Shown piece by piece: positions 1 through 64,000 of a stretch of 64,000 nt of DNA. This DNA is from Fredinandcohnia onubensis (GTDB lineage Bacteria; Bacillota; Bacilli; Bacillales; Bacillaceae_L): contig NZ_JAPSKV010000004.1 in NCBI RefSeq assembly GCF_031181385.1, positions 124,001 through 188,000 on the forward strand, read 5' to 3'. The notes beneath the pieces were generated by a model. The model had not been told where the DNA came from. It made no database searches and saw only the letters and a list, made by a program, of their open reading frames with translations. The translations under genes were made by a program, and so were the position numbers. Within the stretch, counting starts at the first letter, position 1; each line of letters begins with the position of its first letter.

Positions 1-185
1 TTTTCGTGGAGGAAAAAGATCAAATCCGTGTTCGCTTGCGTTCTAAGGGACCTGTGATTAACGGGGTGGCAAAAAAATATAACGGGGGTGGGCACCCACT
101 TGCATCGGGAGCTACCATTTACTCATGGCAAGAGGTCGAAAACGTTATCTCTGATTTACGGAAGGTTTGCAATCAGGTAAACTAA
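1..185 (+). CDS. nrnA: Oligoribonuclease / pAp phosphatase NrnA, C-terminal end (partial)
   Basis: Only the last 60 codons are present; the gene begins before the window and the reading frame enters at base 3. The visible part is a DHHA1 domain with the GGGHPLASGA signature that binds substrate in DHH/DHHA1 phosphoesterases. In Bacillus the gene next to ytrI-ytrH-dnaE is nrnA (ytqI), which degrades 2-5 nt RNA fragments and dephosphorylates pAp. The catalytic DHH half cannot be seen, so the name rests on this domain plus gene order. An intrinsic terminator follows four bases after the stop codon. Confidence 0.85.
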   Translation, partial: FVEEKDQIRVRLRSKGPVINGVAKKYNGGGHPLASGATIYSWQEVENVISDLRKVCNQVN

Positions 186-188
186 AAA

Positions 189-221
189 AATAAAGTCGCT
201 CCTTTTGCGTGCGACTTTATT
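189..221. terminator. Bidirectional intrinsic terminator between nrnA and the convergent small gene
   Basis: The arms TAAAGTCGC (191-199) and GCGACTTTA (211-219) form a perfect 9-bp stem, extended by A-T pairs, with A and T runs outside that can serve both strands. It separates nrnA from the convergent small gene. Confidence 0.85.
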
Positions 222-408
222 AGCTATCTACCTTAACTGGGATGAACCATGAACCTAGATCGGTTACTTCTTCAAGAACATTGAGACCTAATGCTTGAAT
301 TTCTTTTTTTAATGCATTTACAACTTCTGGGGATTCTGCATAAGCGGAGTACCCATTTTTGATCCTCGCCATTTTTTCATTTAATAATTTTCTCCGGTTA
401 ATATACAT
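220..408 (-). CDS. Small conserved Bacillaceae protein of unknown function (62 aa)
   Basis: A 62-residue basic to neutral soluble protein with no signal peptide or membrane segment. An excellent AAGGAGGG ribosome binding site lies just upstream of the ATG, which makes it a real gene despite its size. The stop codon overlaps the shared terminator stem. B. subtilis has a small gene (ytzJ) in the same interval between nrnA and ytrI, and this may be its counterpart, but I cannot confirm homology. The sequence reads as a small alpha/beta fold with a basic N-terminus; no function can be given. Confidence 0.7.
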   Translation of the reverse strand: MYINRRKLLNEKMARIKNGYSAYAESPEVVNALKKEIQALGLNVLEEVTDLGSWFIPVKVDS

Positions 409-524
409 AAATTCCCTCCTTATGTGTTTTCTTTTATTTTATTGCATTTTCGCCTAAAAATGCTACATTATTTTTAAATTTTCTAAAAATTAATACAAAT
501 TTGTAACGAAATATTCATTTTTCC

Positions 525-552
525 AAAAAACAAAAAGCCTCCGGAAGGAAGC
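525..552 (-). terminator. Intrinsic terminator of ytrH-ytrI
   Basis: On the minus strand GCTTCC, a TTCC loop and GGAGGC are followed by TTTTTG and another T run. It lies immediately downstream of the ytrI stop codon. Confidence 0.7.
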
Positions 553-556
553 TATG

Positions 557-1060
557 TTAGTTGACAAGTTCTATATTTAAAGAAATTTCAAGTGTTGTAT
601 CGACAAAAACTGTGTGTATTTTTAGCTTATATGTTTTGTCGCCCAATTCGTAATTCCTATTTTCAATCGTTCTAAATAGAAGGTCTTTGTTTTTGGATAA
701 TGTTTGGATATCCTGTCCAATTAAAGTGTTAAGGTCTTCGATTACAGCGGTTTTCATATGATGGAGATCGAGTGAACTGAGTTCTACTTTTTTTCTGTTT
801 GCAAACTCCACATTGAAATCTTGAATTTTTAGCTTGTTTTTATTTTCACTATTTAATTTTTTTATATCATCAATTAGTATGTCTTTATCATCTTCTAAAT
901 TTTTTATTTTGCTTTCCTGCTTTGTGATTAATTGAATCTGGTCTTCCTGCAGTACCCCAAACTGAAATAAAAAGACAAACCAACTGATCAAGGCACCTAT
1001 AGCAACGCCTGCGAAAAATCGTTGCCAGCCTGGTTTTTGATGATAAGGGGGGACTCTCAT
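557..1060 (-). CDS. ytrI: Sporulation membrane protein YtrI
   Basis: A 167-residue protein with a short cytoplasmic N-terminus, one transmembrane helix at about residues 16-33 (AGVAIGALISWFVFLFQF), a strongly charged coiled coil at about 40-85, and a C-terminal alpha/beta part. This is the architecture of YtrI, needed for efficient sporulation in Bacillus. The ATG at 1060 is preferred over an upstream one (1087) because AGGAG lies about 11 nt before it and because the ytrH stop codon overlaps it by one base (TAATG), a coupled two-gene arrangement. Family assignment combines topology, order next to ytrH and dnaE, and sequence recognition. Confidence 0.85.
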   Translation of the reverse strand: MRVPPYHQKPGWQRFFAGVAIGALISWFVFLFQFGVLQEDQIQLITKQESKIKNLEDDKDILIDDIKKLNSENKNKLKIQDFNVEFANRKKVELSSLDLHHMKTAVIEDLNTLIGQDIQTLSKNKDLLFRTIENRNYELGDKTYKLKIHTVFVDTTLEISLNIELVN

Positions 1061-1398
1061 TATGAGATATGCTCCTGGGTGAGCCATTCAATAATTCTCC
1101 ACCCGAACTGCGCTCCACCCATTGCAGAAACAATCAGCAGAAATTGTTTAAAAACATCTTTCGTTTGACCTAAAAATATTCCTCTTTCAAAACTATAAAA
1201 AGCATCAAATGTTCCACCAATTGCAGCAACAAGTGCCCAGATCTTTAACTTGCTGGCAACCGAATAGATTTCAGATAAAGGCGCTTGACCCGAAATGAAG
1301 GCACCGAGACCTCCGATAAGGGAACCACCTAAAAGTACCCCAAGCGCAATAAAAAAACTATGAATAAATGCAGGCATAAACGCCTCTTTTACTTCCAT
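1060..1398 (-). CDS. ytrH: Sporulation membrane protein YtrH
   Basis: A 112-residue membrane protein with a glycine-rich first helix (GVLLGGSLIGGLGAF) and further hydrophobic stretches, ending WLTQEHIS. It matches YtrH, a mother-cell sporulation protein made under SigE in B. subtilis. The ORF extends upstream to 1464, but the ATG at 1398 is chosen because GAAGGTG precedes it at good spacing and the extra residues are unlike the family. A SigE-type promoter lies 50-80 bases upstream. It is translationally coupled to ytrI. Confidence 0.87.
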   Translation of the reverse strand: MEVKEAFMPAFIHSFFIALGVLLGGSLIGGLGAFISGQAPLSEIYSVASKLKIWALVAAIGGTFDAFYSFERGIFLGQTKDVFKQFLLIVSAMGGAQFGWRIIEWLTQEHIS

Positions 1399-1447
1399 GT
1401 GGACACCTTCTTTTAAATATTTGTAAGTTGCGGAAGCTTTTATTACA

Positions 1448-1476
1448 TGTATATGGACAAACAATCCATTCTATGA
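1448..1476 (-). promoter_or_regulatory. Putative SigE promoter of ytrH-ytrI
   Basis: Read on the minus strand: TCATAGA (-35, 1470-1476), 14 bases, then CATATACA (-10, 1448-1455). This agrees with the SigE pattern TCATATT-N14-CATACAAT in its key ATA and CATA positions and spacing. It sits upstream of a gene known to be SigE dependent. Confidence 0.6.
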
Positions 1477-1567
1477 GTTTTGTTTTGCTTGTTTCATAAA
1501 TAGGTCTATAATTGAAGTATCAAATAGGTAAGGACGAAATTAATTAAATGAAAAAGGTGTGATTTGA

Positions 1568-4500
1568 TTGCCTTTTGTTCATCTTCAGGTTCAAAGTGCG
1601 TATAGCCTCTTATCAAGTGCTGCAAAAGTGGAAGCTTTGGTTGAAAAAGCGAGCAGCTTAGGGTTTAAAGCATTGGCATTAACCGATGAAAACATAATGT
1701 ATGGGGCGATAGCCTTTTATAAGCAATGCAGGAAACATGGGATTAAACCGATTATTGGCATGACCGCTTCGGTGTTAGCAGAAGAGGAACAAGGTCATGA
1801 AGTAGCTTATCCTGTAGTATTACTTGCAAAAAATAATAAAGGCTATCAAAATCTTTTAAAAATAAGTAGTGCGATTCAGACGAGATCAAAGGTTGGAATC
1901 CCAAGAAGATGGTTATCGCAATATCGTGAGGGATTAATTGGGATTTCTCCTGGTCGTGAAGGAGATATTGAACGAAGTATTAAGGACGGACATTATGAGG
2001 AAGCCATTCGACGAGCAAATTCTTATAAACAAATCTTTGAACAGGATAGTTTTTACTTAGCCGTTCAAAATCATAACTTGCGAGAGAATGTAGAGATTAA
2101 TCATAAACTATTCCAAATTGGAGCAGAACTAAACGTCCCATTGGTTGCTACTAACCAGGTTCAATACATCGAGCAAGGTGATTCATTTGCTCATGAATGC
2201 TTACTGTCGATTAAAAACAATACAAAACTATCAGACGAAAATCGAGTTGTTTTTCCAAGTAAGGAATATTACTTAAAGAGTCCATCACAGATGAGTGAGC
2301 TTTTTTCTGATACACCGGAGGTCCTTGAGAATACATTACGAATTGCTAAGGAATGTAATGTAGAAATTGAATTAGGGAAATTTGCATTACCTAAATATCC
2401 AGTTCCAAATGAAGAATCTGCAGCGGATTATTTATCACGAATATGTTTAAAAGGATTGCATGAAAGGTATCAAAATCCTACCGATGAACAGTTTGAACGA
2501 CTTCAATATGAGCTTCAAGTAATTAAAAAAATGAATTTTAGTGATTACTTCTTAATTGTTTGGGATTTTATGAAGTATGCTCATGAGAATGGAATACTGA
2601 CGGGTCCAGGAAGGGGTTCGGCTGCAGGTTCATTGGTGGCCTATGTATTACATATCACAGATGTTGATCCACTCGAACATCAATTATTATTTGAACGATT
2701 TTTAAACCCAGAACGAATTTCAATGCCTGATATTGATATTGATTTCCCAGATAATCGACGTGATGAAATGATTGAATATGTTTCAAAAAAATACGGCAGA
2801 CTCCACGTTGCGCAAATTATCACGTTTGGAACATTAGCTGCAAGAGCGGCATTACGTGATGTTGGAAGAGTAATGGGTATCTCTCCCAAGGAGGCCGATT
2901 TTCTTGCCAAACAGGTTCCTAGCAAGCTCGGAATTACACTTCAGCAAGCATACGAAGAATCGCAAGGGTTAAGGGACTATATTCAAAATATCGAAATTGG
3001 ACGAAAAATCTTTGAAACAGCCAAAAAAATTGAAGGTCTTCCTAGACATACTTCAACCCATGCGGCTGGTGTTGTGATTAGTGAACAGCCACTAACTGAT
3101 TTAATTGCTATTCAAGAAGGTCATAATGAAATCTATTTAACACAATTTCCGATGGAAGTGCTCGAAGAAATTGGGCTCTTAAAAATGGACTTCCTTGGAC
3201 TACGCAATTTGACGCTGATTGATAATATCCACTCCTTGATTCAACGGGGAACTGGAAAGAAATTGGATCTTTCTAGAATATCAATGAATGATCAAAAAAC
3301 ATTTGCATTGCTAGGTAAAGGAGATACAACTGGGGTATTCCAACTGGAGTCAAGTGGAATGCGAAGTGTTCTCGTAAGGCTACAGCCGAGTGAATTAGAG
3401 GATATTGTTGCTGTAAACGCCCTATATCGGCCAGGCCCAATGGAAAATATTCCACTTTATATTGCTAGGAAACATAAAAAAGAACCGATCCAATATCCAC
3501 ATCCAGACCTTGAACCCATACTTGAGAAGACATATGGTGTAATTGTGTATCAAGAGCAAATTATGCAGATTGCTTCTAAAATGGCTGGTTTTAGCCTTGG
3601 AGAGGCTGATTTACTGAGAAGAGCCGTAAGTAAAAAGAAAAAAGAAGTACTAGATAAAGAAAGACAGCATTTTGTGCAAGGGAGCTTAAAAAAGGGATAT
3701 ACCGATCAAACAGCAAATGAAATTTATGACTTAATCGTCCGGTTTGCCAATTATGGGTTTAACCGAAGCCATGCTGTAGCTTACAGTATGATCGCTTATC
3801 AGCTTGCCTATTTAAAAGCTAACTATCCACTCTATTTTATGGCTTCATTACTAACGAGTGTTATTGGCAATGATGACAAGCTCGGGCAATATATACGTGA
3901 ATCCAAACAAATGGGGATTACTATTTTGCCTCCATCTATTAATAAAAGCTACTATCCTTTTATTGTTGAGAAAAGAGCAATCCGCTTTAGTTTGGCGGGA
4001 ATTAAGAGTGTAGGGGTTGCAGCCTTAAAGGAAATTATTGAGACGAGAAAAGTTAAGCCTTATTCAGATCTCTTTGACTTTTGTGTCAGAACATCGATGA
4101 GGAGTATTAATCGTCGTACAATAGAGGCGTTAATTTGTTCGGGAGCTTTTGATGAATTTGGTGAACACCGAGCTACTCTATTAGCAACTTTAGATGTTGC
4201 GATCGAGCATGCTGAACTCGTGCGACCAAAAAATGATGAAAATCAAGTCGAGATGTTTTTTGAGGATGATTTTGGACTTAAACCAAAATATGTCGAGGTT
4301 GAACCATTTAAGGAAATGGAAAAACTTTGCTTTGAAAAGGATGCACTAGGCTTTTACTTATCAAGTCATCCAATTACTAGTTACTCTGCATATCTAAAGA
4401 AACACGGGGGAATCTCGATTTCTGAGGCTTCACTTTATCTACATCAAAATGTTGTTGTAGGTGGATTCATCACAAAAGAAAGAACGATTCGCACAAAAAA

Positions 4501-4939
4501 AGGTGAGGTCATGGCCTTTTTGACAATTAGTGATGAAAGCGGGGAATTAGAAGGCGTTGCATTTCCAAGAACCTACACACAGTCGGCAAAGCTTTTAAAA
4601 AATGATGCTTTAGTTTTACTAAAGGGTAAGCTTGAAAGTCGAAATAATCAACTACAGTTGATCATTAACCAGGCTGAGGCCTTACCCGATAAAGTAGAGA
4701 TGCCCGAAGATGCGAAAAAACTTTTTGTCAGAATGGAAAAAAAGGATCAAGCAGCTCAAGTGCTTGTAAACTTAAAAGGATTATTAAAGCAGTATCCTGG
4801 GGATACACCGGTGGTCCTGTATTATGAAGAAACACAAAAAACAATGCAGCTTCAACAAGAACTATGGGTTAGTCCTGATCAAGAATTTTTATCCGAAATA
4901 AGGGAATTGATGGGACCTCAAAATGTGGTGATTCACTAA
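1568..4939 (+). CDS. dnaE: DNA polymerase III subunit alpha DnaE
   Basis: A C-family replicative polymerase of 1123 residues, close to the 1115 of B. subtilis DnaE. It has an N-terminal PHP domain (about 1-210), the polymerase core with catalytic aspartates in PDIDIDF (D388, D390) and LLKMDFLGL (D541), a helix-hairpin-helix region, and a C-terminal OB fold starting near residue 960. It lacks the embedded proofreading exonuclease of PolC, so it is the DnaE type that extends primers on the lagging strand. The start is TTG with AAAGGTG upstream. It stands alone, diverging from ytrH. In the PHP domain some metal ligands look degenerate, as is common in Firmicute DnaE. Confidence 0.97.
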   Translation: MPFVHLQVQSAYSLLSSAAKVEALVEKASSLGFKALALTDENIMYGAIAFYKQCRKHGIKPIIGMTASVLAEEEQGHEVAYPVVLLAKNNKGYQNLLKISSAIQTRSKVGIPRRWLSQYREGLIGISPGREGDIERSIKDGHYEEAIRRANSYKQIFEQDSFYLAVQNHNLRENVEINHKLFQIGAELNVPLVATNQVQYIEQGDSFAHECLLSIKNNTKLSDENRVVFPSKEYYLKSPSQMSELFSDTPEVLENTLRIAKECNVEIELGKFALPKYPVPNEESAADYLSRICLKGLHERYQNPTDEQFERLQYELQVIKKMNFSDYFLIVWDFMKYAHENGILTGPGRGSAAGSLVAYVLHITDVDPLEHQLLFERFLNPERISMPDIDIDFPDNRRDEMIEYVSKKYGRLHVAQIITFGTLAARAALRDVGRVMGISPKEADFLAKQVPSKLGITLQQAYEESQGLRDYIQNIEIGRKIFETAKKIEGLPRHTSTHAAGVVISEQPLTDLIAIQEGHNEIYLTQFPMEVLEEIGLLKMDFLGLRNLTLIDNIHSLIQRGTGKKLDLSRISMNDQKTFALLGKGDTTGVFQLESSGMRSVLVRLQPSELEDIVAVNALYRPGPMENIPLYIARKHKKEPIQYPHPDLEPILEKTYGVIVYQEQIMQIASKMAGFSLGEADLLRRAVSKKKKEVLDKERQHFVQGSLKKGYTDQTANEIYDLIVRFANYGFNRSHAVAYSMIAYQLAYLKANYPLYFMASLLTSVIGNDDKLGQYIRESKQMGITILPPSINKSYYPFIVEKRAIRFSLAGIKSVGVAALKEIIETRKVKPYSDLFDFCVRTSMRSINRRTIEALICSGAFDEFGEHRATLLATLDVAIEHAELVRPKNDENQVEMFFEDDFGLKPKYVEVEPFKEMEKLCFEKDALGFYLSSHPITSYSAYLKKHGGISISEASLYLHQNVVVGGFITKERTIRTKKGEVMAFLTISDESGELEGVAFPRTYTQSAKLLKNDALVLLKGKLESRNNQLQLIINQAEALPDKVEMPEDAKKLFVRMEKKDQAAQVLVNLKGLLKQYPGDTPVVLYYEETQKTMQLQQELWVSPDQEFLSEIRELMGPQNVVIH

Positions 4940-4947
4940 TAAACCAC

Positions 4948-5010
4948 TTTACATGAACAGCAATTATGTTATATTGTAATAGAAAAGCGAAGTGGCCATA
5001 CCACTTATTT
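4948..5010 (+). promoter_or_regulatory. Probable malic enzyme promoter and leader hairpin
   Basis: TTTACA (4948-4953), a 16-bp spacer and TATATT (4970-4975) form a plausible SigA promoter. Directly downstream AAGTGG and CCACTT (4990-4995 and 5001-5006) form a 6-bp hairpin followed by ATTTTT, which may be the dnaE terminator or a weak attenuator. The rest of the interval up to the malic enzyme ribosome binding site shows nothing recognisable. Confidence 0.4.
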
Positions 5011-5150
5011 TTGATTAATTAGAAAATTCTATTTTTTAGTTTTATTCATAATGTGTTGGACAAGTTTTAACTACCTAATTAGTATGACAAACAACTCGTG
5101 GAAAATTGCTGCCACCAAGTTGTCTTTATAACAAGGAGTGAAATAGGGAA

Positions 5151-6380
5151 ATGACTCTAAGAGAAGAAGCTCTACATATTCATCAAATTCATAAGGGTAA
5201 GCTTGAATCAAAGTCAAAAGTTCCAGTAAGAAATGCAAAGGATTTAAGTTTAGCTTACTCACCGGGAGTAGCTGAACCGTGTAAAGCTATTTATGACGAT
5301 AAGTCTAAAGTGTATGAATACACAATGAAGGGGAATATGGTAGCAGTTGTATCTGATGGGACTGCTGTACTTGGATTAGGAAACATTGGTCCAGAAGCTT
5401 CTCTTCCTGTAATGGAAGGAAAAGCTGTGCTATTTAAGAGCTTTGCAGGAGTAGATGCATTTCCAATTTGCTTAAACACAACAGATGTTGACAAGATTGT
5501 GGAAACAGTTAAACTATTAGAGCCTACTTTTGGTGGAGTCAACCTAGAGGATATTGCAGCTCCAAATTGCTTTGTGATAGAAGAGCGTCTTAAGAAAGAA
5601 GCGAATATTCCAGTTTTTCATGATGATCAACATGGTACCGCAATTGTTACAGTAGCAGGATTAGTGAATGCATTAAAGCTAGTAGGCAAGAAAATGTCAG
5701 AAATAAAAGTAGTTGCAAATGGAGCAGGTGCTGCTGGTATAGCAATCATTAAGCTTTTATATCGCTATGGAGTCCGCGATATCATCATGTGTGACTCTAG
5801 AGGTGCTATATATGAAGGGCGCACCTTTGGAATGAATGATGTAAAAGCTGAGGTTGCAAAATATACAAACCGTAACCGTCTAGAAGGATCTCTTGCAGAT
5901 GTCCTTCAGGATGCTGATGTCTTTATTGGTGTGTCTGTTGCAGGAGCTCTAACAGCTGACATGGTAAAAACGATGAATCAAGACCCAATTATATTTGCTA
6001 TGGCAAATCCTAATCCTGAAATTATGCCAGATGAAGCATTAGAAGCGGGCGCTAAAGTTGTTGGTACAGGAAGATCAGATTTTCCAAACCAAGTAAACAA
6101 TGTTCTTGCATTTCCAGGAATTTTTAGAGGAGCTTTAGATGCTAGAGCAACTCATATAAATGAACAAATGAAGGTTGCTGCTGTAGAAGCAATTGCATCA
6201 TTGGTGAGCACTGAAGAACTACGTTCAGATTATGTAATCCCTGCACCATTTGACCCACGTGTTGCTCCTGCTGTTGCAGCAAGTGTGGCAAAGGCGGCTA
6301 TGGAAACAGGTGTAGCTAGAATCACTGTAAATCCAGAGGAAGTTGCTGAGAAGACACGTCGTTTAGCAATCATTGAATAA
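5151..6380 (+). CDS. ytsJ: NAD(P)-dependent malic enzyme
   Basis: A 409-residue short-type malic enzyme converting malate to pyruvate, CO2 and NAD(P)H. Visible signatures are AYSPGVAEPC near the N-terminus, GNIGPEASLPVMEGKA, the metal-binding FHDDQHGTAIV near residue 157, and a Rossmann GAGAAGIA near residue 190. By position after dnaE it corresponds to YtsJ, the NADP-preferring B. subtilis enzyme; cofactor choice cannot be read here. An AAGGAGTG ribosome binding site precedes the ATG. A GntR regulator follows at once, then accDA, which fits a role in supplying NADPH and pyruvate for fatty acid synthesis (inference). Confidence 0.95.
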   Translation: MTLREEALHIHQIHKGKLESKSKVPVRNAKDLSLAYSPGVAEPCKAIYDDKSKVYEYTMKGNMVAVVSDGTAVLGLGNIGPEASLPVMEGKAVLFKSFAGVDAFPICLNTTDVDKIVETVKLLEPTFGGVNLEDIAAPNCFVIEERLKKEANIPVFHDDQHGTAIVTVAGLVNALKLVGKKMSEIKVVANGAGAAGIAIIKLLYRYGVRDIIMCDSRGAIYEGRTFGMNDVKAEVAKYTNRNRLEGSLADVLQDADVFIGVSVAGALTADMVKTMNQDPIIFAMANPNPEIMPDEALEAGAKVVGTGRSDFPNQVNNVLAFPGIFRGALDARATHINEQMKVAAVEAIASLVSTEELRSDYVIPAPFDPRVAPAVAASVAKAAMETGVARITVNPEEVAEKTRRLAIIE

Positions 6381-6399
6381 TGGATTGGAAGAGGTTAAT

Positions 6400-7008
6400 G
6401 TGACATCTCCTAGCTCTAAGGTTTACATTGAAATTGTGAAGCAAATTAGGTCCATCATTCAAGATGATGGACTTTCCACTGGTGATAAAATTCCATCTGA
6501 GCGGGAACTTTCCGAACGTCTAAATGTAGGTCGTTCCTCTGTTCGGGAAGCACTAAGGTCATTGGAATTATTAGGACTCATTGAAACAAGAAGAGGGGAA
6601 GGTACTTTTTTAAAAGATTTCGGTGATCATCAACTGATTCATTTATTAGGTACCTTCATTATTCAAGGAGATAAAACAAAGGGAGATCTCCTTGAAACAA
6701 AACACACTCTCGAAAAATCATGTATCGAAATAGCTTGTCCTAAGATAAACGATGAGATGCTTACAGAGTTGGAAGAAAAGCTTTGGGATACTGAGGACCC
6801 TGAGGAATTCCTTTTTAAATCAATTGTAGAAGCGACGGATAATCGATTATTACTGCGAATATGGGTCGTCATATATGAATATGTCAAGTTTATTTATGAG
6901 GAACAGACTCATGTAATAAACAAAGAAGGCTTTGAAGAGTTAGTAGCCGGACTACGTGAAAAAAATGTGGCAAGAGCGTTATCTGCCTATGAAAAAATAA
7001 CATTGTAG
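6400..7008 (+). CDS. GntR-family (FadR subfamily) transcriptional regulator
   Basis: A 202-residue regulator with an N-terminal winged helix (about residues 25-80, including IPSERELSERLNVGRSSVREAL) and a helical C-terminal domain of the FCD type. The ORF can be read from a TTG at 6373 overlapping the malic enzyme, but GTG at 6400 has GAAGAGG at proper spacing and gives the normal N-terminus. It sits 19 bases after ytsJ and 197 bases before accD, so it is probably co-transcribed with ytsJ and may sense a metabolite linking malate and fatty acid synthesis (inference). Other Bacillaceae have a similar gene here; B. subtilis does not. The FCD part is short (about 110 residues) and its metal ligands are unclear. 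Confidence 0.85.
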   Translation: MTSPSSKVYIEIVKQIRSIIQDDGLSTGDKIPSERELSERLNVGRSSVREALRSLELLGLIETRRGEGTFLKDFGDHQLIHLLGTFIIQGDKTKGDLLETKHTLEKSCIEIACPKINDEMLTELEEKLWDTEDPEEFLFKSIVEATDNRLLLRIWVVIYEYVKFIYEEQTHVINKEGFEELVAGLREKNVARALSAYEKITL

Positions 7009-7043
7009 GAATTTGTCGTATTTTTGTTGACATATTCCTACAA
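7003..7043. repeat. Inverted repeat at the end of the GntR regulator gene
   Basis: TTGTAGGAAT (7003-7012) and ATTCCTACAA (7034-7043) are perfect 10-bp arms, extended inward by TTGTC/GACA pairing. The left arm covers the regulator's stop codon. It is followed by A residues rather than T, so it is not a normal + strand terminator; it could be an operator or an RNA-processing hairpin. Confidence 0.5.
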
Positions 7044-7205
7044 AAAATAAGGAAGACATTCAGTAAAGTATAAGTACATGCTTTTTTGGCAACGAAGGAA
7101 GATATAAGATTTTCCTTTTTTTCGTTACACAACTTTTTGTCTTAATACAAGCAGATAAACTAAGTCGAAAAAGCTATTCCATTGAAAGTGTGAGGAGGTT
7201 CCTTT

Positions 7206-8069
7206 TTGCTAAAAGACTTTTTTGTAAAAAAGAAAAAATATGCTTCAATCCCTTCGGAACAAGCTAGACAAGATGTTCCAGAGGGCATTATGAGCAAATG
7301 TCCAAATTGTAAAAAAATAATGTACACAAAAGAATTAATGAAAAACGATAAAATTTGTATGAACTGTGACTATCACTATCAAATGACTGCATATGAAAGA
7401 ATCGATAGCTTACTTGATGAAGGCTCTTTTATCGAGCTCGATAAAGAAATGGTCTCTGAAAATCCACTAGGCTTTCCTGATTATCTTGGAAAGCTGAAGA
7501 AGGACCAAGATAAAACTGGTATTAATGAAGCGGTCGTAACCGGTGAAGGTACAATTGAAGGAAATCGTATCGTGATGGCGATTATGGATTCAAGCTTCCG
7601 TATGGGAAGTATGGGTTCTGTTGTTGGTGAGAAGATTACTAGGGCAATTGAAAAGGCGATGGAATTGAAGGTCCCATTTCTTATCTTCACAGCTTCTGGA
7701 GGAGCTAGAATGCAAGAAGGTGTTCTAAGCCTAATGCAAATGGCCAAAACAAGTTCCGCATTAAAACTATTTAGTGATCAAGGTGGCCTCATTATTTCGA
7801 TAATGACACACCCAACAACGGGTGGTGTATCTGCAAGCTTTGCATCATTAGGTGATTTTAATTTCGCAGAACCAGGTGCATTAATTGGATTTGCAGGTAG
7901 AAGAATCATTGAACAAACGATTCGCGAGGATCTCCCTGAAGACTTCCAAACAGCCGAGTTTTTATTAAAACATGGTCAGCTGGATGCTGTTATTCATCGT
8001 CAGGATTTAAAAGATACATTAGCAAATATAGTTGATATTCATACGAACGGGGGTGCGGTTAATTGGTAG
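7206..8069 (+). CDS. accD: Acetyl-CoA carboxylase carboxyltransferase subunit beta
   Basis: A 287-residue beta subunit of the carboxyltransferase that moves CO2 from biotinylated carrier protein to acetyl-CoA. A four-cysteine zinc ribbon is present (C32, C35, C51, C54), followed by the crotonase-fold core with [12 protein letters not shown] and [13 protein letters not shown]. The start is TTG with GTGAGGAGG at ideal spacing. The coding region overlaps accA by 7 bases, so the two subunits are translationally coupled for equal amounts. The upstream 197 bp hold an inverted repeat and a loose hairpin (around 7091-7125), but no clear promoter. Confidence 0.97.
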
Positions 8070-9043
8070 GTGAACTAGAGTTTGAGAAACCAGTCGTGGA
8101 ATTAAAGAAAAAGATTACCGAGTTGAAAGAATTTACAAGTGATTCCAATATGGATTTAACAGATGAGATCTCAAAGCTTGAATCAAGACTTCAAAAACTG
8201 GAGAATGAAATTTATAGCCATTTAAAACCATGGGACCGTGTGCAAATTGCCCGTCATCCCGAGAGGCCGACCACCCTTGATTATATTGAACGTATCTTTA
8301 CTAATTTTTTCGAGTGTCATGGTGACCGTTACTATGGCGATGATGCTGCCATAGTTGGTGGTATTGCTAAGTACCACGGTTTACCTGTAACCGTAATTGG
8401 ACACCAACGAGGTAAAGATACAAAGGAAAATATCAGAAGAAATTTTGGAATGCCACATCCAGAAGGATATCGTAAGGCACTACGTTTAATGAAGCAGGCT
8501 GAAAAATTTAGCCGTCCAATCATATGTTTCATTGATACGAAGGGCGCATATCCAGGTAAAGCAGCCGAAGAACGTGGTCAAAGTGAGGCTATTGCAAAAA
8601 ACCTTTTTGAAATGGCAGGCTTAACTGTTCCTGTTATATGTATTGTAATAGGTGAAGGTGGAAGTGGTGGAGCACTTGCATTAGGTGTAGGAAATCAAAT
8701 TCATATGCTCGAGAACTCAACCTACTCTGTTATTTCTCCGGAGGGTGCTGCTGCATTACTTTGGAAAGATGCAGGGCTTGCCAAAAAAGCTGCAGAGTCT
8801 ATGAAAATAACAGCGCCAGACTTAAAAGAGCTAGGGGTTGTAGATGAAATCATCCCAGAAGTAAGAGGTGGGGCTCATAAGGATGTTGCAGAACAAGCAG
8901 CTTCCATCGATACCGTTCTCTTACAATCATTAAAAGAATTACGTAAATTTAACAAAGATGAGTTAGTTCAACAACGCTATCAAAAATATAAAAAGATAGG
9001 CCAATTTACAATAGCTGAAGAAGAGTTTATCGGAGTTCAGTAA
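8063..9043 (+). CDS. accA: Acetyl-CoA carboxylase carboxyltransferase subunit alpha
   Basis: A 326-residue alpha subunit partnering AccD. It has an N-terminal helical coiled segment (about residues 10-60), then the core with [31 protein letters not shown] and [14 protein letters not shown] that forms the acyl-CoA pocket. The start is TTG inside the end of accD, with GGGGGTG before it; the overlap argues for coupled translation. A hairpin terminator follows the stop codon, closing the accDA unit before pfkA. Confidence 0.97.
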
Positions 9044-9052
9044 TCAAAGTGG

Positions 9053-9090
9053 ACGTGCATCTAACGAAATGTTTAGGGCACGTTTTCCTT
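9053..9090 (+). terminator. Probable intrinsic terminator of accDA
   Basis: ACGTGC (9053-9058) pairs with GCACGT (9078-9083), and the loop can fold further. TTTTCCTTTG follows. Confidence 0.6.
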
Positions 9091-9297
9091 TGTTTCCGCA
9101 GAATCAGGAGACGGTTGAATAAATCGAAATTTTCCGGAATTGAAATGAGATATTCAACTGATTATGATGAACATGTACAAAATATTCGAAATTCCCCTCA
9201 CAAAGTATTCTATTTAATTCTCGATTTTTCTACACAATTTCACAATTTTTTCTGTATTTATTACGTTAACTTAGTTGTTTTACTTATATATTAGTGT

Positions 9298-10340
<1,043 letters not shown>

Positions 10341-10415
10341 AATACATTTGAGAAAAATTCTTTTAGAAGTGTTGCTAATCGCTAATTTTGAGCGATTATA
10401 GAGGAGGAAAACGTA

Positions 10416-12176
10416 ATGAGAAAAACAAAAATAGTTTGTACGATAGGACCTGCTAGTGAAAGTATTGAAAAACTTGTTGCTTTAGCAAACGCAGGAATGA
10501 ATGTAGCTAGACTTAATTTTTCGCATGGTGACTTTGAGGAGCATGGTGCACGTATTAAAAACATTCGTGAGGCTGCTAAAATCACTGGCAAAAACATTGC
10601 GATCCTACTAGATACTAAAGGACCGGAAATTCGCACAAATACAATGGAAAATGGTGCTATTGAATTAGTTGAAGGTTCAACTGTCACTCTTTCAATGGAA
10701 GAAGTCATTGGTACACCGGAAAAATTCTCGATTACATATCCGGGTTTAATTGAAGATGTTCATCCAGGCTCCAGAATTTTATTAGATGATGGATTAATCG
10801 GATTAGAAGTACTAGAAATTAATCATCAAAAGCGTGAAATCCTAACAAAAGTATTAAATAGTGGAACATTAAAAAATAAAAAAGGTGTTAACGTACCTGG
10901 GGTTCGAGTGAATTTACCTGGAATCACTGAAAAAGATGCAAAAGATATCGTATTCGGTATCCAACAAGATGTCGATTATATTGCAGCTTCCTTCGTTCGT
11001 CGTGCTTCAGATGTACTTGAAATCAGAGAATTGCTCGAAGAAAATAATGGGGAAACTATTCAAATTATCCCTAAAATTGAAAACCAAGAGGGTGTAGATA
11101 ACATCGATGAGATACTTGAAGTATCTGATGGATTAATGGTTGCTCGTGGTGACTTAGGTGTTGAAATTCCTGCTGAAGAAGTACCACTAGTGCAAAAAGA
11201 TCTAATTAAGAAATGTAATGCCCTTGGAAAACCTGTTATTACTGCGACACAAATGTTAGACTCAATGCAACGAAATCCTAGACCAACTCGTGCGGAAGCA
11301 AGTGACGTTGCGAACGCTATTTTTGATGGTACAGATGCGATTATGCTTTCAGGTGAAACTGCTGCTGGTACATACCCAGTTGAGGCCGTACAAACAATGC
11401 ATAATATTGCGTCTCGTGCAGAAAGTGCTTTAGTACATCGTGAAATCTTATCTCAACGCAGTAAAATCTCAGGTATCACAATTACGGATGCAATTGGACA
11501 ATCAGTTGCCCATACTGCACTTAATTTAGATGTATCTGCAATCGTGACACCTACAGAAAGTGGTCATACTGCAAGAATGATTTCAAAATATCGTCCTAAG
11601 GCGCCAATCATTGCCGTTACTGCGAACGAGTCCACAACTAGAAAGCTTTCTCTTGTTTGGGGTGTGTACCCACAAACAGGTAATGTAGCTAAATCAACAG
11701 ATGAAATGCTTGACAACTCAGTTGAAGTTGCATTAAATACTGGAATTATCAAACCAGGCGATTTAGTTGTGATTACTGCAGGTGTTCCAGTTGGCGAGTG
11801 CGGAACTACAAACATTATGAAGATTCATGTTGTTGGTAATACCCTTGCAAATGGACAAGGTATTGGGAGAAAATCGGCTTTTGGTAAAGTAGTTGTAGCA
11901 AACACTACTGAGGAAGCAGAAGCAAAAATGTATGACGGTGCAATTCTAGTAACAACTGCTACTGATCGTGATATGGTAAAATACGTGGAGCAGGCATCTG
12001 CTTTAATCACGGAAGAAGGCGGTCTTACTAGCCATGCAGCTGTAGTAGGATTAAGTATCGGAATTCCTGTGATTGTTGGTGTAGAAAATGCAACAACACT
12101 TTTAAAAGATGGACAAGATATTACTGTTGATTCATCTCGTGGAGTGATATACGAAGGACATGCAAATGTTCTATAA
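10416..12176 (+). CDS. pyk: Pyruvate kinase with C-terminal PEP-utilizer domain
   Basis: A 586-residue pyruvate kinase (585 in B. subtilis). The barrel has [10 protein letters not shown], the active-site segment [17 protein letters not shown] and [19 protein letters not shown]. Beyond the normal C domain there is an extra swivelling phosphohistidine-like domain (about residues 480-586) with [17 protein letters not shown] and the conserved histidine near residue 540, typical of Bacillus and Geobacillus enzymes. GAGGAGG precedes the ATG. It ends the pfkA-pyk operon at a strong terminator. Confidence 0.98.
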
Positions 12177-12204
12177 AAGGGAGAAGGGAAACCTTCTCTT
12201 TTTT
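12176..12204 (+). terminator. Intrinsic terminator of pfkA-pyk
   Basis: GAGAAGG (12181-12187), a GAAA tetraloop and CCTTCTC (12192-12198), extended by G-U and A-T pairs, then a T run. Confidence 0.9.
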
Positions 12205-12207
12205 GAT

Positions 12208-12327
12208 GTCTAGCTCCTGCGCCTAGCCCCTCGAGGTCACAAGTCAATCCACCAGAAAGGTCAAAGAGCAACCTTTCAGTTGGCTCGCCTTGTGCTTGTC
12301 GGGGCTGGACAAGGCGCATGCGCTTTT
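12208..12327. repeat. Dispersed palindromic repeat, family A, copy 1
   Basis: A 120-bp imperfect palindrome with nested arms: GCGCC/GGCGC, AGCCCC/GGGGCT, and CGAGGTCACAAG against CTTGTGCTTGTCG. A second copy lies at 34934-35051 with the same blocks in the same order (TCTAGCTCC, CTCGAGGTCAyAAG, CTTrTGCTTGTCG, TGCGCTTTT). It has no ORF and follows the pyk terminator. Elements like this are scattered in many Bacillaceae genomes. Confidence 0.8.
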
Positions 12328-12399
12328 CTTAATTTTTACTACTCATTTTTGGACTAGAAACGTATAATATAAGAAAAGCCTTCATCTAAGGAGGACAAT

Positions 12400-12792
12400 A
12401 TGAGATTTTTACTAGCATTAATTATTATTGTACCAGCATTAGAAATTAGTGTCCTTATTTTCTCTGGGAAGACGCTTGGAATTCCAATTACTTTACTGTT
12501 AATTATTCTTACTGGTGTAATTGGGGCTTGGTTAGCGAAAAAACAAGGGCTCGATACACTTCACCGCGCTCAACAACAAATGAATTATGGACAGGTCCCT
12601 GGCGAAGCCATTATGGATGGAATTTGCATTCTGATTGGTGCGGTATTGCTTTTAAGCCCTGGTTATATTACAGACCTAACTGGTTTTTTCTTACTCATTC
12701 CTGCAACTAGGAACCTGATTAAACCGATTATTGCCAACTGGATTAGACGAAGAATGGAGCGAGGAAATGTTACAGTTATTCGTCGTTGGTAA
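12400..12792 (+). CDS. fxsA: FxsA-family membrane protein
   Basis: A 130-residue membrane protein with hydrophobic stretches at about residues 3-18, 29-45 and 73-103, and a basic C-terminal tail ending WIRRRMERGNVTVIRRW. This is the FxsA/YtzA family, named for suppression of F exclusion of phage T7 in E. coli; its role in Bacillus is unknown. CTAAGGAGG lies just before the ATG. It follows pyk in many Bacillus genomes. A strong bidirectional terminator separates it from the convergent ytvI. Confidence 0.88.
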   Translation: MRFLLALIIIVPALEISVLIFSGKTLGIPITLLLIILTGVIGAWLAKKQGLDTLHRAQQQMNYGQVPGEAIMDGICILIGAVLLLSPGYITDLTGFFLLIPATRNLIKPIIANWIRRRMERGNVTVIRRW

Positions 12793-12795
12793 AAA

Positions 12796-12828
12796 AAGAA
12801 AGCCATTGCGGTCGCAATGGCTTTCTTT
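12796..12828. terminator. Bidirectional terminator between fxsA and ytvI
   Basis: AAGAAAGCCATTGCG (12796-12810) and CGCAATGGCTTTCTT (12813-12827) form a 15-bp perfect stem with a 2-base loop. The A and T runs allow use from both sides. Confidence 0.9.
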
Positions 12829-13942
12829 ATGTTTCTTTTCCACTAATAAATCCCCATACATCCCGAAATACACCTGTTGTATATAGAGTTCTAATAATTA
12901 CTAACGTAACAGGTCCAATAATTAACCCAACGAATCCAAATAATTGGAAGCCGACGAAAAGTGATATCAACGTTGCCAATGGATCTAATCCTATACTCGA
13001 AGAGATTATCTTGGGCTCCATGACTTGGCGTTGTACAATGACAACAAGGTATAGTATACCAAGTCCTATTGCAAATGCTAGATTCCCACTAAAAGCCGAA
13101 TAAATGATCCATGGTACGAACACAAGTCCTGTTCCCAAATATGGAAGTAAATCAACGAGCCCAATTAATAACGCAATTGTGATTGCATAATCGACTCGTA
13201 AAATTAACAGTCCAACTAAAACTATCCCCGCTGTGATTGAAATCAGTGTTGCTTGAGCTTTAACAAATCCAAATAATGCTTTTTTCAATTCCACAAATAC
13301 GGACTTTCCACTTGTTCGAGCTTTTATTGGAATAAATCTTCGTCCCATAATAACAAATTTATTCCAGTCTTTGCTAATAAAAAATGTGGCTAACAGCGAG
13401 AATACAATCACTGTCGCTGCATTTGGTAGCCAGCCCAGAAACTTTGGAATATTTTCTAAAAACGCTTTAACAAATTCCCCAACATTTGTCGCAATAGTTG
13501 TACCAACATTGCTGACATTATCCATAATCGTTTGCTGTTGGCCTTGGTCCAAATTATCAAACATACTCGTTATTCTCTCATATAGAGGAATAATCTGGCC
13601 AACTATTAAATTTTCCAAATATACAACTAGGTTTTGAAAATGTTGTGGCACTTCTTTTGCTAAATAGTTTGCACCTGAGATAATCTCAGCTATTAATAAT
13701 GTTAGTAAACCTGTTAACACGCCAAATACAAGCAAAATCCCTATAAATACCGATAACCCACGTGGTAACCTGACTTTACGCTCCAAAAAATTCACGAGTG
13801 GATTAATAAGGAATGCTATCAATAAAGCAAAAATAAACGGATATGTAAGTCTAAAAAGAAAATAAAACAAGATGAAACCTATGACGATTAATGCAATAAC
13901 CAATAAAAACCGAAGAAAACCATACACATAGTTAATGTTCAA
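12827..13942 (-). CDS. ytvI: Sporulation integral membrane protein YtvI (AI-2E transporter family)
   Basis: A 371-residue polytopic protein with the AI-2E/PerM pattern: paired helices at the N-terminus (about 8-65), a helix near 175-190 before a soluble loop, and four to five helices in the C-terminal half, including the GLVDLLPYLGTGLVFVPW motif. In Bacillus this member next to fxsA and citZ is YtvI, linked to sporulation; its substrate is unknown. The start is TTG with GGGAGG 7-8 bases upstream. It is transcribed opposite to its neighbours. Confidence 0.88.
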   Translation of the reverse strand: MNINYVYGFLRFLLVIALIVIGFILFYFLFRLTYPFIFALLIAFLINPLVNFLERKVRLPRGLSVFIGILLVFGVLTGLLTLLIAEIISGANYLAKEVPQHFQNLVVYLENLIVGQIIPLYERITSMFDNLDQGQQQTIMDNVSNVGTTIATNVGEFVKAFLENIPKFLGWLPNAATVIVFSLLATFFISKDWNKFVIMGRRFIPIKARTSGKSVFVELKKALFGFVKAQATLISITAGIVLVGLLILRVDYAITIALLIGLVDLLPYLGTGLVFVPWIIYSAFSGNLAFAIGLGILYLVVIVQRQVMEPKIISSSIGLDPLATLISLFVGFQLFGFVGLIIGPVTLVIIRTLYTTGVFRDVWGFISGKET

Positions 13943-14331
13943 ACTTTTTCCTCCCTAGGAATTTCTTGCATATTTTTATTTTACAATCTCTTTGATTACT
14001 TTAAAAGTATTACGAAGAAATGAAATATAAAGTTTCCAATTATGGAGAAAAAGTTTTATTTATGTTATCATACGTTATGAGCAAGTGAATAAATTAAAGA
14101 GAAAAATACAAAATATGCCATATTTAATTGGTTTTAAGTCTAGTAAACAGCTCTGTTAACTAGAAATATGAAAACCTATTTGTAAAAATGTTTTTCTGTA
14201 ATAATAATTTATTAGGGGAAATTTGTCTCTTTTGATTCACAAAAGTCTGATTATTTATTATAATAGAGTCAGGGTTATTTATTCCCTACATATTTATTTA
14301 TTCGCTTTCACTTGCATAAACAACTTTTATT

Positions 14332-14359
14332 GTCACAATATTATTCTGATATTTGTGAC
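14332..14359. repeat. Inverted repeat in the citZ upstream region
   Basis: GTCACAA (14332-14338) and TTGTGAC (14353-14359) form a 28-bp dyad. The 573-bp gap between ytvI and citZ is otherwise AT-rich without a credible gene; the short ORF at 14223-14414 has no ribosome binding site. The dyad may bind a regulator of the citrate branch; CcpC is the known one in B. subtilis but its ATAA/TTAT boxes are not clearly matched here. Confidence 0.45.
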
Positions 14360-14379
14360 CATGAGCGTTTTTTCAAAAA

Positions 14380-14393
14380 TGAAAGCATTTACT
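14380..14393 (+). promoter_or_regulatory. Putative CcpA cre site upstream of citZ
   Basis: TGAAAGCATTTACT matches 12 of 14 positions of the cre consensus TGAAArCGyTTwCA. citZ is under CcpA catabolite repression in B. subtilis, which supports the call. Confidence 0.55.
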
Positions 14394-14448
14394 TCACTAG
14401 ATTACAATGTTTAAAGCATAAATAACGATGTGATAATGTGTTTTGTTT

Positions 14449-14490
14449 TTGAGCGTGCGCTCAATTTACCTCTAAAAAAATGAGGTAGGG
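14449..14490 (+). other. citZ leader palindrome and hairpin
   Basis: TTGAGCG and CGCTCAA flank a TG dinucleotide near 14449-14464, and ACCTC/GAGGT (about 14468-14487) can form a second hairpin just before the citZ ribosome binding site. B. subtilis citZ mRNA is bound by aconitase in its leader; whether these folds serve that purpose is unknown. Confidence 0.35.
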
Positions 14491-14515
14491 GAATATGAAA
14501 AAAGGAGAGGGTCAT

Positions 14516-15634
14516 ATGACAGCAACAAAGGGGCTTGAAGGAATTGTAGCTACAACATCTTCTGTCAGTTCAATTATTGATGACACGTTAACGTATGCAG
14601 GATTCAATATTGACGATTTAGCGGAAAATGCTAGTTTTGAAGAAGTTATCTACCTATTATGGCATCGCAAACTTCCAAATAAAGAGGAGTTAGCTGAATT
14701 AAAACAGCAACTTGCTGATAATGCAAGTTTACCTCAAGAATTATTAAATCATTTCAAAACTTACCCAATTGACAAGGTTCATCCAATGGGGGCACTTCGC
14801 TCAGCTGTTTCACTATTAGGATTATACGATGATGAAGCAGATGTAATGGATCCAGAAGCTAATTATCAAAAGGCAATCCGCCTACAAGCAAACTTACCTA
14901 CAATTGTTACCGCTTTTTCTCGTGTTCGTAAAGGACTAGAGCCAGTTGCTCCTCGCACTGATCTTAGCTTCGCAGCAAACTTCTTATATATGCTTAGCGG
15001 ACAAGAACCTAGCGAAATTGCAGAAGAAGCATTCAATAAAGCGTTAGTACTTCATGCTGACCATGAACTCAATGCATCTACATTTACAGCACGTGTTTGT
15101 GTTGCAACTCTATCTGATGTTTATTCAGGTATTACAGCTGCAATTGGAGCTTTAAAGGGCCCACTTCACGGTGGAGCTAATGAAGCTGTTATGAAAATGC
15201 TTACTGAAATTGGTGAAGTTGAAAACGTTGAGTATTATATAAATACTAAATTAGCTAATAAAGAAAAAATCATGGGGTTTGGTCATAGAGTTTACCGTAA
15301 AGGTGACCCGCGTGCAAAACACTTAAAGGCAATGTCTCAAAAGTTAACAGCGATTACTGGCGAACCAAAATGGTATGAGATGTCAACCAAAATTGAAGAA
15401 ATTGTTACGAGTGCAAAACCATTACCACCAAATGTTGACTTCTATTCAGCATCTGTATACCATAGCTTAGGTATTGATCATGATTTATTTACCCCAATCT
15501 TTGCAGTAAGCCGTGTTTCTGGATGGTTAGCTCATATTCTAGAGCAATATGATAACAACCGTTTAATCCGTCCACGTGCTGAATATACTGGTCCAGGAAT
15601 GCAGACATACGTGCCGATGGAACAAAGAGGTTAA
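14516..15634 (+). CDS. citZ: Citrate synthase II
   Basis: A 372-residue citrate synthase condensing oxaloacetate and acetyl-CoA. Catalytic regions are visible: GPLHGGANEAV (histidine), MGFGHRVYRKGDPRAK (histidine and arginine) and PNVDFYSASVY (aspartate). The ORF extends to an ATG at 14495, but the ATG at 14516 is preferred: GGAGAGGG precedes it and the protein then starts MTATKGLEGI. It heads citZ-icd-mdh, the TCA block of Bacillus. Upstream dyads and a cre-like site suggest catabolite control. Confidence 0.97.
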   Translation: MTATKGLEGIVATTSSVSSIIDDTLTYAGFNIDDLAENASFEEVIYLLWHRKLPNKEELAELKQQLADNASLPQELLNHFKTYPIDKVHPMGALRSAVSLLGLYDDEADVMDPEANYQKAIRLQANLPTIVTAFSRVRKGLEPVAPRTDLSFAANFLYMLSGQEPSEIAEEAFNKALVLHADHELNASTFTARVCVATLSDVYSGITAAIGALKGPLHGGANEAVMKMLTEIGEVENVEYYINTKLANKEKIMGFGHRVYRKGDPRAKHLKAMSQKLTAITGEPKWYEMSTKIEEIVTSAKPLPPNVDFYSASVYHSLGIDHDLFTPIFAVSRVSGWLAHILEQYDNNRLIRPRAEYTGPGMQTYVPMEQRG

Positions 15635-15662
15635 TAAATCAAACAATATATATTAATAGGAT

Positions 15663-15699
15663 GAAGTATTTCAGGAAAATTTTTTTCTTGAAATACTTC
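15663..15699 (+). other. Long perfect hairpin between citZ and icd
   Basis: Bases 15663-15679 pair with 15683-15699 across a 3-base loop: a 17-bp stem (GAAGTATTTCA against TGAAATACTTC plus an inner GGAAAA/TTTTCT part with one G-U). No T run follows, so it is not an ordinary terminator. It probably sets mRNA ends or stability between citZ and icd-mdh. Confidence 0.7.
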
Positions 15700-15724
15700 T
15701 TAAGAACTTTAGGAGGTAATACTA

Positions 15725-16993
15725 GTGGCAGGAGAAAAAATTACAGTATCAAATGGTGTACTAAACGTACCAAACAATCCAATTATTCCTTTTATTGAAG
15801 GTGATGGAACTGGTCCAGATATTTGGGCAGCAGCGTCACGCGTATTAGAAGCAGCTGTTGAAAAAGCATACAACGGTGAAAAATCAATTGTTTGGAAAGA
15901 AGTATTAGCAGGGGAAAAAGCTTTTAACCAAACTGGTGAATGGTTACCAGAAGAAACATTAGATGTTATTCGAGAGTACATAATTGCGATCAAAGGACCT
16001 CTTACTACACCAGTTGGTGGCGGTATTCGTTCATTAAACGTTGCATTACGTCAAGAACTAGATCTATTCACTTGTCTTCGCCCAGTACGTTATTTTACAG
16101 GTGTACCTTCACCAGTTAAGCGTCCAGAAGATACAGATATGGTTATCTTCCGTGAAAACACAGAAGATATTTACGCTGGTATCGAATATGCACAAGGTTC
16201 TGAAGGAGTTCAAAAGCTTATTAACTTCCTACAAAATGAACTAGGTGTAAATAAAATCCGCTTCCCAGAAACATCTGGTCTTGGTATCAAGCCAGTTTCT
16301 GAAGAAGGAACAAAGCGTCTAGTACGTGCTGCTATCAACTACGCTATTGAACAAGGCCGTAAATCTGTAACACTTGTTCATAAAGGTAATATCATGAAGT
16401 TTACAGAAGGAGCTTTCAAAAACTGGGGTTATGAGCTTGCTGAACAAGAGTTTGGCGATAAAGTATTCACTTGGGCTCAATATGACCGCATCGTTGAAGA
16501 GGAAGGTAAGGATGCTGCGAATAAAGCACAAGCTGATGCTGAAGCTGCAGGTAAGATTATTGTGAAAGATTCAATCGCTGATATCTTCTTACAACAAATC
16601 TTAACTCGTCCGCGTGAGTTCGACGTTGTTGCTACAATGAACTTAAATGGTGACTACATTTCTGATGCTCTAGCTGCACAAGTTGGTGGTATCGGAATCG
16701 CACCTGGAGCAAATATTAACTATGAAACTGGCCATGCAATTTTCGAAGCTACACACGGAACTGCACCTAAATATGCTGGTTTAGATAAAGTTAACCCTTC
16801 TTCTGTACTATTATCAGGTGTATTAATGCTTGAACACCTTGGTTGGAATGAAGCAGCAACTCTAATTATGAATTCAATGGAAAGAACAATTGAATCTAAG
16901 GTTGTAACATATGACTTCGCTCGTCTAATGGAAGGCGCTACAGAAGTAAAATGTTCTGAGTTTGCTAATGAACTAATCAAAAACTTAGGCTAA
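15725..16993 (+). CDS. icd: Isocitrate dehydrogenase (NADP)
   Basis: A 422-residue dehydrogenase oxidatively decarboxylating isocitrate to 2-oxoglutarate with NADPH. Visible are [14 protein letters not shown], the substrate serine loop [32 protein letters not shown], the metal-binding [18 protein letters not shown] and [11 protein letters not shown] for NADP. The start is GTG with TTTAGGAGGT upstream. It follows citZ by 90 bases across a long hairpin, then mdh. Confidence 0.98.
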
Positions 16994-17002
16994 TCATAGA
17001 AC

Positions 17003-17032
17003 AAGTAACTACCCTAATAGGGTAGTTACTTT
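17003..17032 (+). other. Hairpin between icd and mdh
   Basis: AAGTAACTACCCT (17003-17015) pairs with AGGGTAGTTACTT (17019-17031): a 13-bp stem with a 3-base loop, followed by TTCAT. The T run is too short for a strong terminator; partial termination or mRNA processing is likely. Confidence 0.6.
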
Positions 17033-17057
17033 CATATGTGAATAGGGAGGATATAAA

Positions 17058-17999
17058 ATGAGTCAATTCAAACGAAAAAAAGTCTCTGTAATTGGTAGTG
17101 GTTTTACGGGTGCAACAACCGCTTTCTTACTTGCGCAAAAGGAATTAGGAGATGTCGTTTTAGTTGATATCCCACAAATGGAAAATCCAACAAAAGGGAA
17201 AGCTCTCGATATGTTGGAAGCCAGTCCTGTCCAAGGGTTTGATGCAAATATTACTGGAACTTCAAATTACGAGGATACAGCAGATTCAGATATCGTTGTG
17301 ATTACAGCAGGAATTGCCCGGAAACCTGGTATGAGCCGTGATGATCTAGTTCAAACAAACCAAAAAATCATGAAAAGTGTCGCTCAGGAAATTGCAAAAC
17401 ATTCTCCAAATAGCTATATCATTGTCTTAACAAACCCAGTCGACGCTATGACTTATACTGTGTTTAAGGAATCAGGATTTCCAAAAAATCGTGTCATTGG
17501 GCAATCAGGCGTACTTGACACTGCACGATTCCGTACATTTATTGCCCAAGAACTAAATTTATCGGTGAAAGATATCACTGGTTTTGTCCTTGGTGGTCAT
17601 GGTGACGACATGGTTCCACTTGTTCGTTACTCCTATGCTGGAGGAATCCCACTAGAAACTTTAATTTCAAAAGATCGTTTAGATGCTATCGTTGAACGTA
17701 CACGTAAAGGTGGCGGTGAAATTGTCAATCTCCTTGGAAACGGCAGCGCTTATTATGCACCGGCGGCTTCCTTGGTGGAAATGGTAGAAGCCATCTTAAA
17801 AGACCAACGACGTGTCCTTCCAGCCATTGCATATCTAGAAGGTGAATATGGGTTCAGCGGAATTTACCTAGGGGTCCCTACCATTTTAGGTGCAAATGGC
17901 ATTGAGAAAATCATTGAGCTAGAGCTTACAGAACAAGAAAAAGCAGAACTTGCTAAATCTGCTGATTCTGTTAAAAATGTAATGAATATCTTAGTGTAA
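17058..17999 (+). CDS. mdh: Malate dehydrogenase
   Basis: A 313-residue LDH-like malate dehydrogenase. The Rossmann motif [14 protein letters not shown] is followed by the acidic VDIPQ strand end that selects [16 protein letters not shown] supplies the substrate arginine loop, [13 protein letters not shown] the second arginine, and [10 protein letters not shown] the catalytic histidine. AGGGAGG precedes the ATG. It closes the TCA block before a strong terminator. Confidence 0.98.
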
Positions 18000-18012
18000 T
18001 TAATAAGTTAAC

Positions 18013-18044
18013 GAAAAAATTCGGGGTTACCCCCGAATTTTTTG
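18013..18044 (+). terminator. Intrinsic terminator of mdh
   Basis: AAAAAATTCGGGG, a TTA loop with C, and CCCCGAATTTTTT give a perfect stem with a T run. Confidence 0.92.
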
Positions 18045-18085
18045 TACATAATCTGTTTTAATTCTATGGAGGTGCAACCTTTTTC

Positions 18086-18562
18086 ATGCTATTAGGGAAA
18101 AAGCGAAAACTAGGTAGAAAGATTGAAGAAATGACGGTTGGTGAAAAACTATCTTTGACTGAAAAAATAGAAGATAAAGATCTGCTTTTATACTTAGGTT
18201 TGACGAATGATGCGAATCCACTTTATATTCAACATGATTATGCATCCCAAACTCCATTTAAGAAACCTATTGTTCCCACTGTAATGCTTACTGGAATTAT
18301 CACAGCGGCGATTTCGAAGTATTTACCAGGGCCTGGAAGTCATATTCTCAAGCAGGAAATTGAATTTTTCCAGCCACTTTATCACTATGCGACTATTCAA
18401 TTTCTATTTGAGGTATCCAAGATTAATCTTCACGACCATACTGTTGAAATATCAGTAACTGCATTTGATGAGGATGAATCATTAGCAATCGAAGGAAGAC
18501 TTTTAGTCTGTCCTCCACACCGAATTACGCCAATGGAAGGAGAAATATTGGAGAACTTTTAG
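18086..18562 (+). CDS. MaoC-like hot-dog fold dehydratase
   Basis: A 158-residue protein with a single hot-dog domain. TNDANPLYIQHDYA carries the Asp and His of the hydratase motif seen in (R)-specific enoyl-CoA hydratases, and PIVPTVMLTGIITAAIS matches the following helix. A reaction on a 2-enoyl thioester is likely, but substrate and pathway are unknown. Between mdh and phoP a gene like this occurs in several Bacillaceae though not in B. subtilis. GGAGGTG precedes the ATG. A terminator overlaps its stop codon, so it is transcribed separately from phoPR. Confidence 0.82.
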   Translation: MLLGKKRKLGRKIEEMTVGEKLSLTEKIEDKDLLLYLGLTNDANPLYIQHDYASQTPFKKPIVPTVMLTGIITAAISKYLPGPGSHILKQEIEFFQPLYHYATIQFLFEVSKINLHDHTVEISVTAFDEDESLAIEGRLLVCPPHRITPMEGEILENF

Positions 18563-18586
18563 AGAGCTTAGCCTCTCTTTTTTTGT
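18560..18586 (+). terminator. Intrinsic terminator of the MaoC-like gene
   Basis: AGAGAG (18561-18566) pairs with CTCTCT (18573-18578), followed by seven further T residues. It begins within the stop codon. Confidence 0.75.
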
Positions 18587-18679
18587 ATTTTCATGGTAAG
18601 TCCCGAAATGTTAATCTATAATAATCTTATATAGAGATAGAAAAATGATGGGGTTTAACTTTTTTGATGGAGGAAAACA

Positions 18680-19396
18680 ATGAAGAATAAAGTATTGGTT
18701 GTGGAAGATGAACAGTCAATCATTACATTACTTCAGTATAACCTACAACAGGCAGGCTACGAGGTTATAACTGCAATGGACGGAGAAGAAGGATTAGAGA
18801 AAGCCTTAGCAGAAAAACCACAAATTATCGTCCTTGACTTAATGTTGCCAAAGTTAGATGGGATCGAAGTATGCAAGCAGCTTCGTGTAAATAAAGTAGA
18901 TATCCCAATTTTAATGCTAACCGCGAAGGATGACGAATTTGATAAGGTATTAGGTTTAGAGCTTGGTGCAGATGACTACATGACAAAACCATTTAGCCCG
19001 AGAGAGGTTGTGGCACGTGTCAAAGCAATACTAAGAAGAACAAGTAAAAATATTGTCAACTCAGAAGATGATACATCAGCTCCTCAGATCACAATAGGCC
19101 CACTACGTATTTTACCAGAAAATTTTGAGGCCTATTTTAACGAGGAAGCACTCGATTTAACACCTAAGGAATTTGAACTTCTTGCCTATTTGGCAAAGAA
19201 TAAGGGGCGAGTATTAACACGAGACCAACTCCTTAGTGCGGTTTGGAATTATGACTTTGCTGGTGACACAAGAATTGTGGATGTGCATATAAGTCATTTG
19301 CGTGAAAAAATTGAAAAAGAATCAAAAAAGCCAAATATTATTAAAACAGTTAGGGGATTAGGCTATAAGCTCGAGGAGCCTAAAATCTATGAATAA
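18680..19396 (+). CDS. phoP: Two-component response regulator PhoP
   Basis: A 238-residue OmpR/PhoB-family regulator. The receiver domain (1-118) has the acidic pair E9 D10, the phospho-acceptor D53 in VLDLMLPKLDG and K103 in MTKPFSPREV. The winged-helix effector (about 135-233) has the LTPKEFELLAYLAKNKG and IVDVHISHLREKIE segments. With PhoR it controls the phosphate-starvation response. GATGGAGG precedes the ATG. It overlaps phoR by 8 bases. The mdh-phoP-phoR-polA context is the standard Bacillus one. Confidence 0.96.
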   Translation: MKNKVLVVEDEQSIITLLQYNLQQAGYEVITAMDGEEGLEKALAEKPQIIVLDLMLPKLDGIEVCKQLRVNKVDIPILMLTAKDDEFDKVLGLELGADDYMTKPFSPREVVARVKAILRRTSKNIVNSEDDTSAPQITIGPLRILPENFEAYFNEEALDLTPKEFELLAYLAKNKGRVLTRDQLLSAVWNYDFAGDTRIVDVHISHLREKIEKESKKPNIIKTVRGLGYKLEEPKIYE

Positions 19397-20819
19397 GTTT
19401 CACTCGAGGCTACTATTTGCGATTATCTTTTTAATCATTATTGTCTTTCTATGTATGGGTTTTATGCTAGGGCAATTTATTAGTAGTCTTATCACGAATA
19501 GTGCAATGCATGGAACCTCGATTGAAGAAACAGTTCAGCAAGTCTGGATTGCCCTGACGATTTGCCTTGGTATCGCATTAATTATTATTCTCTCACTTAT
19601 TGTAAGAATCACGACTACCTATACAAAACCGATTGATTCAGCAACAAAAGCGGTTGAAGAACTTGCTAAGGGAGATTATCGTGCAAGAACCTATGAAGAC
19701 GATGTAAGTACAGCTGGGTTACTGGGCAAGTCCATCAATATCGTTGCTAGAAATATAGAAGAAATGACCAAATCCTATGAAATGCAGCATGACCGATTAC
19801 ATACCCTAATTGAAAATATGGGGAGCGGACTATTATTTATCGATAGTAAAGGATATATAAGTATTGTTAATCGTTCAACCAATGAGATCTTCAAGGTTGA
19901 TCAAGATGATTTATTGGGTCAACTTTATTATGAAGCTTTTACCCAAAAGGAAATTGTAAAGCTAGTCGAAGAGATCTTTATGACCGAACAAAAATTACGA
20001 AGACAAGTCCATCTGATGATTGGAAATGAACAAAAGGACTTTGAAGTATACGCTGCACCGGTACTAGGAGCGAAGGTAGAATGGAAGGGAGTTGTTCTTG
20101 TCTTTCACGATATTTCAAATCTGAAAAGGCTCGAACAGATGCGGAAGGATTTTGTTGCTAATGTATCTCATGAGCTTCGCACACCAATTACATCTATTAA
20201 AGGCTTTTCGGAAACTTTATTAGACGGTGCAATGAATGATAGGGACGTCTTAAAACAATTTTTAACTATTATCCTTGATGAAAGTCATCGTCTCCAGTTG
20301 CTCATTCAAGATTTATTGGATTTATCGAAAATGGAGAACAAAGGTTTTTCACTTAACCTTTCACAGGTTAATGTGAAAGAGCTCTTAGAAAATAGTATAC
20401 GGATGCTTAAATCCAAAGCAGTTGAACGGGAGATTCAATTAGAGCTTACTGTAGATGATGACACAACCGTAATCGATGGAGATATGGATAGGTTGAAGCA
20501 GGTATTTATCAATGTGATTAATAATGGTTTGTCCTACTCTCCAGATGGAGCTAAGGTTGAGGTAAAAGCATCAAACTTTGATGATTATGTTCAAATTAAA
20601 ATTATTGATACGGGGATTGGAATAGAAGAAAAAGAACTTCCTCGTATCTTTGAAAGGTTTTATCGCGTAGATAAAGCAAGGAGCCGCAATTCAGGCGGTA
20701 CAGGTTTGGGTCTTGCCATTGTAAAGCATATTATTGAGGCACATGAAGGGGCTGTTGAAGTAAACAGCAGAGTAGGGGAAGGAACGACTTTTACGTTCCG
20801 TTTAAAAAAGAGAATATAA
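19389..20819 (+). CDS. phoR: Sensor histidine kinase PhoR (short extracellular domain)
   Basis: A 476-residue kinase, about 100 residues shorter than B. subtilis PhoR (579). Two transmembrane helices (about 8-30 and 51-71) enclose a loop of only about 20 residues, so the usual extracytoplasmic PDC-like domain is missing. Then come HAMP (about 72-125), a PAS domain (about 135-240), HisKA with the phosphorylated H261 in FVANVSHELRTPITS, and HATPase with N, G1 (DTGIGI) and G2 (GGTGLGLAI) boxes. It overlaps phoP by 8 bases. Family knowledge says PhoR can sense through its PAS domain, which is intact. Confidence 0.95.
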   Translation: MNKFHSRLLFAIIFLIIIVFLCMGFMLGQFISSLITNSAMHGTSIEETVQQVWIALTICLGIALIIILSLIVRITTTYTKPIDSATKAVEELAKGDYRARTYEDDVSTAGLLGKSINIVARNIEEMTKSYEMQHDRLHTLIENMGSGLLFIDSKGYISIVNRSTNEIFKVDQDDLLGQLYYEAFTQKEIVKLVEEIFMTEQKLRRQVHLMIGNEQKDFEVYAAPVLGAKVEWKGVVLVFHDISNLKRLEQMRKDFVANVSHELRTPITSIKGFSETLLDGAMNDRDVLKQFLTIILDESHRLQLLIQDLLDLSKMENKGFSLNLSQVNVKELLENSIRMLKSKAVEREIQLELTVDDDTTVIDGDMDRLKQVFINVINNGLSYSPDGAKVEVKASNFDDYVQIKIIDTGIGIEEKELPRIFERFYRVDKARSRNSGGTGLGLAIVKHIIEAHEGAVEVNSRVGEGTTFTFRLKKRI

Positions 20820-20929
20820 TCCAGAGGCAGTCCTAATTTACAAAATGTTTACATTGGAAAAATATTCTCTTAATATACAAACCGTATGATGTATATGAGA
20901 ACCCCTTCATTCAGAAGGCCAAACTTTTT

Positions 20930-20964
20930 TGACAAGGACGTAATATCCTTGTCATTTTTTTTTA
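20930..20964 (+). terminator. Intrinsic terminator of phoPR
   Basis: TGACAAGGA (20930-20938) and TCCTTGTCA (20946-20954) form a 9-bp stem followed by a run of nine T residues. Confidence 0.92.
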
Positions 20965-21151
20965 CTGTATTCAGTATATGACTGAACAAAGTAAAAAAGC
21001 CTACGGCAGATGCCACAGATTTTCAAAGGTAACTTTTCGAGCAGTAGGATCAAAGACTAAAAACGCCACCTCCTGTGGCAACGTCTTTATGACCCACTTC
21101 CTGTGGGCCTAAAATCTGGGCGCAAATACGCCAAGGCGTATTTTGATAAAT
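20964..21151. repeat. Dispersed palindromic mosaic repeat, family B, copy 1
   Basis: This fills the gap between the phoPR terminator and hflK. It contains TTTACTGTATTCAGT / ACTGAACAAAGTAAA as a flanking inverted repeat, GCCTACGGCAGATGCCACAG, two small hairpins (GCCACCTCCTGTGGC near 21065 and CCCACTTCCTGTGGG near 21093) and AATACGCCAAGGCGTATT near 21125. The blocks recur at 38461-38625 and 56881-57077 in other combinations. No ORF is supported. Confidence 0.7.
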
Positions 21152-21214
21152 TTTGAAACCTTTTTACAAGATATTCGTATAAAACAATATAGCAATAAAT
21201 TGAGGGGGGAAAGC

Positions 21215-22183
21215 ATGGTTAGTTTAAAACGAATATATACGATTGTTGGACTAAGTGTGCTCGTTTTGATTTTAGGTGTCGTTGGTTTTACATCATGGTA
21301 CACCGTTGATGAATCAGAGCAAGCCATTATATTAACCTTTGGGAAAGCGGATGAAGGAATTACAGAGCCTGGCCTGCATTTTAAAATGCCATGGCCAATC
21401 CAAGATGTAGAGAAACTGCCTAAAACAACATTTAGTTTACAGTTTGGCTATGATCAAAAGGATGGCGAAATCACCGACGTGCCAAAGGATACAAAAATGA
21501 TTACCGGTGATGAAAATATTGTATTAGCAGATATGGTTGTTCAATGGCAAATTACCGATCCATCAAAATTCTTATTTAATTCTGAGGATCCTGAGCAAAT
21601 CCTATATAATTCTACATCTGCTTCTTTAAGAAGTATTATCGGAAGTTCAAAAATTGATGATGCGTTAACATCTGGTAAGGCGGAAATCGAAGCTGAGGTT
21701 AGAGATTTATTAGCTAGTCTATTAGAAAAATATGATATTGGGATTTCAGTAACGGCGGTAAAATTACAGGATGTTGAATTGCCGAATGATGAAGTTCGTA
21801 AGGCATTTACGAATGTAACAGATGCTCGTGAAACAATGAATACAAAAATAAATGAAGCGAATAAATATCGTAATCAAAAAATGAATGAGGCCAAAGGGGA
21901 AAAAGATGCCTTAATTTCACGTGCAGAAGGGGATAAAGCGGCTCGTATTGAAATTGCACGTGGGGATGTAGCCACATTTAATGCATTATATAACGAATAT
22001 GTGAAGAATCCAGACATTACTAGAAAACGTCTAGTTCTAGAAACATTAGATCAAGTTCTGCCAAATACTGAAATTTACATTATGAAGGATGACGGCAATA
22101 CTATGAAGTACTTGCCAATTCGTCCTCCTGGAAGCCAAGCACAGGTTCCTCCTGTAGAAACTGAAGGGAGTGGTAACCAATGA
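21215..22183 (+). CDS. hflK: HflK-like SPFH-domain protein (FtsH protease modulator)
   Basis: A 322-residue membrane-anchored protein with one N-terminal helix (about 8-28), then a band-7/SPFH domain (about 30-230) starting SWYTVDESEQAIILTFGK and carrying PGLHFKMPWPI, followed by a charged helical segment (ARETMNTKINEANKYRNQ) that assembles rings. HflK and HflC form a cage around FtsH in E. coli. The ATG at 21215 is chosen because GAGGGGGGA precedes it; the ORF extends to 21143 without a ribosome binding site. Its stop overlaps the hflC start (ATGA). B. subtilis lacks this pair. Confidence 0.88.
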   Translation: MVSLKRIYTIVGLSVLVLILGVVGFTSWYTVDESEQAIILTFGKADEGITEPGLHFKMPWPIQDVEKLPKTTFSLQFGYDQKDGEITDVPKDTKMITGDENIVLADMVVQWQITDPSKFLFNSEDPEQILYNSTSASLRSIIGSSKIDDALTSGKAEIEAEVRDLLASLLEKYDIGISVTAVKLQDVELPNDEVRKAFTNVTDARETMNTKINEANKYRNQKMNEAKGEKDALISRAEGDKAARIEIARGDVATFNALYNEYVKNPDITRKRLVLETLDQVLPNTEIYIMKDDGNTMKYLPIRPPGSQAQVPPVETEGSGNQ

Positions 22184-23109
22184 GTGAAAATGTTGTGGAC
22201 TTAAATGAAAAAAAGGGTTCCAATAATTTTAGCAAATATACAAAGGGTGGAATTGGCATCCTAATAGCTATCATCTTAATTGGAATTGTTATAATAAATA
22301 TTTTCATTGTAAGAGAAGGAGAATACAAAGTTGTTCGCCAATTTGGTGAGGTGGTCCGAATTGTAGATACACCAGGCCTTTCCTATAAAATTCCGTTTAT
22401 CCAGTCAGTTGAAACATTACCAAAATATCAAATGATTTATGATGTTGAAGAGGCTGAAATCAATACGAAAGATAAAAAGCGAATGATGATTGATAATTAT
22501 GCGGTTTGGCGTATCGAAGATCCAAAACAAATGATTTCGACAACAAGAACAGTTGTTAACGCAGAAGCAAAGCTTGATGAGTTCGTATATTCTGCCATTC
22601 GAACAGAGCTTGGAAATTTGAACTATGATGAAATTATTAACGATGAGAAATCTGAACGTGGTAGCCTTAATGACCGTATAACAGAAATTGTTAATAAAAA
22701 CCTTGAAGAAGATAAATATGGAATTGTTGTAACAGATATTCGGATGAAGCGTACCGATTTACCGGCAGAAAATGAACAATCTGTTTTTACGAGAATGATT
22801 TCTGAACGGGAATCAACAGCTCAAGAGTATCTTTCAAGAGGGGATGCTCAGAAAAATATTATTGAAGCACAAACGGATAAGGAAGTAAAGGAAATCATTG
22901 CAAAAGCACAAGCCGATGCGGAAGTTATTCGAAGCCAAGGGGAAGGAGAAGCAGCTCGTATATACAATGAGGCTTTCTCAAAGGACCCAGATTTCTATAA
23001 CCTATTCCGTACACTTGAATCCTATAAGACTACAATCGATGGGGAAACAGTTATCATTTTACCAGCTGACTCACCATATGCAAGATTGTTAATGGGATAT
23101 ACTGAATAA
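22180..23109 (+). CDS. hflC: HflC-like SPFH-domain protein (FtsH protease modulator)
   Basis: A 309-residue partner of HflK. A transmembrane helix at about residues 22-44 is followed by an SPFH domain (REGEYKVVRQFGEVVRI, PGLSYKIPFIQSVETLP) and a long helix rich in A, E, K and Q (AKAQADAEVIRSQGEGEAAR). The coding region starts four bases before the hflK stop, which implies coupled translation in equal amounts. A long, double-stem terminator follows before polA. Confidence 0.9.
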   Translation: MSENVVDLNEKKGSNNFSKYTKGGIGILIAIILIGIVIINIFIVREGEYKVVRQFGEVVRIVDTPGLSYKIPFIQSVETLPKYQMIYDVEEAEINTKDKKRMMIDNYAVWRIEDPKQMISTTRTVVNAEAKLDEFVYSAIRTELGNLNYDEIINDEKSERGSLNDRITEIVNKNLEEDKYGIVVTDIRMKRTDLPAENEQSVFTRMISERESTAQEYLSRGDAQKNIIEAQTDKEVKEIIAKAQADAEVIRSQGEGEAARIYNEAFSKDPDFYNLFRTLESYKTTIDGETVIILPADSPYARLLMGYTE

Positions 23110-23116
23110 CAATTAG

Positions 23117-23188
23117 GTAGCCGTTATTTTTCAATCTGTTCATGACATGATAAAATGAACAGTAGGAAAATAACGGCTACTTTTTTGA
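23117..23188 (+). terminator. Complex terminator of hflKC
   Basis: GTAGCCGTTATTTT (23117-23130) pairs with AAAATAACGGCTAC (23167-23180), 14 bp, and an inner stem CTGTTCAT/ATGAACAG (23136-23143 and 23155-23162) stacks inside. A T run follows. Confidence 0.88.
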
Positions 23189-23249
23189 TGATTTAAGGGA
23201 TGTGTAGCATGGAAGGTCCGAATGCCGTAATAGAAGGGAAGGATTTTTC

Positions 23250-25880
23250 TTGGATAAAAAGATTGTCTTAGTGGATGGAAATAGTATCGCATATCGTGCA
23301 TTTTTTGCCCTACCACTTCTTAATAATGATAAGGGTGTACATACCAATGCCATTTATGGCTTTACCATGATTTTAAATCGAATCCTTGAACAGGAGAAAC
23401 CGACACATATATTAGTAGCCTTTGATGCAGGCAAAACAACATTCAGACATAGTACGTTTAGCGAATACAAAGGTGGCAGACAAAAAACACCTCCTGAGCT
23501 TTCGGAGCAGTTTCCATTTTTACGTGAATTGCTTGATGCATACAAGATTGCCAGATATGAGTTAGAAAACTATGAAGCAGATGACATCATCGGAACTTTA
23601 TCTCTTCAAGCTGAAAAAGAAGGCTTCAAGGTTAAAGTTATTACAGGTGATAAAGACTTAACACAGCTAGCCTCAGAACAGATAACAGTAGATATAACGA
23701 AAAAAGGGATCACAGATGTAGATTCTTACACTCCTGAGTTTATTAAGGAGAAGTATGGGATTACACCTGAACGAATAATTGACATGAAAGGGCTAATGGG
23801 CGATAACTCTGATAACATTCCAGGTGTCCCTGGTGTCGGCGAAAAAACAGCACTGAAATTATTGCAGGAGTTCAATACATTAGAAGAACTATTAGACTCA
23901 ATCGACAAGGTGAGTGGGAAAAAGCTAAAAGAAAAACTTGAGGAAAATAAAGACCAAGCGATCATGAGTAAGCAGCTTGCGACTATCTATCGTGAAGCCC
24001 CAATTGAAATTGGAATTTCTGAACTGGAATATAACGGCTATGATGGTGATAAAGTCACAAAACTATTCAAAGAGCTCGGATTTAATTCCTTACTCGATAA
24101 GGTTGGGGGTAGCGAGTCGAATGAGGACAAGCCTTTAGAAAAGATCTCCTATAAAATCGTCGATGAAATTACTGAAGATGTGTTAACAACTAAATCTTCT
24201 TTAATTGTGGAAGTGCTTGATGAAAGTTATCATAAGGCAGACATCCAAGGATTTTCAATTTCAAACGAAAATGGAAATTATTATATACCCACAAAGTTAG
24301 CCCTCGAATCAGAGGCTTTTCAACAGTGGGCAAACGACAGTGAGAAAAAGAAAATCGTTTTTGATGCAAAGAAATCAATTGTGGCTTTGAGATGGAAGGG
24401 AATCAATCTACAGGGAATTGACTTTGATTGTTTAATTGCATCTTATATTTTAAATCCGTCTGACTCGACTGAAGATGTTGCTGCAGTGGCAAAATTAAAG
24501 GGAATAACAGATGTACAATCTGATGAAGCAGTGTACGGTAAAGGAGCCAAACAAAGCATTCCTAACGAAGAAATTCTTTCCGAACACATAGTGAGAAAAG
24601 CAATTAGCCTTACAAAATTAAAAGACTTGTTCTTGCATGAACTCCAAGAAAATGAGCAATATGAACTTTTTACTGATTTGGAAATGCCGTTATCTCTAAT
24701 CCTTGCAGACATGGAATCGATAGGGGTAAAGGTCGATGTTGAACGTTTAAAAGGAATGGGCGAAGAGTTAAAGGAACACCTTCAGGAGCTTGAACAAAAA
24801 ATTTATGAACTGGCTGGAGAGGAGTTTAATATTAATTCTCCTAAGCAGCTAGGTGTCATTCTTTTTGAAAAGCTTCAACTAACTGTGTACAAGAAAACAA
24901 AAACGGGGTATTCCACTTCCGCTGATATCCTTGAGAAACTGGCTAAAGAACATGAAATAATTGAATATATCTTGCACTATCGTCAAATTGGTAAGCTTCA
25001 ATCTACCTATATTGAAGGCTTATTAAAGGTTGTGCATGAAGATACTTGTAAGGTTCATACTCGATTCCAGCAAGCTTTGACGCAAACTGGAAGACTAAGT
25101 TCGACAGACCCGAACCTGCAAAACATTCCAATTCGCTTGGAAGAAGGAAGAAAGATCAGACAAGCTTTCGTCCCTTCACAAAAGGATTGGTTTATATTTG
25201 CGGCTGACTATTCCCAGATTGAACTAAGGGTATTAGCCCATATTGCCAATGATGAAAATCTGATTAGTGCCTTTACGAATGATCTGGACATTCATACAAA
25301 GACTGCCATGGACGTGTTCCATGTAACTGAAGAGGAAGTAACCTCCAATATGCGTCGTCAGGCAAAGGCTGTAAATTTTGGGATTGTGTACGGAATTAGT
25401 GATTTCGGATTGTCTCAGAATCTTGGAATCACCCGGAAGGAAGCAGGACATTTTATTGAACGTTATTTTGCAAGCTTTCCAGGTGTTAAGGAATATATGG
25501 AGGAAATTGTTGAGGACGTAAGGCAGAAAGGATATGTATCTACGCTTCTTCATAGAAGAAGATACATTCCTGAAATTACAGCTCGTAACTTTAATGTTCG
25601 TAGCTTTGCTGAAAGAACAGCAATGAATACTCCAATCCAAGGAAGTGCAGCTGATATCATCAAGAAAGCAATGATTGACATGGCGGAAAGATTAAAAGCA
25701 GAAAAGCTTCAAGCGAAGTTGCTATTACAAGTACATGATGAATTGATCTTCGAAGTACCAGAAGAAGAAATTGAGACTTTAAAGAAGATTGTGCCTGAAG
25801 TAATGGAAAATGCTATTTCCTTGAAAGTACCTTTAAAGGTTGATTATGAATACGGTAAGACTTGGTATGATGCCAAGTAA
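23250..25880 (+). CDS. polA: DNA polymerase I
   Basis: An 876-residue family A polymerase (880 in B. subtilis). The N-terminal 5' nuclease (about 1-290) has VDGNSIAYRAFFALP and VITGDKDLTQLAS. The middle exonuclease-like domain (about 300-470) lacks the DxE catalytic pair (SLIVEVLDESY instead), so it is non-proofreading as in other Bacillus enzymes. The polymerase (475-876) has motif A ADYSQIELRVLAHIA, motif B RRQAKAVNFGIVYG and motif C QVHDELIFEVP. The start is TTG with AGAAGGGAAGGA before it. It is followed 21 bases later by mutM, a repair operon. Confidence 0.97.
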   Translation: MDKKIVLVDGNSIAYRAFFALPLLNNDKGVHTNAIYGFTMILNRILEQEKPTHILVAFDAGKTTFRHSTFSEYKGGRQKTPPELSEQFPFLRELLDAYKIARYELENYEADDIIGTLSLQAEKEGFKVKVITGDKDLTQLASEQITVDITKKGITDVDSYTPEFIKEKYGITPERIIDMKGLMGDNSDNIPGVPGVGEKTALKLLQEFNTLEELLDSIDKVSGKKLKEKLEENKDQAIMSKQLATIYREAPIEIGISELEYNGYDGDKVTKLFKELGFNSLLDKVGGSESNEDKPLEKISYKIVDEITEDVLTTKSSLIVEVLDESYHKADIQGFSISNENGNYYIPTKLALESEAFQQWANDSEKKKIVFDAKKSIVALRWKGINLQGIDFDCLIASYILNPSDSTEDVAAVAKLKGITDVQSDEAVYGKGAKQSIPNEEILSEHIVRKAISLTKLKDLFLHELQENEQYELFTDLEMPLSLILADMESIGVKVDVERLKGMGEELKEHLQELEQKIYELAGEEFNINSPKQLGVILFEKLQLTVYKKTKTGYSTSADILEKLAKEHEIIEYILHYRQIGKLQSTYIEGLLKVVHEDTCKVHTRFQQALTQTGRLSSTDPNLQNIPIRLEEGRKIRQAFVPSQKDWFIFAADYSQIELRVLAHIANDENLISAFTNDLDIHTKTAMDVFHVTEEEVTSNMRRQAKAVNFGIVYGISDFGLSQNLGITRKEAGHFIERYFASFPGVKEYMEEIVEDVRQKGYVSTLLHRRRYIPEITARNFNVRSFAERTAMNTPIQGSAADIIKKAMIDMAERLKAEKLQAKLLLQVHDELIFEVPEEEIETLKKIVPEVMENAISLKVPLKVDYEYGKTWYDAK

Positions 25881-25901
25881 GTTGAAAAAGGATGTGATCA
25901 T

Positions 25902-26744
25902 ATGCCAGAGTTACCCGAAGTCGAGACCGTTCGGCGCACGTTAACCAAGCTTGTAAATGGCAAAACAATTGAAAAGGTAACGGTTTTATGGTCAAAAATC
26001 ATCAAAAAACCGGAAGAACCAGAGCAGTTTTGTGATGCACTTCGTGGACAGACGATTCATGATGTGGACAGAAGAGGTAAATTTTTAAAGTTTATATTAG
26101 ATGATTACGTTATGGTTTCACATTTACGTATGGAAGGCAGGTACGGGCTCTACGATAAAGAAGAACTTTATGACAAACACACACATGTATTGTTCACTTT
26201 TACTGATGGAACCGAGCTGCGTTATCGAGACGTTCGGAAATTTGGTACGATGCATTTATTTAAAAAAGGCGAAGAAGAGAAGAGCCTACCTTTATCTCAA
26301 TTAGGACCAGAGCCATTTTCAAAAGAATTTTCATTAAAATATTTAGAAGAAAAGCTATCTAAGACCAACCGCAAAATTAAGGTCGCGCTGCTTGATCAAA
26401 CAAAGGTCGTAGGGCTTGGGAATATATATGTTGATGAGGCACTGTTTAGAGCGGGCATTTACCCAGAACGTGCAGCCAATTCCCTAACCAAAAAGGAATT
26501 GAAAATACTCCACCATGAGATCATTCAAACACTGAGTGAAGCTGTCGAAAAAGGTGGAAGTACAATACGTTCTTACGTTAATACGCAAGGTGAAATTGGG
26601 ATGTTCCAATTGCAACTCTTTGTATATGGTCAAAACGGTAAAGCATGTCAAACATGTGGAACAGAAATTGAAAAAACAGTTGTCGGTGGCAGAGGCACCC
26701 ATTTTTGCCCAAAATGCCAGACGAACAAAAAGAGAATAAAATAA
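25902..26744 (+). CDS. mutM: Formamidopyrimidine-DNA glycosylase
   Basis: A 280-residue base-excision repair enzyme that removes 8-oxoguanine and FapyG. The N-terminus MPELPEVETVRR carries the catalytic P2 and E3, DRRGKFLKF the conserved lysine, GLGNIYVDEALFRAGIYP the H2TH region, and a C-terminal zinc finger uses CQTCGTEIEK and FCPKCQ. It sits between polA and ytaF in an apparent polA-mutM unit. Confidence 0.97.
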   Translation: MPELPEVETVRRTLTKLVNGKTIEKVTVLWSKIIKKPEEPEQFCDALRGQTIHDVDRRGKFLKFILDDYVMVSHLRMEGRYGLYDKEELYDKHTHVLFTFTDGTELRYRDVRKFGTMHLFKKGEEEKSLPLSQLGPEPFSKEFSLKYLEEKLSKTNRKIKVALLDQTKVVGLGNIYVDEALFRAGIYPERAANSLTKKELKILHHEIIQTLSEAVEKGGSTIRSYVNTQGEIGMFQLQLFVYGQNGKACQTCGTEIEKTVVGGRGTHFCPKCQTNKKRIK

Positions 26745-26800
26745 TGTATATAAATTCGATGTGTCATTTTTATCTGACTTTTTGACAACCTATGGACATT

Positions 26801-26829
26801 TCACATGAAATGGGCTCCCTCCATATACT
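26801..26829 (+). promoter_or_regulatory. Possible SigE-type promoter before ytaF
   Basis: TCACATG, 14 bases, CATATACT has the spacing and -10 of a SigE promoter; the -35 is weaker than the one at ytrH. A sporulation gene downstream makes it plausible. Confidence 0.35.
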
Positions 26830-26863
26830 ATCTTAGCAATCGATAGGAAGGAGACTCTGTGAG

Positions 26864-27499
26864 ATGTCCCAATTGGCATCACTTGTTTTATTAGCATTTG
26901 CAGTAAGCTTGGATAGTTTTAGTGTTGGATTCACATATGGTATGAGGAAAATGAAAATACCTTTTAAATCAATCATTACAATTGCATGTTGTTCAGCAGT
27001 AACGATGGCAGCCGCCATGGGATTAGGAAAGTCAATTGCGTTATTGCTATCGCCTGCAATCGCTGATCGACTGGGTGGTATTGTACTCATGTTAATTGGT
27101 GTCTGGGTATTGTTTCAGTTTTTTCGACCAGCCTCCCAAGCATCTGAACAAAATGAAGAAAAACTATTAGTGAAAGTTGAAATAAAATCACTTGGACTTG
27201 TTATTAATATTTTGAAGAAGCCAATGGTTGCTGACCTTGATAAATCAGGAACGATTACTGGTTTTGAAGCATTTTTATTAGGGCTTGCCCTTTCTCTAGA
27301 TGCTTTTGGGGCCGGAATCGGTGCAGCTTTATTAGGCTTTTCTCCGTTGGTCATGGCTTTGTTGGTTGCCGTGATGAGCTCGCTTTTTGTTTATACGGGT
27401 ATAAAAAGCGGTGCTGTTTTTTCAAAGAAAAGATGGGTTCAAAAATTTTCATTTTTACCTGGAATCTTACTGATTTTAATTGGTATATGGAAATTCTAA
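26864..27499 (+). CDS. ytaF: Sporulation membrane protein YtaF (MntP-like)
   Basis: A 211-residue protein with two three-helix repeats: AFAVSLDSFSVGFTYG at the N-terminus and GLALSLDAFGAGIGAALLG in the C-terminal half, each with the SLDxF motif of the MntP/YtaF families. A charged loop of about 50 residues separates them. Family knowledge places it in sporulation; MntP relatives export manganese, so metal transport is possible but unproven. AAGGAG lies 11 bases before the ATG. A SigE-like promoter may allow separate expression within the polA-coaE string. Confidence 0.85.
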   Translation: MSQLASLVLLAFAVSLDSFSVGFTYGMRKMKIPFKSIITIACCSAVTMAAAMGLGKSIALLLSPAIADRLGGIVLMLIGVWVLFQFFRPASQASEQNEEKLLVKVEIKSLGLVINILKKPMVADLDKSGTITGFEAFLLGLALSLDAFGAGIGAALLGFSPLVMALLVAVMSSLFVYTGIKSGAVFSKKRWVQKFSFLPGILLILIGIWKF

Positions 27500-27527
27500 A
27501 ATAAAACGCAATAGGGAGATTGGATAC

Positions 27528-28130
27528 GTGGCATTAACAATCGGATTAACAGGTGGAATTGCAAGTGGAAAAAGTACAGTATCACAGATGTTCAAAGAGG
27601 CAGGAATTGTTGTCGTAGATGCAGACGTTATAGCACGTAAAGTGGTTGAGGTTGGAGAAGAAGCATATGAACAAATTGTTCAATCATTTGGTAAGGACAT
27701 TCTATTACCTGACGAGACGATTGACAGGCAAAAATTAGGATCGGTCGTCTTTTTCGATGAAGAGAAACGATTGCTACTAAACTCAATTGTTCATCCTGCT
27801 GTTCGAAAACAAATGCTGAAAGAAAAAGAAGAACACCTTAACAATGGGGAAGAAACCGTTATATTGGATATTCCGTTGTTATTTGAAAGTAAGTTAACTG
27901 CATTAGTTGATCGTACCCTACTTGTCTATGTTGATTATGAGACACAATTAGCACGCCTAATGAATCGAAATAATCTCACCAAGGGGGAAGCAGAAGCGAG
28001 GATCCAATCACAAATGCCGCTTAAAGATAAAATTCAACTTGCAGATGCTGTAATTGATAACAATAATACTATTGAGGCTACAAAGGAACAGTTATACGAA
28101 ATTTGCAAGCAATGGGGTATAAAACTATAA
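27528..28130 (+). CDS. coaE: Dephospho-CoA kinase
   Basis: A 200-residue P-loop kinase that phosphorylates dephospho-CoA in the last step of CoA synthesis. The P-loop GLTGGIASGKSTVS is at residues 5-18; DADVIARKVVE, the substrate-binding DIPLLFE and the lid segment RNNLTKGEAEARI follow. The ORF runs from 27480 overlapping ytaF, but GTG at 27528 gives the standard MALTIGLTGG start with AGGGAG upstream. It ends the polA-mutM-ytaF-coaE series at a strong terminator. Confidence 0.96.
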   Translation: MALTIGLTGGIASGKSTVSQMFKEAGIVVVDADVIARKVVEVGEEAYEQIVQSFGKDILLPDETIDRQKLGSVVFFDEEKRLLLNSIVHPAVRKQMLKEKEEHLNNGEETVILDIPLLFESKLTALVDRTLLVYVDYETQLARLMNRNNLTKGEAEARIQSQMPLKDKIQLADAVIDNNNTIEATKEQLYEICKQWGIKL

Positions 28131-28137
28131 GATTATC

Positions 28138-28169
28138 AAAGGTATCTCTAATAAGAGATACCTTTTTTT
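28138..28169 (+). terminator. Intrinsic terminator of coaE
   Basis: AAAGGTATCTCT (28138-28149) and AGAGATACCTTT (28154-28165) pair perfectly, followed by more T residues. Confidence 0.92.
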
Positions 28170-28253
28170 ATGCTTTAAGTAGGTCGAATAACCAAAGAGA
28201 AATAACCAAAAAGACGTATAAATGACCATTTTTATAAAAAAGTGAATTAAAGT

Positions 28254-28282
28254 GTTACATATGTGTTTTAATGTGTTATACT
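28254..28282 (+). promoter_or_regulatory. gapB promoter with overlapping CcpN box
   Basis: GTTACA (28254-28259), a 17-bp spacer and TATACT (28277-28282) form a SigA promoter. The 11-mer TGTGTTATACT (28272-28282) covering the -10 matches all positions of the CcpN consensus TRTGHYATAYW. In B. subtilis CcpN represses gapB and pckA during glycolysis. Confidence 0.8.
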
Positions 28283-28305
28283 AATCGTAGAAATTAACAA
28301 TAAAA

Positions 28306-28316
28306 AGTATAACATA
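28306..28316 (-). promoter_or_regulatory. Second CcpN box at gapB, inverted
   Basis: The reverse complement reads TATGTTATACT, again a full match to TRTGHYATAYW, in opposite orientation about 24 bases downstream of the first box. Paired sites fit the known CcpN binding mode. Confidence 0.75.
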
Positions 28317-28334
28317 TATCGTGGAGGGGTTTTG

Positions 28335-29366
28335 ATGAAGCCAAGAATCGCAATCAATGGATTTGGCCGTATTGGAAGAATGGTATTTAGAAAAGCAATT
28401 ATGGATGATACACTAGAAATAATCGCTATCAATGCAAGCTACCCTGCTGATACACTAGCACATCTAATAAAATATGATACAAACCATGGTAAGTTCGATG
28501 CGGAAATCATCCCACAGGACGACTCATTATTGGTGAATGGTAAGCGTATTCAGCTTCTTAGCTCCCGTGATCCTTTAGAGCTTCCTTGGAAAAGATTGAA
28601 TATAGATATTGTGATTGAGGCAACAGGAAAATTTAACTCAAAGGAAAAGGCTAGTCTGCATTTACAGGCTGGTGCAAAAAAAGTCATCTTAACTGCACCT
28701 GGTAAGGATGAGGATATAACCATTGTAATGGGTGTAAATGAAGACAAATATGACCATGAAAATCATGCCATCATTTCAAACGCATCTTGTACAACAAATT
28801 GCTTAGCACCAGTTGCGAAAGTTTTAAATGAGCAGTTTGGAATTGTGAACGGTTTAATGACAACGGTTCATGCTTATACAAATGACCAAAAAAATATCGA
28901 TAATCCACATAAAGATTTAAGAAGAGCAAGAGCCTGCGCACAATCCATTATTCCTACATCCACTGGAGCGGCCAAAGCATTATCACTTGTATTGCCGGAG
29001 CTAAAAGGAAAATTGCATGGAATGGCATTACGTGTTCCAACACCTAATGTTTCTTTAGTTGATTTAGTTGTGGATGTTGAACGAGATGTAACGATTGAAG
29101 AAATTAATGAAGCTTTTATAACAGCATCTGTTGGGGCTTTAAAAGGGATTTTAGATTTTACGACTGAACCATTAGTTTCCATTGACTTTAATACAAATCC
29201 ACATTCGTCTATTGTTGATGGGTTATCAACAATGGTCATAGGAGATCGTAAGGTAAAGGTGTTAGCTTGGTACGATAATGAATGGGGATATTCTTGTAGA
29301 GTAGTAGATTTAGTCAAATATGTTGGCGAAAAAATCATCCAAAAAACTGAAGCAAAAGTAGGCTAA
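28335..29366 (+). CDS. gapB: Glyceraldehyde-3-phosphate dehydrogenase, gluconeogenic (GapB)
   Basis: A 343-residue GAPDH with NGFGRIGRMVFRKA at the start, the catalytic C152 in SNASCTTNCLAPVAKV, and the substrate phosphate segments STGAAKALSLVLPEL and LRVPTPNVSLVDLV. After IAIN the usual NAD-binding aspartate is replaced (IIAINASYP), typical of the NADP-preferring gluconeogenic GapB. Gene order coaE-gapB-speD and two CcpN boxes agree. The start is the second codon of the ORF: ATG at 28335 with GTGGAGGGG five bases upstream. It ends at its own terminator. Confidence 0.95.
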   Translation: MKPRIAINGFGRIGRMVFRKAIMDDTLEIIAINASYPADTLAHLIKYDTNHGKFDAEIIPQDDSLLVNGKRIQLLSSRDPLELPWKRLNIDIVIEATGKFNSKEKASLHLQAGAKKVILTAPGKDEDITIVMGVNEDKYDHENHAIISNASCTTNCLAPVAKVLNEQFGIVNGLMTTVHAYTNDQKNIDNPHKDLRRARACAQSIIPTSTGAAKALSLVLPELKGKLHGMALRVPTPNVSLVDLVVDVERDVTIEEINEAFITASVGALKGILDFTTEPLVSIDFNTNPHSSIVDGLSTMVIGDRKVKVLAWYDNEWGYSCRVVDLVKYVGEKIIQKTEAKVG

Positions 29367-29371
29367 ATCAG

Positions 29372-29400
29372 AAACCTTCCCAATTGTGGGAAGGTTTTAT
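29372..29400 (+). terminator. Intrinsic terminator of gapB
   Basis: AAACCTTCCC (29372-29381) and GGGAAGGTTTT (29388-29398) form a stem with a short T tract. Confidence 0.85.
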
Positions 29401-29421
29401 TATTTAGTTTAATAAAACTTA

Positions 29422-29450
29422 TTGCTAAATGTATATAAACTTAGTATACT
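29422..29450 (+). promoter_or_regulatory. Putative speD promoter
   Basis: TTGCTA (29422-29427), exactly 17 bases, TATACT (29445-29450). This places the transcript start near 29457 and gives a leader of about 140 nt. Confidence 0.65.
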
Positions 29451-29456
29451 AGTTTT

Positions 29457-29599
29457 CGTGAACTTCTTAAAAGCTTATGCTTTTGTAGCTACTTAAAGGG
29501 TTAGGACCTCTCTGGACTAACTTTCCCCCGTGGTAGTTATGCTCATGCTTTACGCGAAGAACTCATCGAAATTATGGTAAGAGGGGGAACAATTAAACG
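29457..29599 (+). ncRNA. Candidate structured leader of speD
   Basis: The roughly 140-nt leader is unusually long and folds: AAAAGC/GCTTTT hairpin (29469-29484), a GTTAG/CTAAC arm with inner CC/GG (29500-29521), and TTCCCCC (29523-29529), which is exactly complementary to GGGGGAA (29583-29589) in the ribosome binding site. Masking of the site by the leader would lower speD translation. I do not recognise it as a named RNA family. Function is inferred from sequence only. Confidence 0.45.
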
Positions 29600-29980
29600 A
29601 TGGAAACTATGGGACGTCATGTAATCTCTGAATTATGGGGTTGCGATTTTGAAAAATTAAACGACATGCAAGGTATTGAAGAGACTTTTGTTCAAGCAGC
29701 ATTAAAGTCAGGTGCAGAAATTCGTGAGGTAGCTTTTCACAAATTTGCTCCACAGGGAGTTAGTGGTGTTGTTATTATCTCTGAATCACATTTAACGATT
29801 CACAGTTTTCCAGAACATGGATATGCAAGTATTGATGTTTACACATGTGGAGATTTAGATCCGAATATTGCTGCAGACTATATTGCTGAGGCACTTGGTG
29901 CACAAACACGCGAGAACATTGAGCTTCCACGTGGTATGGGCCCAGTACAAGTAAAGCCAGCACAAGTAAAAGTACTTTAA
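29600..29980 (+). CDS. speD: S-adenosylmethionine decarboxylase proenzyme
   Basis: A 126-residue proenzyme, the usual length for the small bacterial class. It cleaves itself at E62-S63 within [15 protein letters not shown] to create the pyruvoyl cofactor from S63; H68 and C83 are the other active-site residues. It supplies decarboxylated SAM for spermidine synthesis. The ribosome binding site GAGGGGGAA is 10-14 bases upstream and can pair with the leader. It is monocistronic, with a terminator after it. Confidence 0.96.
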
Positions 29981-30006
29981 AAATAAATAAGAATCATCTA
30001 AAATAG

Positions 30007-30038
30007 AAAGAGGTGTATAAATTACACCTCTTTTTTTA
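30007..30038 (+). terminator. Intrinsic terminator of speD
   Basis: AAAGAGGTGTA (30007-30017) and TACACCTCTTT (30023-30033) pair perfectly, with further T residues. Confidence 0.92.
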
Positions 30039-30091
30039 CATTTAGAACAATAATTTTACTATAGAATAGATAAAAATAGGGAGTGGAACTA

Positions 30092-30475
30092 ATGGGATTG
30101 CAAACGTTTTTTTCGAATCACAGTGAAACGAGAGACAAACATTCGGACGAGCAGTTAAGAAGTCATTATTATAAAACAACAAATAAAAAGGCAATTGATG
30201 CTGTAACAAAAGTTATTAATAATTTAGATGGATACCATATTAACTCGATATCAGAAGAACGCGGCGAAATGAGCATTTCAATAAAAAAAGGAAGAAAAGC
30301 CTTTGTTGTTGCAACTATTGTCTCGGTAAGACCTTTTGAAACGGCGATTGACTTCGCGGTTACAACAGAAACACTTTTATTACCAATTGACTTTGGCTAC
30401 AGCAAAAAAGTCATTATGAATTTATATCAGCGCTTAGATAAAGAACTTCCTCTCATCGGTAAAAAAGAATCTTAA
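30092..30475 (+). CDS. Conserved Bacillaceae cytosolic protein of unknown function
   Basis: A 127-residue soluble protein without signal peptide or membrane helix. It begins MGLQTFFSNHSETRD and has an alpha/beta C-terminal part ending LYQRLDKELPLIGKKES. The ATG at 30092 follows GGGAGTGG at normal distance; a GTG at 30083 lies inside that site and is less likely. It sits between speD and nrdR, where related Bacillus species carry a similar uncharacterised gene. No catalytic motif is visible. Confidence 0.7.
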   Translation: MGLQTFFSNHSETRDKHSDEQLRSHYYKTTNKKAIDAVTKVINNLDGYHINSISEERGEMSISIKKGRKAFVVATIVSVRPFETAIDFAVTTETLLLPIDFGYSKKVIMNLYQRLDKELPLIGKKES

Positions 30476-30545
30476 GTCGGATTTTATGATGAGAAACCCT
30501 TGTCCAAAGAAAATCTTTCTTATAATATGAATACATAGAGTGTGT

Positions 30546-30688
30546 GTTCAAAAAAGAGGGTGAAAAGGACCAAGAATTTCAAGGCGGTGCAGCTTTGAGT
30601 ACCGGAGCGTATGCAGTTAATACGTGAGGAACGCAGAAGCAAGCCAACGCAGAAATTGGATGTGTCATTTTTGGCCGAATTTTTGAAC
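30546..30688. repeat. Dispersed repeat, family C, with terminal inverted repeats
   Basis: A 143-bp intergenic element bounded by GTTCAAAAA (30546-30554) and TTTTTGAAC (30680-30688). The interior is relatively GC-rich and contains CGGTGCAGCTTTGAGTACCG, a likely local fold. It resembles a repeat I associate with many Bacillaceae genomes, but only one copy is in this window. No ORF. Confidence 0.55.
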
Positions 30689-30725
30689 TTCCTATAGAGA
30701 TCTCCTAAGAAGGGAGTTGTGACGA

Positions 30726-31184
30726 ATGAGATGCCCTACTTGTCAACATAATGGAACGAGAGTCTTGGATTCACGCCCAGTTGATGATAGTCGTTCAATC
30801 CGTAGAAGACGAGAATGTGAAAAATGCCAATATCGGTTTACGACATTTGAAAAAGTGGAAGAGATTCCTTTGATTGTGGTTAAAAAGGAAGGTACCCGCG
30901 AGGAGTTCAGCAGGGAAAAGATGCTACGCGGGCTAATTAAGGCTTGTGAAAAACGTCCAGTATCCTTGAAACAATTAGAGGATATCACCCATGACGTTGA
31001 AAAGGAACTACGCAGTCAAGGAATTGCAGAGGTCAAAAGCGATATTATTGGTGAGTATGTGATGAACCATTTGGCAAAAGTAGATGAAGTTGCATATGTT
31101 CGCTTTGCATCAGTTTACCGCCAATTTAAAGATATAAATGTTTTTATCGATGAATTAAAGGAATTAATAAAAAGAGAACGGTAA
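30726..31184 (+). CDS. nrdR: Transcriptional repressor NrdR
   Basis: A 152-residue repressor of ribonucleotide reductase genes, of standard length. The N-terminal zinc ribbon uses C3, C6, C31 and C34 with the DNA-binding [12 protein letters not shown] patch. The ATP-cone (about 49-139) begins [19 protein letters not shown] and senses dATP/ATP. AAGGGAG precedes the ATG. It lies just before dnaB-dnaI, as in B. subtilis. Confidence 0.97.
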
Positions 31185-31217
31185 AGGGCTTAAGATACGT
31201 GTTAAGCTCTTTTTTTA
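31183..31217 (+). terminator. Intrinsic terminator between nrdR and dnaB
   Basis: AGGGCTTAA (31185-31193) pairs with TTAAGCTCT (31202-31210) with one G-U, followed by seven T residues. It may only partly stop transcription into dnaB. Confidence 0.75.
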
Positions 31218-31245
31218 ACTACTAGAAATGGAAGGCTTTGATGAA

Positions 31246-32658
31246 ATGGAGCATTGGAAAGAATTAGTACCAGTCGATCGCTATATTGTGCATGCAGCAG
31301 ACCTCTTGCATGATTATGACCGGAAAATTGTATCATTGCTTTACCAACCTCTTATTGGAATGAAAGCCTTCAGTCTATATATGACTTTGTGGAGTGAGTT
31401 GGAGCAAAACCGACTATGGGGAGAGGAAAGTACCCATTATACGTTAATGGCACTGCTACAAACGAATCTACAGGATATTTATCAAGAACGATTAAAGCTT
31501 GAGGGAATCGGCTTATTAAAAACATTTGTAAAATCCGATGAGCATTCTAGAAGTTTTATCTATGAGTTGCAAGCACCACTCTCACCTAGAGCTTTTTTTA
31601 CGGATGGTGTACTTAATGTTTATTTGTATAACAGATTAGGAAAAGGTAAATTTTTTAAACTCAAGCAGTTCTTTTCCGACCATGAACCTGATTTGGATAC
31701 TTATAAACCGATTACGAAAGCATTTAATGAAGTATTTGCATCTGCTCAAGTCTCAAAAATGATTTCCACAATTAGTGATGAAATGAAAAGCAATCTTGAA
31801 CGTGATGAAAATACAGAATACATGGATCGTAGTCAAGAGAAAAAGCTTGTAATAGAAAACGAAAGCTTTAATTTCGATTTGTTTTTTGCTGGTCTTTCAG
31901 ATGTAATGATCCCAAGAAAATCAATTACACCTAGAGTAAAAGAAGCAATCACTAAGCTTTCCTTCCTTTATGGTATTGATCCGGTTGAGATGCAGGGTAT
32001 TGTTATGAGTGCTCTTGATCCTAACGAAAAAATTGATATCGAAAAGTTAAGAAAGGCTTCAAGAGATTGGTATCAATTTGAAACTGGTAATGAATTACCT
32101 AATTTAACAGAAAGGGTTCAACCATTACCAAATCAAACAATGGTAAACAAAGTTCCACAGACAAAGGAAGAAGAATTGATTCAGAAACTGGAAAGAATCT
32201 CCCCAAAAGAGTTTCTTATCGATGTATCCGGAGGATCACAGCCTTCTGTTTCTGAATTAAAAATTATAGAAGATGTGATGTTCCGTCAAAACTTACTTCC
32301 AGGTGTTGTGAATGTACTGTTATATTATGTCATGTTAAAATCGGATATGAGATTAACAAAGTCATATATCGAAACCATCGCCAGTAACTGGGCGAGATTA
32401 GATATAAAGACAGTAAAGGATGCAATGGAAACCGCTAAAAAGCACAATTGGACCGCGGATAAAAAGACAAATAAATATAAAAGACAACCGATACGCAAGG
32501 AGTTATTACCTGATTGGTTAAAGCAAGAGGACGAAGGTACAAAAGAAGAAAGTCCAAAAAAGGAAAAAGCAAAGGAAAAAGTTTCTAGTCCTTCCAGTCC
32601 TTCCTTTGAAGAGAAGAAGCGTTTATTTGAGGAAAGATTAAAAAGGAATAATCAATAA
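31246..32658 (+). CDS. dnaB: Replication initiation and membrane attachment protein DnaB
   Basis: A 470-residue primosomal protein of the Firmicute DnaB/DnaD superfamily that, with DnaD and DnaI, loads the DnaC helicase at oriC and at stalled forks. The N-terminal winged-helix region has KIVSLLYQPLIGMKAFSLYMTLW; a DnaB_2 domain (about 300-410) includes LLPGVVNVLLYYVM. The tail is lysine and glutamate rich. ATG at 31246 (MEHWKELVPVDRY) is chosen over 31228: GGAAGG lies 10 bases before it, while the upstream ATG has only the terminator T tract. dnaI follows after 15 bases. Confidence 0.94.
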   Translation: MEHWKELVPVDRYIVHAADLLHDYDRKIVSLLYQPLIGMKAFSLYMTLWSELEQNRLWGEESTHYTLMALLQTNLQDIYQERLKLEGIGLLKTFVKSDEHSRSFIYELQAPLSPRAFFTDGVLNVYLYNRLGKGKFFKLKQFFSDHEPDLDTYKPITKAFNEVFASAQVSKMISTISDEMKSNLERDENTEYMDRSQEKKLVIENESFNFDLFFAGLSDVMIPRKSITPRVKEAITKLSFLYGIDPVEMQGIVMSALDPNEKIDIEKLRKASRDWYQFETGNELPNLTERVQPLPNQTMVNKVPQTKEEELIQKLERISPKEFLIDVSGGSQPSVSELKIIEDVMFRQNLLPGVVNVLLYYVMLKSDMRLTKSYIETIASNWARLDIKTVKDAMETAKKHNWTADKKTNKYKRQPIRKELLPDWLKQEDEGTKEESPKKEKAKEKVSSPSSPSFEEKKRLFEERLKRNNQ

Positions 32659-32673
32659 GCTGGGGGTGAGGGT

Positions 32674-33603
32674 ATGAAACCGATTCAGGATTCTCTAAAA
32701 AAATTATCTAATCATGCTGGCTTTCAGCAACGATATGAACAAATTAAACATGAGGTATTAAACCATTCTGAGGTAAGAGAGTTTATAAACGCACATCAGG
32801 AACAAATTACGAATGATACGATTAATAGAAGTCTTGTAAAGCTGTACGAATATATTAATCAGAGCAAGGAATGTAATAAATGTGAAAGCCTTAATATGTG
32901 TAAAAATATGCTACAGGGCTTTCATCCTCATCTTGAACTTAAAGGTAACGCAATTGATTTAAGCTATGAAAGATGTCCGAAAAAGGTAATGCATGATGAA
33001 CAGCTTAAATATAAATCTTTAATCAAGAGTATGTATGTGCCAAAAGATATTCTTGATGCATCCCTCAAATCCCTTGAATTTGATGAAGGACGTTCAGATG
33101 CAATTCTTTTAATTCAGGAATTTCTCGATCAGTATGAACCTGGCAAACGGATGCAGGGATTATATTTATACGGTTCGTTTGGAATTGGGAAAACTTACTT
33201 TTTAGGTGCCCTTGCAAATGGACTAGCTCAGAAAAAGGTCTCATCGATGCTTGTGTATGTACCTGAATTCATGAGGGAGTTGAAGGGTTCCTTACAGGAC
33301 CAATCGATCAATTCAAAAATTGATGCTGTTAAGAAAGTACCAATTTTAATGCTAGATGACATTGGCGCTGAATCGATGTCCAGCTGGATGCGTGACGATA
33401 TACTTGGTAGTATTCTGCAATACCGTATGCTTGAAAATTTACCAACTTTCTTCACATCTAATTTCGATTTTAAAGGACTTGAATACCATTTATCCTACAC
33501 CCAACGTGGTGAAGAGGAAAAGGTTAAAGCTGCTCGAATCATGGAACGAATCAAATATTTAGCAAAACCAGTTGAACTTAAAGGGAAGAACAGACGTTAC
33601 TAA
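32674..33603 (+). CDS. dnaI: Helicase loader DnaI
   Basis: A 309-residue AAA+ loader for the replicative helicase. The N-terminal domain carries a zinc-binding cluster with CNKCESLNMC and a later YERCPKK cysteine. The C-terminal ATPase has the Walker A GSFGIGKT (about 168-175) and Walker B PILMLDDIGAES, plus an arginine-rich C-terminus. GGGGTGAGGG precedes the ATG. It is co-transcribed with dnaB and followed by a strong terminator. Confidence 0.96.
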   Translation: MKPIQDSLKKLSNHAGFQQRYEQIKHEVLNHSEVREFINAHQEQITNDTINRSLVKLYEYINQSKECNKCESLNMCKNMLQGFHPHLELKGNAIDLSYERCPKKVMHDEQLKYKSLIKSMYVPKDILDASLKSLEFDEGRSDAILLIQEFLDQYEPGKRMQGLYLYGSFGIGKTYFLGALANGLAQKKVSSMLVYVPEFMRELKGSLQDQSINSKIDAVKKVPILMLDDIGAESMSSWMRDDILGSILQYRMLENLPTFFTSNFDFKGLEYHLSYTQRGEEEKVKAARIMERIKYLAKPVELKGKNRRY

Positions 33604-33606
33604 TCG

Positions 33607-33643
33607 AATTGGCTATCTCGAAATAGAGATAGCCAATTTTTTT
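33607..33643 (+). terminator. Intrinsic terminator of dnaB-dnaI
   Basis: AATTGGCTATCTC (33607-33619) and GAGATAGCCAATT (33626-33638) form a 13-bp perfect stem with a T run. Confidence 0.93.
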
Positions 33644-33715
33644 CTATTCTAAAGTTGTCCCATTCTCCATATACATGTAACAGGGTAATGGTATTGGTGA
33701 AATGGGGGGACTAGC

Positions 33716-34576
33716 TTGATAGAAATGCATTTCCAAGAAACAACAGATGCACAAAAAATGTATAAGGGCTTAGTTGCGAAGGCAAAAGCTCTTTCTATAG
33801 ATTACATAGAGGTTGTCAATGATGAGGAGAATGTGGTGTCTGTTTTCATTTCAGAAAAAGTACAATATGCAGTACAAGTTGTGGTCATTCCAGTAATGGC
33901 CGAGTTTATCATTCATAACAAAGAGGACAATTGGATTCTCGATTACATCGAAAATTTATTTTACTTTACCGATTATGAAGAGAAGAAACAAATATTAGAA
34001 ATTGCCAAAGGATTGATGGATGGGAATAACCCTGAAATCCCAGGGGTTCAAGATGTCGTGCCGAGGGAACAACTGATAGTGGAAGCGCTTTATGATTTTA
34101 TGGAAATTCCAATTTCTTTCTCGTTTGAATCATTTTTAAAGTTTCGTATGCGGTCGTACAATGAGGCATTATTGCAAATCATCGAGTCTGCAATTGATGA
34201 ATACAAGCTTGAGCAGGAGTATCAAACATTTATTCAAGGACTGAGAGAATTTAGAGAAAAGCGGGAACCGAAGCTTGAGCAATTACATATTTTACATGAT
34301 GAACAATTTTATTTTTATAATCATGAGTTTACTGAAATAAAGCGAGATGAATTGTTTAAATATATTGACCGAAAACTAATCCTACACCAGCCCTTGTATA
34401 TTGACTCTGCTGTTTTGGCACCTCTAGTGTCAATTGCGCCGAAGTCGATCTCAATTTATACGGACCAGATTGATAATGGGATGGTTCAGACCATTCATAA
34501 TATTTTTTTGGAGAATGTCACAATTTACACGAAGAAATCCTTTGAAAACACACGTTTGAAAGCAAAAAAAATATAA
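33716..34576 (+). CDS. ytxC: Sporulation protein YtxC
   Basis: A 286-residue soluble, acidic protein with mixed alpha/beta content and the central EALYDFMEIPISFSFESFLK segment. Between dnaI and thrS the Bacillus gene is ytxC, a sporulation-associated protein of unknown biochemical role, and length (about 281 in B. subtilis) agrees. The start is TTG with GGGGGGA six bases upstream. No membrane helix or catalytic motif is visible. Confidence 0.83.
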   Translation: MIEMHFQETTDAQKMYKGLVAKAKALSIDYIEVVNDEENVVSVFISEKVQYAVQVVVIPVMAEFIIHNKEDNWILDYIENLFYFTDYEEKKQILEIAKGLMDGNNPEIPGVQDVVPREQLIVEALYDFMEIPISFSFESFLKFRMRSYNEALLQIIESAIDEYKLEQEYQTFIQGLREFREKREPKLEQLHILHDEQFYFYNHEFTEIKRDELFKYIDRKLILHQPLYIDSAVLAPLVSIAPKSISIYTDQIDNGMVQTIHNIFLENVTIYTKKSFENTRLKAKKI

Positions 34577-34592
34577 AATAGACGAACTGCCC

Positions 34593-34621
34593 TTGATTTA
34601 ACTTTTAAATAAGACTATAAT
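34593..34621 (+). promoter_or_regulatory. Promoter of the thrS T-box transcript
   Basis: TTGATT (34593-34598), a 17-bp spacer and TATAAT (34616-34621). Transcription should start near 34628. Confidence 0.8.
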
Positions 34622-34627
34622 ACCTAC

Positions 34628-34918
34628 ATATTACAAATACTCAAGATATGAGTACTCTATAATTTAAAAGTTACGATGAGGACACGATCGTATGATTACG
34701 GTTTTCAGAGAGGGAAGACAAGGCTGGAATCTTCCTAACACGAATGATACTTTTACCACCTCTAAACTTCAGTAGTGAACCTTTGTTTATCAAAGCTGTA
34801 ATTACTGACGGGATAACCGTTATTTATTTCTTGAGCCATTCGATTTTTCTCGAGTGGAAACAAGGGTGGAACCACGATACATATACTCGTCCCTTTTTTA
34901 GGGACGGGTATTTTTTAT
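34628..34918 (+). ncRNA. T-box leader (threonine) of thrS
   Basis: The leader carries the T-box core AAGGGTGGAACCACG (34862-34876) followed by the terminator ATACTCGTCCC / GGGACGGGTAT and a T run (34884-34917). The specifier is probably ACC (34755-34757) in the internal loop of stem I, a Thr codon, by analogy with the pheS leader. Uncharged tRNA-Thr binding should favour the antiterminator and switch on thrS. The core reads GGAACCACG where pheS has GGTACCGCG. A short ORF at 34744-34938 lies within it and is not a gene. Confidence 0.93.
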
Positions 34919-34933
34919 TTTCACATTTTTATA

Positions 34934-35051
34934 TCTAGCTCCAGGCGCCATCGGCTCGAGGTCATAAGCTAATCGCTTCGGAAGGTAAAATTCACCTTCT
35001 GTCAGCGCTCATCTTATGCTTGTCGCCGATAGGCAGGCGCCTTGCGCTTTT
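34934..35051. repeat. Dispersed palindromic repeat, family A, copy 2
   Basis: 118 bp with the same blocks as 12208-12327. Nested arms include AGGCGCC, CTCGAGGTCATAAG / CTTATGCTTGTCG and AGGTAAAATTCACCT. It lies between the T-box terminator and the thrS ribosome binding site, so it is part of the thrS mRNA leader. Confidence 0.8.
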
Positions 35052-35075
35052 AATTTAAAAAGGAGTTGAAAACTG

Positions 35076-37007
35076 ATGTCAGATGTAGTAAAAATTACAT
35101 TCCCAGACGGAGCAGTGAAGGAGTTTCCTAAAGGAACAACAACTGAAGATATTGCAGGATCAATCAGCCCAGGACTAAAGAAAAAGTCAATCGCTGGTAA
35201 GTTTAATGGAAAAGAGATTGATTTACGAACTGAAATCCATGAAGATGGTGAAATAGCAATCATTACCCAAGATACTGATGCAGCATTAGAAATTATGCGA
35301 CACAGTACAGCTCACCTTATGGCTCAAGCAATTAAACGCCTATATAAGGATGTTAAGCTTGGTGTAGGGCCAGTTATTGAAAATGGCTTCTACTATGACA
35401 TTGATATGGAAAAATCATTAACACCTGAAGATCTACCTGAAATCGAAAAAGAAATGAAAAAGATCATAAATGAGAATCTTGAAATCCATCGTGTTGAGGT
35501 ATCACGTGATGAGGCATTAAGAAGATACGAGGAAATCGGTGATGAGCTTAAACTTGAATTGATTCAAGACATTCCGGAGGGAGAACCTTTATCAATTTAC
35601 GAACAAGGTGAATTTTTTGACCTTTGCCGTGGTGTCCATGTTCCATCAACAGGAAAAATTAAAGAATTTAAGCTTTTAAGCATTGCTGGTGCATACTGGC
35701 GTGGTGATAGCGACAATAAAATGCTTCAACGTATTTATGGAACTGCATTCTTTAAGAAAGCAGACCTTGACGAATACCTTCGTTTACTAGAAGAGGCTAA
35801 AGAACGTGACCATCGTAAATTAGGTAAGGAACTAAGCCTGTTTACAAATTCACAAAAAGTAGGTCAAGGATTGCCATTATGGCTTCCAAAAGGCGCGACT
35901 ATTCGCCGCGTCATCGAACGCTATATTGTAGACAAAGAAGTAAGACTGGGTTATGACCATGTATATACACCAGTACTTGCAAACGTTGATTTATATAAAA
36001 CTTCTGGTCACTGGGATCATTATCAAGAAGACATGTTCCCTGTCATGGAAATGGATAATGAAGAGCTTGTGTTGCGTCCAATGAACTGTCCGCATCACAT
36101 GATGATTTATAAAAATGGTATTCATAGCTATCGCAAGCTTCCAATTCGGATTGCTGAATTAGGAACAATGCATCGTTACGAAATGAGTGGAGCACTATCT
36201 GGTCTTCAACGTGTTAGAGGAATGACTCTTAATGATGCACATATCTTCGTTCGACCTGACCAAATTCAGGAAGAGTTCAAACGGGTTGTTAATCTTATTT
36301 TAGAAGTATATAAAGACTTTGATATTCAAGACTTTAGCTTCCGACTTTCTTACCGCGATCCTGCAGACACTGAAAAATATTTCGATGATGATGCAATGTG
36401 GGAAAAAGCTCAATCTATGTTAAAGGCAGCGATGGATGACCTTGGGTTAGATTATTTTGAGGCAGAAGGAGAAGCAGCATTCTATGGTCCTAAACTTGAT
36501 GTTCAGGTCCGTACAGCACTTGGAAAAGATGAAACACTTTCAACTGTTCAGCTCGACTTCTTATTGCCTGAACGTTTTGATTTAACTTATATCGGTGAAG
36601 ATGGAAAACAACACCGTCCAGTCGTTATTCACCGCGGTGTTGTATCAACAATGGAACGCTTTGTTGCGTATTTGATTGAAGAATACAAAGGGGCATTTCC
36701 AACTTGGTTAGCACCTGTTCAAGTTCAAGTCATTCCAGTTTCTCCTGATGTACATCTTGACTATGCGAAGAGTGTTCAAGAGAAACTTCAGGCAGAAGGA
36801 TTACGTGTAGAAATTGACGATCGTGATGAAAAGATTGGCTATAAAATCCGTGAAGCACAAATGCAAAAAATTCCATTTATGCTTGTTGTAGGAGACAATG
36901 AAATGAGCGAAAATGCAGTAAATGTCCGTAAATACGGGGAGCAGAAATCAGAGACTATGTCCTTTGATACATTCCTTTCAGCGATCTTACAGGAAGTGAA
37001 AAAATAA
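35076..37007 (+). CDS. thrS: Threonyl-tRNA synthetase
   Basis: A 643-residue class II synthetase, the same length as B. subtilis ThrS. An N-terminal TGS domain (1-62), the editing domain with STAHLMAQA (about 65-225) and a catalytic core (about 240-535) with the zinc-binding [14 protein letters not shown] and motif 2 [20 protein letters not shown] precede the anticodon-binding domain (from about 540). AAAAAGGAG precedes the ATG. It is controlled by the T-box upstream, with a family A repeat between. Confidence 0.98.
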
Positions 37008-37015
37008 AAAAGGCT

Positions 37016-37080
37016 TGTCAAACATTAAGGTGCATGCTAGAATGAATTTCGTTGCACTATTCTAGTTGCACCGTTTGACA
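37016..37080. repeat. 65-bp imperfect palindrome overlapping the infC promoter
   Basis: TGTCAAAC (37016-37023) pairs with GTTTGACA (37073-37080), GGTGCA (37029-37034) with TGCACC (37067-37072), and CTAGAAT (37037-37043) with ATTCTAG (37059-37065). The right end includes the -35 TTGACA. No T run follows, so it is not a simple thrS terminator. Confidence 0.65.
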
Positions 37081-37103
37081 GTTATCGTCATAGATGTTAT
37101 ACT
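37075..37103 (+). promoter_or_regulatory. infC-rpmI-rplT promoter
   Basis: TTGACA (37075-37080), 17 bases, TATACT (37098-37103): a near-consensus SigA promoter. Confidence 0.85.
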
Positions 37104-37109
37104 TTTGTA

Positions 37110-37258
37110 GGTAATTGAATACTTGTTTGAGAAAGTAGAGGCACCCGCTTCTCACCTGATTGACGCAAATTGCAGTTGGTAGGTCTTACGTTCATTAATC
37201 ATTAATGTGTAAATGAATTGTAATAGTGTGGGTGTGTATACATTCACACTTTTTTGTT
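37110..37258 (+). ncRNA. L20 leader (ribosomal protein autoregulation) with terminator
   Basis: The region AGTAGAGGCACCCGCTTCTC near 37135 and GCAGTTGGTAGGTC near 37172 matches the pattern of the Bacillus L20 leader, which L20 binds to cause early termination of infC-rpmI-rplT. It ends in a hairpin GTGTG/CACAC (37225-37250) followed by a T run (37250-37255). The remaining bases up to infC form the start of the readthrough mRNA. Confidence 0.8.
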
Positions 37259-37326
37259 TGTCTCAAATCTGTAAAATGCGCAAGATTTCAAACGAGGCAT
37301 TCTTTAAAAAACCTTGGAGGTGGCTA

Positions 37327-37845
37327 ATTATTAGCAAAGACATGATGGTAAACGAAGGCATTCGTGCCCGTGAAGTTCGTTTGATTGGTCAAAACGGTGA
37401 TCAACTTGGAATTAAATCCAAAACTGAAGCATTAGAAATTGCTGCAAGAGCAAATCTTGATCTTGTATTGGTTGCACCTAACGCAAAACCACCTGTATGT
37501 CGTATTATGGACTATGGTAAATTCCGTTTTGAGCAACAGAAGAAAGAAAAAGAAGCTCGTAAAAACCAAAAGGTTATCAATATTAAGGAAGTTAGACTTA
37601 GTCCGACAATTGATGAGCATGATTTTAATACAAAGCTTCGTAACGCAATTAAATTCCTTGAAAAGGGCGACAAAGTTAAAGCGTCTATTCGCTTTAAAGG
37701 TCGTGCGATTACACATAAAGAAATCGGTCAACGTGTTTTAGATCGTTTTTCTAAAGCTTGTGCTGAAGTAGCTACTATTGAATCCCACCCGAAAATGGAT
37801 GGAAGAAGCATGTTTTTAGTACTAGCACCTAAAATCGAAAAGTAA
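37327..37845 (+). CDS. infC: Translation initiation factor IF-3
   Basis: A 172-residue IF3 that blocks 50S joining and checks the start codon. The N domain has [19 protein letters not shown], the linker is lysine-rich ([15 protein letters not shown]), and the C domain has [17 protein letters not shown] and [11 protein letters not shown]. The start is an ATT: GGAGGTGG lies directly upstream and the family N-terminus ([14 protein letters not shown]) begins here. ATT at 37327 and at 37330 are both possible; an ATG at 37213 lies in the leader hairpin and is wrong. AUU starts let IF3 limit its own synthesis, as in E. coli. Confidence 0.93.
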
Positions 37846-37866
37846 TGAATTGAGGAGGAACTCCCT

Positions 37867-38067
37867 ATGCCAAAAATGAAAACACACCGTGGTACTGCAA
37901 AGCGTTTTAAGAAAACAGGATCTGGTAAACTTAAACGTTCACATGCATACACAAGCCACTTATTCGGAAATAAATCTCAAAAGCAAAAGCGTAAGCTTCG
38001 TAAAGCTACATTAGTTAGCAAAGGCGATTTCAAACGTATTCGCCACATGTTAGACAACATTAAATAA
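37867..38067 (+). CDS. rpmI: Ribosomal protein L35 (bL35)
   Basis: A 66-residue very basic ribosomal protein with [20 protein letters not shown] at its N-terminus, the hallmark of L35. GAGGAGG precedes the ATG. Middle gene of infC-rpmI-rplT. Confidence 0.98.
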
Positions 38068-38096
38068 TCGGTTATTGATCTTAGGAGGGAAACAAA

Positions 38097-38453
38097 ATGC
38101 CAAGAGTAAAAGGCGGAACTGTTACACGCAAACGTCGTAAAAAGGTATTAAAATTAGCAAAAGGTTATTTCGGTTCAAAACACACTTTATATAAAGTTGC
38201 AAACCAACAAGTAATGAAATCATTAATGTATGCTTACCGTGACCGTCGTCAAAAGAAACGCGACTTCCGTAAGCTATGGATCACTCGTATCAACGCAGCT
38301 GCTCGTATGAACGGTCTTTCTTACAGCCGTTTAATGCACGGGTTAAAAGTAGCTGGTATCGAAGTAAACCGCAAAATGCTTGCTGACCTAGCTGTTAGCG
38401 ATGAAAAAGCATTCGCAGAATTAGCAACTGTAGCTAAAAACAACCTAAAATAA
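38097..38453 (+). CDS. rplT: Ribosomal protein L20 (bL20)
   Basis: A 118-residue basic 50S protein needed for early assembly and the repressor of its own operon through the leader at 37110-37258. Signatures are [20 protein letters not shown] and [25 protein letters not shown] precedes the ATG. Confidence 0.98.
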
Positions 38454-38460
38454 TAAAGCG

Positions 38461-38625
38461 GAAGCGACTTGAACAGAAATGAGGAAACTGGCCGACTAAA
38501 ATCGCCACGTCCTGTGGCAACATCGGCACTAGCACATCCTGTGCGTCGAAGACTTCGACAAAGAGGCGTACTTTGCCTCTGCCGGAGGAGTTGAAGTTTC
38601 ACGAATTTCTAGTCGCTGAAGCTAG
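38461..38625. repeat. Dispersed palindromic mosaic repeat, family B, copy 2
   Basis: Outer arms AGCGACT (38463-38469) and AGTCGCT (38611-38617) enclose a series of small hairpins: GCCACGTCCTGTGGC near 38503, GCACATCCTGTGC near 38532, GTCGAAGACTTCGAC near 38544, and AGAGGCGTACTTTGCCTCT near 38561. The first hairpin and flanks match copy 1 at about 21064. No ORF is supported. Confidence 0.7.
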
Positions 38626-38644
38626 ACTACAAATAAGTCTAGGT

Positions 38645-38686
38645 AAAAAGGTTACTCCCATTGTAAAATGAGAGTAACCTTTTTTG
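38645..38686 (+). terminator. Intrinsic terminator of infC-rpmI-rplT
   Basis: AAAAAGGTTACTC (38645-38657) pairs with GAGTAACCTTTTT (38672-38684), with a CATT/AATG inner pairing and a T run. Confidence 0.92.
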
Positions 38687-38712
38687 TTTTAATCAATATT
38701 GGAGGAATAATA

Positions 38713-38982
38713 ATGAGCTATATCCTTTTCATCTATGTAATCCTAAATTTATATGGATTCTTACTTATGTATATTGATAAAAATAGGGCAAGGAACAACA
38801 AATGGCGGATTTCCGAAAAGCATATTTGGGTTAACGCCATTTTAGGTGGCGCACTTGGGGCAACATTTGGTATGAAGCAATTTCGCCATAAAACAAAGCA
38901 TAAGCAATTTGTCATCCTGCTTCCCGTTCTTACAGTCGTTACGATAGCCCTTTATGCATATATTTTAGTTAACCTGTCATAA
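38713..38982 (+). CDS. ysdA: DUF1294 small membrane protein YsdA
   Basis: An 89-residue protein with three predicted helices: about 3-20, 38-52 and 66-88. The conserved GGALGATFGMKQFRHKTKH segment marks the DUF1294 family. In B. subtilis ysdA follows rplT, as here. The ATG at 38713 has GGAGG nine bases upstream; an ORF start at 38668 lies inside the terminator and is rejected. Function unknown. Confidence 0.86.
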   Translation: MSYILFIYVILNLYGFLLMYIDKNRARNNKWRISEKHIWVNAILGGALGATFGMKQFRHKTKHKQFVILLPVLTVVTIALYAYILVNLS

Positions 38983-39045
38983 CAACTTGTACGTTTGTAT
39001 ATGCTTAAATAGCACCGAAGTAGCCTAAAGAAAGAGAGGTGACTT

Positions 39046-39639
39046 GTGTATTTGGATGAAACAATGACACTTCTGTTTGTTTTTATTGAATCCACTGGAC
39101 TTCTTGCCCCCATCATATTTATTGGGATGCATCTTATTCGTCCCTTCTTTTTCATTCCAGTAGCTGTTATATGTATAGTCGGGGGGATCTTATTTGGGTC
39201 CGTATTTGGAACAATCTATTCCATCCTAGGCTTAACCATGCTTAGCATTCTTTTTTATTTCTTATATAGTCAGGTTCCTAGATTGGCCAAAAAAATTAAT
39301 AAACTCAAACAAAAATGGTTGGGCGAACGAGTGAATTTTACGATTGGGCAAATTGCAATCTTACGTCTTATTCCTTTTATTAACTTTCATCTTTTATCAT
39401 TATGCATCAAAGATGTAACGAGAAATTTCCAAGAATATGCTAAAGGCTCCTTTTACACAAATATCCCAGTAGCTCTCCTTTACACGGTTTTCGGTCAATT
39501 TATCCGTGAATTCTCCACGACAGTTATTCTAGCTATTCTCCTTGCACTAACTCTATTGTTCTATTTACTTAGAGAAAAACAAGTTATAATCAAATGGCAT
39601 GAATTTTTTAAACCTAAAGCAGGTAGATCCTATCAATGA
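39046..39639 (+). CDS. TVP38/TMEM64 (DedA-like) membrane protein
   Basis: A 197-residue polytopic protein with about five helices. FIGMHLIRPFFFIPVAVICIVGG and LRLIPFINFHLLSLCIKDVT match the conserved F-x-R-P and R-x-x-P-hydrophobic segments of the VTT/SNARE-associated family, which includes lipid flippases and DedA proteins. The start is GTG with AGAGAGGTGA upstream. It faces ysdB across a shared terminator. Substrate unknown. Confidence 0.8.
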   Translation: MYLDETMTLLFVFIESTGLLAPIIFIGMHLIRPFFFIPVAVICIVGGILFGSVFGTIYSILGLTMLSILFYFLYSQVPRLAKKINKLKQKWLGERVNFTIGQIAILRLIPFINFHLLSLCIKDVTRNFQEYAKGSFYTNIPVALLYTVFGQFIREFSTTVILAILLALTLLFYLLREKQVIIKWHEFFKPKAGRSYQ

Positions 39640-39674
39640 AAAACAGTCGTGAGTTAACGCTCACGACTGTTTTC
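39639..39674. terminator. Bidirectional terminator
   Basis: AAAACAGTCGTGAG and CTCACGACTGTTTT pair around TTAACG. The stem overlaps the ysdB stop region and serves both convergent genes. Confidence 0.88.
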
Positions 39675-40049
39675 TTTAATAAGTTCTTTTATCGGACTTT
39701 TCCAATCAATGCTAGCATGTGGGTATACTTCACTTATCCTACGTTCAACGTATTGAAAATCTGTATAGGTTAATCCCTTTAGATTGTCGTCTTTGGCCCA
39801 AACAAAAATTGAGACAACTTCAAACGATTTCTTCGTAGTTCCTAAATATTTTTCTCCCTCAAATAAAACTCCCTTATATGTTAATAAAAAGTTTTTATGA
39901 ACATTTGCAAGATCGTCAAGCCAGTAGAATTCTCGTTTTTCTTGAGCAAGTTCAAGCTTCCTCTTTGGGTTAAGGACATACTTAAAAATCCGATATAATA
40001 AGAAAATAATTAGAAGTAATAGTACAAAACGAATAAGTAGGACAAACAT
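39654..40049 (-). CDS. ysdB: YsdB-family protein
   Basis: A 131-residue protein with one N-terminal transmembrane helix (about 3-22) and a cytoplasmic domain with NVHKNFLLTYKGVLFEGEKY and PHASIDWKSPIKELI, matching YsdB, a SigW-regulon member of unknown function in B. subtilis. ATG at 40049 is chosen: GGAGGG lies about 10 bases upstream and the longer ORF (from 40112) adds residues not typical of the family. Confidence 0.85.
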   Translation of the reverse strand: MFVLLIRFVLLLLIIFLLYRIFKYVLNPKRKLELAQEKREFYWLDDLANVHKNFLLTYKGVLFEGEKYLGTTKKSFEVVSIFVWAKDDNLKGLTYTDFQYVERRISEVYPHASIDWKSPIKELIKENSRER

Positions 40050-40169
40050 AAGAGGACTCCCTCCATTCTCAATCTGCCAACATATACGATTGAAACTGAT
40101 AAAAGGTTTCAAGTTTTGATAAATTTGCTATAATTTTTTTAGTTTGTTTTTTATTGAGGAGGACTAACA

Positions 40170-40607
40170 ATGACATATAACTTAAAAGTAATGCTGTTAA
40201 ATGAGGATGCAAGGCTCCCATTACAAGCAAACCCAGGTGATGCAGGATTGGATTTATTTTCTGCAGAAGAAAAAGTAATTAAACCAGGAGAGGCTCAATT
40301 AATCAAAACGGGAATCAAAATAGAGCTTCCGCCAGGATCCGAAGCACAAGTAAGACCAAGAAGTGGACTAGCACTAAAACATTCGGTTACTGTCTTAAAT
40401 AGCCCAGGAACAATTGATGAAGGGTACCGTGGGGAAGTTGCTGTTATTCTAATTAATCATGGTAAAAAGGACTTTGTGGTTGAAAAGCAAATGAGAATTG
40501 CGCAGATGGTCATTGCTCAAGTTGCACGTGTAAATTTACAACAGGTTGAGGAAGTAGCGGCATCTGAAAGAGGTGAAGGTGGATTTGGGTCTAGTGGGAC
40601 GAAATAA
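40170..40607 (+). CDS. dut: dUTP diphosphatase (trimeric dUTPase)
   Basis: A 145-residue homotrimeric dUTPase hydrolysing dUTP to dUMP, which keeps uracil out of DNA. All five motifs are present: [28 protein letters not shown] (catalytic Asp and Tyr), RIAQMV and [18 protein letters not shown] precedes the ATG. It lies before ysdC; in B. subtilis the known trimeric dUTPases are prophage-linked instead. Confidence 0.96.
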
Positions 40608-40689
40608 AAAGTCCCTGATTGCTCAATTGCCAACATTTTCTGTATAATGAAATGGTCGATTAAACTTAGGAAAGTTAGGTGATTAATTA

Positions 40690-41775
40690 ATGACAAAGCT
40701 TGATGAAACATTAACGATGCTTAAAGATCTTACCGATGCAAAAGGAATTCCTGGTAATGAGCGAGAGCCACGTGAAGTCATGAAAAAATACATAACACCA
40801 TATTCTGATGAAATTTCATACGATGGAATTGGAAGCATCATCGCAAAAAAGGCGGGTCATGCAGAAGGTCCAAAAGTGATGATTGCAGGACATCTAGATG
40901 AAGTAGGTTTCATGGTTACGCAAATAGATGATAAAGGATTTTTGCGTTTCCAAACTGTTGGAGGCTGGTGGTCACAGGTTATGCTTGCACAACGTGTAAC
41001 CGTTGTCACGAGTAAAGGTGATATTACAGGCGTTATTGGCTCAAAACCACCACATATCTTATCTGCTGAAGCGCGCAAGAAGCCTGTAGAAATCAAAGAT
41101 ATGTTTATTGATATTGGTGCATTAAGTCGGGAGCAAGCACTTGAATTTGGTGTGAAACCTGGTGATCAGGTAGTGCCATATTTTGAATTCACCGTTATGA
41201 ATAATGAAAAAATGCTACTTGCAAAAGCTTGGGATAACCGAATCGGCTGTGCAATTGCAATTGACGTTTTAAAATTTTTGAAGAATGAAGAGCATCCAAA
41301 CGTTGTTTATGGAGTTGGTTGTGTACAAGAGGAAGTTGGTCTTCGTGGTGCAAAAACGGCTGCAACAATGATCAAACCTGATATTGCGATTGCAGTTGAT
41401 GTTGGTATTGCGGGTGATACTCCGGGTATTTCCGAAAAAGAAGCAATGAGTAAAATGGGAGAAGGTCCACAAATCATTTTATATGATGCTTCTATGGTTT
41501 CTCACAAAGGCTTGCGTGATTTTGTTGTTGGAGTGGCTGATGAGCTAAGTATCCCATACCAATTTGATGCGATTGCAGGTGGTGGAACAGATGCTGGAGC
41601 AATCCACATTACGTTAGAAGGCGTTCCTTCATTAGCCATTACAATCGCAACTCGTTACATTCATTCACATGCAGGAATTCTTCATCGTGATGATTATGAA
41701 AATGCGGTTAAGTTAATTGCAGAAGTAATCAAGCGTCTTGATCAAAAGGCGATCAACAAAATTAAATACGAATAA
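40690..41775 (+). CDS. ysdC: M42-family metallo-aminopeptidase YsdC
   Basis: A 361-residue dinuclear metal peptidase of the M42/TET family. Metal and catalytic residues are in [40 protein letters not shown] and [11 protein letters not shown]. These enzymes form large tetrahedral complexes that trim peptides. AGGTGA lies about nine bases before the ATG. Confidence 0.94.
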
Positions 41776-41783
41776 GAACAAGT

Positions 41784-41813
41784 AAAGCCGATGAGTTTAT
41801 CATCGGCTTTTTC
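41784..41813. terminator. Bidirectional terminator between ysdC and sspI
   Basis: AAAGCCGATGA (41784-41794) and TCATCGGCTTT (41800-41810) form an 11-bp stem with T residues beyond. Confidence 0.92.
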
Positions 41814-41816
41814 CAA

Positions 41817-42026
41817 CTACTGCTTTAATCCTTGCTCTAATGTTGCAAGCATTTCTTGCTTATCCTCTTGGCTTGCATTTTGCCAAATGACTTCAAACAA
41901 AACGCCTAAGCCAGGAAGCATTTTTTCTTCGCCACTTTGGATAGCATCTACAATTGTATCTTCTAATTCAGCCTGAGAATTTCCTGTGACATTGTGCTTT
42001 ACAGCATGTCTTAAGTTTAAGTTCAT
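41817..42026 (-). CDS. sspI: Small acid-soluble spore protein SspI
   Basis: A 69-residue protein almost uniform with the SspI family: [20 protein letters not shown] and [20 protein letters not shown] are diagnostic. A minor SASP made in the forespore. AAGGTGTG precedes the ATG. It sits between ysdC and ysgA as in B. subtilis. Confidence 0.95.
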
Positions 42027-42060
42027 TCACATGCACACCTTTCCTATGTAACTTTTTCTT

Positions 42061-42067
42061 TACTATG
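42061..42067 (-). promoter_or_regulatory. Possible SigG -10 element of sspI
   Basis: CATAGTA on the minus strand resembles the SigG -10 CATACTA, about 35 bases before the sspI start. The -35 (ATAATA at longer than usual spacing) is poor. Confidence 0.35.
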
Positions 42068-42147
42068 ATTTACGTTATACCGTTTTATTATGTATCTTTG
42101 TTAGGATATAATGGAAAAAGAATCAGCAAAAAGGAGCAATTGACAAG

Positions 42148-42897
42148 TTGAAACGAATCGAATCAAATAAAAATCCTCAAATAAAGCAATGGAAAAAACT
42201 ACATACGAAAAAAGAACGTGATAAATCAAGAAGTTTTATGATTGAAGGATTCCACTTAGTGGAAGAGGCGTTAAAAAGTGATGTAGTCATTCAAGAATTG
42301 ATTATAAGTGAAACAACTGACATCCCTTCAGGATGGAATGTAGATGATTTATCCATCACGATTGTTGCGGAAAAAATCATGCAGGAAATAAGTGATACAG
42401 ATACTTCTCAAGGAGTTGCTGCCGTTTGTGAGCAAAACTCGGTAAATGAAGGTAGAAAGTTCTCTAGGCTCTTATTAATAGATGCTGTACAGGATCCTGG
42501 TAATCTAGGTACCATGATCCGAACTGCAGATGCTGCAGGAATAGATGCTGTCATTATTGGTGAAGGAAGCGTTGATGTCTATAACTCAAAGGTCATTCGT
42601 TCTACACAAGGCTCCATATTTCATATACCTATTATTAAAGAAAATCTCCATGACACTATTCTAAAGCTAAAACAAAATGAGATTAAAGTATATGGAACAT
42701 CTTTAAAAAATGCAGTTGATTATAAACGAGCGTCTGTTGGAGATTCATTTGCATTGATTGTTGGCAATGAAGGGAATGGAGTAGAACCTGGACTATTAGA
42801 TAAAACAGATCAAAATCTTTATATCCCAATCTTCGGTAGGAGTGAATCATTAAACGTTGCAGTAGCAGCGGGGATATTACTTTATCATTTACGGTAA
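42148..42897 (+). CDS. ysgA: SpoU-family 23S rRNA methyltransferase YsgA
   Basis: A 249-residue knotted methyltransferase with an N-terminal substrate-binding part (SRSFMIEGFHLVEEAL) and the SPOUT core with DAVQDPGNLGTMIRTADAAG, ALIVGNEGNGVEP and IPIFGRSESLNVAVAAGILLY. It likely 2'-O-methylates an RNA ribose. The start is TTG; the GGAG site is 13 bases away, a little far. Located between sspI and the pheST leader. Confidence 0.9.
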   Translation: MKRIESNKNPQIKQWKKLHTKKERDKSRSFMIEGFHLVEEALKSDVVIQELIISETTDIPSGWNVDDLSITIVAEKIMQEISDTDTSQGVAAVCEQNSVNEGRKFSRLLLIDAVQDPGNLGTMIRTADAAGIDAVIIGEGSVDVYNSKVIRSTQGSIFHIPIIKENLHDTILKLKQNEIKVYGTSLKNAVDYKRASVGDSFALIVGNEGNGVEPGLLDKTDQNLYIPIFGRSESLNVAVAAGILLYHLR

Positions 42898-42912
42898 AGA
42901 GGGGGGAGTATA

Positions 42913-43617
42913 ATAAACGACTTTTTCGGAAGGTCCGTTATTGGAGACCCGTTTCAGTGGTTATCTCTTTCACATGTTATGATGTTAGGTTTATTGTTTG
43001 GATCAGGGATGTTATTATTTATGTTTCGAACTAAACTCACAAAGAGAAAATCGGCAATCCGTTATTCTCTTGCTTTCTTTTTATTAGCTAGCGAACTATC
43101 GCTTTACATTTGGTATTTGAAAACAGGAGTATGGGATCCGGTAGATTCATTGCCATTTCAGTTATGCTCAATTTCATTGTTGTTAAGTATCATCATGTTG
43201 TTAACTCAAAAGCCTTTTTTATTTGAGATTACGTATTTCTTAGGTATTGGTGGTGCTATGCAAGCAATGCTTACACCAGAGCTTGCATATGATTTTCCGC
43301 ATTATCGCTATTTTCATTTTTTTCTAGCACATATCGCAATCATACTAGCAAGCTTGTATATGATATGGTTTGAAAATTGTAGACCTACAATTAAATCTAT
43401 TTGGAGAGCCTTTGCTGCTTTAAATGTTATTGCAATAGTTGTCTTTTTCATAAACAAAGCAACAGGCGGAAACTATATGTTTCTTGCACGAAAACCAATA
43501 AACCCAAGTCTAATCGATTTTCTGGGTCCATACCCTTGGTATATTATATCCTTGGAAATAGTCGCATTGTTCATGTTTTTTATTCTCTATCTCCCATTTA
43601 TACGAAAAAAGAATTAA
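42913..43617 (+). CDS. YwaF/TIGR02206-family membrane protein, probable ATA start
   Basis: A 234-residue protein with about seven helices and the conserved LPFQLCSISLLLSIIM and GGAMQAMLTPEL motifs of the YwaF family, of unknown function. The first ATG is at 42979 and has no ribosome binding site. The reading frame is open back to the ysgA stop and contains no ATG, GTG or TTG, yet GGGGGGAG at 42901 is followed by ATA at 42913 and a family-like N-terminus (NDFFGRS). An ATA start is therefore likely; 42979 is the fallback. Confidence 0.75.
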   Translation: MNDFFGRSVIGDPFQWLSLSHVMMLGLLFGSGMLLFMFRTKLTKRKSAIRYSLAFFLLASELSLYIWYLKTGVWDPVDSLPFQLCSISLLLSIIMLLTQKPFLFEITYFLGIGGAMQAMLTPELAYDFPHYRYFHFFLAHIAIILASLYMIWFENCRPTIKSIWRAFAALNVIAIVVFFINKATGGNYMFLARKPINPSLIDFLGPYPWYIISLEIVALFMFFILYLPFIRKKN

Positions 43618-43624
43618 AATGGGT

Positions 43625-43653
43625 TTGATTTGCACCTCTAAGATACGTATAAT
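43625..43653 (+). promoter_or_regulatory. Promoter of the pheST T-box transcript
   Basis: TTGATT (43625-43630), 17 bases, TATAAT (43648-43653): the same -35 and spacing as the thrS T-box promoter. Confidence 0.8.
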
Positions 43654-43659
43654 ATAATC

Positions 43660-43938
43660 TATATGCTTTACATATAGCTAAAAACAATGATTGAGACTAG
43701 TAACTTTCCACTCACTATCTAGGGAGAAAATGCCGTGACTGAAAGCATTTTTATAGAAGAAGAAAGTGAATTCACCTCTTGAGTTGGCACTTGGACCGTT
43801 TTTTTATTCAAAACGTAAAGGTGTACCGGCATTTGCCGTTATCGAAACGAAGTGAACAATTATTGTTATATAATTGTTAACAAGGGTGGTACCGCGAATC
43901 TAAACCTCGTCCCTTTTTTGGGATTGAGGTTTTTTATT
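43660..43938 (+). ncRNA. T-box leader (phenylalanine) of pheST
   Basis: The T-box core AAGGGTGGTACCGCG is at 43882-43896, followed by the terminator AACCTCGTCCC / GGGATTGAGGTT and T run (43903-43937). The specifier codon is TTC (43771-43773) in GAATTCACC, coding Phe. Stem I sequences precede it. Uncharged tRNA-Phe should favour readthrough into pheS. Confidence 0.95.
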
Positions 43939-43963
43939 TTGTCTAATAAAGGAGGAATTATTA

Positions 43964-44998
43964 ATGCAAGAAAGATTACTTGAGCTGAAAGAAGAAGCTC
44001 TGGCAAAAGTAGAAGCTTCAACGAATCTTAAAGAATTAAACGATATTCGTGTTGCGTATTTAGGGAAAAAAGGTCCTATCACTGAAGTATTAAGAGGGAT
44101 GGGGAAGCTTTCTGCTGAAGAGCGTCCAAAAATGGGTGCGCTTGTGAATGAAGTAAGAGAGCAAATTACTGAAAAATTAACTGCAAAACAGGCGTTACTT
44201 GAAAAAGAAGAAGTTGAAAGAAAACTTGCTTCTGAAACAATCGATGTCACACTACCTGGAAGACCGATTAAGGTTGGCGGACCTCATCCACTTACAAAGG
44301 TAATTGAAGAAATTGAAGATCTTTTCCTCGGAATGGGTTATTCCATTGCTGAAGGGCCAGAAGTCGAGAAAGATTATTACAATTTTGAGGCTTTAAATTT
44401 ACCGAAGGACCACCCAGCAAGGGACATGCAGGATTCATTTTATATCACTGAGGATATTCTCCTTCGTACTCAAACGTCTCCTGTTCAAGCAAGAACAATG
44501 GAAAAGCATGAAGGAAAAGGGCCTGTAAAAATCATCTGTCCTGGTAAAGTATACCGTCGTGACAATGATGATGCGACACATTCCCATCAATTCACACAAA
44601 TTGAAGGATTGGTTGTTGATGAAAACATTCGTATGAGTGACCTTAAAGGTACTTTAAATACGTTTGCAAAGAAGATGTTTGGAGAAGATCGTGAAATCCG
44701 TCTGCGTCCAAGCTTCTTCCCATTTACTGAGCCTTCAGTAGAGATGGACATCTCTTGCTTTAAATGTGGTGGAGATGGCTGTAATGTTTGTAAGAAAACA
44801 GGCTGGATTGAAATTTTAGGTGCAGGTATGGTTCATCCAAATGTACTTGAAATGTCTGGATTTGATTCAAAGAAATATACCGGCTTTGCGTTCGGAATGG
44901 GCCCAGAGCGTATTGCGATGTTAAAGTATGGAATTGATGATATTCGTCATTTATACACAAATGATAATCGTTTTATCAAACAATTTAATCGGGCTTAA
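43964..44998 (+). CDS. pheS: Phenylalanyl-tRNA synthetase alpha subunit
   Basis: A 344-residue alpha subunit, the same length as in B. subtilis. The N-terminal coiled coil (1-85) grips tRNA. The catalytic core has motif 2 [21 protein letters not shown] and motif 3 [18 protein letters not shown]; a four-cysteine cluster [17 protein letters not shown] is also present. GGAGG precedes the ATG. pheT follows after 14 bases. Confidence 0.98.
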
Positions 44999-45012
44999 GG
45001 AGGGAGAAAAAC

Positions 45013-47427
45013 ATGTTTGTTTCATATAAATGGTTACAAGAATACGTTGATTTATCAGGTTTAACTGCTGAAGAATTAGCAGAGAAAATCACTAGAAGTG
45101 GAATTGAAGTTGAAGGTGTCGATCATTTAGGGGAAGGCATTAGCGGAATTGTTGTCGGTCATGTTTTAGAATGTGAGCAGCATCCAAATGCTGATAAATT
45201 AAATAAATGTCAAGTCGATTTAGGTGAAGGTGAACCTGTTCAAATTATTTGTGGTGCACCAAACGTTGCCAAAGGCCAAAAGGTGGTTGTGGCAAGGGTA
45301 GGAGCTGTACTTCCAGGTAATTTCAAAATCAAAAAGGCAAAGCTTCGTGGTGAAGAATCAAATGGCATGATTTGTTCTCTACAAGAGCTTGGAATTGAAT
45401 CAAAACTTGTTTCAAAGGAATATGCAGAAGGCATCTTTGTATTCCCACATGATGTTGAGCCAGGAGCGGACGCGATTGCCCAACTAAATCTTGATGACAA
45501 AGTTCTTGAATTAGGGCTAACACCTAATCGTGCTGATGCGATGAGCATGATGGGGGTTGCTTATGAAGTTGCAGCAATTCTTGGAAAAGAAGTTAAACTT
45601 CCTCAACCGAAAGTAACAACTTCAGAGGAAAAAGCGGAAGACTACATTTCAATTTCAGTTGATGCAAAGGAAGATAATCCATTATATGTGGCGAGAGTGG
45701 TAAAGAACGTTAAAATCGGTCCATCACCATTGTGGCTTCAAACACGCCTGATGGCAGAAGGGATTCGACCACACAATAATGTAGTTGATATTACAAATTA
45801 TATTTTATTAGAATATGGTCAACCTTTACACGCGTTTGATTATGACCGTCTTGGTTCTAAGGAAATCCTTGTAAGACGTGCGAATAACGGTGAAAAGATT
45901 ACAACACTAGACGATGTAGAGCGTACTTTAACTAACGAACACCTTGTCATTACAAATGGTACGGTGCCAGTTGCCCTTGCAGGTGTAATGGGGGGAGCAA
46001 ATTCTGAAGTTAAAAATGACACAACAACAGTATTAATTGAGTCTGCATATTTTACAGGAAGTACAATCCGTAAGTCTTCTAAGGATCACGGATTACGTAG
46101 TGAGGCAAGTGCTCGCTATGAAAAAGGAATTGATCCAAATCGTACACGTGACGCAGCTGACCGCGCTGCTGAGCTAATGGCTGAGCTTGCTGGTGGTGTA
46201 ATTCTTGATGGTGTTGTAGCAGTTGATACTCTCGATATTCAACCTGTAAATGTATCTGTTTCACTTGAGAGAATTAATAAAGTGTTAGGAACTGAAATAA
46301 CAAAAGAAAAAGTAGAAGAGATTTTCACAAACCTACAATTCTCATTTACGGTGGATAATAATATATTCCATGTTACTGTACCTACTCGCAGACCTGACAT
46401 TACAATTGAAGAGGATCTAATTGAAGAAGTAGCACGACTATACGGTTATGATGAACTACCAACAACACTTCCAATTGGTGAATCAAATCCTGGTAGATTA
46501 ACGGATTACCAAGCAAAACGCCGTTTAGTTAGAAGATATTTAGAAGGTGTAGGCTTATATCAAAGCACCACATATTCACTTACCAGTGCTGAAAAAGTTA
46601 CTAAATACGCACTTGAACAAAGTGAACCAATCCGATTGGCTATGCCTATGAGTGAAGAAAGAAGTCTGTTAAGACTAAGCCTTCTTCCGCATTTATTAGA
46701 AGTTGTTTCTCATAACCTAGCTCGCCAAATTGACAGTGTTGCTACGTATGAAACTGGTGCAGTCTTTATCACTAGACAGGGTCAAGAACTACCTGAAGAA
46801 AAAGAACATCTTGCGATTGCTCTTACAGGTTCATGGTTATCATCAACATGGCAGGGTGAGAAAAAAGCAGTAGACTTCTATGTGGTTAAAGGTATTGTAG
46901 AAGGTCTATTTGAAAAGCTTGGTCTTGGAAATAGAACTTCATTCCTTCAAGCAAGAGTTGATGATATGCATCCTGGTAGGACTGCTTCTGTGTTATTAGA
47001 TAACAAAGAAATTGGTTTTATTGGTCAAATTCACCCGAATGTCCAAAAAGACTTAGATTTAACACCGACTTATGTGGTTGAATTATCATTAAAGGATGTC
47101 TTAGAAGCAGATGTGGAAGAAATACTCTATCAGCCAATTCCAAGATTCCCTTCAATGACTCGTGACATCGCACTTGTTGTAGATCATTCAGTGGCTGCAG
47201 GTGATATGAAGCAGGTCATTATTGAAGCGGGTGGAAAGTTACTCCGCGATGTAACGATTTTTGACCTATATGAAGGAGAGCGTATGGAGCCTGGTAAAAA
47301 ATCAGTTGCATACTCGATCAAATACTTCGATCCAGAACGTACTCTAACAGAGGAAGAAGTAACAAAAGCACATGAAAAAGTACTAAAGGCAGTTGCAGAG
47401 AAATTTGATGCAACATTGCGTTCATAA
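45013..47427 (+). CDS. pheT: Phenylalanyl-tRNA synthetase beta subunit
   Basis: An 804-residue beta subunit with an N-terminal EMAP-like tRNA-binding domain (about 40-150; [15 protein letters not shown]), the B3/4 editing domain ([20 protein letters not shown]), a B5 domain and a C-terminal ferredoxin-like anticodon-binding domain ending EKFDATLRS. It pairs with PheS as an alpha2-beta2 enzyme. AAGGAGGGAG precedes the ATG. Confidence 0.98.
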
Positions 47428-47466
47428 AAAAATGGAGTGGGTATTTTATCCCACTCCATTTTTTAT
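47426..47466. terminator. Bidirectional terminator between pheT and rnhC
   Basis: AAAATGGAGTGGG and CCCACTCCATTTT form a 13-bp stem around TATTTTAT, with A and T runs. It overlaps the rnhC stop codon. Confidence 0.93.
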
Positions 47467-48398
47467 ATCCCAGCTATTTTCTTTGCTTTTCCTGTGTTTG
47501 CAAAATGTAGTTTGGTATATGTGCGCAGTGCACCTACACCTTGCTTTTTTATTAGCTTAGCCGCAACCACATCAACCTGAGCACCGGCCCCTTTTTTTAA
47601 CTCCAAACCGCACTTCTCACTCAATTTGTCAAATTCTTTAATGAATGCATAACGAGCGATAATTGAAGCAGCAGCGACTGATAGGTGGACGCCTTCAGCT
47701 TTTGTACTGAAATAAACCTTATCCTTAATTATTTCCTTTTGACCAGAAAGATGTCTAAAATACACGTCAGGAACAGCAAACTGATCAATTAAAATACCAT
47801 CGGGTGTGGAGGGTGCAATTTTTTTCAAGACATGACCGATTGCTTGGTTATGTAATAAAGCCTTCATCTTTCCTTGGGTCATCCCTTTTGCTTGGAGTTC
47901 ATTGTATTTTTCATTATGTAAAATTAGCAGACTATATGGGATTACATGAATAATGGATTCGGCAATCTCACATATTTGTTTGTCGTTTAAATCCTTTGAA
48001 TCTTTAACCCCAAGTTCCTTCAATAGCTTGAACTTATCATTGGAAACATATGCAGCAACGACTGTCATTGGGCCAAAATAGTCACCCGTCCCAACTTCAT
48101 CTGAGCCAACCATTGATAATGTTCCAACATTGGCTGGCAAACCACTATTTTTTGCAACTGGTTTCTTAGTTGTATTCGCTTTTGTGGTTGTAACAGAGCT
48201 ACCCCATTTTGCGGCTTCGCTTACAGCACTATTTCCTTGAAACAATACTTTCCCAGATTTATAAGCCGTAATTGTACAGCTAGGAAGTTTGGCGACAAAT
48301 AATCCACCCTGTGGGACCTTATCTTGCAATTGACTTTTATAATGCGTCTGCATTTGTTCTATCGTTTCGACAGAACATTTTAATACAGTATTAGACAA
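47463..48398 (-). CDS. rnhC: Ribonuclease HIII
   Basis: A 311-residue RNase HIII that cuts RNA in RNA-DNA hybrids. The N-terminal TBP-like substrate domain (VPQGGLFVAKLPSCTITAY) precedes the catalytic domain starting MVGSDEVGTGDYFGP with the DEVG motif. SVAAASIIARYAF is conserved. TTG at 48398 is chosen (MSNTVLKCS, like B. subtilis MSHSVIKVS): GGAG is nine bases upstream, whereas the ATG at 48407 touches the site. Opposite strand to its neighbours. Confidence 0.95.
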   Translation of the reverse strand: MSNTVLKCSVETIEQMQTHYKSQLQDKVPQGGLFVAKLPSCTITAYKSGKVLFQGNSAVSEAAKWGSSVTTTKANTTKKPVAKNSGLPANVGTLSMVGSDEVGTGDYFGPMTVVAAYVSNDKFKLLKELGVKDSKDLNDKQICEIAESIIHVIPYSLLILHNEKYNELQAKGMTQGKMKALLHNQAIGHVLKKIAPSTPDGILIDQFAVPDVYFRHLSGQKEIIKDKVYFSTKAEGVHLSVAAASIIARYAFIKEFDKLSEKCGLELKKGAGAQVDVVAAKLIKKQGVGALRTYTKLHFANTGKAKKIAGI

Positions 48399-48530
48399 AA
48401 ATAACATCTCCTACTATTTATGGATAAAATTCTACATATTCTATCATAACGTTTGTTGAGATTTCTTTCCATAAATATCAGGTTCATGGTATTATTATTT
48501 GTAGGATTGACTAGAATGGAGGCCAAATAC

Positions 48531-48800
48531 TTGTCACAGCCACAAAAAACAAGAACCACTGTAGATATATATGGACAGCAATACTCAATTATCGGGTCTG
48601 AGAGCACAAGTCATATTCGCCTTGTGGCCTCAATTGTCGATGATAAAATGAGAGAAATTAGCGGAAAAAACCCGACACTTGATATTAATAAACTAGCAGT
48701 ATTAACAGCAGTTAATATTGTTCATGAACATCTAAAGCTAAAAGAAGACTATGAAAACCTTGAAAAACTTTTAGAACAAGCAAAAAATGAAAAGGATTGA
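48531..48800 (+). CDS. zapA: Cell division protein ZapA
   Basis: An 89-residue ZapA that stabilises FtsZ bundles. [18 protein letters not shown] and [17 protein letters not shown] form the globular head, and the rest is a coiled coil. TTG at 48531 is chosen because GGAGG is eight bases upstream (the GGAGG lies inside the earlier ATGGAGGCC); longer versions do not fit the family. cvpA follows after 6 bases. Confidence 0.93.
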
Positions 48801-48806
48801 AGTGAT

Positions 48807-49334
48807 ATGTTCGATTTAGTTTTGATTATCATCCTCTTAATGGGATTCTTAGTTGGTTTAAGAAGAGGTTTTATCCTTCAAATCGTTCATCTTACTGGTT
48901 TTATTGTTGCATTTATCGTCGCATATCTCTATTATGATGAACTTATGCCAAAATTAATATTATGGATTCCATATCCATCATTCGGTGACACCGAGGCAAT
49001 GAAGTTTTTATTTGAAAGTACAAATTTAGAAACGTCTTATTACCGTGCAATTGCTTTTGCCATTATCTTTTTTGCTACAAAGTTCCTATGGCAGATCATA
49101 GGATCGATGTTAGATTTCCTTGCAAATCTACCAATTTTAAAACAAATTAATGGGTGGGCTGGAGGCCTACTAGGATTTGTTGAAGTATACCTAATTGTTT
49201 TTATTGTTCTTTATATCGGAGCTTTACTACCAGTTGAAATGGTTCAGTCTAATCTCAATGATTCATTTATGGCGAAAATGATCGTACAACACACCCCGTT
49301 CTTCACTGGGAAAATTAAGGACATGTGGATTTGA
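48807..49334 (+). CDS. CvpA-family membrane protein
   Basis: A 175-residue protein with four transmembrane helices (about 3-19, 25-45, 74-95, 108-135) and the LMGFLVGLRRGFILQIVHLTG start typical of CvpA. E. coli CvpA is needed for colicin V production; in Bacillus (yshB) the role is unknown. It is likely in one unit with zapA and ends at a terminator before polX. Confidence 0.88.
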   Translation: MFDLVLIIILLMGFLVGLRRGFILQIVHLTGFIVAFIVAYLYYDELMPKLILWIPYPSFGDTEAMKFLFESTNLETSYYRAIAFAIIFFATKFLWQIIGSMLDFLANLPILKQINGWAGGLLGFVEVYLIVFIVLYIGALLPVEMVQSNLNDSFMAKMIVQHTPFFTGKIKDMWI

Positions 49335-49351
49335 CAAGTATTTAGTAACGG

Positions 49352-49383
49352 ACTCCTCTATTAAGTTAGAGGAGTTTTTTTTG
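49352..49383 (+). terminator. Intrinsic terminator of zapA-cvpA
   Basis: ACTCCTCTA (49352-49360) and TAGAGGAGT (49367-49375) pair perfectly, followed by eight T residues. Confidence 0.92.
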
Positions 49384-49481
49384 TCAAAAATGAAAAAGCT
49401 GATACATTAAGTGACTTTTTCGCAAAAAATCTGTATCATTTTGGATAGTTAATCGTATGGAATGATAGGTAGGTGTTTAAA

Positions 49482-51200
49482 GTGACAATTAATAAAAAAG
49501 ATGTAATCCGTCTACTAGAGACAATTGCAATATATATGGAACTTAAAGGGGACAATCCATTTAAAATATCAGCTTTTCGTAAAGCAGCAGCTGCATTGGA
49601 AAATGATGATCGAAGTTTATCCACAATTGAAGACTTCACAACACTACCAGGTATAGGAAAAGGAACCGCAGCTGTGATTACAGAGTACATAGAAACGGGC
49701 AGTTCAAACGTACTAAATGAATTAAAAGAAAAAGTGCCGGAAGGACTTATCCCTTTGTTAAACCTGCCAGGACTTGGCGGTAAAAAAATAGCCAAGCTTT
49801 ATCAAGAGCTGGGCATTGAAGATATGGAAATGTTAAAACAAGCATGCTTAAATGAAAAAATTCAAAACCTCGCAGGATTTGGTAAGAAAACAGAAGAAAA
49901 AATACTCGCTTCAATCGAGGAATATGGCAAACGACCAGACCGCCTGCCAATAGCTCTCATGCTTGCTCTCGCTGAAGAAATCGAGAAACAATTAAGCAAG
50001 ATGGAAGGAATCAAAACTTTCTCTCGTGCTGGTAGTCTGCGCAGAATGAGAGAAACGATAAAGGACCTTGATTTCATTATTGCAACAAATGAACCTGCAA
50101 AAGTACGGGAACAGCTATTAAGTCTTAATGGCATAAGTGGTGTCATTGCGAGCGGAGATACAAAGGTTTCCGTTCAAATTTCGTATAGCTATGATATTTC
50201 GGTTGATTTCCGACTTGTGAAACCGCATGAATTTGCAACAACTCTTCATCATTTTACAGGCAGTAAAGACCATAATGTGAGGATGCGGCAATTAGCAAAG
50301 GACCGTGGTGAAAAAATAAGTGAGTATGGTGTTGAAAATAGTGAAACAGGTGAAATTATAACCTTTAAAACGGAAGAAGAGTTTTATCAGTATTTCGGAC
50401 TCACCTTTATCCCGCCAGAGCTAAGAGAAGATGGCTCCGAGGTAGAAGCCTTTCAACAGAAAGTTGAACATATACGACTTGAAGATATAAAAGGCGACCT
50501 CCATATGCACACATCATGGAGTGACGGTGCATTCACGATTGAGGAAATGGTTGAAGCCTGCAGGAAAAAAGGCTACCGCTATATGGCAATTACAGACCAT
50601 TCACAATATCTTCGTGTTGCAAATGGGCTTACCGCCGAACGTTTACTAGAACAACACAAAATAATAAAAAGATTAAATGAAAAATATGATGATTTTACGA
50701 TTTTCACCGGTGTTGAGATGGATATCCTCCCCGATGGAAGACTAGATTATGATGATGAAGTTATTCGGGATGTAGATGTTGTAATAGCATCCATTCATTC
50801 AAGCTTTTCACAACCAAGGGAGAAAATCATGCAACGCTTAAAAACAGCATTAGAAAATCTCCATGTTGATATCATCGCACACCCTACCGGAAGAATACTT
50901 GGGCGCAGAAATGGATATGACGTGGATGTTGATATGCTAATTGAGCTAGCGAAAGAAACGAATACAGCCTTGGAATTAAATGCGAATTTGAATAGATTGG
51001 ACCTTTCTTCAGATTATATTAGAAAAGCACAAGATGAGGGTGTAAAACTAGTGATTAACACAGATGCACATAATATAGACATGTTAGAGGATATGGGTTA
51101 TGGCATTTCTGCGGCAACAAAAGGTTGGATCAAAAAAGAAAGTGTTATTAACACCTGGGATAAGGATGAACTATTGGCTTATCTAAAAAGAAATTTATAA
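49482..51200 (+). CDS. polX: DNA polymerase/3'-5' exonuclease PolX
   Basis: A 572-residue X-family repair polymerase fused to a PHP exonuclease. Helix-hairpin-helix segments (LPGIGKGTAAVI, LPGLGGKKIAKL) bind DNA. The palm has DLDFIIA and DFRLV aspartates. The C-terminal PHP domain (about 330-572) has GDLHMHTSWSDG, AITDHS, GVEMDIL, ASIHSSF, IIAHPTGR and NTDAH. GTG at 49482 follows AGGTAGGTG; an upstream GTG at 49473 lies inside that site. Between cvpA and mutS2, as in B. subtilis. Confidence 0.94.
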   Translation: MTINKKDVIRLLETIAIYMELKGDNPFKISAFRKAAAALENDDRSLSTIEDFTTLPGIGKGTAAVITEYIETGSSNVLNELKEKVPEGLIPLLNLPGLGGKKIAKLYQELGIEDMEMLKQACLNEKIQNLAGFGKKTEEKILASIEEYGKRPDRLPIALMLALAEEIEKQLSKMEGIKTFSRAGSLRRMRETIKDLDFIIATNEPAKVREQLLSLNGISGVIASGDTKVSVQISYSYDISVDFRLVKPHEFATTLHHFTGSKDHNVRMRQLAKDRGEKISEYGVENSETGEIITFKTEEEFYQYFGLTFIPPELREDGSEVEAFQQKVEHIRLEDIKGDLHMHTSWSDGAFTIEEMVEACRKKGYRYMAITDHSQYLRVANGLTAERLLEQHKIIKRLNEKYDDFTIFTGVEMDILPDGRLDYDDEVIRDVDVVIASIHSSFSQPREKIMQRLKTALENLHVDIIAHPTGRILGRRNGYDVDVDMLIELAKETNTALELNANLNRLDLSSDYIRKAQDEGVKLVINTDAHNIDMLEDMGYGISAATKGWIKKESVINTWDKDELLAYLKRNL

Positions 51201-51273
51201 TTTTATTTATACGCCTCCTACTCGGGAGATACGTCCATATTAAAGTTGTGGGTAGCAAGAAGGGAGTAACAGC

Positions 51274-53634
51274 ATGCAGCCACGAGTTTTAAAGGTTTTA
51301 GAATTTGATAAAGTAAAGGAACAGCTAAAACAGCACGTCTCATCCTCATTAGGAAGAGAAAAAGTTGATTTAATGATTCCTTCGACGAATGTAGAGGAGG
51401 TTGTTTTTCTACAAGAGCAAACGGACGAAGCATCGAAGGTATTACGGTTAAAAGGAAATGTTCCTCTTGGGGGATTAACGGATATCCGAGCTGCAGTTAA
51501 GCGTGCAAGTATTGGCGGTGGCTTAAATACCATGGAGCTCTTAGATATTGCAGGTACTATCTATGCTGGTAGACAAATGAAAAAGTTTGTTGAAGGTATG
51601 ATTGAGGACGAGATTGAAATTCCGATCCTAGGTGAATTAGTTGAACGTATAACCCCCTTATTTGAATTAGAGCAAAAAATAAAAAACTGTATCGATGATA
51701 ATGGAGTTGTCATGGATGGAGCGAGTGACAAATTGCGAGGAATTCGCACCCAACTTCGTAGCAGTGAAGCAAGAATTAGGGAGAAGTTAGAGCATATTAT
51801 TCGTTCTTCTTCCGCTCAAAAAACACTTTCAGATGCAATCATAACGATTCGTAATGATCGTTATGTAATTCCCGTTAAACAGGAATATCGTGGGACTTAC
51901 GGTGGAATCGTTCATGACCAATCCTCTTCCGGGGCAACATTGTTTATTGAACCACAATCAGTGGTCGACCTTAACAATGTATTGCAGGAAGCTAGGGTTA
52001 GGGAGAAACAAGAAATTGACCGGATTTTACTAGATCTCTCAAATGCAGTAGCAGAGGAAAATGAGTCACTCTATCAAAATGTGGACACGCTTGGGGAACT
52101 TGATTTTATGTTCACAAAAGCGAGCTACAGCAAAAAAGTGAAGGGTTCAAAGCCGAAAATCAATGGGAATGGCTTTGTGTTCATTAAAAAAGGTCGCCAC
52201 CCTCTAATTGACCCACAAGAAGTAGTACCAAATGATATTGAGCTTGGAAAAGACTATACTTCTATTGTGATAACGGGTCCAAATACAGGGGGGAAAACAG
52301 TCACTTTAAAAACAATCGGGTTATTAACGATTATGGCTCAATCTGGCCTACAAATACCTGCACAGGAAGAGTCAGAGATAGCTGTATTTGAATCGGTATA
52401 CGCTGATATTGGTGATGAGCAGTCAATTGAACAAAGTTTAAGTACGTTTTCTTCTCACATGGTTAACATTGTAGACATTTTAAAACAAGTCGACGCAAAC
52501 AGCTTAGTTCTTTTTGATGAACTGGGAGCGGGAACTGACCCTCAAGAAGGGGCTGCCCTTGCTATATCAATCCTTGATGAAGTATATAGTCGAGGTGCAA
52601 GAGTTATTGCTACAACCCATTATCCAGAGCTAAAAGCTTATGGGTACAACCGAGAAGGAGTAATTAATGCAAGTGTTGAATTTGATATTGAAACCTTAAG
52701 TCCAACATATAAGCTTTTAATCGGAGTTCCTGGTCGAAGTAATGCATTTGAAATTTCAAAACGACTAGGGTTATCAGATAGCATTATTCACACTGCCAAA
52801 AATCATATTAGTTCTGAAACGAATACGGTTGAAAATATGATCGCCTCCTTGGAAAAAAGTAAAAAGGATGCAGAGCAAGAGCTTGAGGAAGCAGAAGAAA
52901 TCCGAAAGCAGGCAGAGATTCTTCATAAGCAGCTTCAGGAGCAAATCATTGAATTTAATGAACAACGTGACAAACTATATGAAAAGGCAGAACAAAAAGC
53001 AGCTGAAACAATCAAAAATGCAACTAGCGAAGCAGAAGAAGTCATTCGTGATTTGCGTAAAATGAAGCTTGAGCAACAATCGCTTGTTAAGGAACATCAA
53101 TTGATTGATGCGAAAAAGCGTTTGGAAAATGCGGTACCGCAAACTTCGAACAAGACGAATAAACAATCTGTTGCAACCAAAGCAAAAAGAAAGCTCGTAC
53201 CTGGTGATGAAGTAAAGGTAATAAGCTTAAACCAAAAGGGCCATTTAATCGATAAGGCAGGAAATAACGAATGGCAGGTTCAAATTGGGATTTTAAAAAT
53301 GAAGGTTAAAGAAAAAGACCTCGAGTTTGTTAGCAGTCCGAAACCAGTGGAGACTAAGCCACTAGCAACAGTAAGGGGTAGAGATTATCACGTAAGTCTA
53401 GAATTAGACTTACGAGGTGAACGATACGAAAATGCTTTGGTACGAGTGGAAAAATACATCGATGATGCTTTACTTGCAGGTTATCCACGTGTATCTATTA
53501 TCCATGGAAAAGGAACAGGTGCTTTGCGTCAAGGAGTTCAAGAATACTTGAAAAATCACCGCTCCGTAAAATCCACAAGATTTGGGGAAGCTGGAGAAGG
53601 TGGAACAGGCGTCACAGTAGTAGAGTTAAAATAA
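51274..53634 (+). CDS. mutS2: Endonuclease MutS2
   Basis: A 786-residue MutS2 (785 in B. subtilis). The core ATPase has the Walker [11 protein letters not shown] and Walker [17 protein letters not shown]. There is a long coiled coil (about 510-620), a KOW-like segment ([15 protein letters not shown]) and a C-terminal Smr nuclease domain (from about 705) with LDLRGER and [12 protein letters not shown]. It acts in recombination control and at collided ribosomes. AAGGGAG precedes the ATG. Confidence 0.96.
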
Positions 53635-53674
53635 ATTTGCAAAGAAATGTAATCTCTAGTAGGGAGAGAAGATA

Positions 53675-54094
53675 ATGGATCAATTTTGGGATAATGAATT
53701 TGTGTTAACAGCTGCTAATTACAGTGTTGTTATACTGTGTTTAGTTCTGTTTATGGCCATATTTGAATTGGTCACCAAATACAAAAATTGGGAAGAAATC
53801 CAAAAAGGAAACCTCTCAGTTGCAATGGCAACAGGAGGAAAAATTTTCGGGATCGCAAATATATTCCGCTTTTCCATCCAAAACCATGATTCATTATTTG
53901 TCATGATTGGATGGGGAGTATTTGGATTCTTCCTGCTTCTAATTGGCTATTTTATTTTTGAATTCTTAACCCCGAAATTCGACATTGATGTTGAGATACA
54001 ACAAGATAATCGCGCTGTAGGACTTATATCCATGATTATATCGGTGGGGCTCTCTTATGTAATCGGCGCAGGGATAGGAAATGGTGGTTTCTAA
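53675..54094 (+). CDS. yshE: DUF350 membrane protein YshE
   Basis: A 139-residue protein with four helices. VAMATGGKIFGIANIFRF is the charged loop and helix typical of DUF350, and GLISMIISVGLSYVIGAGI is the last helix. The gene after mutS2 in B. subtilis is yshE. AGGGAGAG precedes the ATG. A tiny ORF follows one base after its stop. Confidence 0.87.
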   Translation: MDQFWDNEFVLTAANYSVVILCLVLFMAIFELVTKYKNWEEIQKGNLSVAMATGGKIFGIANIFRFSIQNHDSLFVMIGWGVFGFFLLLIGYFIFEFLTPKFDIDVEIQQDNRAVGLISMIISVGLSYVIGAGIGNGGF

Positions 54095-54095
54095 T

Positions 54096-54173
54096 ATGGA
54101 AAAGCTAGCTAAGATATTGTTAGTTGTAAGTGGAGTATTTGTTATTGTTGGGATCCTTTATTTAGTGTTATAA
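54096..54173 (+). CDS. Putative 25-residue single-pass membrane peptide
   Basis: The ORF reads MEKLAKILLVVSGVFVIVGI and then LYLVL: a short basic start and one hydrophobic helix. The ATG is one base beyond the yshE stop codon, with GGTGG about nine bases upstream inside yshE, and the terminator begins six bases after its stop codon. The layout suggests a real coupled small gene, but length alone prevents certainty. Confidence 0.5.
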   Translation: MEKLAKILLVVSGVFVIVGILYLVL

Positions 54174-54178
54174 GGTAA

Positions 54179-54215
54179 TGGGCTGATTGGGAATTAACCA
54201 ACAGCCCTATTTTTA
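54179..54215 (+). terminator. Intrinsic terminator of yshE and the small ORF
   Basis: GGGCTGATTGG and CCAACAGCCC pair with one interruption, followed by TATTTTTA. Confidence 0.8.
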
Positions 54216-54289
54216 TGAATTGATTAGTTAGTTCAATCTAGTTTATGTCCTTAAACGACATAAACTTCACCAACAATTCATGAATCTAA

Positions 54290-54318
54290 TTGTCACCGAA
54301 TATTCTATATAATATAAT
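54290..54318 (+). promoter_or_regulatory. lcfA promoter
   Basis: TTGTCA (54290-54295), 17 bases, TATAAT (54313-54318). Confidence 0.75.
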
Positions 54319-54329
54319 GAGTATAAATG

Positions 54330-54371
54330 GTTTGAAAATTCAAACTGATTTTTGAATACGCCTTCGTATTC
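54330..54371 (+). promoter_or_regulatory. Two palindromes in the lcfA leader
   Basis: GTTTGAA AA TTCAAAC (54330-54345) lies just after the predicted transcript start, an operator-like place. GAATACG CCTT CGTATTC (54354-54371) can form a hairpin. Neither matches the FadR box TGAATGAnTAnTCATTCA found at fadR. Confidence 0.5.
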
Positions 54372-54402
54372 TTAAAATATATATTTAAAGGGAGGTTATT
54401 AG

Positions 54403-56091
54403 ATGGAGTTCGAAAGGCCGTGGTTAGCAAATTATCCTGAGGAAATTCCGCATCAACTCGAGTATGAAAACATTCCAATTCAAGCGTATTTGAAAAGAAC
54501 TGCTAGTGAATTTCCTCAAAAAATCGCTGTTCATTTTCAAGGAAAAGAATTAACTTTTTCACAAGTGTATGAAGAATCTTTAAAACTTGCAAACTATTTA
54601 GTGTCTCAAGGCATCAAAAAAGGTGACCGAGTTGCCATTATGTTGCCAAACTGTCCACAGGGTGTAATTGCTTATTATGGTGTCTTGTTTAGTGGTGCAA
54701 TCGTCGTCCAAACAAATCCATTGTATACAGAAAGAGAACTTGAATATCATTTAAAGGATTCAGGTTCAAAAGCAATCATTACATTAGATATTCTATTTCC
54801 ACGCGTCTCAAAAGTGAAAGCGCTAACAGAACTTGAACATGTTATTGTAACCGAAATTAAAGACTATCTCCCATTCCCCAAAAATTTGATTTATCCTTTT
54901 ATTCAAAAGAAACAGTATGGTATCGTAGTCAAAGTGGAACATGAAGGAACAAATCATTTACTAAGGGAAATTATAAAAACATGTGAAGCAAAAGCAATCG
55001 ATATTGACATTGACCCAGTAGAAGACCTTGCTTTGTTACAGTATACAGGTGGAACAACGGGCTTTCCAAAAGGAGTTATGTTAACACATCGGAATTTAGT
55101 TGCTAATACGATAATGTGTTCGAAATGGATGTATAAATGTAACAAAGGAGAAGAATCCATCTTAGCCATTCTGCCATTTTTCCATGTGTATGGAATGACA
55201 ACTGTATTAAACCTATCCATCATGATGGCTGCAAAAATGATCCTTATGCCGAAATTCAATGCAGGAGATACGATAAAAACGATTCACAAACAGAAGCCAA
55301 CTCTTTTTCCAGGAGCACCAACGATGTATATTGGTCTGTTGAATCATCCTGACCTAATGAAATATGATCTATCTTCGATTGAGTCTTGTATTAGTGGTTC
55401 TGCCGCTTTGCCACTTGAAGTTCAAGAACAATTTGAAAAAGTGACTGGTGGAAAGCTTGTAGAAGGATATGGTTTATCGGAAGCCTCCCCTGTAACACAT
55501 GCGAATTTAATTTGGGGACATCGCGTGAATGGAAGTATTGGATTACCATGGCCGGATACAGATGCTGCGGTGCTTTCAATGGAAACAGGTGAACCTGCTG
55601 ATATAGGGGAAATTGGAGAGATAGTCGTAAAAGGTCCTCAGGTTATGAAAGGATATTGGAATAAGCCTGAAGAAACTGAAAATACATTTCGTGATGGTTG
55701 GTTATTAACAGGTGACTTAGGCTACATGGATGAAGATGGATTTTTCTATGTGGTGGACCGTAAAAAAGATATGATTATTGCTGGCGGATTTAATGTTTAT
55801 CCAAGAGAAATTGAGGAAGTATTGTTTGAACATGAAAAAGTACAAGAGGCTGTTGTCGCTGGTATCCCAGATCCGTATCGTGGGGAAACAGTAAAGGCAT
55901 ACGTCGTTTTAAAAGAAGGCCAACAACTTACAGAGGAAGAGCTTGATCAACATTGTCGCAAACATTTAGCAGCATATAAAGTTCCAAGAGTATATGAATT
56001 TAGAAAAGAATTACCGAAGACCATTGTAGGCAAAGTTCTGCGCCGGGTATTAGTTGAAGAGGAAAAGGAAAAACTAACAAAAATTAAATAA
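54403..56091 (+). CDS. lcfA: Long-chain-fatty-acid-CoA ligase
   Basis: A 562-residue acyl-CoA synthetase that activates fatty acids with ATP. The AMP-binding P-loop YTGGTTGFPKGVMLTH is near residue 212; GYGLSEASPVTH, the hinge GWLLTGDLGYMDEDGF, DRKKDMIIAGGFNVYPREIE and the C-terminal lysine in PKTIVGKVLRR complete the family. GGGAGG precedes the ATG. It opens the beta-oxidation set lcfA-fadR-fadB-etfB-etfA as in B. subtilis. Confidence 0.96.
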   Translation: MEFERPWLANYPEEIPHQLEYENIPIQAYLKRTASEFPQKIAVHFQGKELTFSQVYEESLKLANYLVSQGIKKGDRVAIMLPNCPQGVIAYYGVLFSGAIVVQTNPLYTERELEYHLKDSGSKAIITLDILFPRVSKVKALTELEHVIVTEIKDYLPFPKNLIYPFIQKKQYGIVVKVEHEGTNHLLREIIKTCEAKAIDIDIDPVEDLALLQYTGGTTGFPKGVMLTHRNLVANTIMCSKWMYKCNKGEESILAILPFFHVYGMTTVLNLSIMMAAKMILMPKFNAGDTIKTIHKQKPTLFPGAPTMYIGLLNHPDLMKYDLSSIESCISGSAALPLEVQEQFEKVTGGKLVEGYGLSEASPVTHANLIWGHRVNGSIGLPWPDTDAAVLSMETGEPADIGEIGEIVVKGPQVMKGYWNKPEETENTFRDGWLLTGDLGYMDEDGFFYVVDRKKDMIIAGGFNVYPREIEEVLFEHEKVQEAVVAGIPDPYRGETVKAYVVLKEGQQLTEEELDQHCRKHLAAYKVPRVYEFRKELPKTIVGKVLRRVLVEEEKEKLTKIK

Positions 56092-56207
56092 GAAAAGTAG
56101 GATCGATCAGCTCTAAATACATCATTCGTGTAAACATCAGTGAGGAGCCATGATATGAGCCTGTGGCTCTTTTTCTTTACTTTAAAAGAGCAAATGAGAA
56201 GATAATC

Positions 56208-56236
56208 TTGACAGTATCCTGATTTGGTTTTATTAT
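56208..56236 (+). promoter_or_regulatory. fadR promoter
   Basis: A consensus TTGACA (56208-56213), exactly 17 bases, TATTAT (56231-56236). Confidence 0.85.
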
Positions 56237-56243
56237 AGAAATA

Positions 56244-56261
56244 TGAATGACTATTCATTCA
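56244..56261. promoter_or_regulatory. FadR operator at the fadR transcript start
   Basis: TGAATGACTATTCATTCA is a perfect match to the FadR (YsiA) box TGAATGAnTAnTCATTCA and overlaps the expected +1, so FadR should repress its own gene. Long-chain acyl-CoA releases FadR. Confidence 0.88.
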
Positions 56262-56284
56262 TTTTTCTGAAAGGACGTAAGAAC

Positions 56285-56875
56285 TTGAAAAATACAAAAC
56301 CAAAATATAAGCAAATCATAGACGCAGCGGTAGTGGTTATCGCGGAGAATGGGTATCATCAATCTCAAGTCTCAAGAATTGCTAAGCAAGCAGGCGTGGC
56401 GGACGGTACAATATATCTATATTTTAAAAACAAAGAAGATATTCTCGTATCTTTATTCCACGAAAAAATGGGCGAATTTATTGAAAAAATTGAAGCTGAA
56501 ATAGCAGGAAAATCGAGTGCGGCAGAGAAGTTATTAACATTGGTTGAAAAACATTTCGAACTTTTAGCAGCCGATCATCATCTTGCAACCGTGACTCAGC
56601 TTGAATTAAGACAATCTAATAAGGAATTACGTCACCGGATTAATGAAGTACTTAAAGGGTATTTAGGAACCATCGATTCCATTATTCAATTTGGGAAAGA
56701 AAATGGTGAGTTTAATCCAAACCTGGATGTCCGTTTAGCAAGACAGATGATATTCGGCTCAATCGATGAAACTGCAACCACTTGGGTCATGAACGAACAA
56801 AAATATGATTTGCCATCCTTGGCAAAAGAAGTCCATGCACTATTAGTAAATGGTTGTGGATTAACACACCTCTAG
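56285..56875 (+). CDS. fadR: TetR-family fatty acid degradation regulator FadR
   Basis: A 196-residue TetR repressor. The N-terminal helix-turn-helix (about residues 10-55) has QSQVSRIAKQAGVADGTIYL and YFKNKEDIL, and the C-terminal domain binds long-chain acyl-CoA in relatives. TTG at 56285 is preferred over an ATG at 56243, which lies in the operator. AAAGGA is upstream. It has its own promoter and operator, so here it is not simply a member of an lcfA operon. Confidence 0.93.
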   Translation: MKNTKPKYKQIIDAAVVVIAENGYHQSQVSRIAKQAGVADGTIYLYFKNKEDILVSLFHEKMGEFIEKIEAEIAGKSSAAEKLLTLVEKHFELLAADHHLATVTQLELRQSNKELRHRINEVLKGYLGTIDSIIQFGKENGEFNPNLDVRLARQMIFGSIDETATTWVMNEQKYDLPSLAKEVHALLVNGCGLTHL

Positions 56876-56880
56876 TTATT

Positions 56881-57077
56881 TTTAACTTTATTCAGCGAGT
56901 TTCTCATAACTTTTTAAGTGATAGCATAGTGTGAAAAGGGTAAACAATCTGCTTGAGGATTCAAACCTTGGCTGAATAAAGTTAAAGCCTCCGGCGGATG
57001 CCACGATTTTTCAAAGGGAATTTTTCGAGCAAGCTCGAAAAAAATCGGGATCAAATACGCCAAGGCGCATTTGATCG
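56881..57077. repeat. Dispersed palindromic mosaic repeat, family B, copy 3
   Basis: TTTAACTTTATTCAGC (56881-56896) and GCTGAATAAAGTTAAA (56971-56986) are perfect 16-bp inverted arms. They are followed by GCCTCCGGCGGATGCCACGA (56987 onward), TTTTTCGAGC/GCTCGAAAAA (57021-57040) and AAATACGCC AA GGCGCATTT. The left half and last block match copy 1 at 20964-21151. It fills the gap between fadR and fadB. Confidence 0.7.
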
Positions 57078-57117
57078 AGGTGTGTTACATACATATACTT
57101 AATTAGGAGGGATGCAG

Positions 57118-57891
57118 TTGGAATTTTTAAAAGTGAAGATAGCCGAGTACATTGCTACTATTAGTATTAATCGATCTCCAGCGAATGCATTATCAACCGC
57201 TGTTTTGAAAGAGCTTACAAGTTTACTAGATGACATTGAAGAGGATGACAATGTAAGAGTTCTAGTAATCCATGGTGAAGGTCGCTTTTTCTCTGCAGGG
57301 GCTGATATAAAAGAGTTTACAACCATAAACTCTGGCGAAGAATTTTCAAATCTTGCAAGACAAGGTCAATCACTATTCGAAAGAATGGAACGATTCCCAA
57401 AACCTATTATTGCTAGTATTCACGGAGCTGCCTTAGGTGGCGGTCTTGAACTGGCAATGGCTTGCCATTTCCGCCTTGTTAGCAATAAGGCAAAACTTGG
57501 ATTACCTGAGTTGCAGCTTGGACTTATCCCAGGTTTTGCTGGGACAGCACGCTTGCCTCGCTATGTTGGTGTTGCTAAAGCTGCACAGATGCTTTGGACA
57601 AGTGACCCAATTAGCGGTGATGAGGCTGTACAGTCCGGATTAGCAAATCAAGCTTTCTCAGAAGAAAATCTTCATGAAGAAACAATGGCAGTTGCTAGGA
57701 AGATTGCTCAAAAAAGCCCTGTATCTATCAAAGCGACTATTGAATTATTAAATTCAATGAAAAATGAACAATATGAAGAAACTGTCAAAAGAGAAGCAGT
57801 TTTATTTGGAGAAATGTTCATTTCAGAGGATGGACAAGAAGGAATATCAGCCTTTATCGAAAAACGTCCGCCAACATTTAAAGGAAAATAA
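57118..57891 (+). CDS. fadB: Enoyl-CoA hydratase
   Basis: A 257-residue crotonase-fold enzyme hydrating 2-enoyl-CoA in beta-oxidation. SINRSPANALS, the oxyanion loop GRFFSAGADIKEF and IHGAALGGGLELAMACHFR are visible; glutamates for catalysis are in GLPELQLGLIPGFAGT. TTG at 57118 is preferred because GGAGG is seven bases away; the ATG at 57112 is too close. etfB follows after 64 bases. Confidence 0.93.
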   Translation: MEFLKVKIAEYIATISINRSPANALSTAVLKELTSLLDDIEEDDNVRVLVIHGEGRFFSAGADIKEFTTINSGEEFSNLARQGQSLFERMERFPKPIIASIHGAALGGGLELAMACHFRLVSNKAKLGLPELQLGLIPGFAGTARLPRYVGVAKAAQMLWTSDPISGDEAVQSGLANQAFSEENLHEETMAVARKIAQKSPVSIKATIELLNSMKNEQYEETVKREAVLFGEMFISEDGQEGISAFIEKRPPTFKGK

Positions 57892-57955
57892 TACTAGATT
57901 TGAAGAAAATTAATAGATTAGAGGAAATTGCTCTATACCTTTAGGAGGGAAACTC

Positions 57956-58732
57956 ATGAACATCTTTGTTATTTTGAAAAGAACATTTGATACTGAAGAA
58001 AAAATCGTAGTAAGCAATGGACAAATCAGTGAAGATGGAGCTGAATTTATTATTAACCCTTATGATGAATATGCGGTTGAAGAAGCAATCCAACTTCGTG
58101 ATGCGCATGGTGGGGAAGTAACTGTTGTCACAGTTGCCACAACTGACGAAGCCGATAAAGAATTACGCACAGCTTTAGCAATGGGTGCTGATAAAGCCGT
58201 TTTGATTAATACAGAAGATGATCTAGAAGAAGGAGACCAGTTCACAACTGCAAAGATTTTGGCAGAATACCTAAAAGATAAAGATGCCGATATTATTTTA
58301 GGTGGAAATGTTGCAATTGACGGTGGTTCAGGTCAAGTTGGCCCACGTGTAGCGGAAATTCTAAATATTCCTTATGTAACGACAATTACAAAACTTGATA
58401 TCGATGGTTCAACAGTAACCGTAGTAAGAGACGTTGAGGGTGACTCTGAAGTTATCGAAACTTCTTTACCATTACTTGTTACATGTCAACAAGGGTTGAA
58501 TGAACCACGCTATCCATCTTTACCTGGAATTATGAAAGCAAAGAAAAAGCCGCTTGATGAGCTTGAGTTAGATGATCTAGATTTGGATGAAGATGATGTA
58601 GAAGCAAAAACAAAAACAATTGAAATCTATCTTCCACCGAAAAAAGAAGCTGGCCGCGTACTTGAAGGCGATTTAGAAGATCAAGTAAAAGAGTTGGTTT
58701 CACTCCTTCATAACGAAGCTAAGGTGGTATAA
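57956..58732 (+). CDS. etfB: Electron transfer flavoprotein beta subunit
   Basis: A 258-residue EtfB that binds AMP and works with EtfA to take electrons from acyl-CoA dehydrogenases. INPYDEYAVEEAIQLRD, LAMGADKAVLI and the VEGDSEVIETSLPLLVTCQQ signature are seen; the C-terminal recognition arm contains an acidic stretch (DDLDLDEDDVEA). GGAGGG precedes the ATG. Confidence 0.96.
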   Translation: MNIFVILKRTFDTEEKIVVSNGQISEDGAEFIINPYDEYAVEEAIQLRDAHGGEVTVVTVATTDEADKELRTALAMGADKAVLINTEDDLEEGDQFTTAKILAEYLKDKDADIILGGNVAIDGGSGQVGPRVAEILNIPYVTTITKLDIDGSTVTVVRDVEGDSEVIETSLPLLVTCQQGLNEPRYPSLPGIMKAKKKPLDELELDDLDLDEDDVEAKTKTIEIYLPPKKEAGRVLEGDLEDQVKELVSLLHNEAKVV

Positions 58733-58797
58733 GTTTTCGGGCAATTTTGTATACGATTTCAAAATTTTACTAAGGCGAATCTAGGGGGTTACGCATA

Positions 58798-59775
58798 ATG
58801 TCAAGAAAAGTAGTAGTTCTAGGAGAAACACGTGATGGTGCGTTACGAAACGTATGTTTTGAAGCAATTGCAGCTGGTAAAACTGTAGCAGAAGGCGGCG
58901 AAGTAGTTGCCGTGTTAGTCGGTGAATCTGTGGGCGCTTTAACCAATGATTTAATTCATTACGGAGCAGACCGAGTCGTAACGGTTGAAGATGAAAAATT
59001 AGCTTCATATACACCAGACGGCTTCTCACAAGCCGTTCTTGCAGCTATAGATGCTGAGTCACCAGAAGCTTTAGTTTTTGGTCACACATCATTGGGGAAA
59101 GACCTTTCACCAAAAATTGCTAGTAAATTGAATTCTGGTCTAATTTCAGACGTAACAGCAATTGAAGTTGCAGGTGGAAACATTGTCTTTACTCGCCCTA
59201 TCTATTCAGGCAAAGCATTTGAAAAGAAAATTGTGACTGACGGTCTAATCTTTGCGACCGTACGTCCTAACAATATAACACCACTTGAAAAAGATGAGTC
59301 ACGTACGGGAGAAGTTTCATCTTTATCCGTTGAAATTAAAGATTTACGAACAATCGTAAAAGAAGTTGTGCGTAAGGCAACTGAAGGTGTAGATTTATCC
59401 GAAGCGAAAGTAGTAATCGCAGGTGGTCGTGGGGTAAAGAGTGCAGAAGGCTTTGAACCACTAAAAGAATTAGCGAATGTTCTTGGTGGGGCTGTAGGTG
59501 CATCTCGTGGAGCATGTGATGCTGATTATTGCGATTACTCTCTTCAAATAGGTCAAACAGGAAAGGTTGTCACGCCAGACCTATATATTGCTTGTGGTAT
59601 TTCAGGAGCAATCCAGCATTTAGCAGGAATGTCCAACTCTAAAGTAATCGTTGCCATCAACAAAGACCCAGAAGCAAACATCTTCAAGGTTGCAGACTAT
59701 GGAATCGTTGGTGACTTATTTGATGTAGTTCCAATGCTTACTGAAGAGTTCAAGAAACTAAAAGTAAATGCATAA
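58798..59775 (+). CDS. etfA: Electron transfer flavoprotein alpha subunit
   Basis: A 325-residue EtfA with the FAD-binding C-terminal domain: VIAGGRGVKSAEGFEPLKEL, GASRGACDADYCDYSLQIGQ, TGKVVTPDLYIACGISGAIQ and NKDPEANIFKVADYGIVGD. It forms the heterodimer with EtfB. GGGGG precedes the ATG. Downstream comes the transposon-split RNA locus and then trxA. Confidence 0.97.
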   Translation: MSRKVVVLGETRDGALRNVCFEAIAAGKTVAEGGEVVAVLVGESVGALTNDLIHYGADRVVTVEDEKLASYTPDGFSQAVLAAIDAESPEALVFGHTSLGKDLSPKIASKLNSGLISDVTAIEVAGGNIVFTRPIYSGKAFEKKIVTDGLIFATVRPNNITPLEKDESRTGEVSSLSVEIKDLRTIVKEVVRKATEGVDLSEAKVVIAGGRGVKSAEGFEPLKELANVLGGAVGASRGACDADYCDYSLQIGQTGKVVTPDLYIACGISGAIQHLAGMSNSKVIVAINKDPEANIFKVADYGIVGDLFDVVPMLTEEFKKLKVNA

Positions 59776-59844
59776 TATTACGGTAAATGAGCTGAGGCTT
59801 TCTTATTTATAGAGATTTTTTCCATTTTACCTTTGAGAAATTTA

Positions 59845-59853
59845 TGGTATACT
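59845..59853 (+). promoter_or_regulatory. Extended -10 promoter of the candidate small RNA
   Basis: TG-G-TATACT is a full extended -10 element. The -35 region (TTTTAC at 59825) is poor. The start would be near 59860, exactly where the fold begins. Confidence 0.55.
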
Positions 59854-59859
59854 AATCAA

Positions 59860-59956
59860 GCGATGAGCTGAATTGCATAAGTCGAGTTGACACGCCTTTT
59901 GGCAAGGCACTATGTGGAGTGCTGTCCTCGCCGCAATACGCAAAAAGACGTCCTTC
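59860..59956 (+). ncRNA. Candidate structured small RNA, terminator split by a transposon remnant
   Basis: The bases form a nested fold: GCG/CGC (59860-59862 with 59939-59941), ATTGC/GCAAT (59872-59876 with 59933-59937), CGAG/CTCG (59883-59886 with 59927-59930), GACA/TGTC (59889-59892 with 59923-59926), then two hairpins GCC/GGC and GCACT/AGTGC (59907-59911 with 59918-59922). AAAAAGACGTCC follows, the left arm of an intrinsic terminator whose right arm, GGACGTCTTTTTT, now lies at 60376-60388 beyond an insertion. I do not recognise the family. It may be a free small RNA or an ancestral trxA leader. Confidence 0.55.
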
Positions 59957-59959
59957 TGG

Positions 59960-60369
59960 GGCTGTTGACAAAGTGGGAAAAGGAGCTTTAACTCCTTTCC
60001 CACTTTATTTTTTTCTACTTTTTTAGAATTTTATTACCCTTTTTAACGTTTATTATTGCTAATTTATTACCTTTATCATTCGTTTTAGGTTCAAAGCCAA
60101 CGCAGAAAAGAGACATTGTTCAAGAATTTTTTCAATGTCCCTCTTACTAGTTTTATGTAGGTTGTTATATATAAATAAAAAATCAATTTTCTCATTAATT
60201 TGGCGAAGAAGATGATTTGAAGGCACAAAAGCATTTAAATCAATGAACTCCAATTTACTTTGATATTCCTCTTTCCGACCCATCATAAAGCATTCCCCCC
60301 CAATAAAAGAACCTGTATAGATTAAATTCTATACAGGTTCTTAAAAATCCTATTAATTTGTCAACAGCC
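59960..60369 (-). mobile_element. Internally deleted IS1182-like element (about 410 bp)
   Basis: Terminal inverted repeats GGCTGTTGACAAA (59960-59972) and TTTGTCAACAGCC (60357-60369) are perfect over 13 bp. CCTTCTGG directly repeats at both ends (59952-59959 and 60370-60377); because of flanking G and C runs, a 4-bp repeat TTCT with a GGGG-ended element is an equal reading. Subterminal hairpins occur at each end: AAAGTGGGAAAAGGAG/CTCCTTTCCCACTTT and GAACCTGTATAGA/TCTATACAGGTTC. A remnant transposase ORF lies inside on the minus strand. It is non-autonomous. Confidence 0.85.
60059..60286 (-). pseudogene. Transposase remnant, N-terminus joined to C-terminus
   Basis: 75 codons. The first part (SKLEFIDLNAFVPSNHLLRQ, then INEKIDFLFIYNNL) is the DUF772 N-terminal region of IS1182-type transposases. 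The second part (ILEQCLFSALALNLKRMIKV) resembles their extreme C-terminus. The DDE catalytic core of roughly 400 residues is missing, yet the frame stays open across the join, so the deletion was in frame. It cannot transpose DNA but could encode a small DNA-binding fragment. Confidence 0.8.
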
Positions 60370-60375
60370 CCTTCT

Positions 60376-60388
60376 GGACGTCTTTTTT
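60376..60388 (+). terminator. Detached right half of the interrupted terminator
   Basis: GGACGTCTTTTTT matches AAAAAGACGTCC at 59942-59953. Removing the element and one direct repeat restores AAAAAGACGTCC TTCT GGACGTCTTTTTT, a textbook intrinsic terminator. Bases 60389-60555 hold nothing else I can identify. Confidence 0.8.
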
Positions 60389-60555
60389 ATTGGCCACGCT
60401 TAAAACAGATGTCTATAACCTCTATTATTACATACATAACAGCTTAAAAAGTTGGGGAAGATGACTATGTATGAAGTATAGTGTCTAATCTTATCATCTC
60501 TGATTTAGTTAACTGCTCATTTTGAAGCAAAAAATTCGTAAAATGACATTCCAGA

Positions 60556-60564
60556 TGGTATACT
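60556..60564 (+). promoter_or_regulatory. Extended -10 promoter of trxA
   Basis: TG-G-TATACT about 44 bases before the start codon. No good -35 is visible. Confidence 0.5.
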
Positions 60565-60607
60565 CTTGGTAGAATTTCAATGTTGTTACTTATTAGGAGG
60601 GGTTTAA

Positions 60608-60922
60608 ATGGCTATTACAAACGTAACAGACCAAAATTTTGATGCAGAAACAAAAGATGGATTAGTACTTGCAGACTTCTGGGCACCTTGGTGTGGACCA
60701 TGTAAGATGATTGCTCCAGTATTAGAAGAATTAGACACTGAAATTGGTGACAAAGTGAAAATCGTGAAACTCGATGTAGATGAAAACCAAGAAACTGCAG
60801 CGAAGTTTGGTGTAATGAGCATCCCAACTTTACTTGTAATTAAAAACGGTGAAGTTGTAGATAAAGTAGTCGGTTACCAACCAAAAGAAGCTCTTGCTGG
60901 CAGACTTGAAAGCCACTATTAA
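60608..60922 (+). CDS. trxA: Thioredoxin
   Basis: A 104-residue thioredoxin, the same length as B. subtilis TrxA, with the redox site [17 protein letters not shown] (CGPC) and the cis-proline loop [13 protein letters not shown]. It reduces protein disulfides and supplies ribonucleotide reductase. AGGAGGGG precedes the ATG. Located between etfA and uvrC; B. subtilis has an extra arabinofuranosidase gene (xsa) here that is absent. Confidence 0.98.
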
Positions 60923-60933
60923 TCGAAATTAAA

Positions 60934-60961
60934 AAACAGCCTTTATGGGCTGTTTTTTTTG
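60934..60961 (+). terminator. Intrinsic terminator of trxA
   Basis: AACAGCC (60935-60941) and GGCTGTT (60948-60954) pair, with flanking A and T runs. Confidence 0.9.
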
Positions 60962-61100
60962 TTTGATCTCAGTTTTAGGGGACTTCCTATTTTTTACTCG
61001 TACAACTTCTTCGTAAAAATGTTACAATATAAGATACGTCAAAACTTAACAACAAGTTCACTAAGACGCAATTGATTTTATAGTAGATGGAGTGGTAACT

Positions 61101-62873
61101 ATGCACGATCATCTTAAGGAAAAATTAGCGATTTTACCGGACCAGCCTGGTTGTTATTTAATGAAGGACAGGCAAGGTACTGTTATATATGTGGGTAAAG
61201 CGAAAGTGCTGAAGAACCGTGTTCGATCTTATTTTACAGGATCACACGATGGTAAAACCTTAAGGCTTGTTAATGAGATTGAGGACTTTGAATATATTGT
61301 AACTTCTTCAAATATTGAAGCTCTTCTTCTTGAAATCAATCTTATTAAAAAATATGACCCAAAATACAATATCATGTTGAAGGATGACAAGACGTATCCT
61401 TTTATCAAAATTACTGCTGAAAAACATCCACGATTATTGATTACTCGAAAAGTAAAAAAAGATAAGGGCAAATATTTCGGACCATACCCTAATGTGCAAG
61501 CTGCAAATGAAACAAAAAAACTATTAGACCGCATTTATCCTTTAAGAAAATGTTCAACATTACCAGATAAGGTTTGTCTATATTATCATATCGGTCAATG
61601 TCTTGCTCCTTGTGTCAATGAAATATCTGATGAAACCAATAAAAAAATGGTAGACGATATTATCCGCTTTTTAAATGGTGGATATAAAGAAATCAAAGAC
61701 GAGTTGACTGAAAAAATGTTAAAGGCTTCTGAAGAACTCGACTTTGAGAGAGCAAAAGAATATCGTGACCAAATCGCAAATATTGAAACGACGATGGAAA
61801 AGCAAAAGATGACAATGACAGACTTTATTGACCGTGATGTATTTGGCTATTCCTATGATAAGGGTTGGATGTGTGTTCAAGTCTTTTTTATTCGTCAAGG
61901 AAAATTAATTGAGCGGGATGTTTCTCTATTTCCATTTTACAACGAGCCAGAACAAGACTTCTTAACCTACCTTGGCCAATTTTATTTAAAAGATAATCAT
62001 TTTAAACCAAAGGAAGTTTTGCTTCCTAGTTCAATAGACCGTGACATTGTTGAGCAATTACTAGAAGTAACCGTTCACCAGCCTGGTAGAGGGAAGAAAA
62101 AACAATTAATCGACCTTGCTACTAAAAATGCAAAAATTGCGCTAAAGGAAAAGTTCGCCCTGATTGAAAGAGATGAAGAACGTACGATTAAGGCTGTTGA
62201 AAATTTAGGACAGAAGTTAGGGATATATACACCTCATCGAATCGAAGCGTTTGATAATTCCAACATACAAGGAACAGATCCAGTTTCTGCCATGATTGTG
62301 TTTACTGATGGAAAACCCGATAAAAAAGAATATAGAAAATATAAAATAAAATCAGTTCAAGGTCCTGATGATTATGAATCCATGAGGGAGGTTGTACGGA
62401 GAAGATATAGCCGTGCATTAAAAGAAAACCTTCCACTACCAGATTTAATCATTATTGACGGAGGTAAAGGTCATCTTGCTGCGGTTAGGGACATTCTTGA
62501 AAATGAATTAGGCTTAGAAATTCCACTAGCAGGACTTGCAAAAGATGATAAACACAGAACATCTGAGCTCTTAATCGGAGACCCGCCTGAAATTGTGGAA
62601 CTATCTAGAAACAGTCAAGAATTTTATCTTCTTCAACGAATTCAAGATGAAGTACACCGTTTTGCGATTACCTTCCATCGTCAAGTCCGTGGAAAAAACG
62701 CATTTCAATCTGTACTCGATGATATTCCTGGAGTAGGGGAAAAACGTAAAAAAGCACTACTGAAGCACTTTGGTTCTATCAAGAAGTTAAAGGAAGCTAG
62801 TATTGAGGAAATTCAAAAAGCCAATATACCTAAACAGACAGCTGAAGCAATTTACGAAAAGTTAAAAGAATAG
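61101..62873 (+). CDS. uvrC: Excinuclease ABC subunit C
   Basis: A 590-residue dual-incision nuclease of nucleotide excision repair. The GIY-YIG domain ([34 protein letters not shown]) is at the N-terminus, then a cysteine-rich region ([20 protein letters not shown]), a UVR motif (about 200-235) that contacts UvrB, the RNase H-like C-terminal nuclease ([30 protein letters not shown]) and two HhH motifs. ATG at 61101 follows GGAGTGG; a GTG at 61092 lies in that site. Confidence 0.97.
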
Positions 62874-62876
62874 TCG

Positions 62877-62905
62877 TTGCTATTTAAAAAATAGTCTGAT
62901 ATAAT
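62877..62905 (+). promoter_or_regulatory. lysC promoter
   Basis: TTGCTA (62877-62882), 17 bases, TATAAT (62900-62905). The -35 begins just after the uvrC stop codon. Confidence 0.75.
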
Positions 62906-62924
62906 CCTTAATAATATAATATTC

Positions 62925-62944
62925 CACTTCAACACGTTGAAGTG
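62925..62944 (+). other. Perfect hairpin just before the lysine riboswitch
   Basis: CACTTCAAC, AC, GTTGAAGTG: 9-bp arms with a 2-base centre. No T run follows. It may cap the 5' end of the lysC transcript or bind a protein. Confidence 0.5.
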
Positions 62945-62945
62945 A

Positions 62946-63115
62946 AGATAGAGGTGCGATCTTTATCAGTATGCAATTGGAGGGGTATGAGCCCTTACGA
63001 TCATTGCAGAAAGGAAAGTTCGCCGAAGTTTAAAAAGGCTCATACCTTTTTGTGCTGGTCTTATGTTTAAGAGACATAGGATTGTCAAGATGAATCAATC
63101 TTGGAGGGCTATCTC
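62946..63115 (+). ncRNA. Lysine riboswitch (L box) of lysC
   Basis: Conserved L-box blocks are present: AGATAGAGGTGCGATC at the 5' side of P1, the AAAGTTCGCCGAAG segment, CTGGTCTTATGTTTAAGAGA and CTTGGAGGGCTATCTC closing P1 (GATAG 62947-62951 with CTATC 63109-63113). Lysine binding should favour the downstream terminator and lower aspartokinase. Confidence 0.93.
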
Positions 63116-63148
63116 ACGAAGTGACACGTAGTATGTTTACGTATATCA

Positions 63149-63182
63149 CAGCAATGAGATAATTTCTCATTGCTGTTTTTTA
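63149..63182 (+). terminator. Riboswitch-controlled terminator before lysC
   Basis: CAGCAATGAGA (63149-63159) pairs with TCTCATTGCTG (63165-63175), then TTTTTTATTATT. Confidence 0.93.
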
Positions 63183-63206
63183 TTATTCTGAGAGAGGGTT
63201 GAGGGT

Positions 63207-64000
63207 ATGGGGATCATCGTACAAAAGTTTGGAGGCACCTCTGTTGGGTCACCAGATAGAATTAAAAATGTTGCAAGTCGAGTTATACAAGAAGTGCAAG
63301 CAGGGAATCAAGTTGTCGTTGTTGTTTCTGCAATGGGGAAGACAACCGATCAGCTTGTAAGTTTAGCTAATGAAATTACAAGCGCGCCAAGTAAGCGCGA
63401 GATGGATATGTTATTAAGCACAGGTGAACAAGTAACAATTGCATTATTATCTATGGCTTTACAAGAAAAAGGGTATGAATCCGTATCGTATACCGGCTGG
63501 CAGGCGGGTATTGAAACAGAGGCTATACATAGCAATGCCCGTATTGAAAACATTGAGGTTTCAAGAGTATATAAAAGCTTAAAAGAAGGAAAAATCGTTG
63601 TTGTTGCTGGATTCCAAGGAGTCAGCAGTTCAGGCGACATCACCACTCTTGGTCGCGGAGGTTCCGATACAACTGCAGTCGCACTCGCTGCGGCATTAAA
63701 CGCGGAGAAATGTGATATCTACACAGATGTAACAGGTGTATACACAACCGATCCTCGCGTAGTTCCAAATGCACGTAAACTTCATTCCATTTCTTATGAT
63801 GAAATGCTGGAGCTTGCAAATCTTGGTGCTGGAGTCCTTCACCCACGTGCAGTGGAATTTGCGAAAAACTTCGAAATGCCGCTTGAAGTTCGTTCAAGCT
63901 TAGAGCTAGAAAATGGAACCATTATTGAGGAGGAAGTTTCAATGGAAAAGAATCTTGTTGTTAGGGGAATTGCTTTTGAAGACCAAATTACAAGGGTAAC
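63207..64000 (+). CDS. lysC: Aspartokinase II (lysine-sensitive), alpha chain start; 3' end outside the window
   Basis: The first 264 codons of aspartate kinase, the entry to lysine and diaminopimelate synthesis. [16 protein letters not shown] is the ATP-binding start, [20 protein letters not shown] the substrate loop, and [20 protein letters not shown] the catalytic segment. GAGAGAGGG precedes the ATG. The ACT regulatory domains begin about residue 250 and run off the window. An internal in-frame ATG at 63942 has its own ribosome binding site. Confidence 0.96.
63927..63944 (+). promoter_or_regulatory. Internal ribosome binding site and start of the aspartokinase beta subunit
   Basis: GAGGAGGA (63927-63934) lies seven bases before an in-frame ATG (63942-63944, codon 246). 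B. subtilis aspartokinase II makes its small beta subunit from exactly such an internal start, giving [15 protein letters not shown] here. Confidence 0.88.

Follow-up and report, generated by a model that had tools for sequence, protein, structure and literature searches.

CodY and the small RNA BsrF are reportedly the subject of a 2009 study by Preis et al. According to PMC3574147, BsrF of Bacillus subtilis is the same RNA as SR2 and is activated by CodY; rows of a table in that source count it with the RNAs that associate with Hfq in this species and place it between yobO and csaA. PMC4634765 calls BsrF SR1 instead, in conflict with PMC3574147 and PMC2784878, where SR1 is a separate entry. 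The family is held in Rfam as RF01411.

Mobile elements of the IS1182 family are known to be drawn to sequences that fold back on themselves. The targets of IS1272 described in PMC5678879, which does not use the word terminator, are inverted repeats, and the element takes their place. Hairpins are the targets of both TnSha1 and IS1272 in PMC4923244, which adds that several of these hairpins were confirmed as terminators and that three targets had been taken more than once by TnSha1. Among its alternative model pathways, PMC5678879 draws one in which the loop is duplicated (c) and one in which the entire stem-loop is (b). For ISPse1, an IS1182-family element of Paracoccus, the corresponding row in an excerpt of PMC3281130 reads 1653, 16/16, 4, taken here as length, inverted repeats and duplication. 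A literature search with most subscription journals outside it, and with its sources represented by partial text, found no report of an IS1182-family insertion in the terminator of a small RNA.

The window, a stretch of 64,000 nucleotides from Fredinandcohnia onubensis, brings these two subjects together in the interval between etfA (58798-59775) and trxA (60608-60922). The named etfA loci closest to that of the window are those of F. onubensis, at 98% protein identity. A scan against all Rfam families identifies positions 59860-59966 as BsrF, at 73.5 bits where the cut-off is 50. The alignment covers model positions 1-113, of which 105-113, the 3' arm of the terminator, fall on sequence of the inserted element and are no real match; the genuine part of the match therefore stops near 59957. 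BsrF is the sole Rfam family above its cut-off in the etfA-trxA stretch; five others that were listed by E-value lie below theirs. The earlier note had described an RNA that it could not recognise. That description was wrong: the structured RNA is a well-conserved, already known small RNA, and what appeared to be a new RNA is struck off the list and now has a name.

The window copy is the single BsrF match in its genome. Among related genomes the family was found in 44 of 60, the genome of the window being counted, and throughout the order in 254 of 396 at an E-value of 0.001, with 246 exceeding the cut-off. The matches listed for the order extend down to 76 bits, the range in which copies with a split terminator would be expected. 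The only one of 14 control genomes to contain it was B. subtilis. A screen by regular expression missed most copies, and the covariance model was used instead. All 29 body columns that are identical across the other 43 copies are matched by the window sequence as well. The window RNA resembles BsrF of B. subtilis in scoring above the cut-off of the covariance model, in its fold, in having its own promoter and in being a stand-alone gene. It differs in its location, etfA-trxA as against yobO-csaA (PMC3574147, table row), in having a terminator split by an insertion, and in the outcome of a simple scan, which found no CodY box at the window copy.

The body of the RNA (59860-59941, + strand) starts with the invariant 5' sequence GCGATGAGC and has a branched fold carrying two apical hairpins. 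The helices TTGC/GCAA, CGAG/CTCG and GAC/GTC and both apical hairpins are pairs of the Rfam BsrF structure. The outermost A-T of the ATTGC/GCAAT helix drawn in the earlier note and the last A-T of its GACA/TGTC helix are absent from that structure. One Rfam pair (59877/59932) is an A-C mismatch in the window. Over the 44 aligned copies, 86.2% of the pair cells are standard, and 12 of the 19 Rfam pairs vary on both sides. Upon sliding the 3' partners by 1-3 columns, only 28 to 51% of the cells pair. The covariation score was found to be 0.280, compared with 0.138 for shuffles, which related sequences can beat without any structure, and with at most 0.086 for the slid controls, which retain the relatedness. 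Three pairs are left unpaired in part of the copies, one of them in 21 and the other two in 17 each. The paired helices of BsrF are conserved in the 44 sequences, and both the Rfam match and the covariation confirm that the structured RNA noticed earlier is real; the covarying pairs that had been proposed as a check are present, and the slid controls score far lower. The outer GCG/CGC helix has 93.7% compatible cells and not one change on both sides, so that this part of the earlier fold is a candidate helix.

In folding stability the body does not surpass shuffled sequences (z +1.16); thermodynamics alone would therefore miss this RNA, and stability was given no weight as evidence. Of its 78 positions, 19 of the 40 unpaired and 10 of the 38 paired are invariant in all 44 copies. 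The invariant positions include the 5' end, a UAAG loop and a UGUGG loop. Conserved loops of this kind on covarying stems would fit either a seed for base pairing or a site for a protein.

The extended -10 element TGGTATACT is situated at 59845-59853 on the + strand, with its hexamer at 59848-59853, six bases before 59860. A -35-like TTTACC (59826-59831, + strand) precedes the -10 hexamer with a spacer of 16. This -10 element is the only promoter-like site on the + strand ahead of the RNA in a scan of 59700-60620, which gave three sites against 3.4 expected by chance. The promoter is supported not by this count but because its pattern is conserved among the copies: TGnTAnnnT occurs 5-8 bases upstream of the RNA in 40 of the 44, the window included, and TAnnnT in 43, both being counts without a chance control. 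BsrF has its own sigma-A type promoter at its 5' end, and the extended -10 first read from the sequence, with its predicted start near 59860, stands. The same letters, TGGTATACT, form an extended -10 of trxA at 60556-60564. The TG of the extended -10 is absent from the BsrF copy of another genome of the genus (G008, locus L026), which lies outside the etfA-trxA interval.

The search for the CodY box that B. subtilis leads one to expect used the 15-bp CodY consensus. The best site upstream of the window copy agrees at 11 of 15 positions and was equalled by 27 of 100 shuffles. Upstream of all 44 copies the best 15-mers are no better than those of shuffles, the means being 9.8 and 9.9.

The terminator of BsrF is split in the window. 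Its 5' arm (AAAAAGACGTCC) occupies 59942-59953 and is followed by the tetraloop TTCT at 59954-59957; a second TTCT is found at 60372-60375, and the 3' arm with the T-run, now apart from the RNA, is at 60376-60388 (all on the + strand). The two arms, 59942-59953 and 60376-60387, are 422 bases apart because of the insertion and the duplicated loop. The terminator arm that the earlier note saw behind the fold is real, with its partner displaced, and the junction of 59957 to 60376 that it had proposed for the element-free sequence is exact. In F. onubensis strain 22V3 (L034/L021) the site is empty: AAAAAGACGTCCTTCTGGACGTCTTTTTTT is an uninterrupted hairpin with the loop TTCT, and the joined flanks of the window agree with this empty site at 92% over 410 bases. 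No intrinsic terminator directly follows the RNA body in the window, where the 414-bp element divides it. The intact form in 22V3 marks this as a secondary loss.

The inserted element extends from 59958 to 60371 and is bounded by 15-bp perfect terminal inverted repeats (GGGGCTGTTGACAAA), with TTCT on both sides as the target duplication. It contains a 75-residue open reading frame on the - strand (60059-60286), of which residues 6-46 correspond to the N-terminus of IS1182-family transposases; the remainder of the gene is missing. This frame matches the transposase family NF033551 with an E-value of 1.1e-8 over 41 of 488 positions, and its 34.4 bits are below the cut-off of 270. The element is a non-autonomous remnant of the IS1182 family. 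It is single-copy, and it is the only NF033551 match in its genome. Because the target is palindromic, each end could also be placed as much as two bases further inward, which would lengthen the duplication; comparison with the ends of the element in strain 10J4 (CAGGCTGTCGAGAAAG), described below, favours a duplication of 4 bp. The row for ISPse1 in PMC3281130, if read as above, gives a duplication of the same length.

An autonomous parent with the ends of this insert was not found by DNA comparison with the genome of the window and nine genomes of the genus, nor in plasmids. A protein search of 17 genomes of the family had hits in the window, in the 10J4 element and, weakly, at two sites in G008, and nowhere else. 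The 16-base end has one other match in the 396 genomes of the order, in G248, which shares just 17 bases. Inside the right end is a 15-bp perfect hairpin (60307-60342), which is also present in two plasmid relics, one in a Metabacillus plasmid (L166, 2501-2567) and the other in a plasmid labelled Arthrobacter citreus (L167, 2501-2574). These relics consist of the right end only and keep the end hairpin, in which one pair differs, by eye, among the three: A-T (window), G-C (L166) and G-T (L167).

Since a long distance now separates the two arms of the terminator, transcription of BsrF most likely ends inside the element. The proposed replacement terminator is a hairpin with a T-rich tail inside the left end (59972-60014, + strand), the best site in a scan for terminator-like structures; the RNA fold of 59958-60012 has a z-score of -3.23. 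Within the 44 copies of the relatives search, which are those of the 254 order genomes whose 3' ends were inspected, the best hairpin with a T-run is 0-15 nt from the start of the scan in 42. It is located inside an element in the window (offset 34) and in strain 10J4 (offset 29). In both elements the transposase reads against BsrF, and a hairpin with a T-run is situated just inside the end into which BsrF reads.

The best explanation of the locus, to which we assign a probability of about 0.9, is that it is a BsrF gene with its own promoter and a terminator split by an IS1182-family element, inside which the RNA now ends. The gene (59860-59957) would be transcribed from its extended -10 promoter. 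The element entered the loop of the terminator hairpin, duplicating the four loop bases, and then lost most of its transposase, unless it arrived already shortened. The hairpin with its T-run near the left end of the element would most likely be where transcription stops. The RNA would then measure about 150 nt, some 40 nt more than the usual length of about 110, and would be similarly lengthened in 10J4. BsrF would still be made and, we infer, would act in trans.

Alternatively, the insertion might have killed BsrF by causing read-through into the element and degradation of the RNA, leaving a gene on its way out. The split of the native terminator agrees with such a loss, as does the weak fold of the 5' arm with the first bases of the element (-5.6 kcal/mol, compared with -16.7 kcal/mol for the native hairpin). 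A generic terminator scan of 59700-60620 likewise returned no site (0.6 expected by chance) and did not flag the inner hairpin. However, a strong hairpin with a T-rich tail begins about 18 nt past the arm, and the body still fits every column that is identical in the other 43 copies, as it would also do after a recent insertion. Loss of the RNA is unlikely on this evidence, with perhaps a minor share of the probability.

The reading of BsrF with an exchanged 3' end is joined by a second case. F. onubensis strain 10J4 (L035, L030) carries a different IS1182-family element, of 1574 bp, in the same BsrF terminator. Its transposase of 450 residues scores 490.9 bits, above the NF033551 cut-off, and is the only NF033551 match in the 10J4 genome. 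The element entered at the hairpin foot and is accompanied by a 20-bp duplication, that of the hairpin AGACGTCCTCCGGGACGTCT; the first native hairpin copy remains, with its T-run lost. Among the 44 BsrF loci, taken with flanks of 1.5-2 kb, matches to the 10J4 transposase occur in the window and in 10J4 only.

A single ancestral insertion of an IS1182-family element, later replaced or rearranged in one lineage, would account for the family, the orientation and the terminator that these close relatives all share. It would leave unexplained that the end sequences differ, that the 75-residue frame and the 10J4 transposase are only 46% identical over 39 residues, that the insertion point is the loop in the window and the hairpin foot in 10J4, that the duplications measure 4 and 20 bp, and that the site is cleanly empty in the related strain 22V3; such a history is improbable. 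The two insertions look like independent events, because their ends, insertion points and transposases differ.

The terminator of a BsrF copy in another genome (G055; L122, 2001-2104) is long, GAGGCTGTTGGTAAGGA...TCCTTACTGACAGCCTC, and its arms are similar to the ends of the insert in the window. This terminator might be the trace of an older insertion.

Eight of the nine BsrF copies in the genus lie between etfA and trxA; that of G008 (L026) lies elsewhere. None of the 22 copies from other genera (L004-L033, of which L022 is short on one side) has a match to EtfA, TrxA, EtfB or UvrC within about 1.5 kb, and at six of these loci (L004, L005, L009, L014, L016 and L018) the flanking proteins are, by eye, mutually different. 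In the best 80 named etfA loci, a few of which end soon after etfA, a model built from the 44 copies finds BsrF in four, all from the genus. Such a distribution is that of a stand-alone gene which has changed its place, and a leader bound to trxA would not show it. Of the two roles suggested in the earlier note, that of a stand-alone small RNA, equipped with a promoter and a terminator, agrees with BsrF, and that of an ancestral element regulating trxA is unsupported. A cis-acting leader of trxA, whether riboswitch or attenuator, would suit the position in those eight genomes and is nevertheless rejected as highly improbable, because none of the 22 copies from other genera has etfA, trxA or uvrC nearby, few of the etfA loci carry BsrF, the RNA has its own terminator in 42 of the 44 copies, trxA has its own extended -10, and Rfam classes RF01411 as an sRNA gene.

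Other RNA elements were seen in the window in the Rfam scan. These are a lysine riboswitch aptamer at 62941-63119 (131.9 bits), a T-box leader at 43678-43917, an L20 leader at 37127-37261, and two matches to the Bacillaceae-1 RNA family at 21041-21107 and 38477-38545.

The two insertions resemble those of IS1272 and TnSha1 in the transposase family, NF033551, to which the 10J4 enzyme and the remnant in the window belong, and in having a terminator hairpin as the target. Repeated independent insertion into one hairpin, which this locus appears to show, is reported for TnSha1 in PMC4923244. The outcome at the target is different. IS1272 and TnSha1 are reported to delete the stem-loop, wholly or in part, and to make no duplication, whereas here the loop alone (window, pathway c of PMC5678879) or the whole hairpin (10J4, pathway b) is duplicated.

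A survey of targets was made for a part of the other NF033551 matches in the genus, and no general hairpin preference of the family in the genus is claimed from it. Two matches just below the NF033551 cut-off (L146 and L148) have clear 14-bp repeats and apparent duplications ACCT and ATTA; no hairpin target is visible there, either in a crude scan for inverted repeats or by eye. The ends at L142, L143, L144, L145, L147 and L153 were not placeable.

If each terminator were equally likely to be hit, chance would hardly place two single-copy elements, in two of nine genomes, in one terminator, although there are only two events. It is conceivable, at somewhat less than even odds, that IS1182-family elements in search of hairpins land preferentially in the BsrF terminator, splitting or disarming it and supplying their own, and that the small RNA persists with its 3' end renewed. 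If so, one site would record both the loop-only and the whole-hairpin duplication that are drawn as models in PMC5678879. The locus is a natural test of the tolerance of a small RNA to the exchange of its terminator, and of the way in which IS1182-family transposases select and cleave their hairpins.
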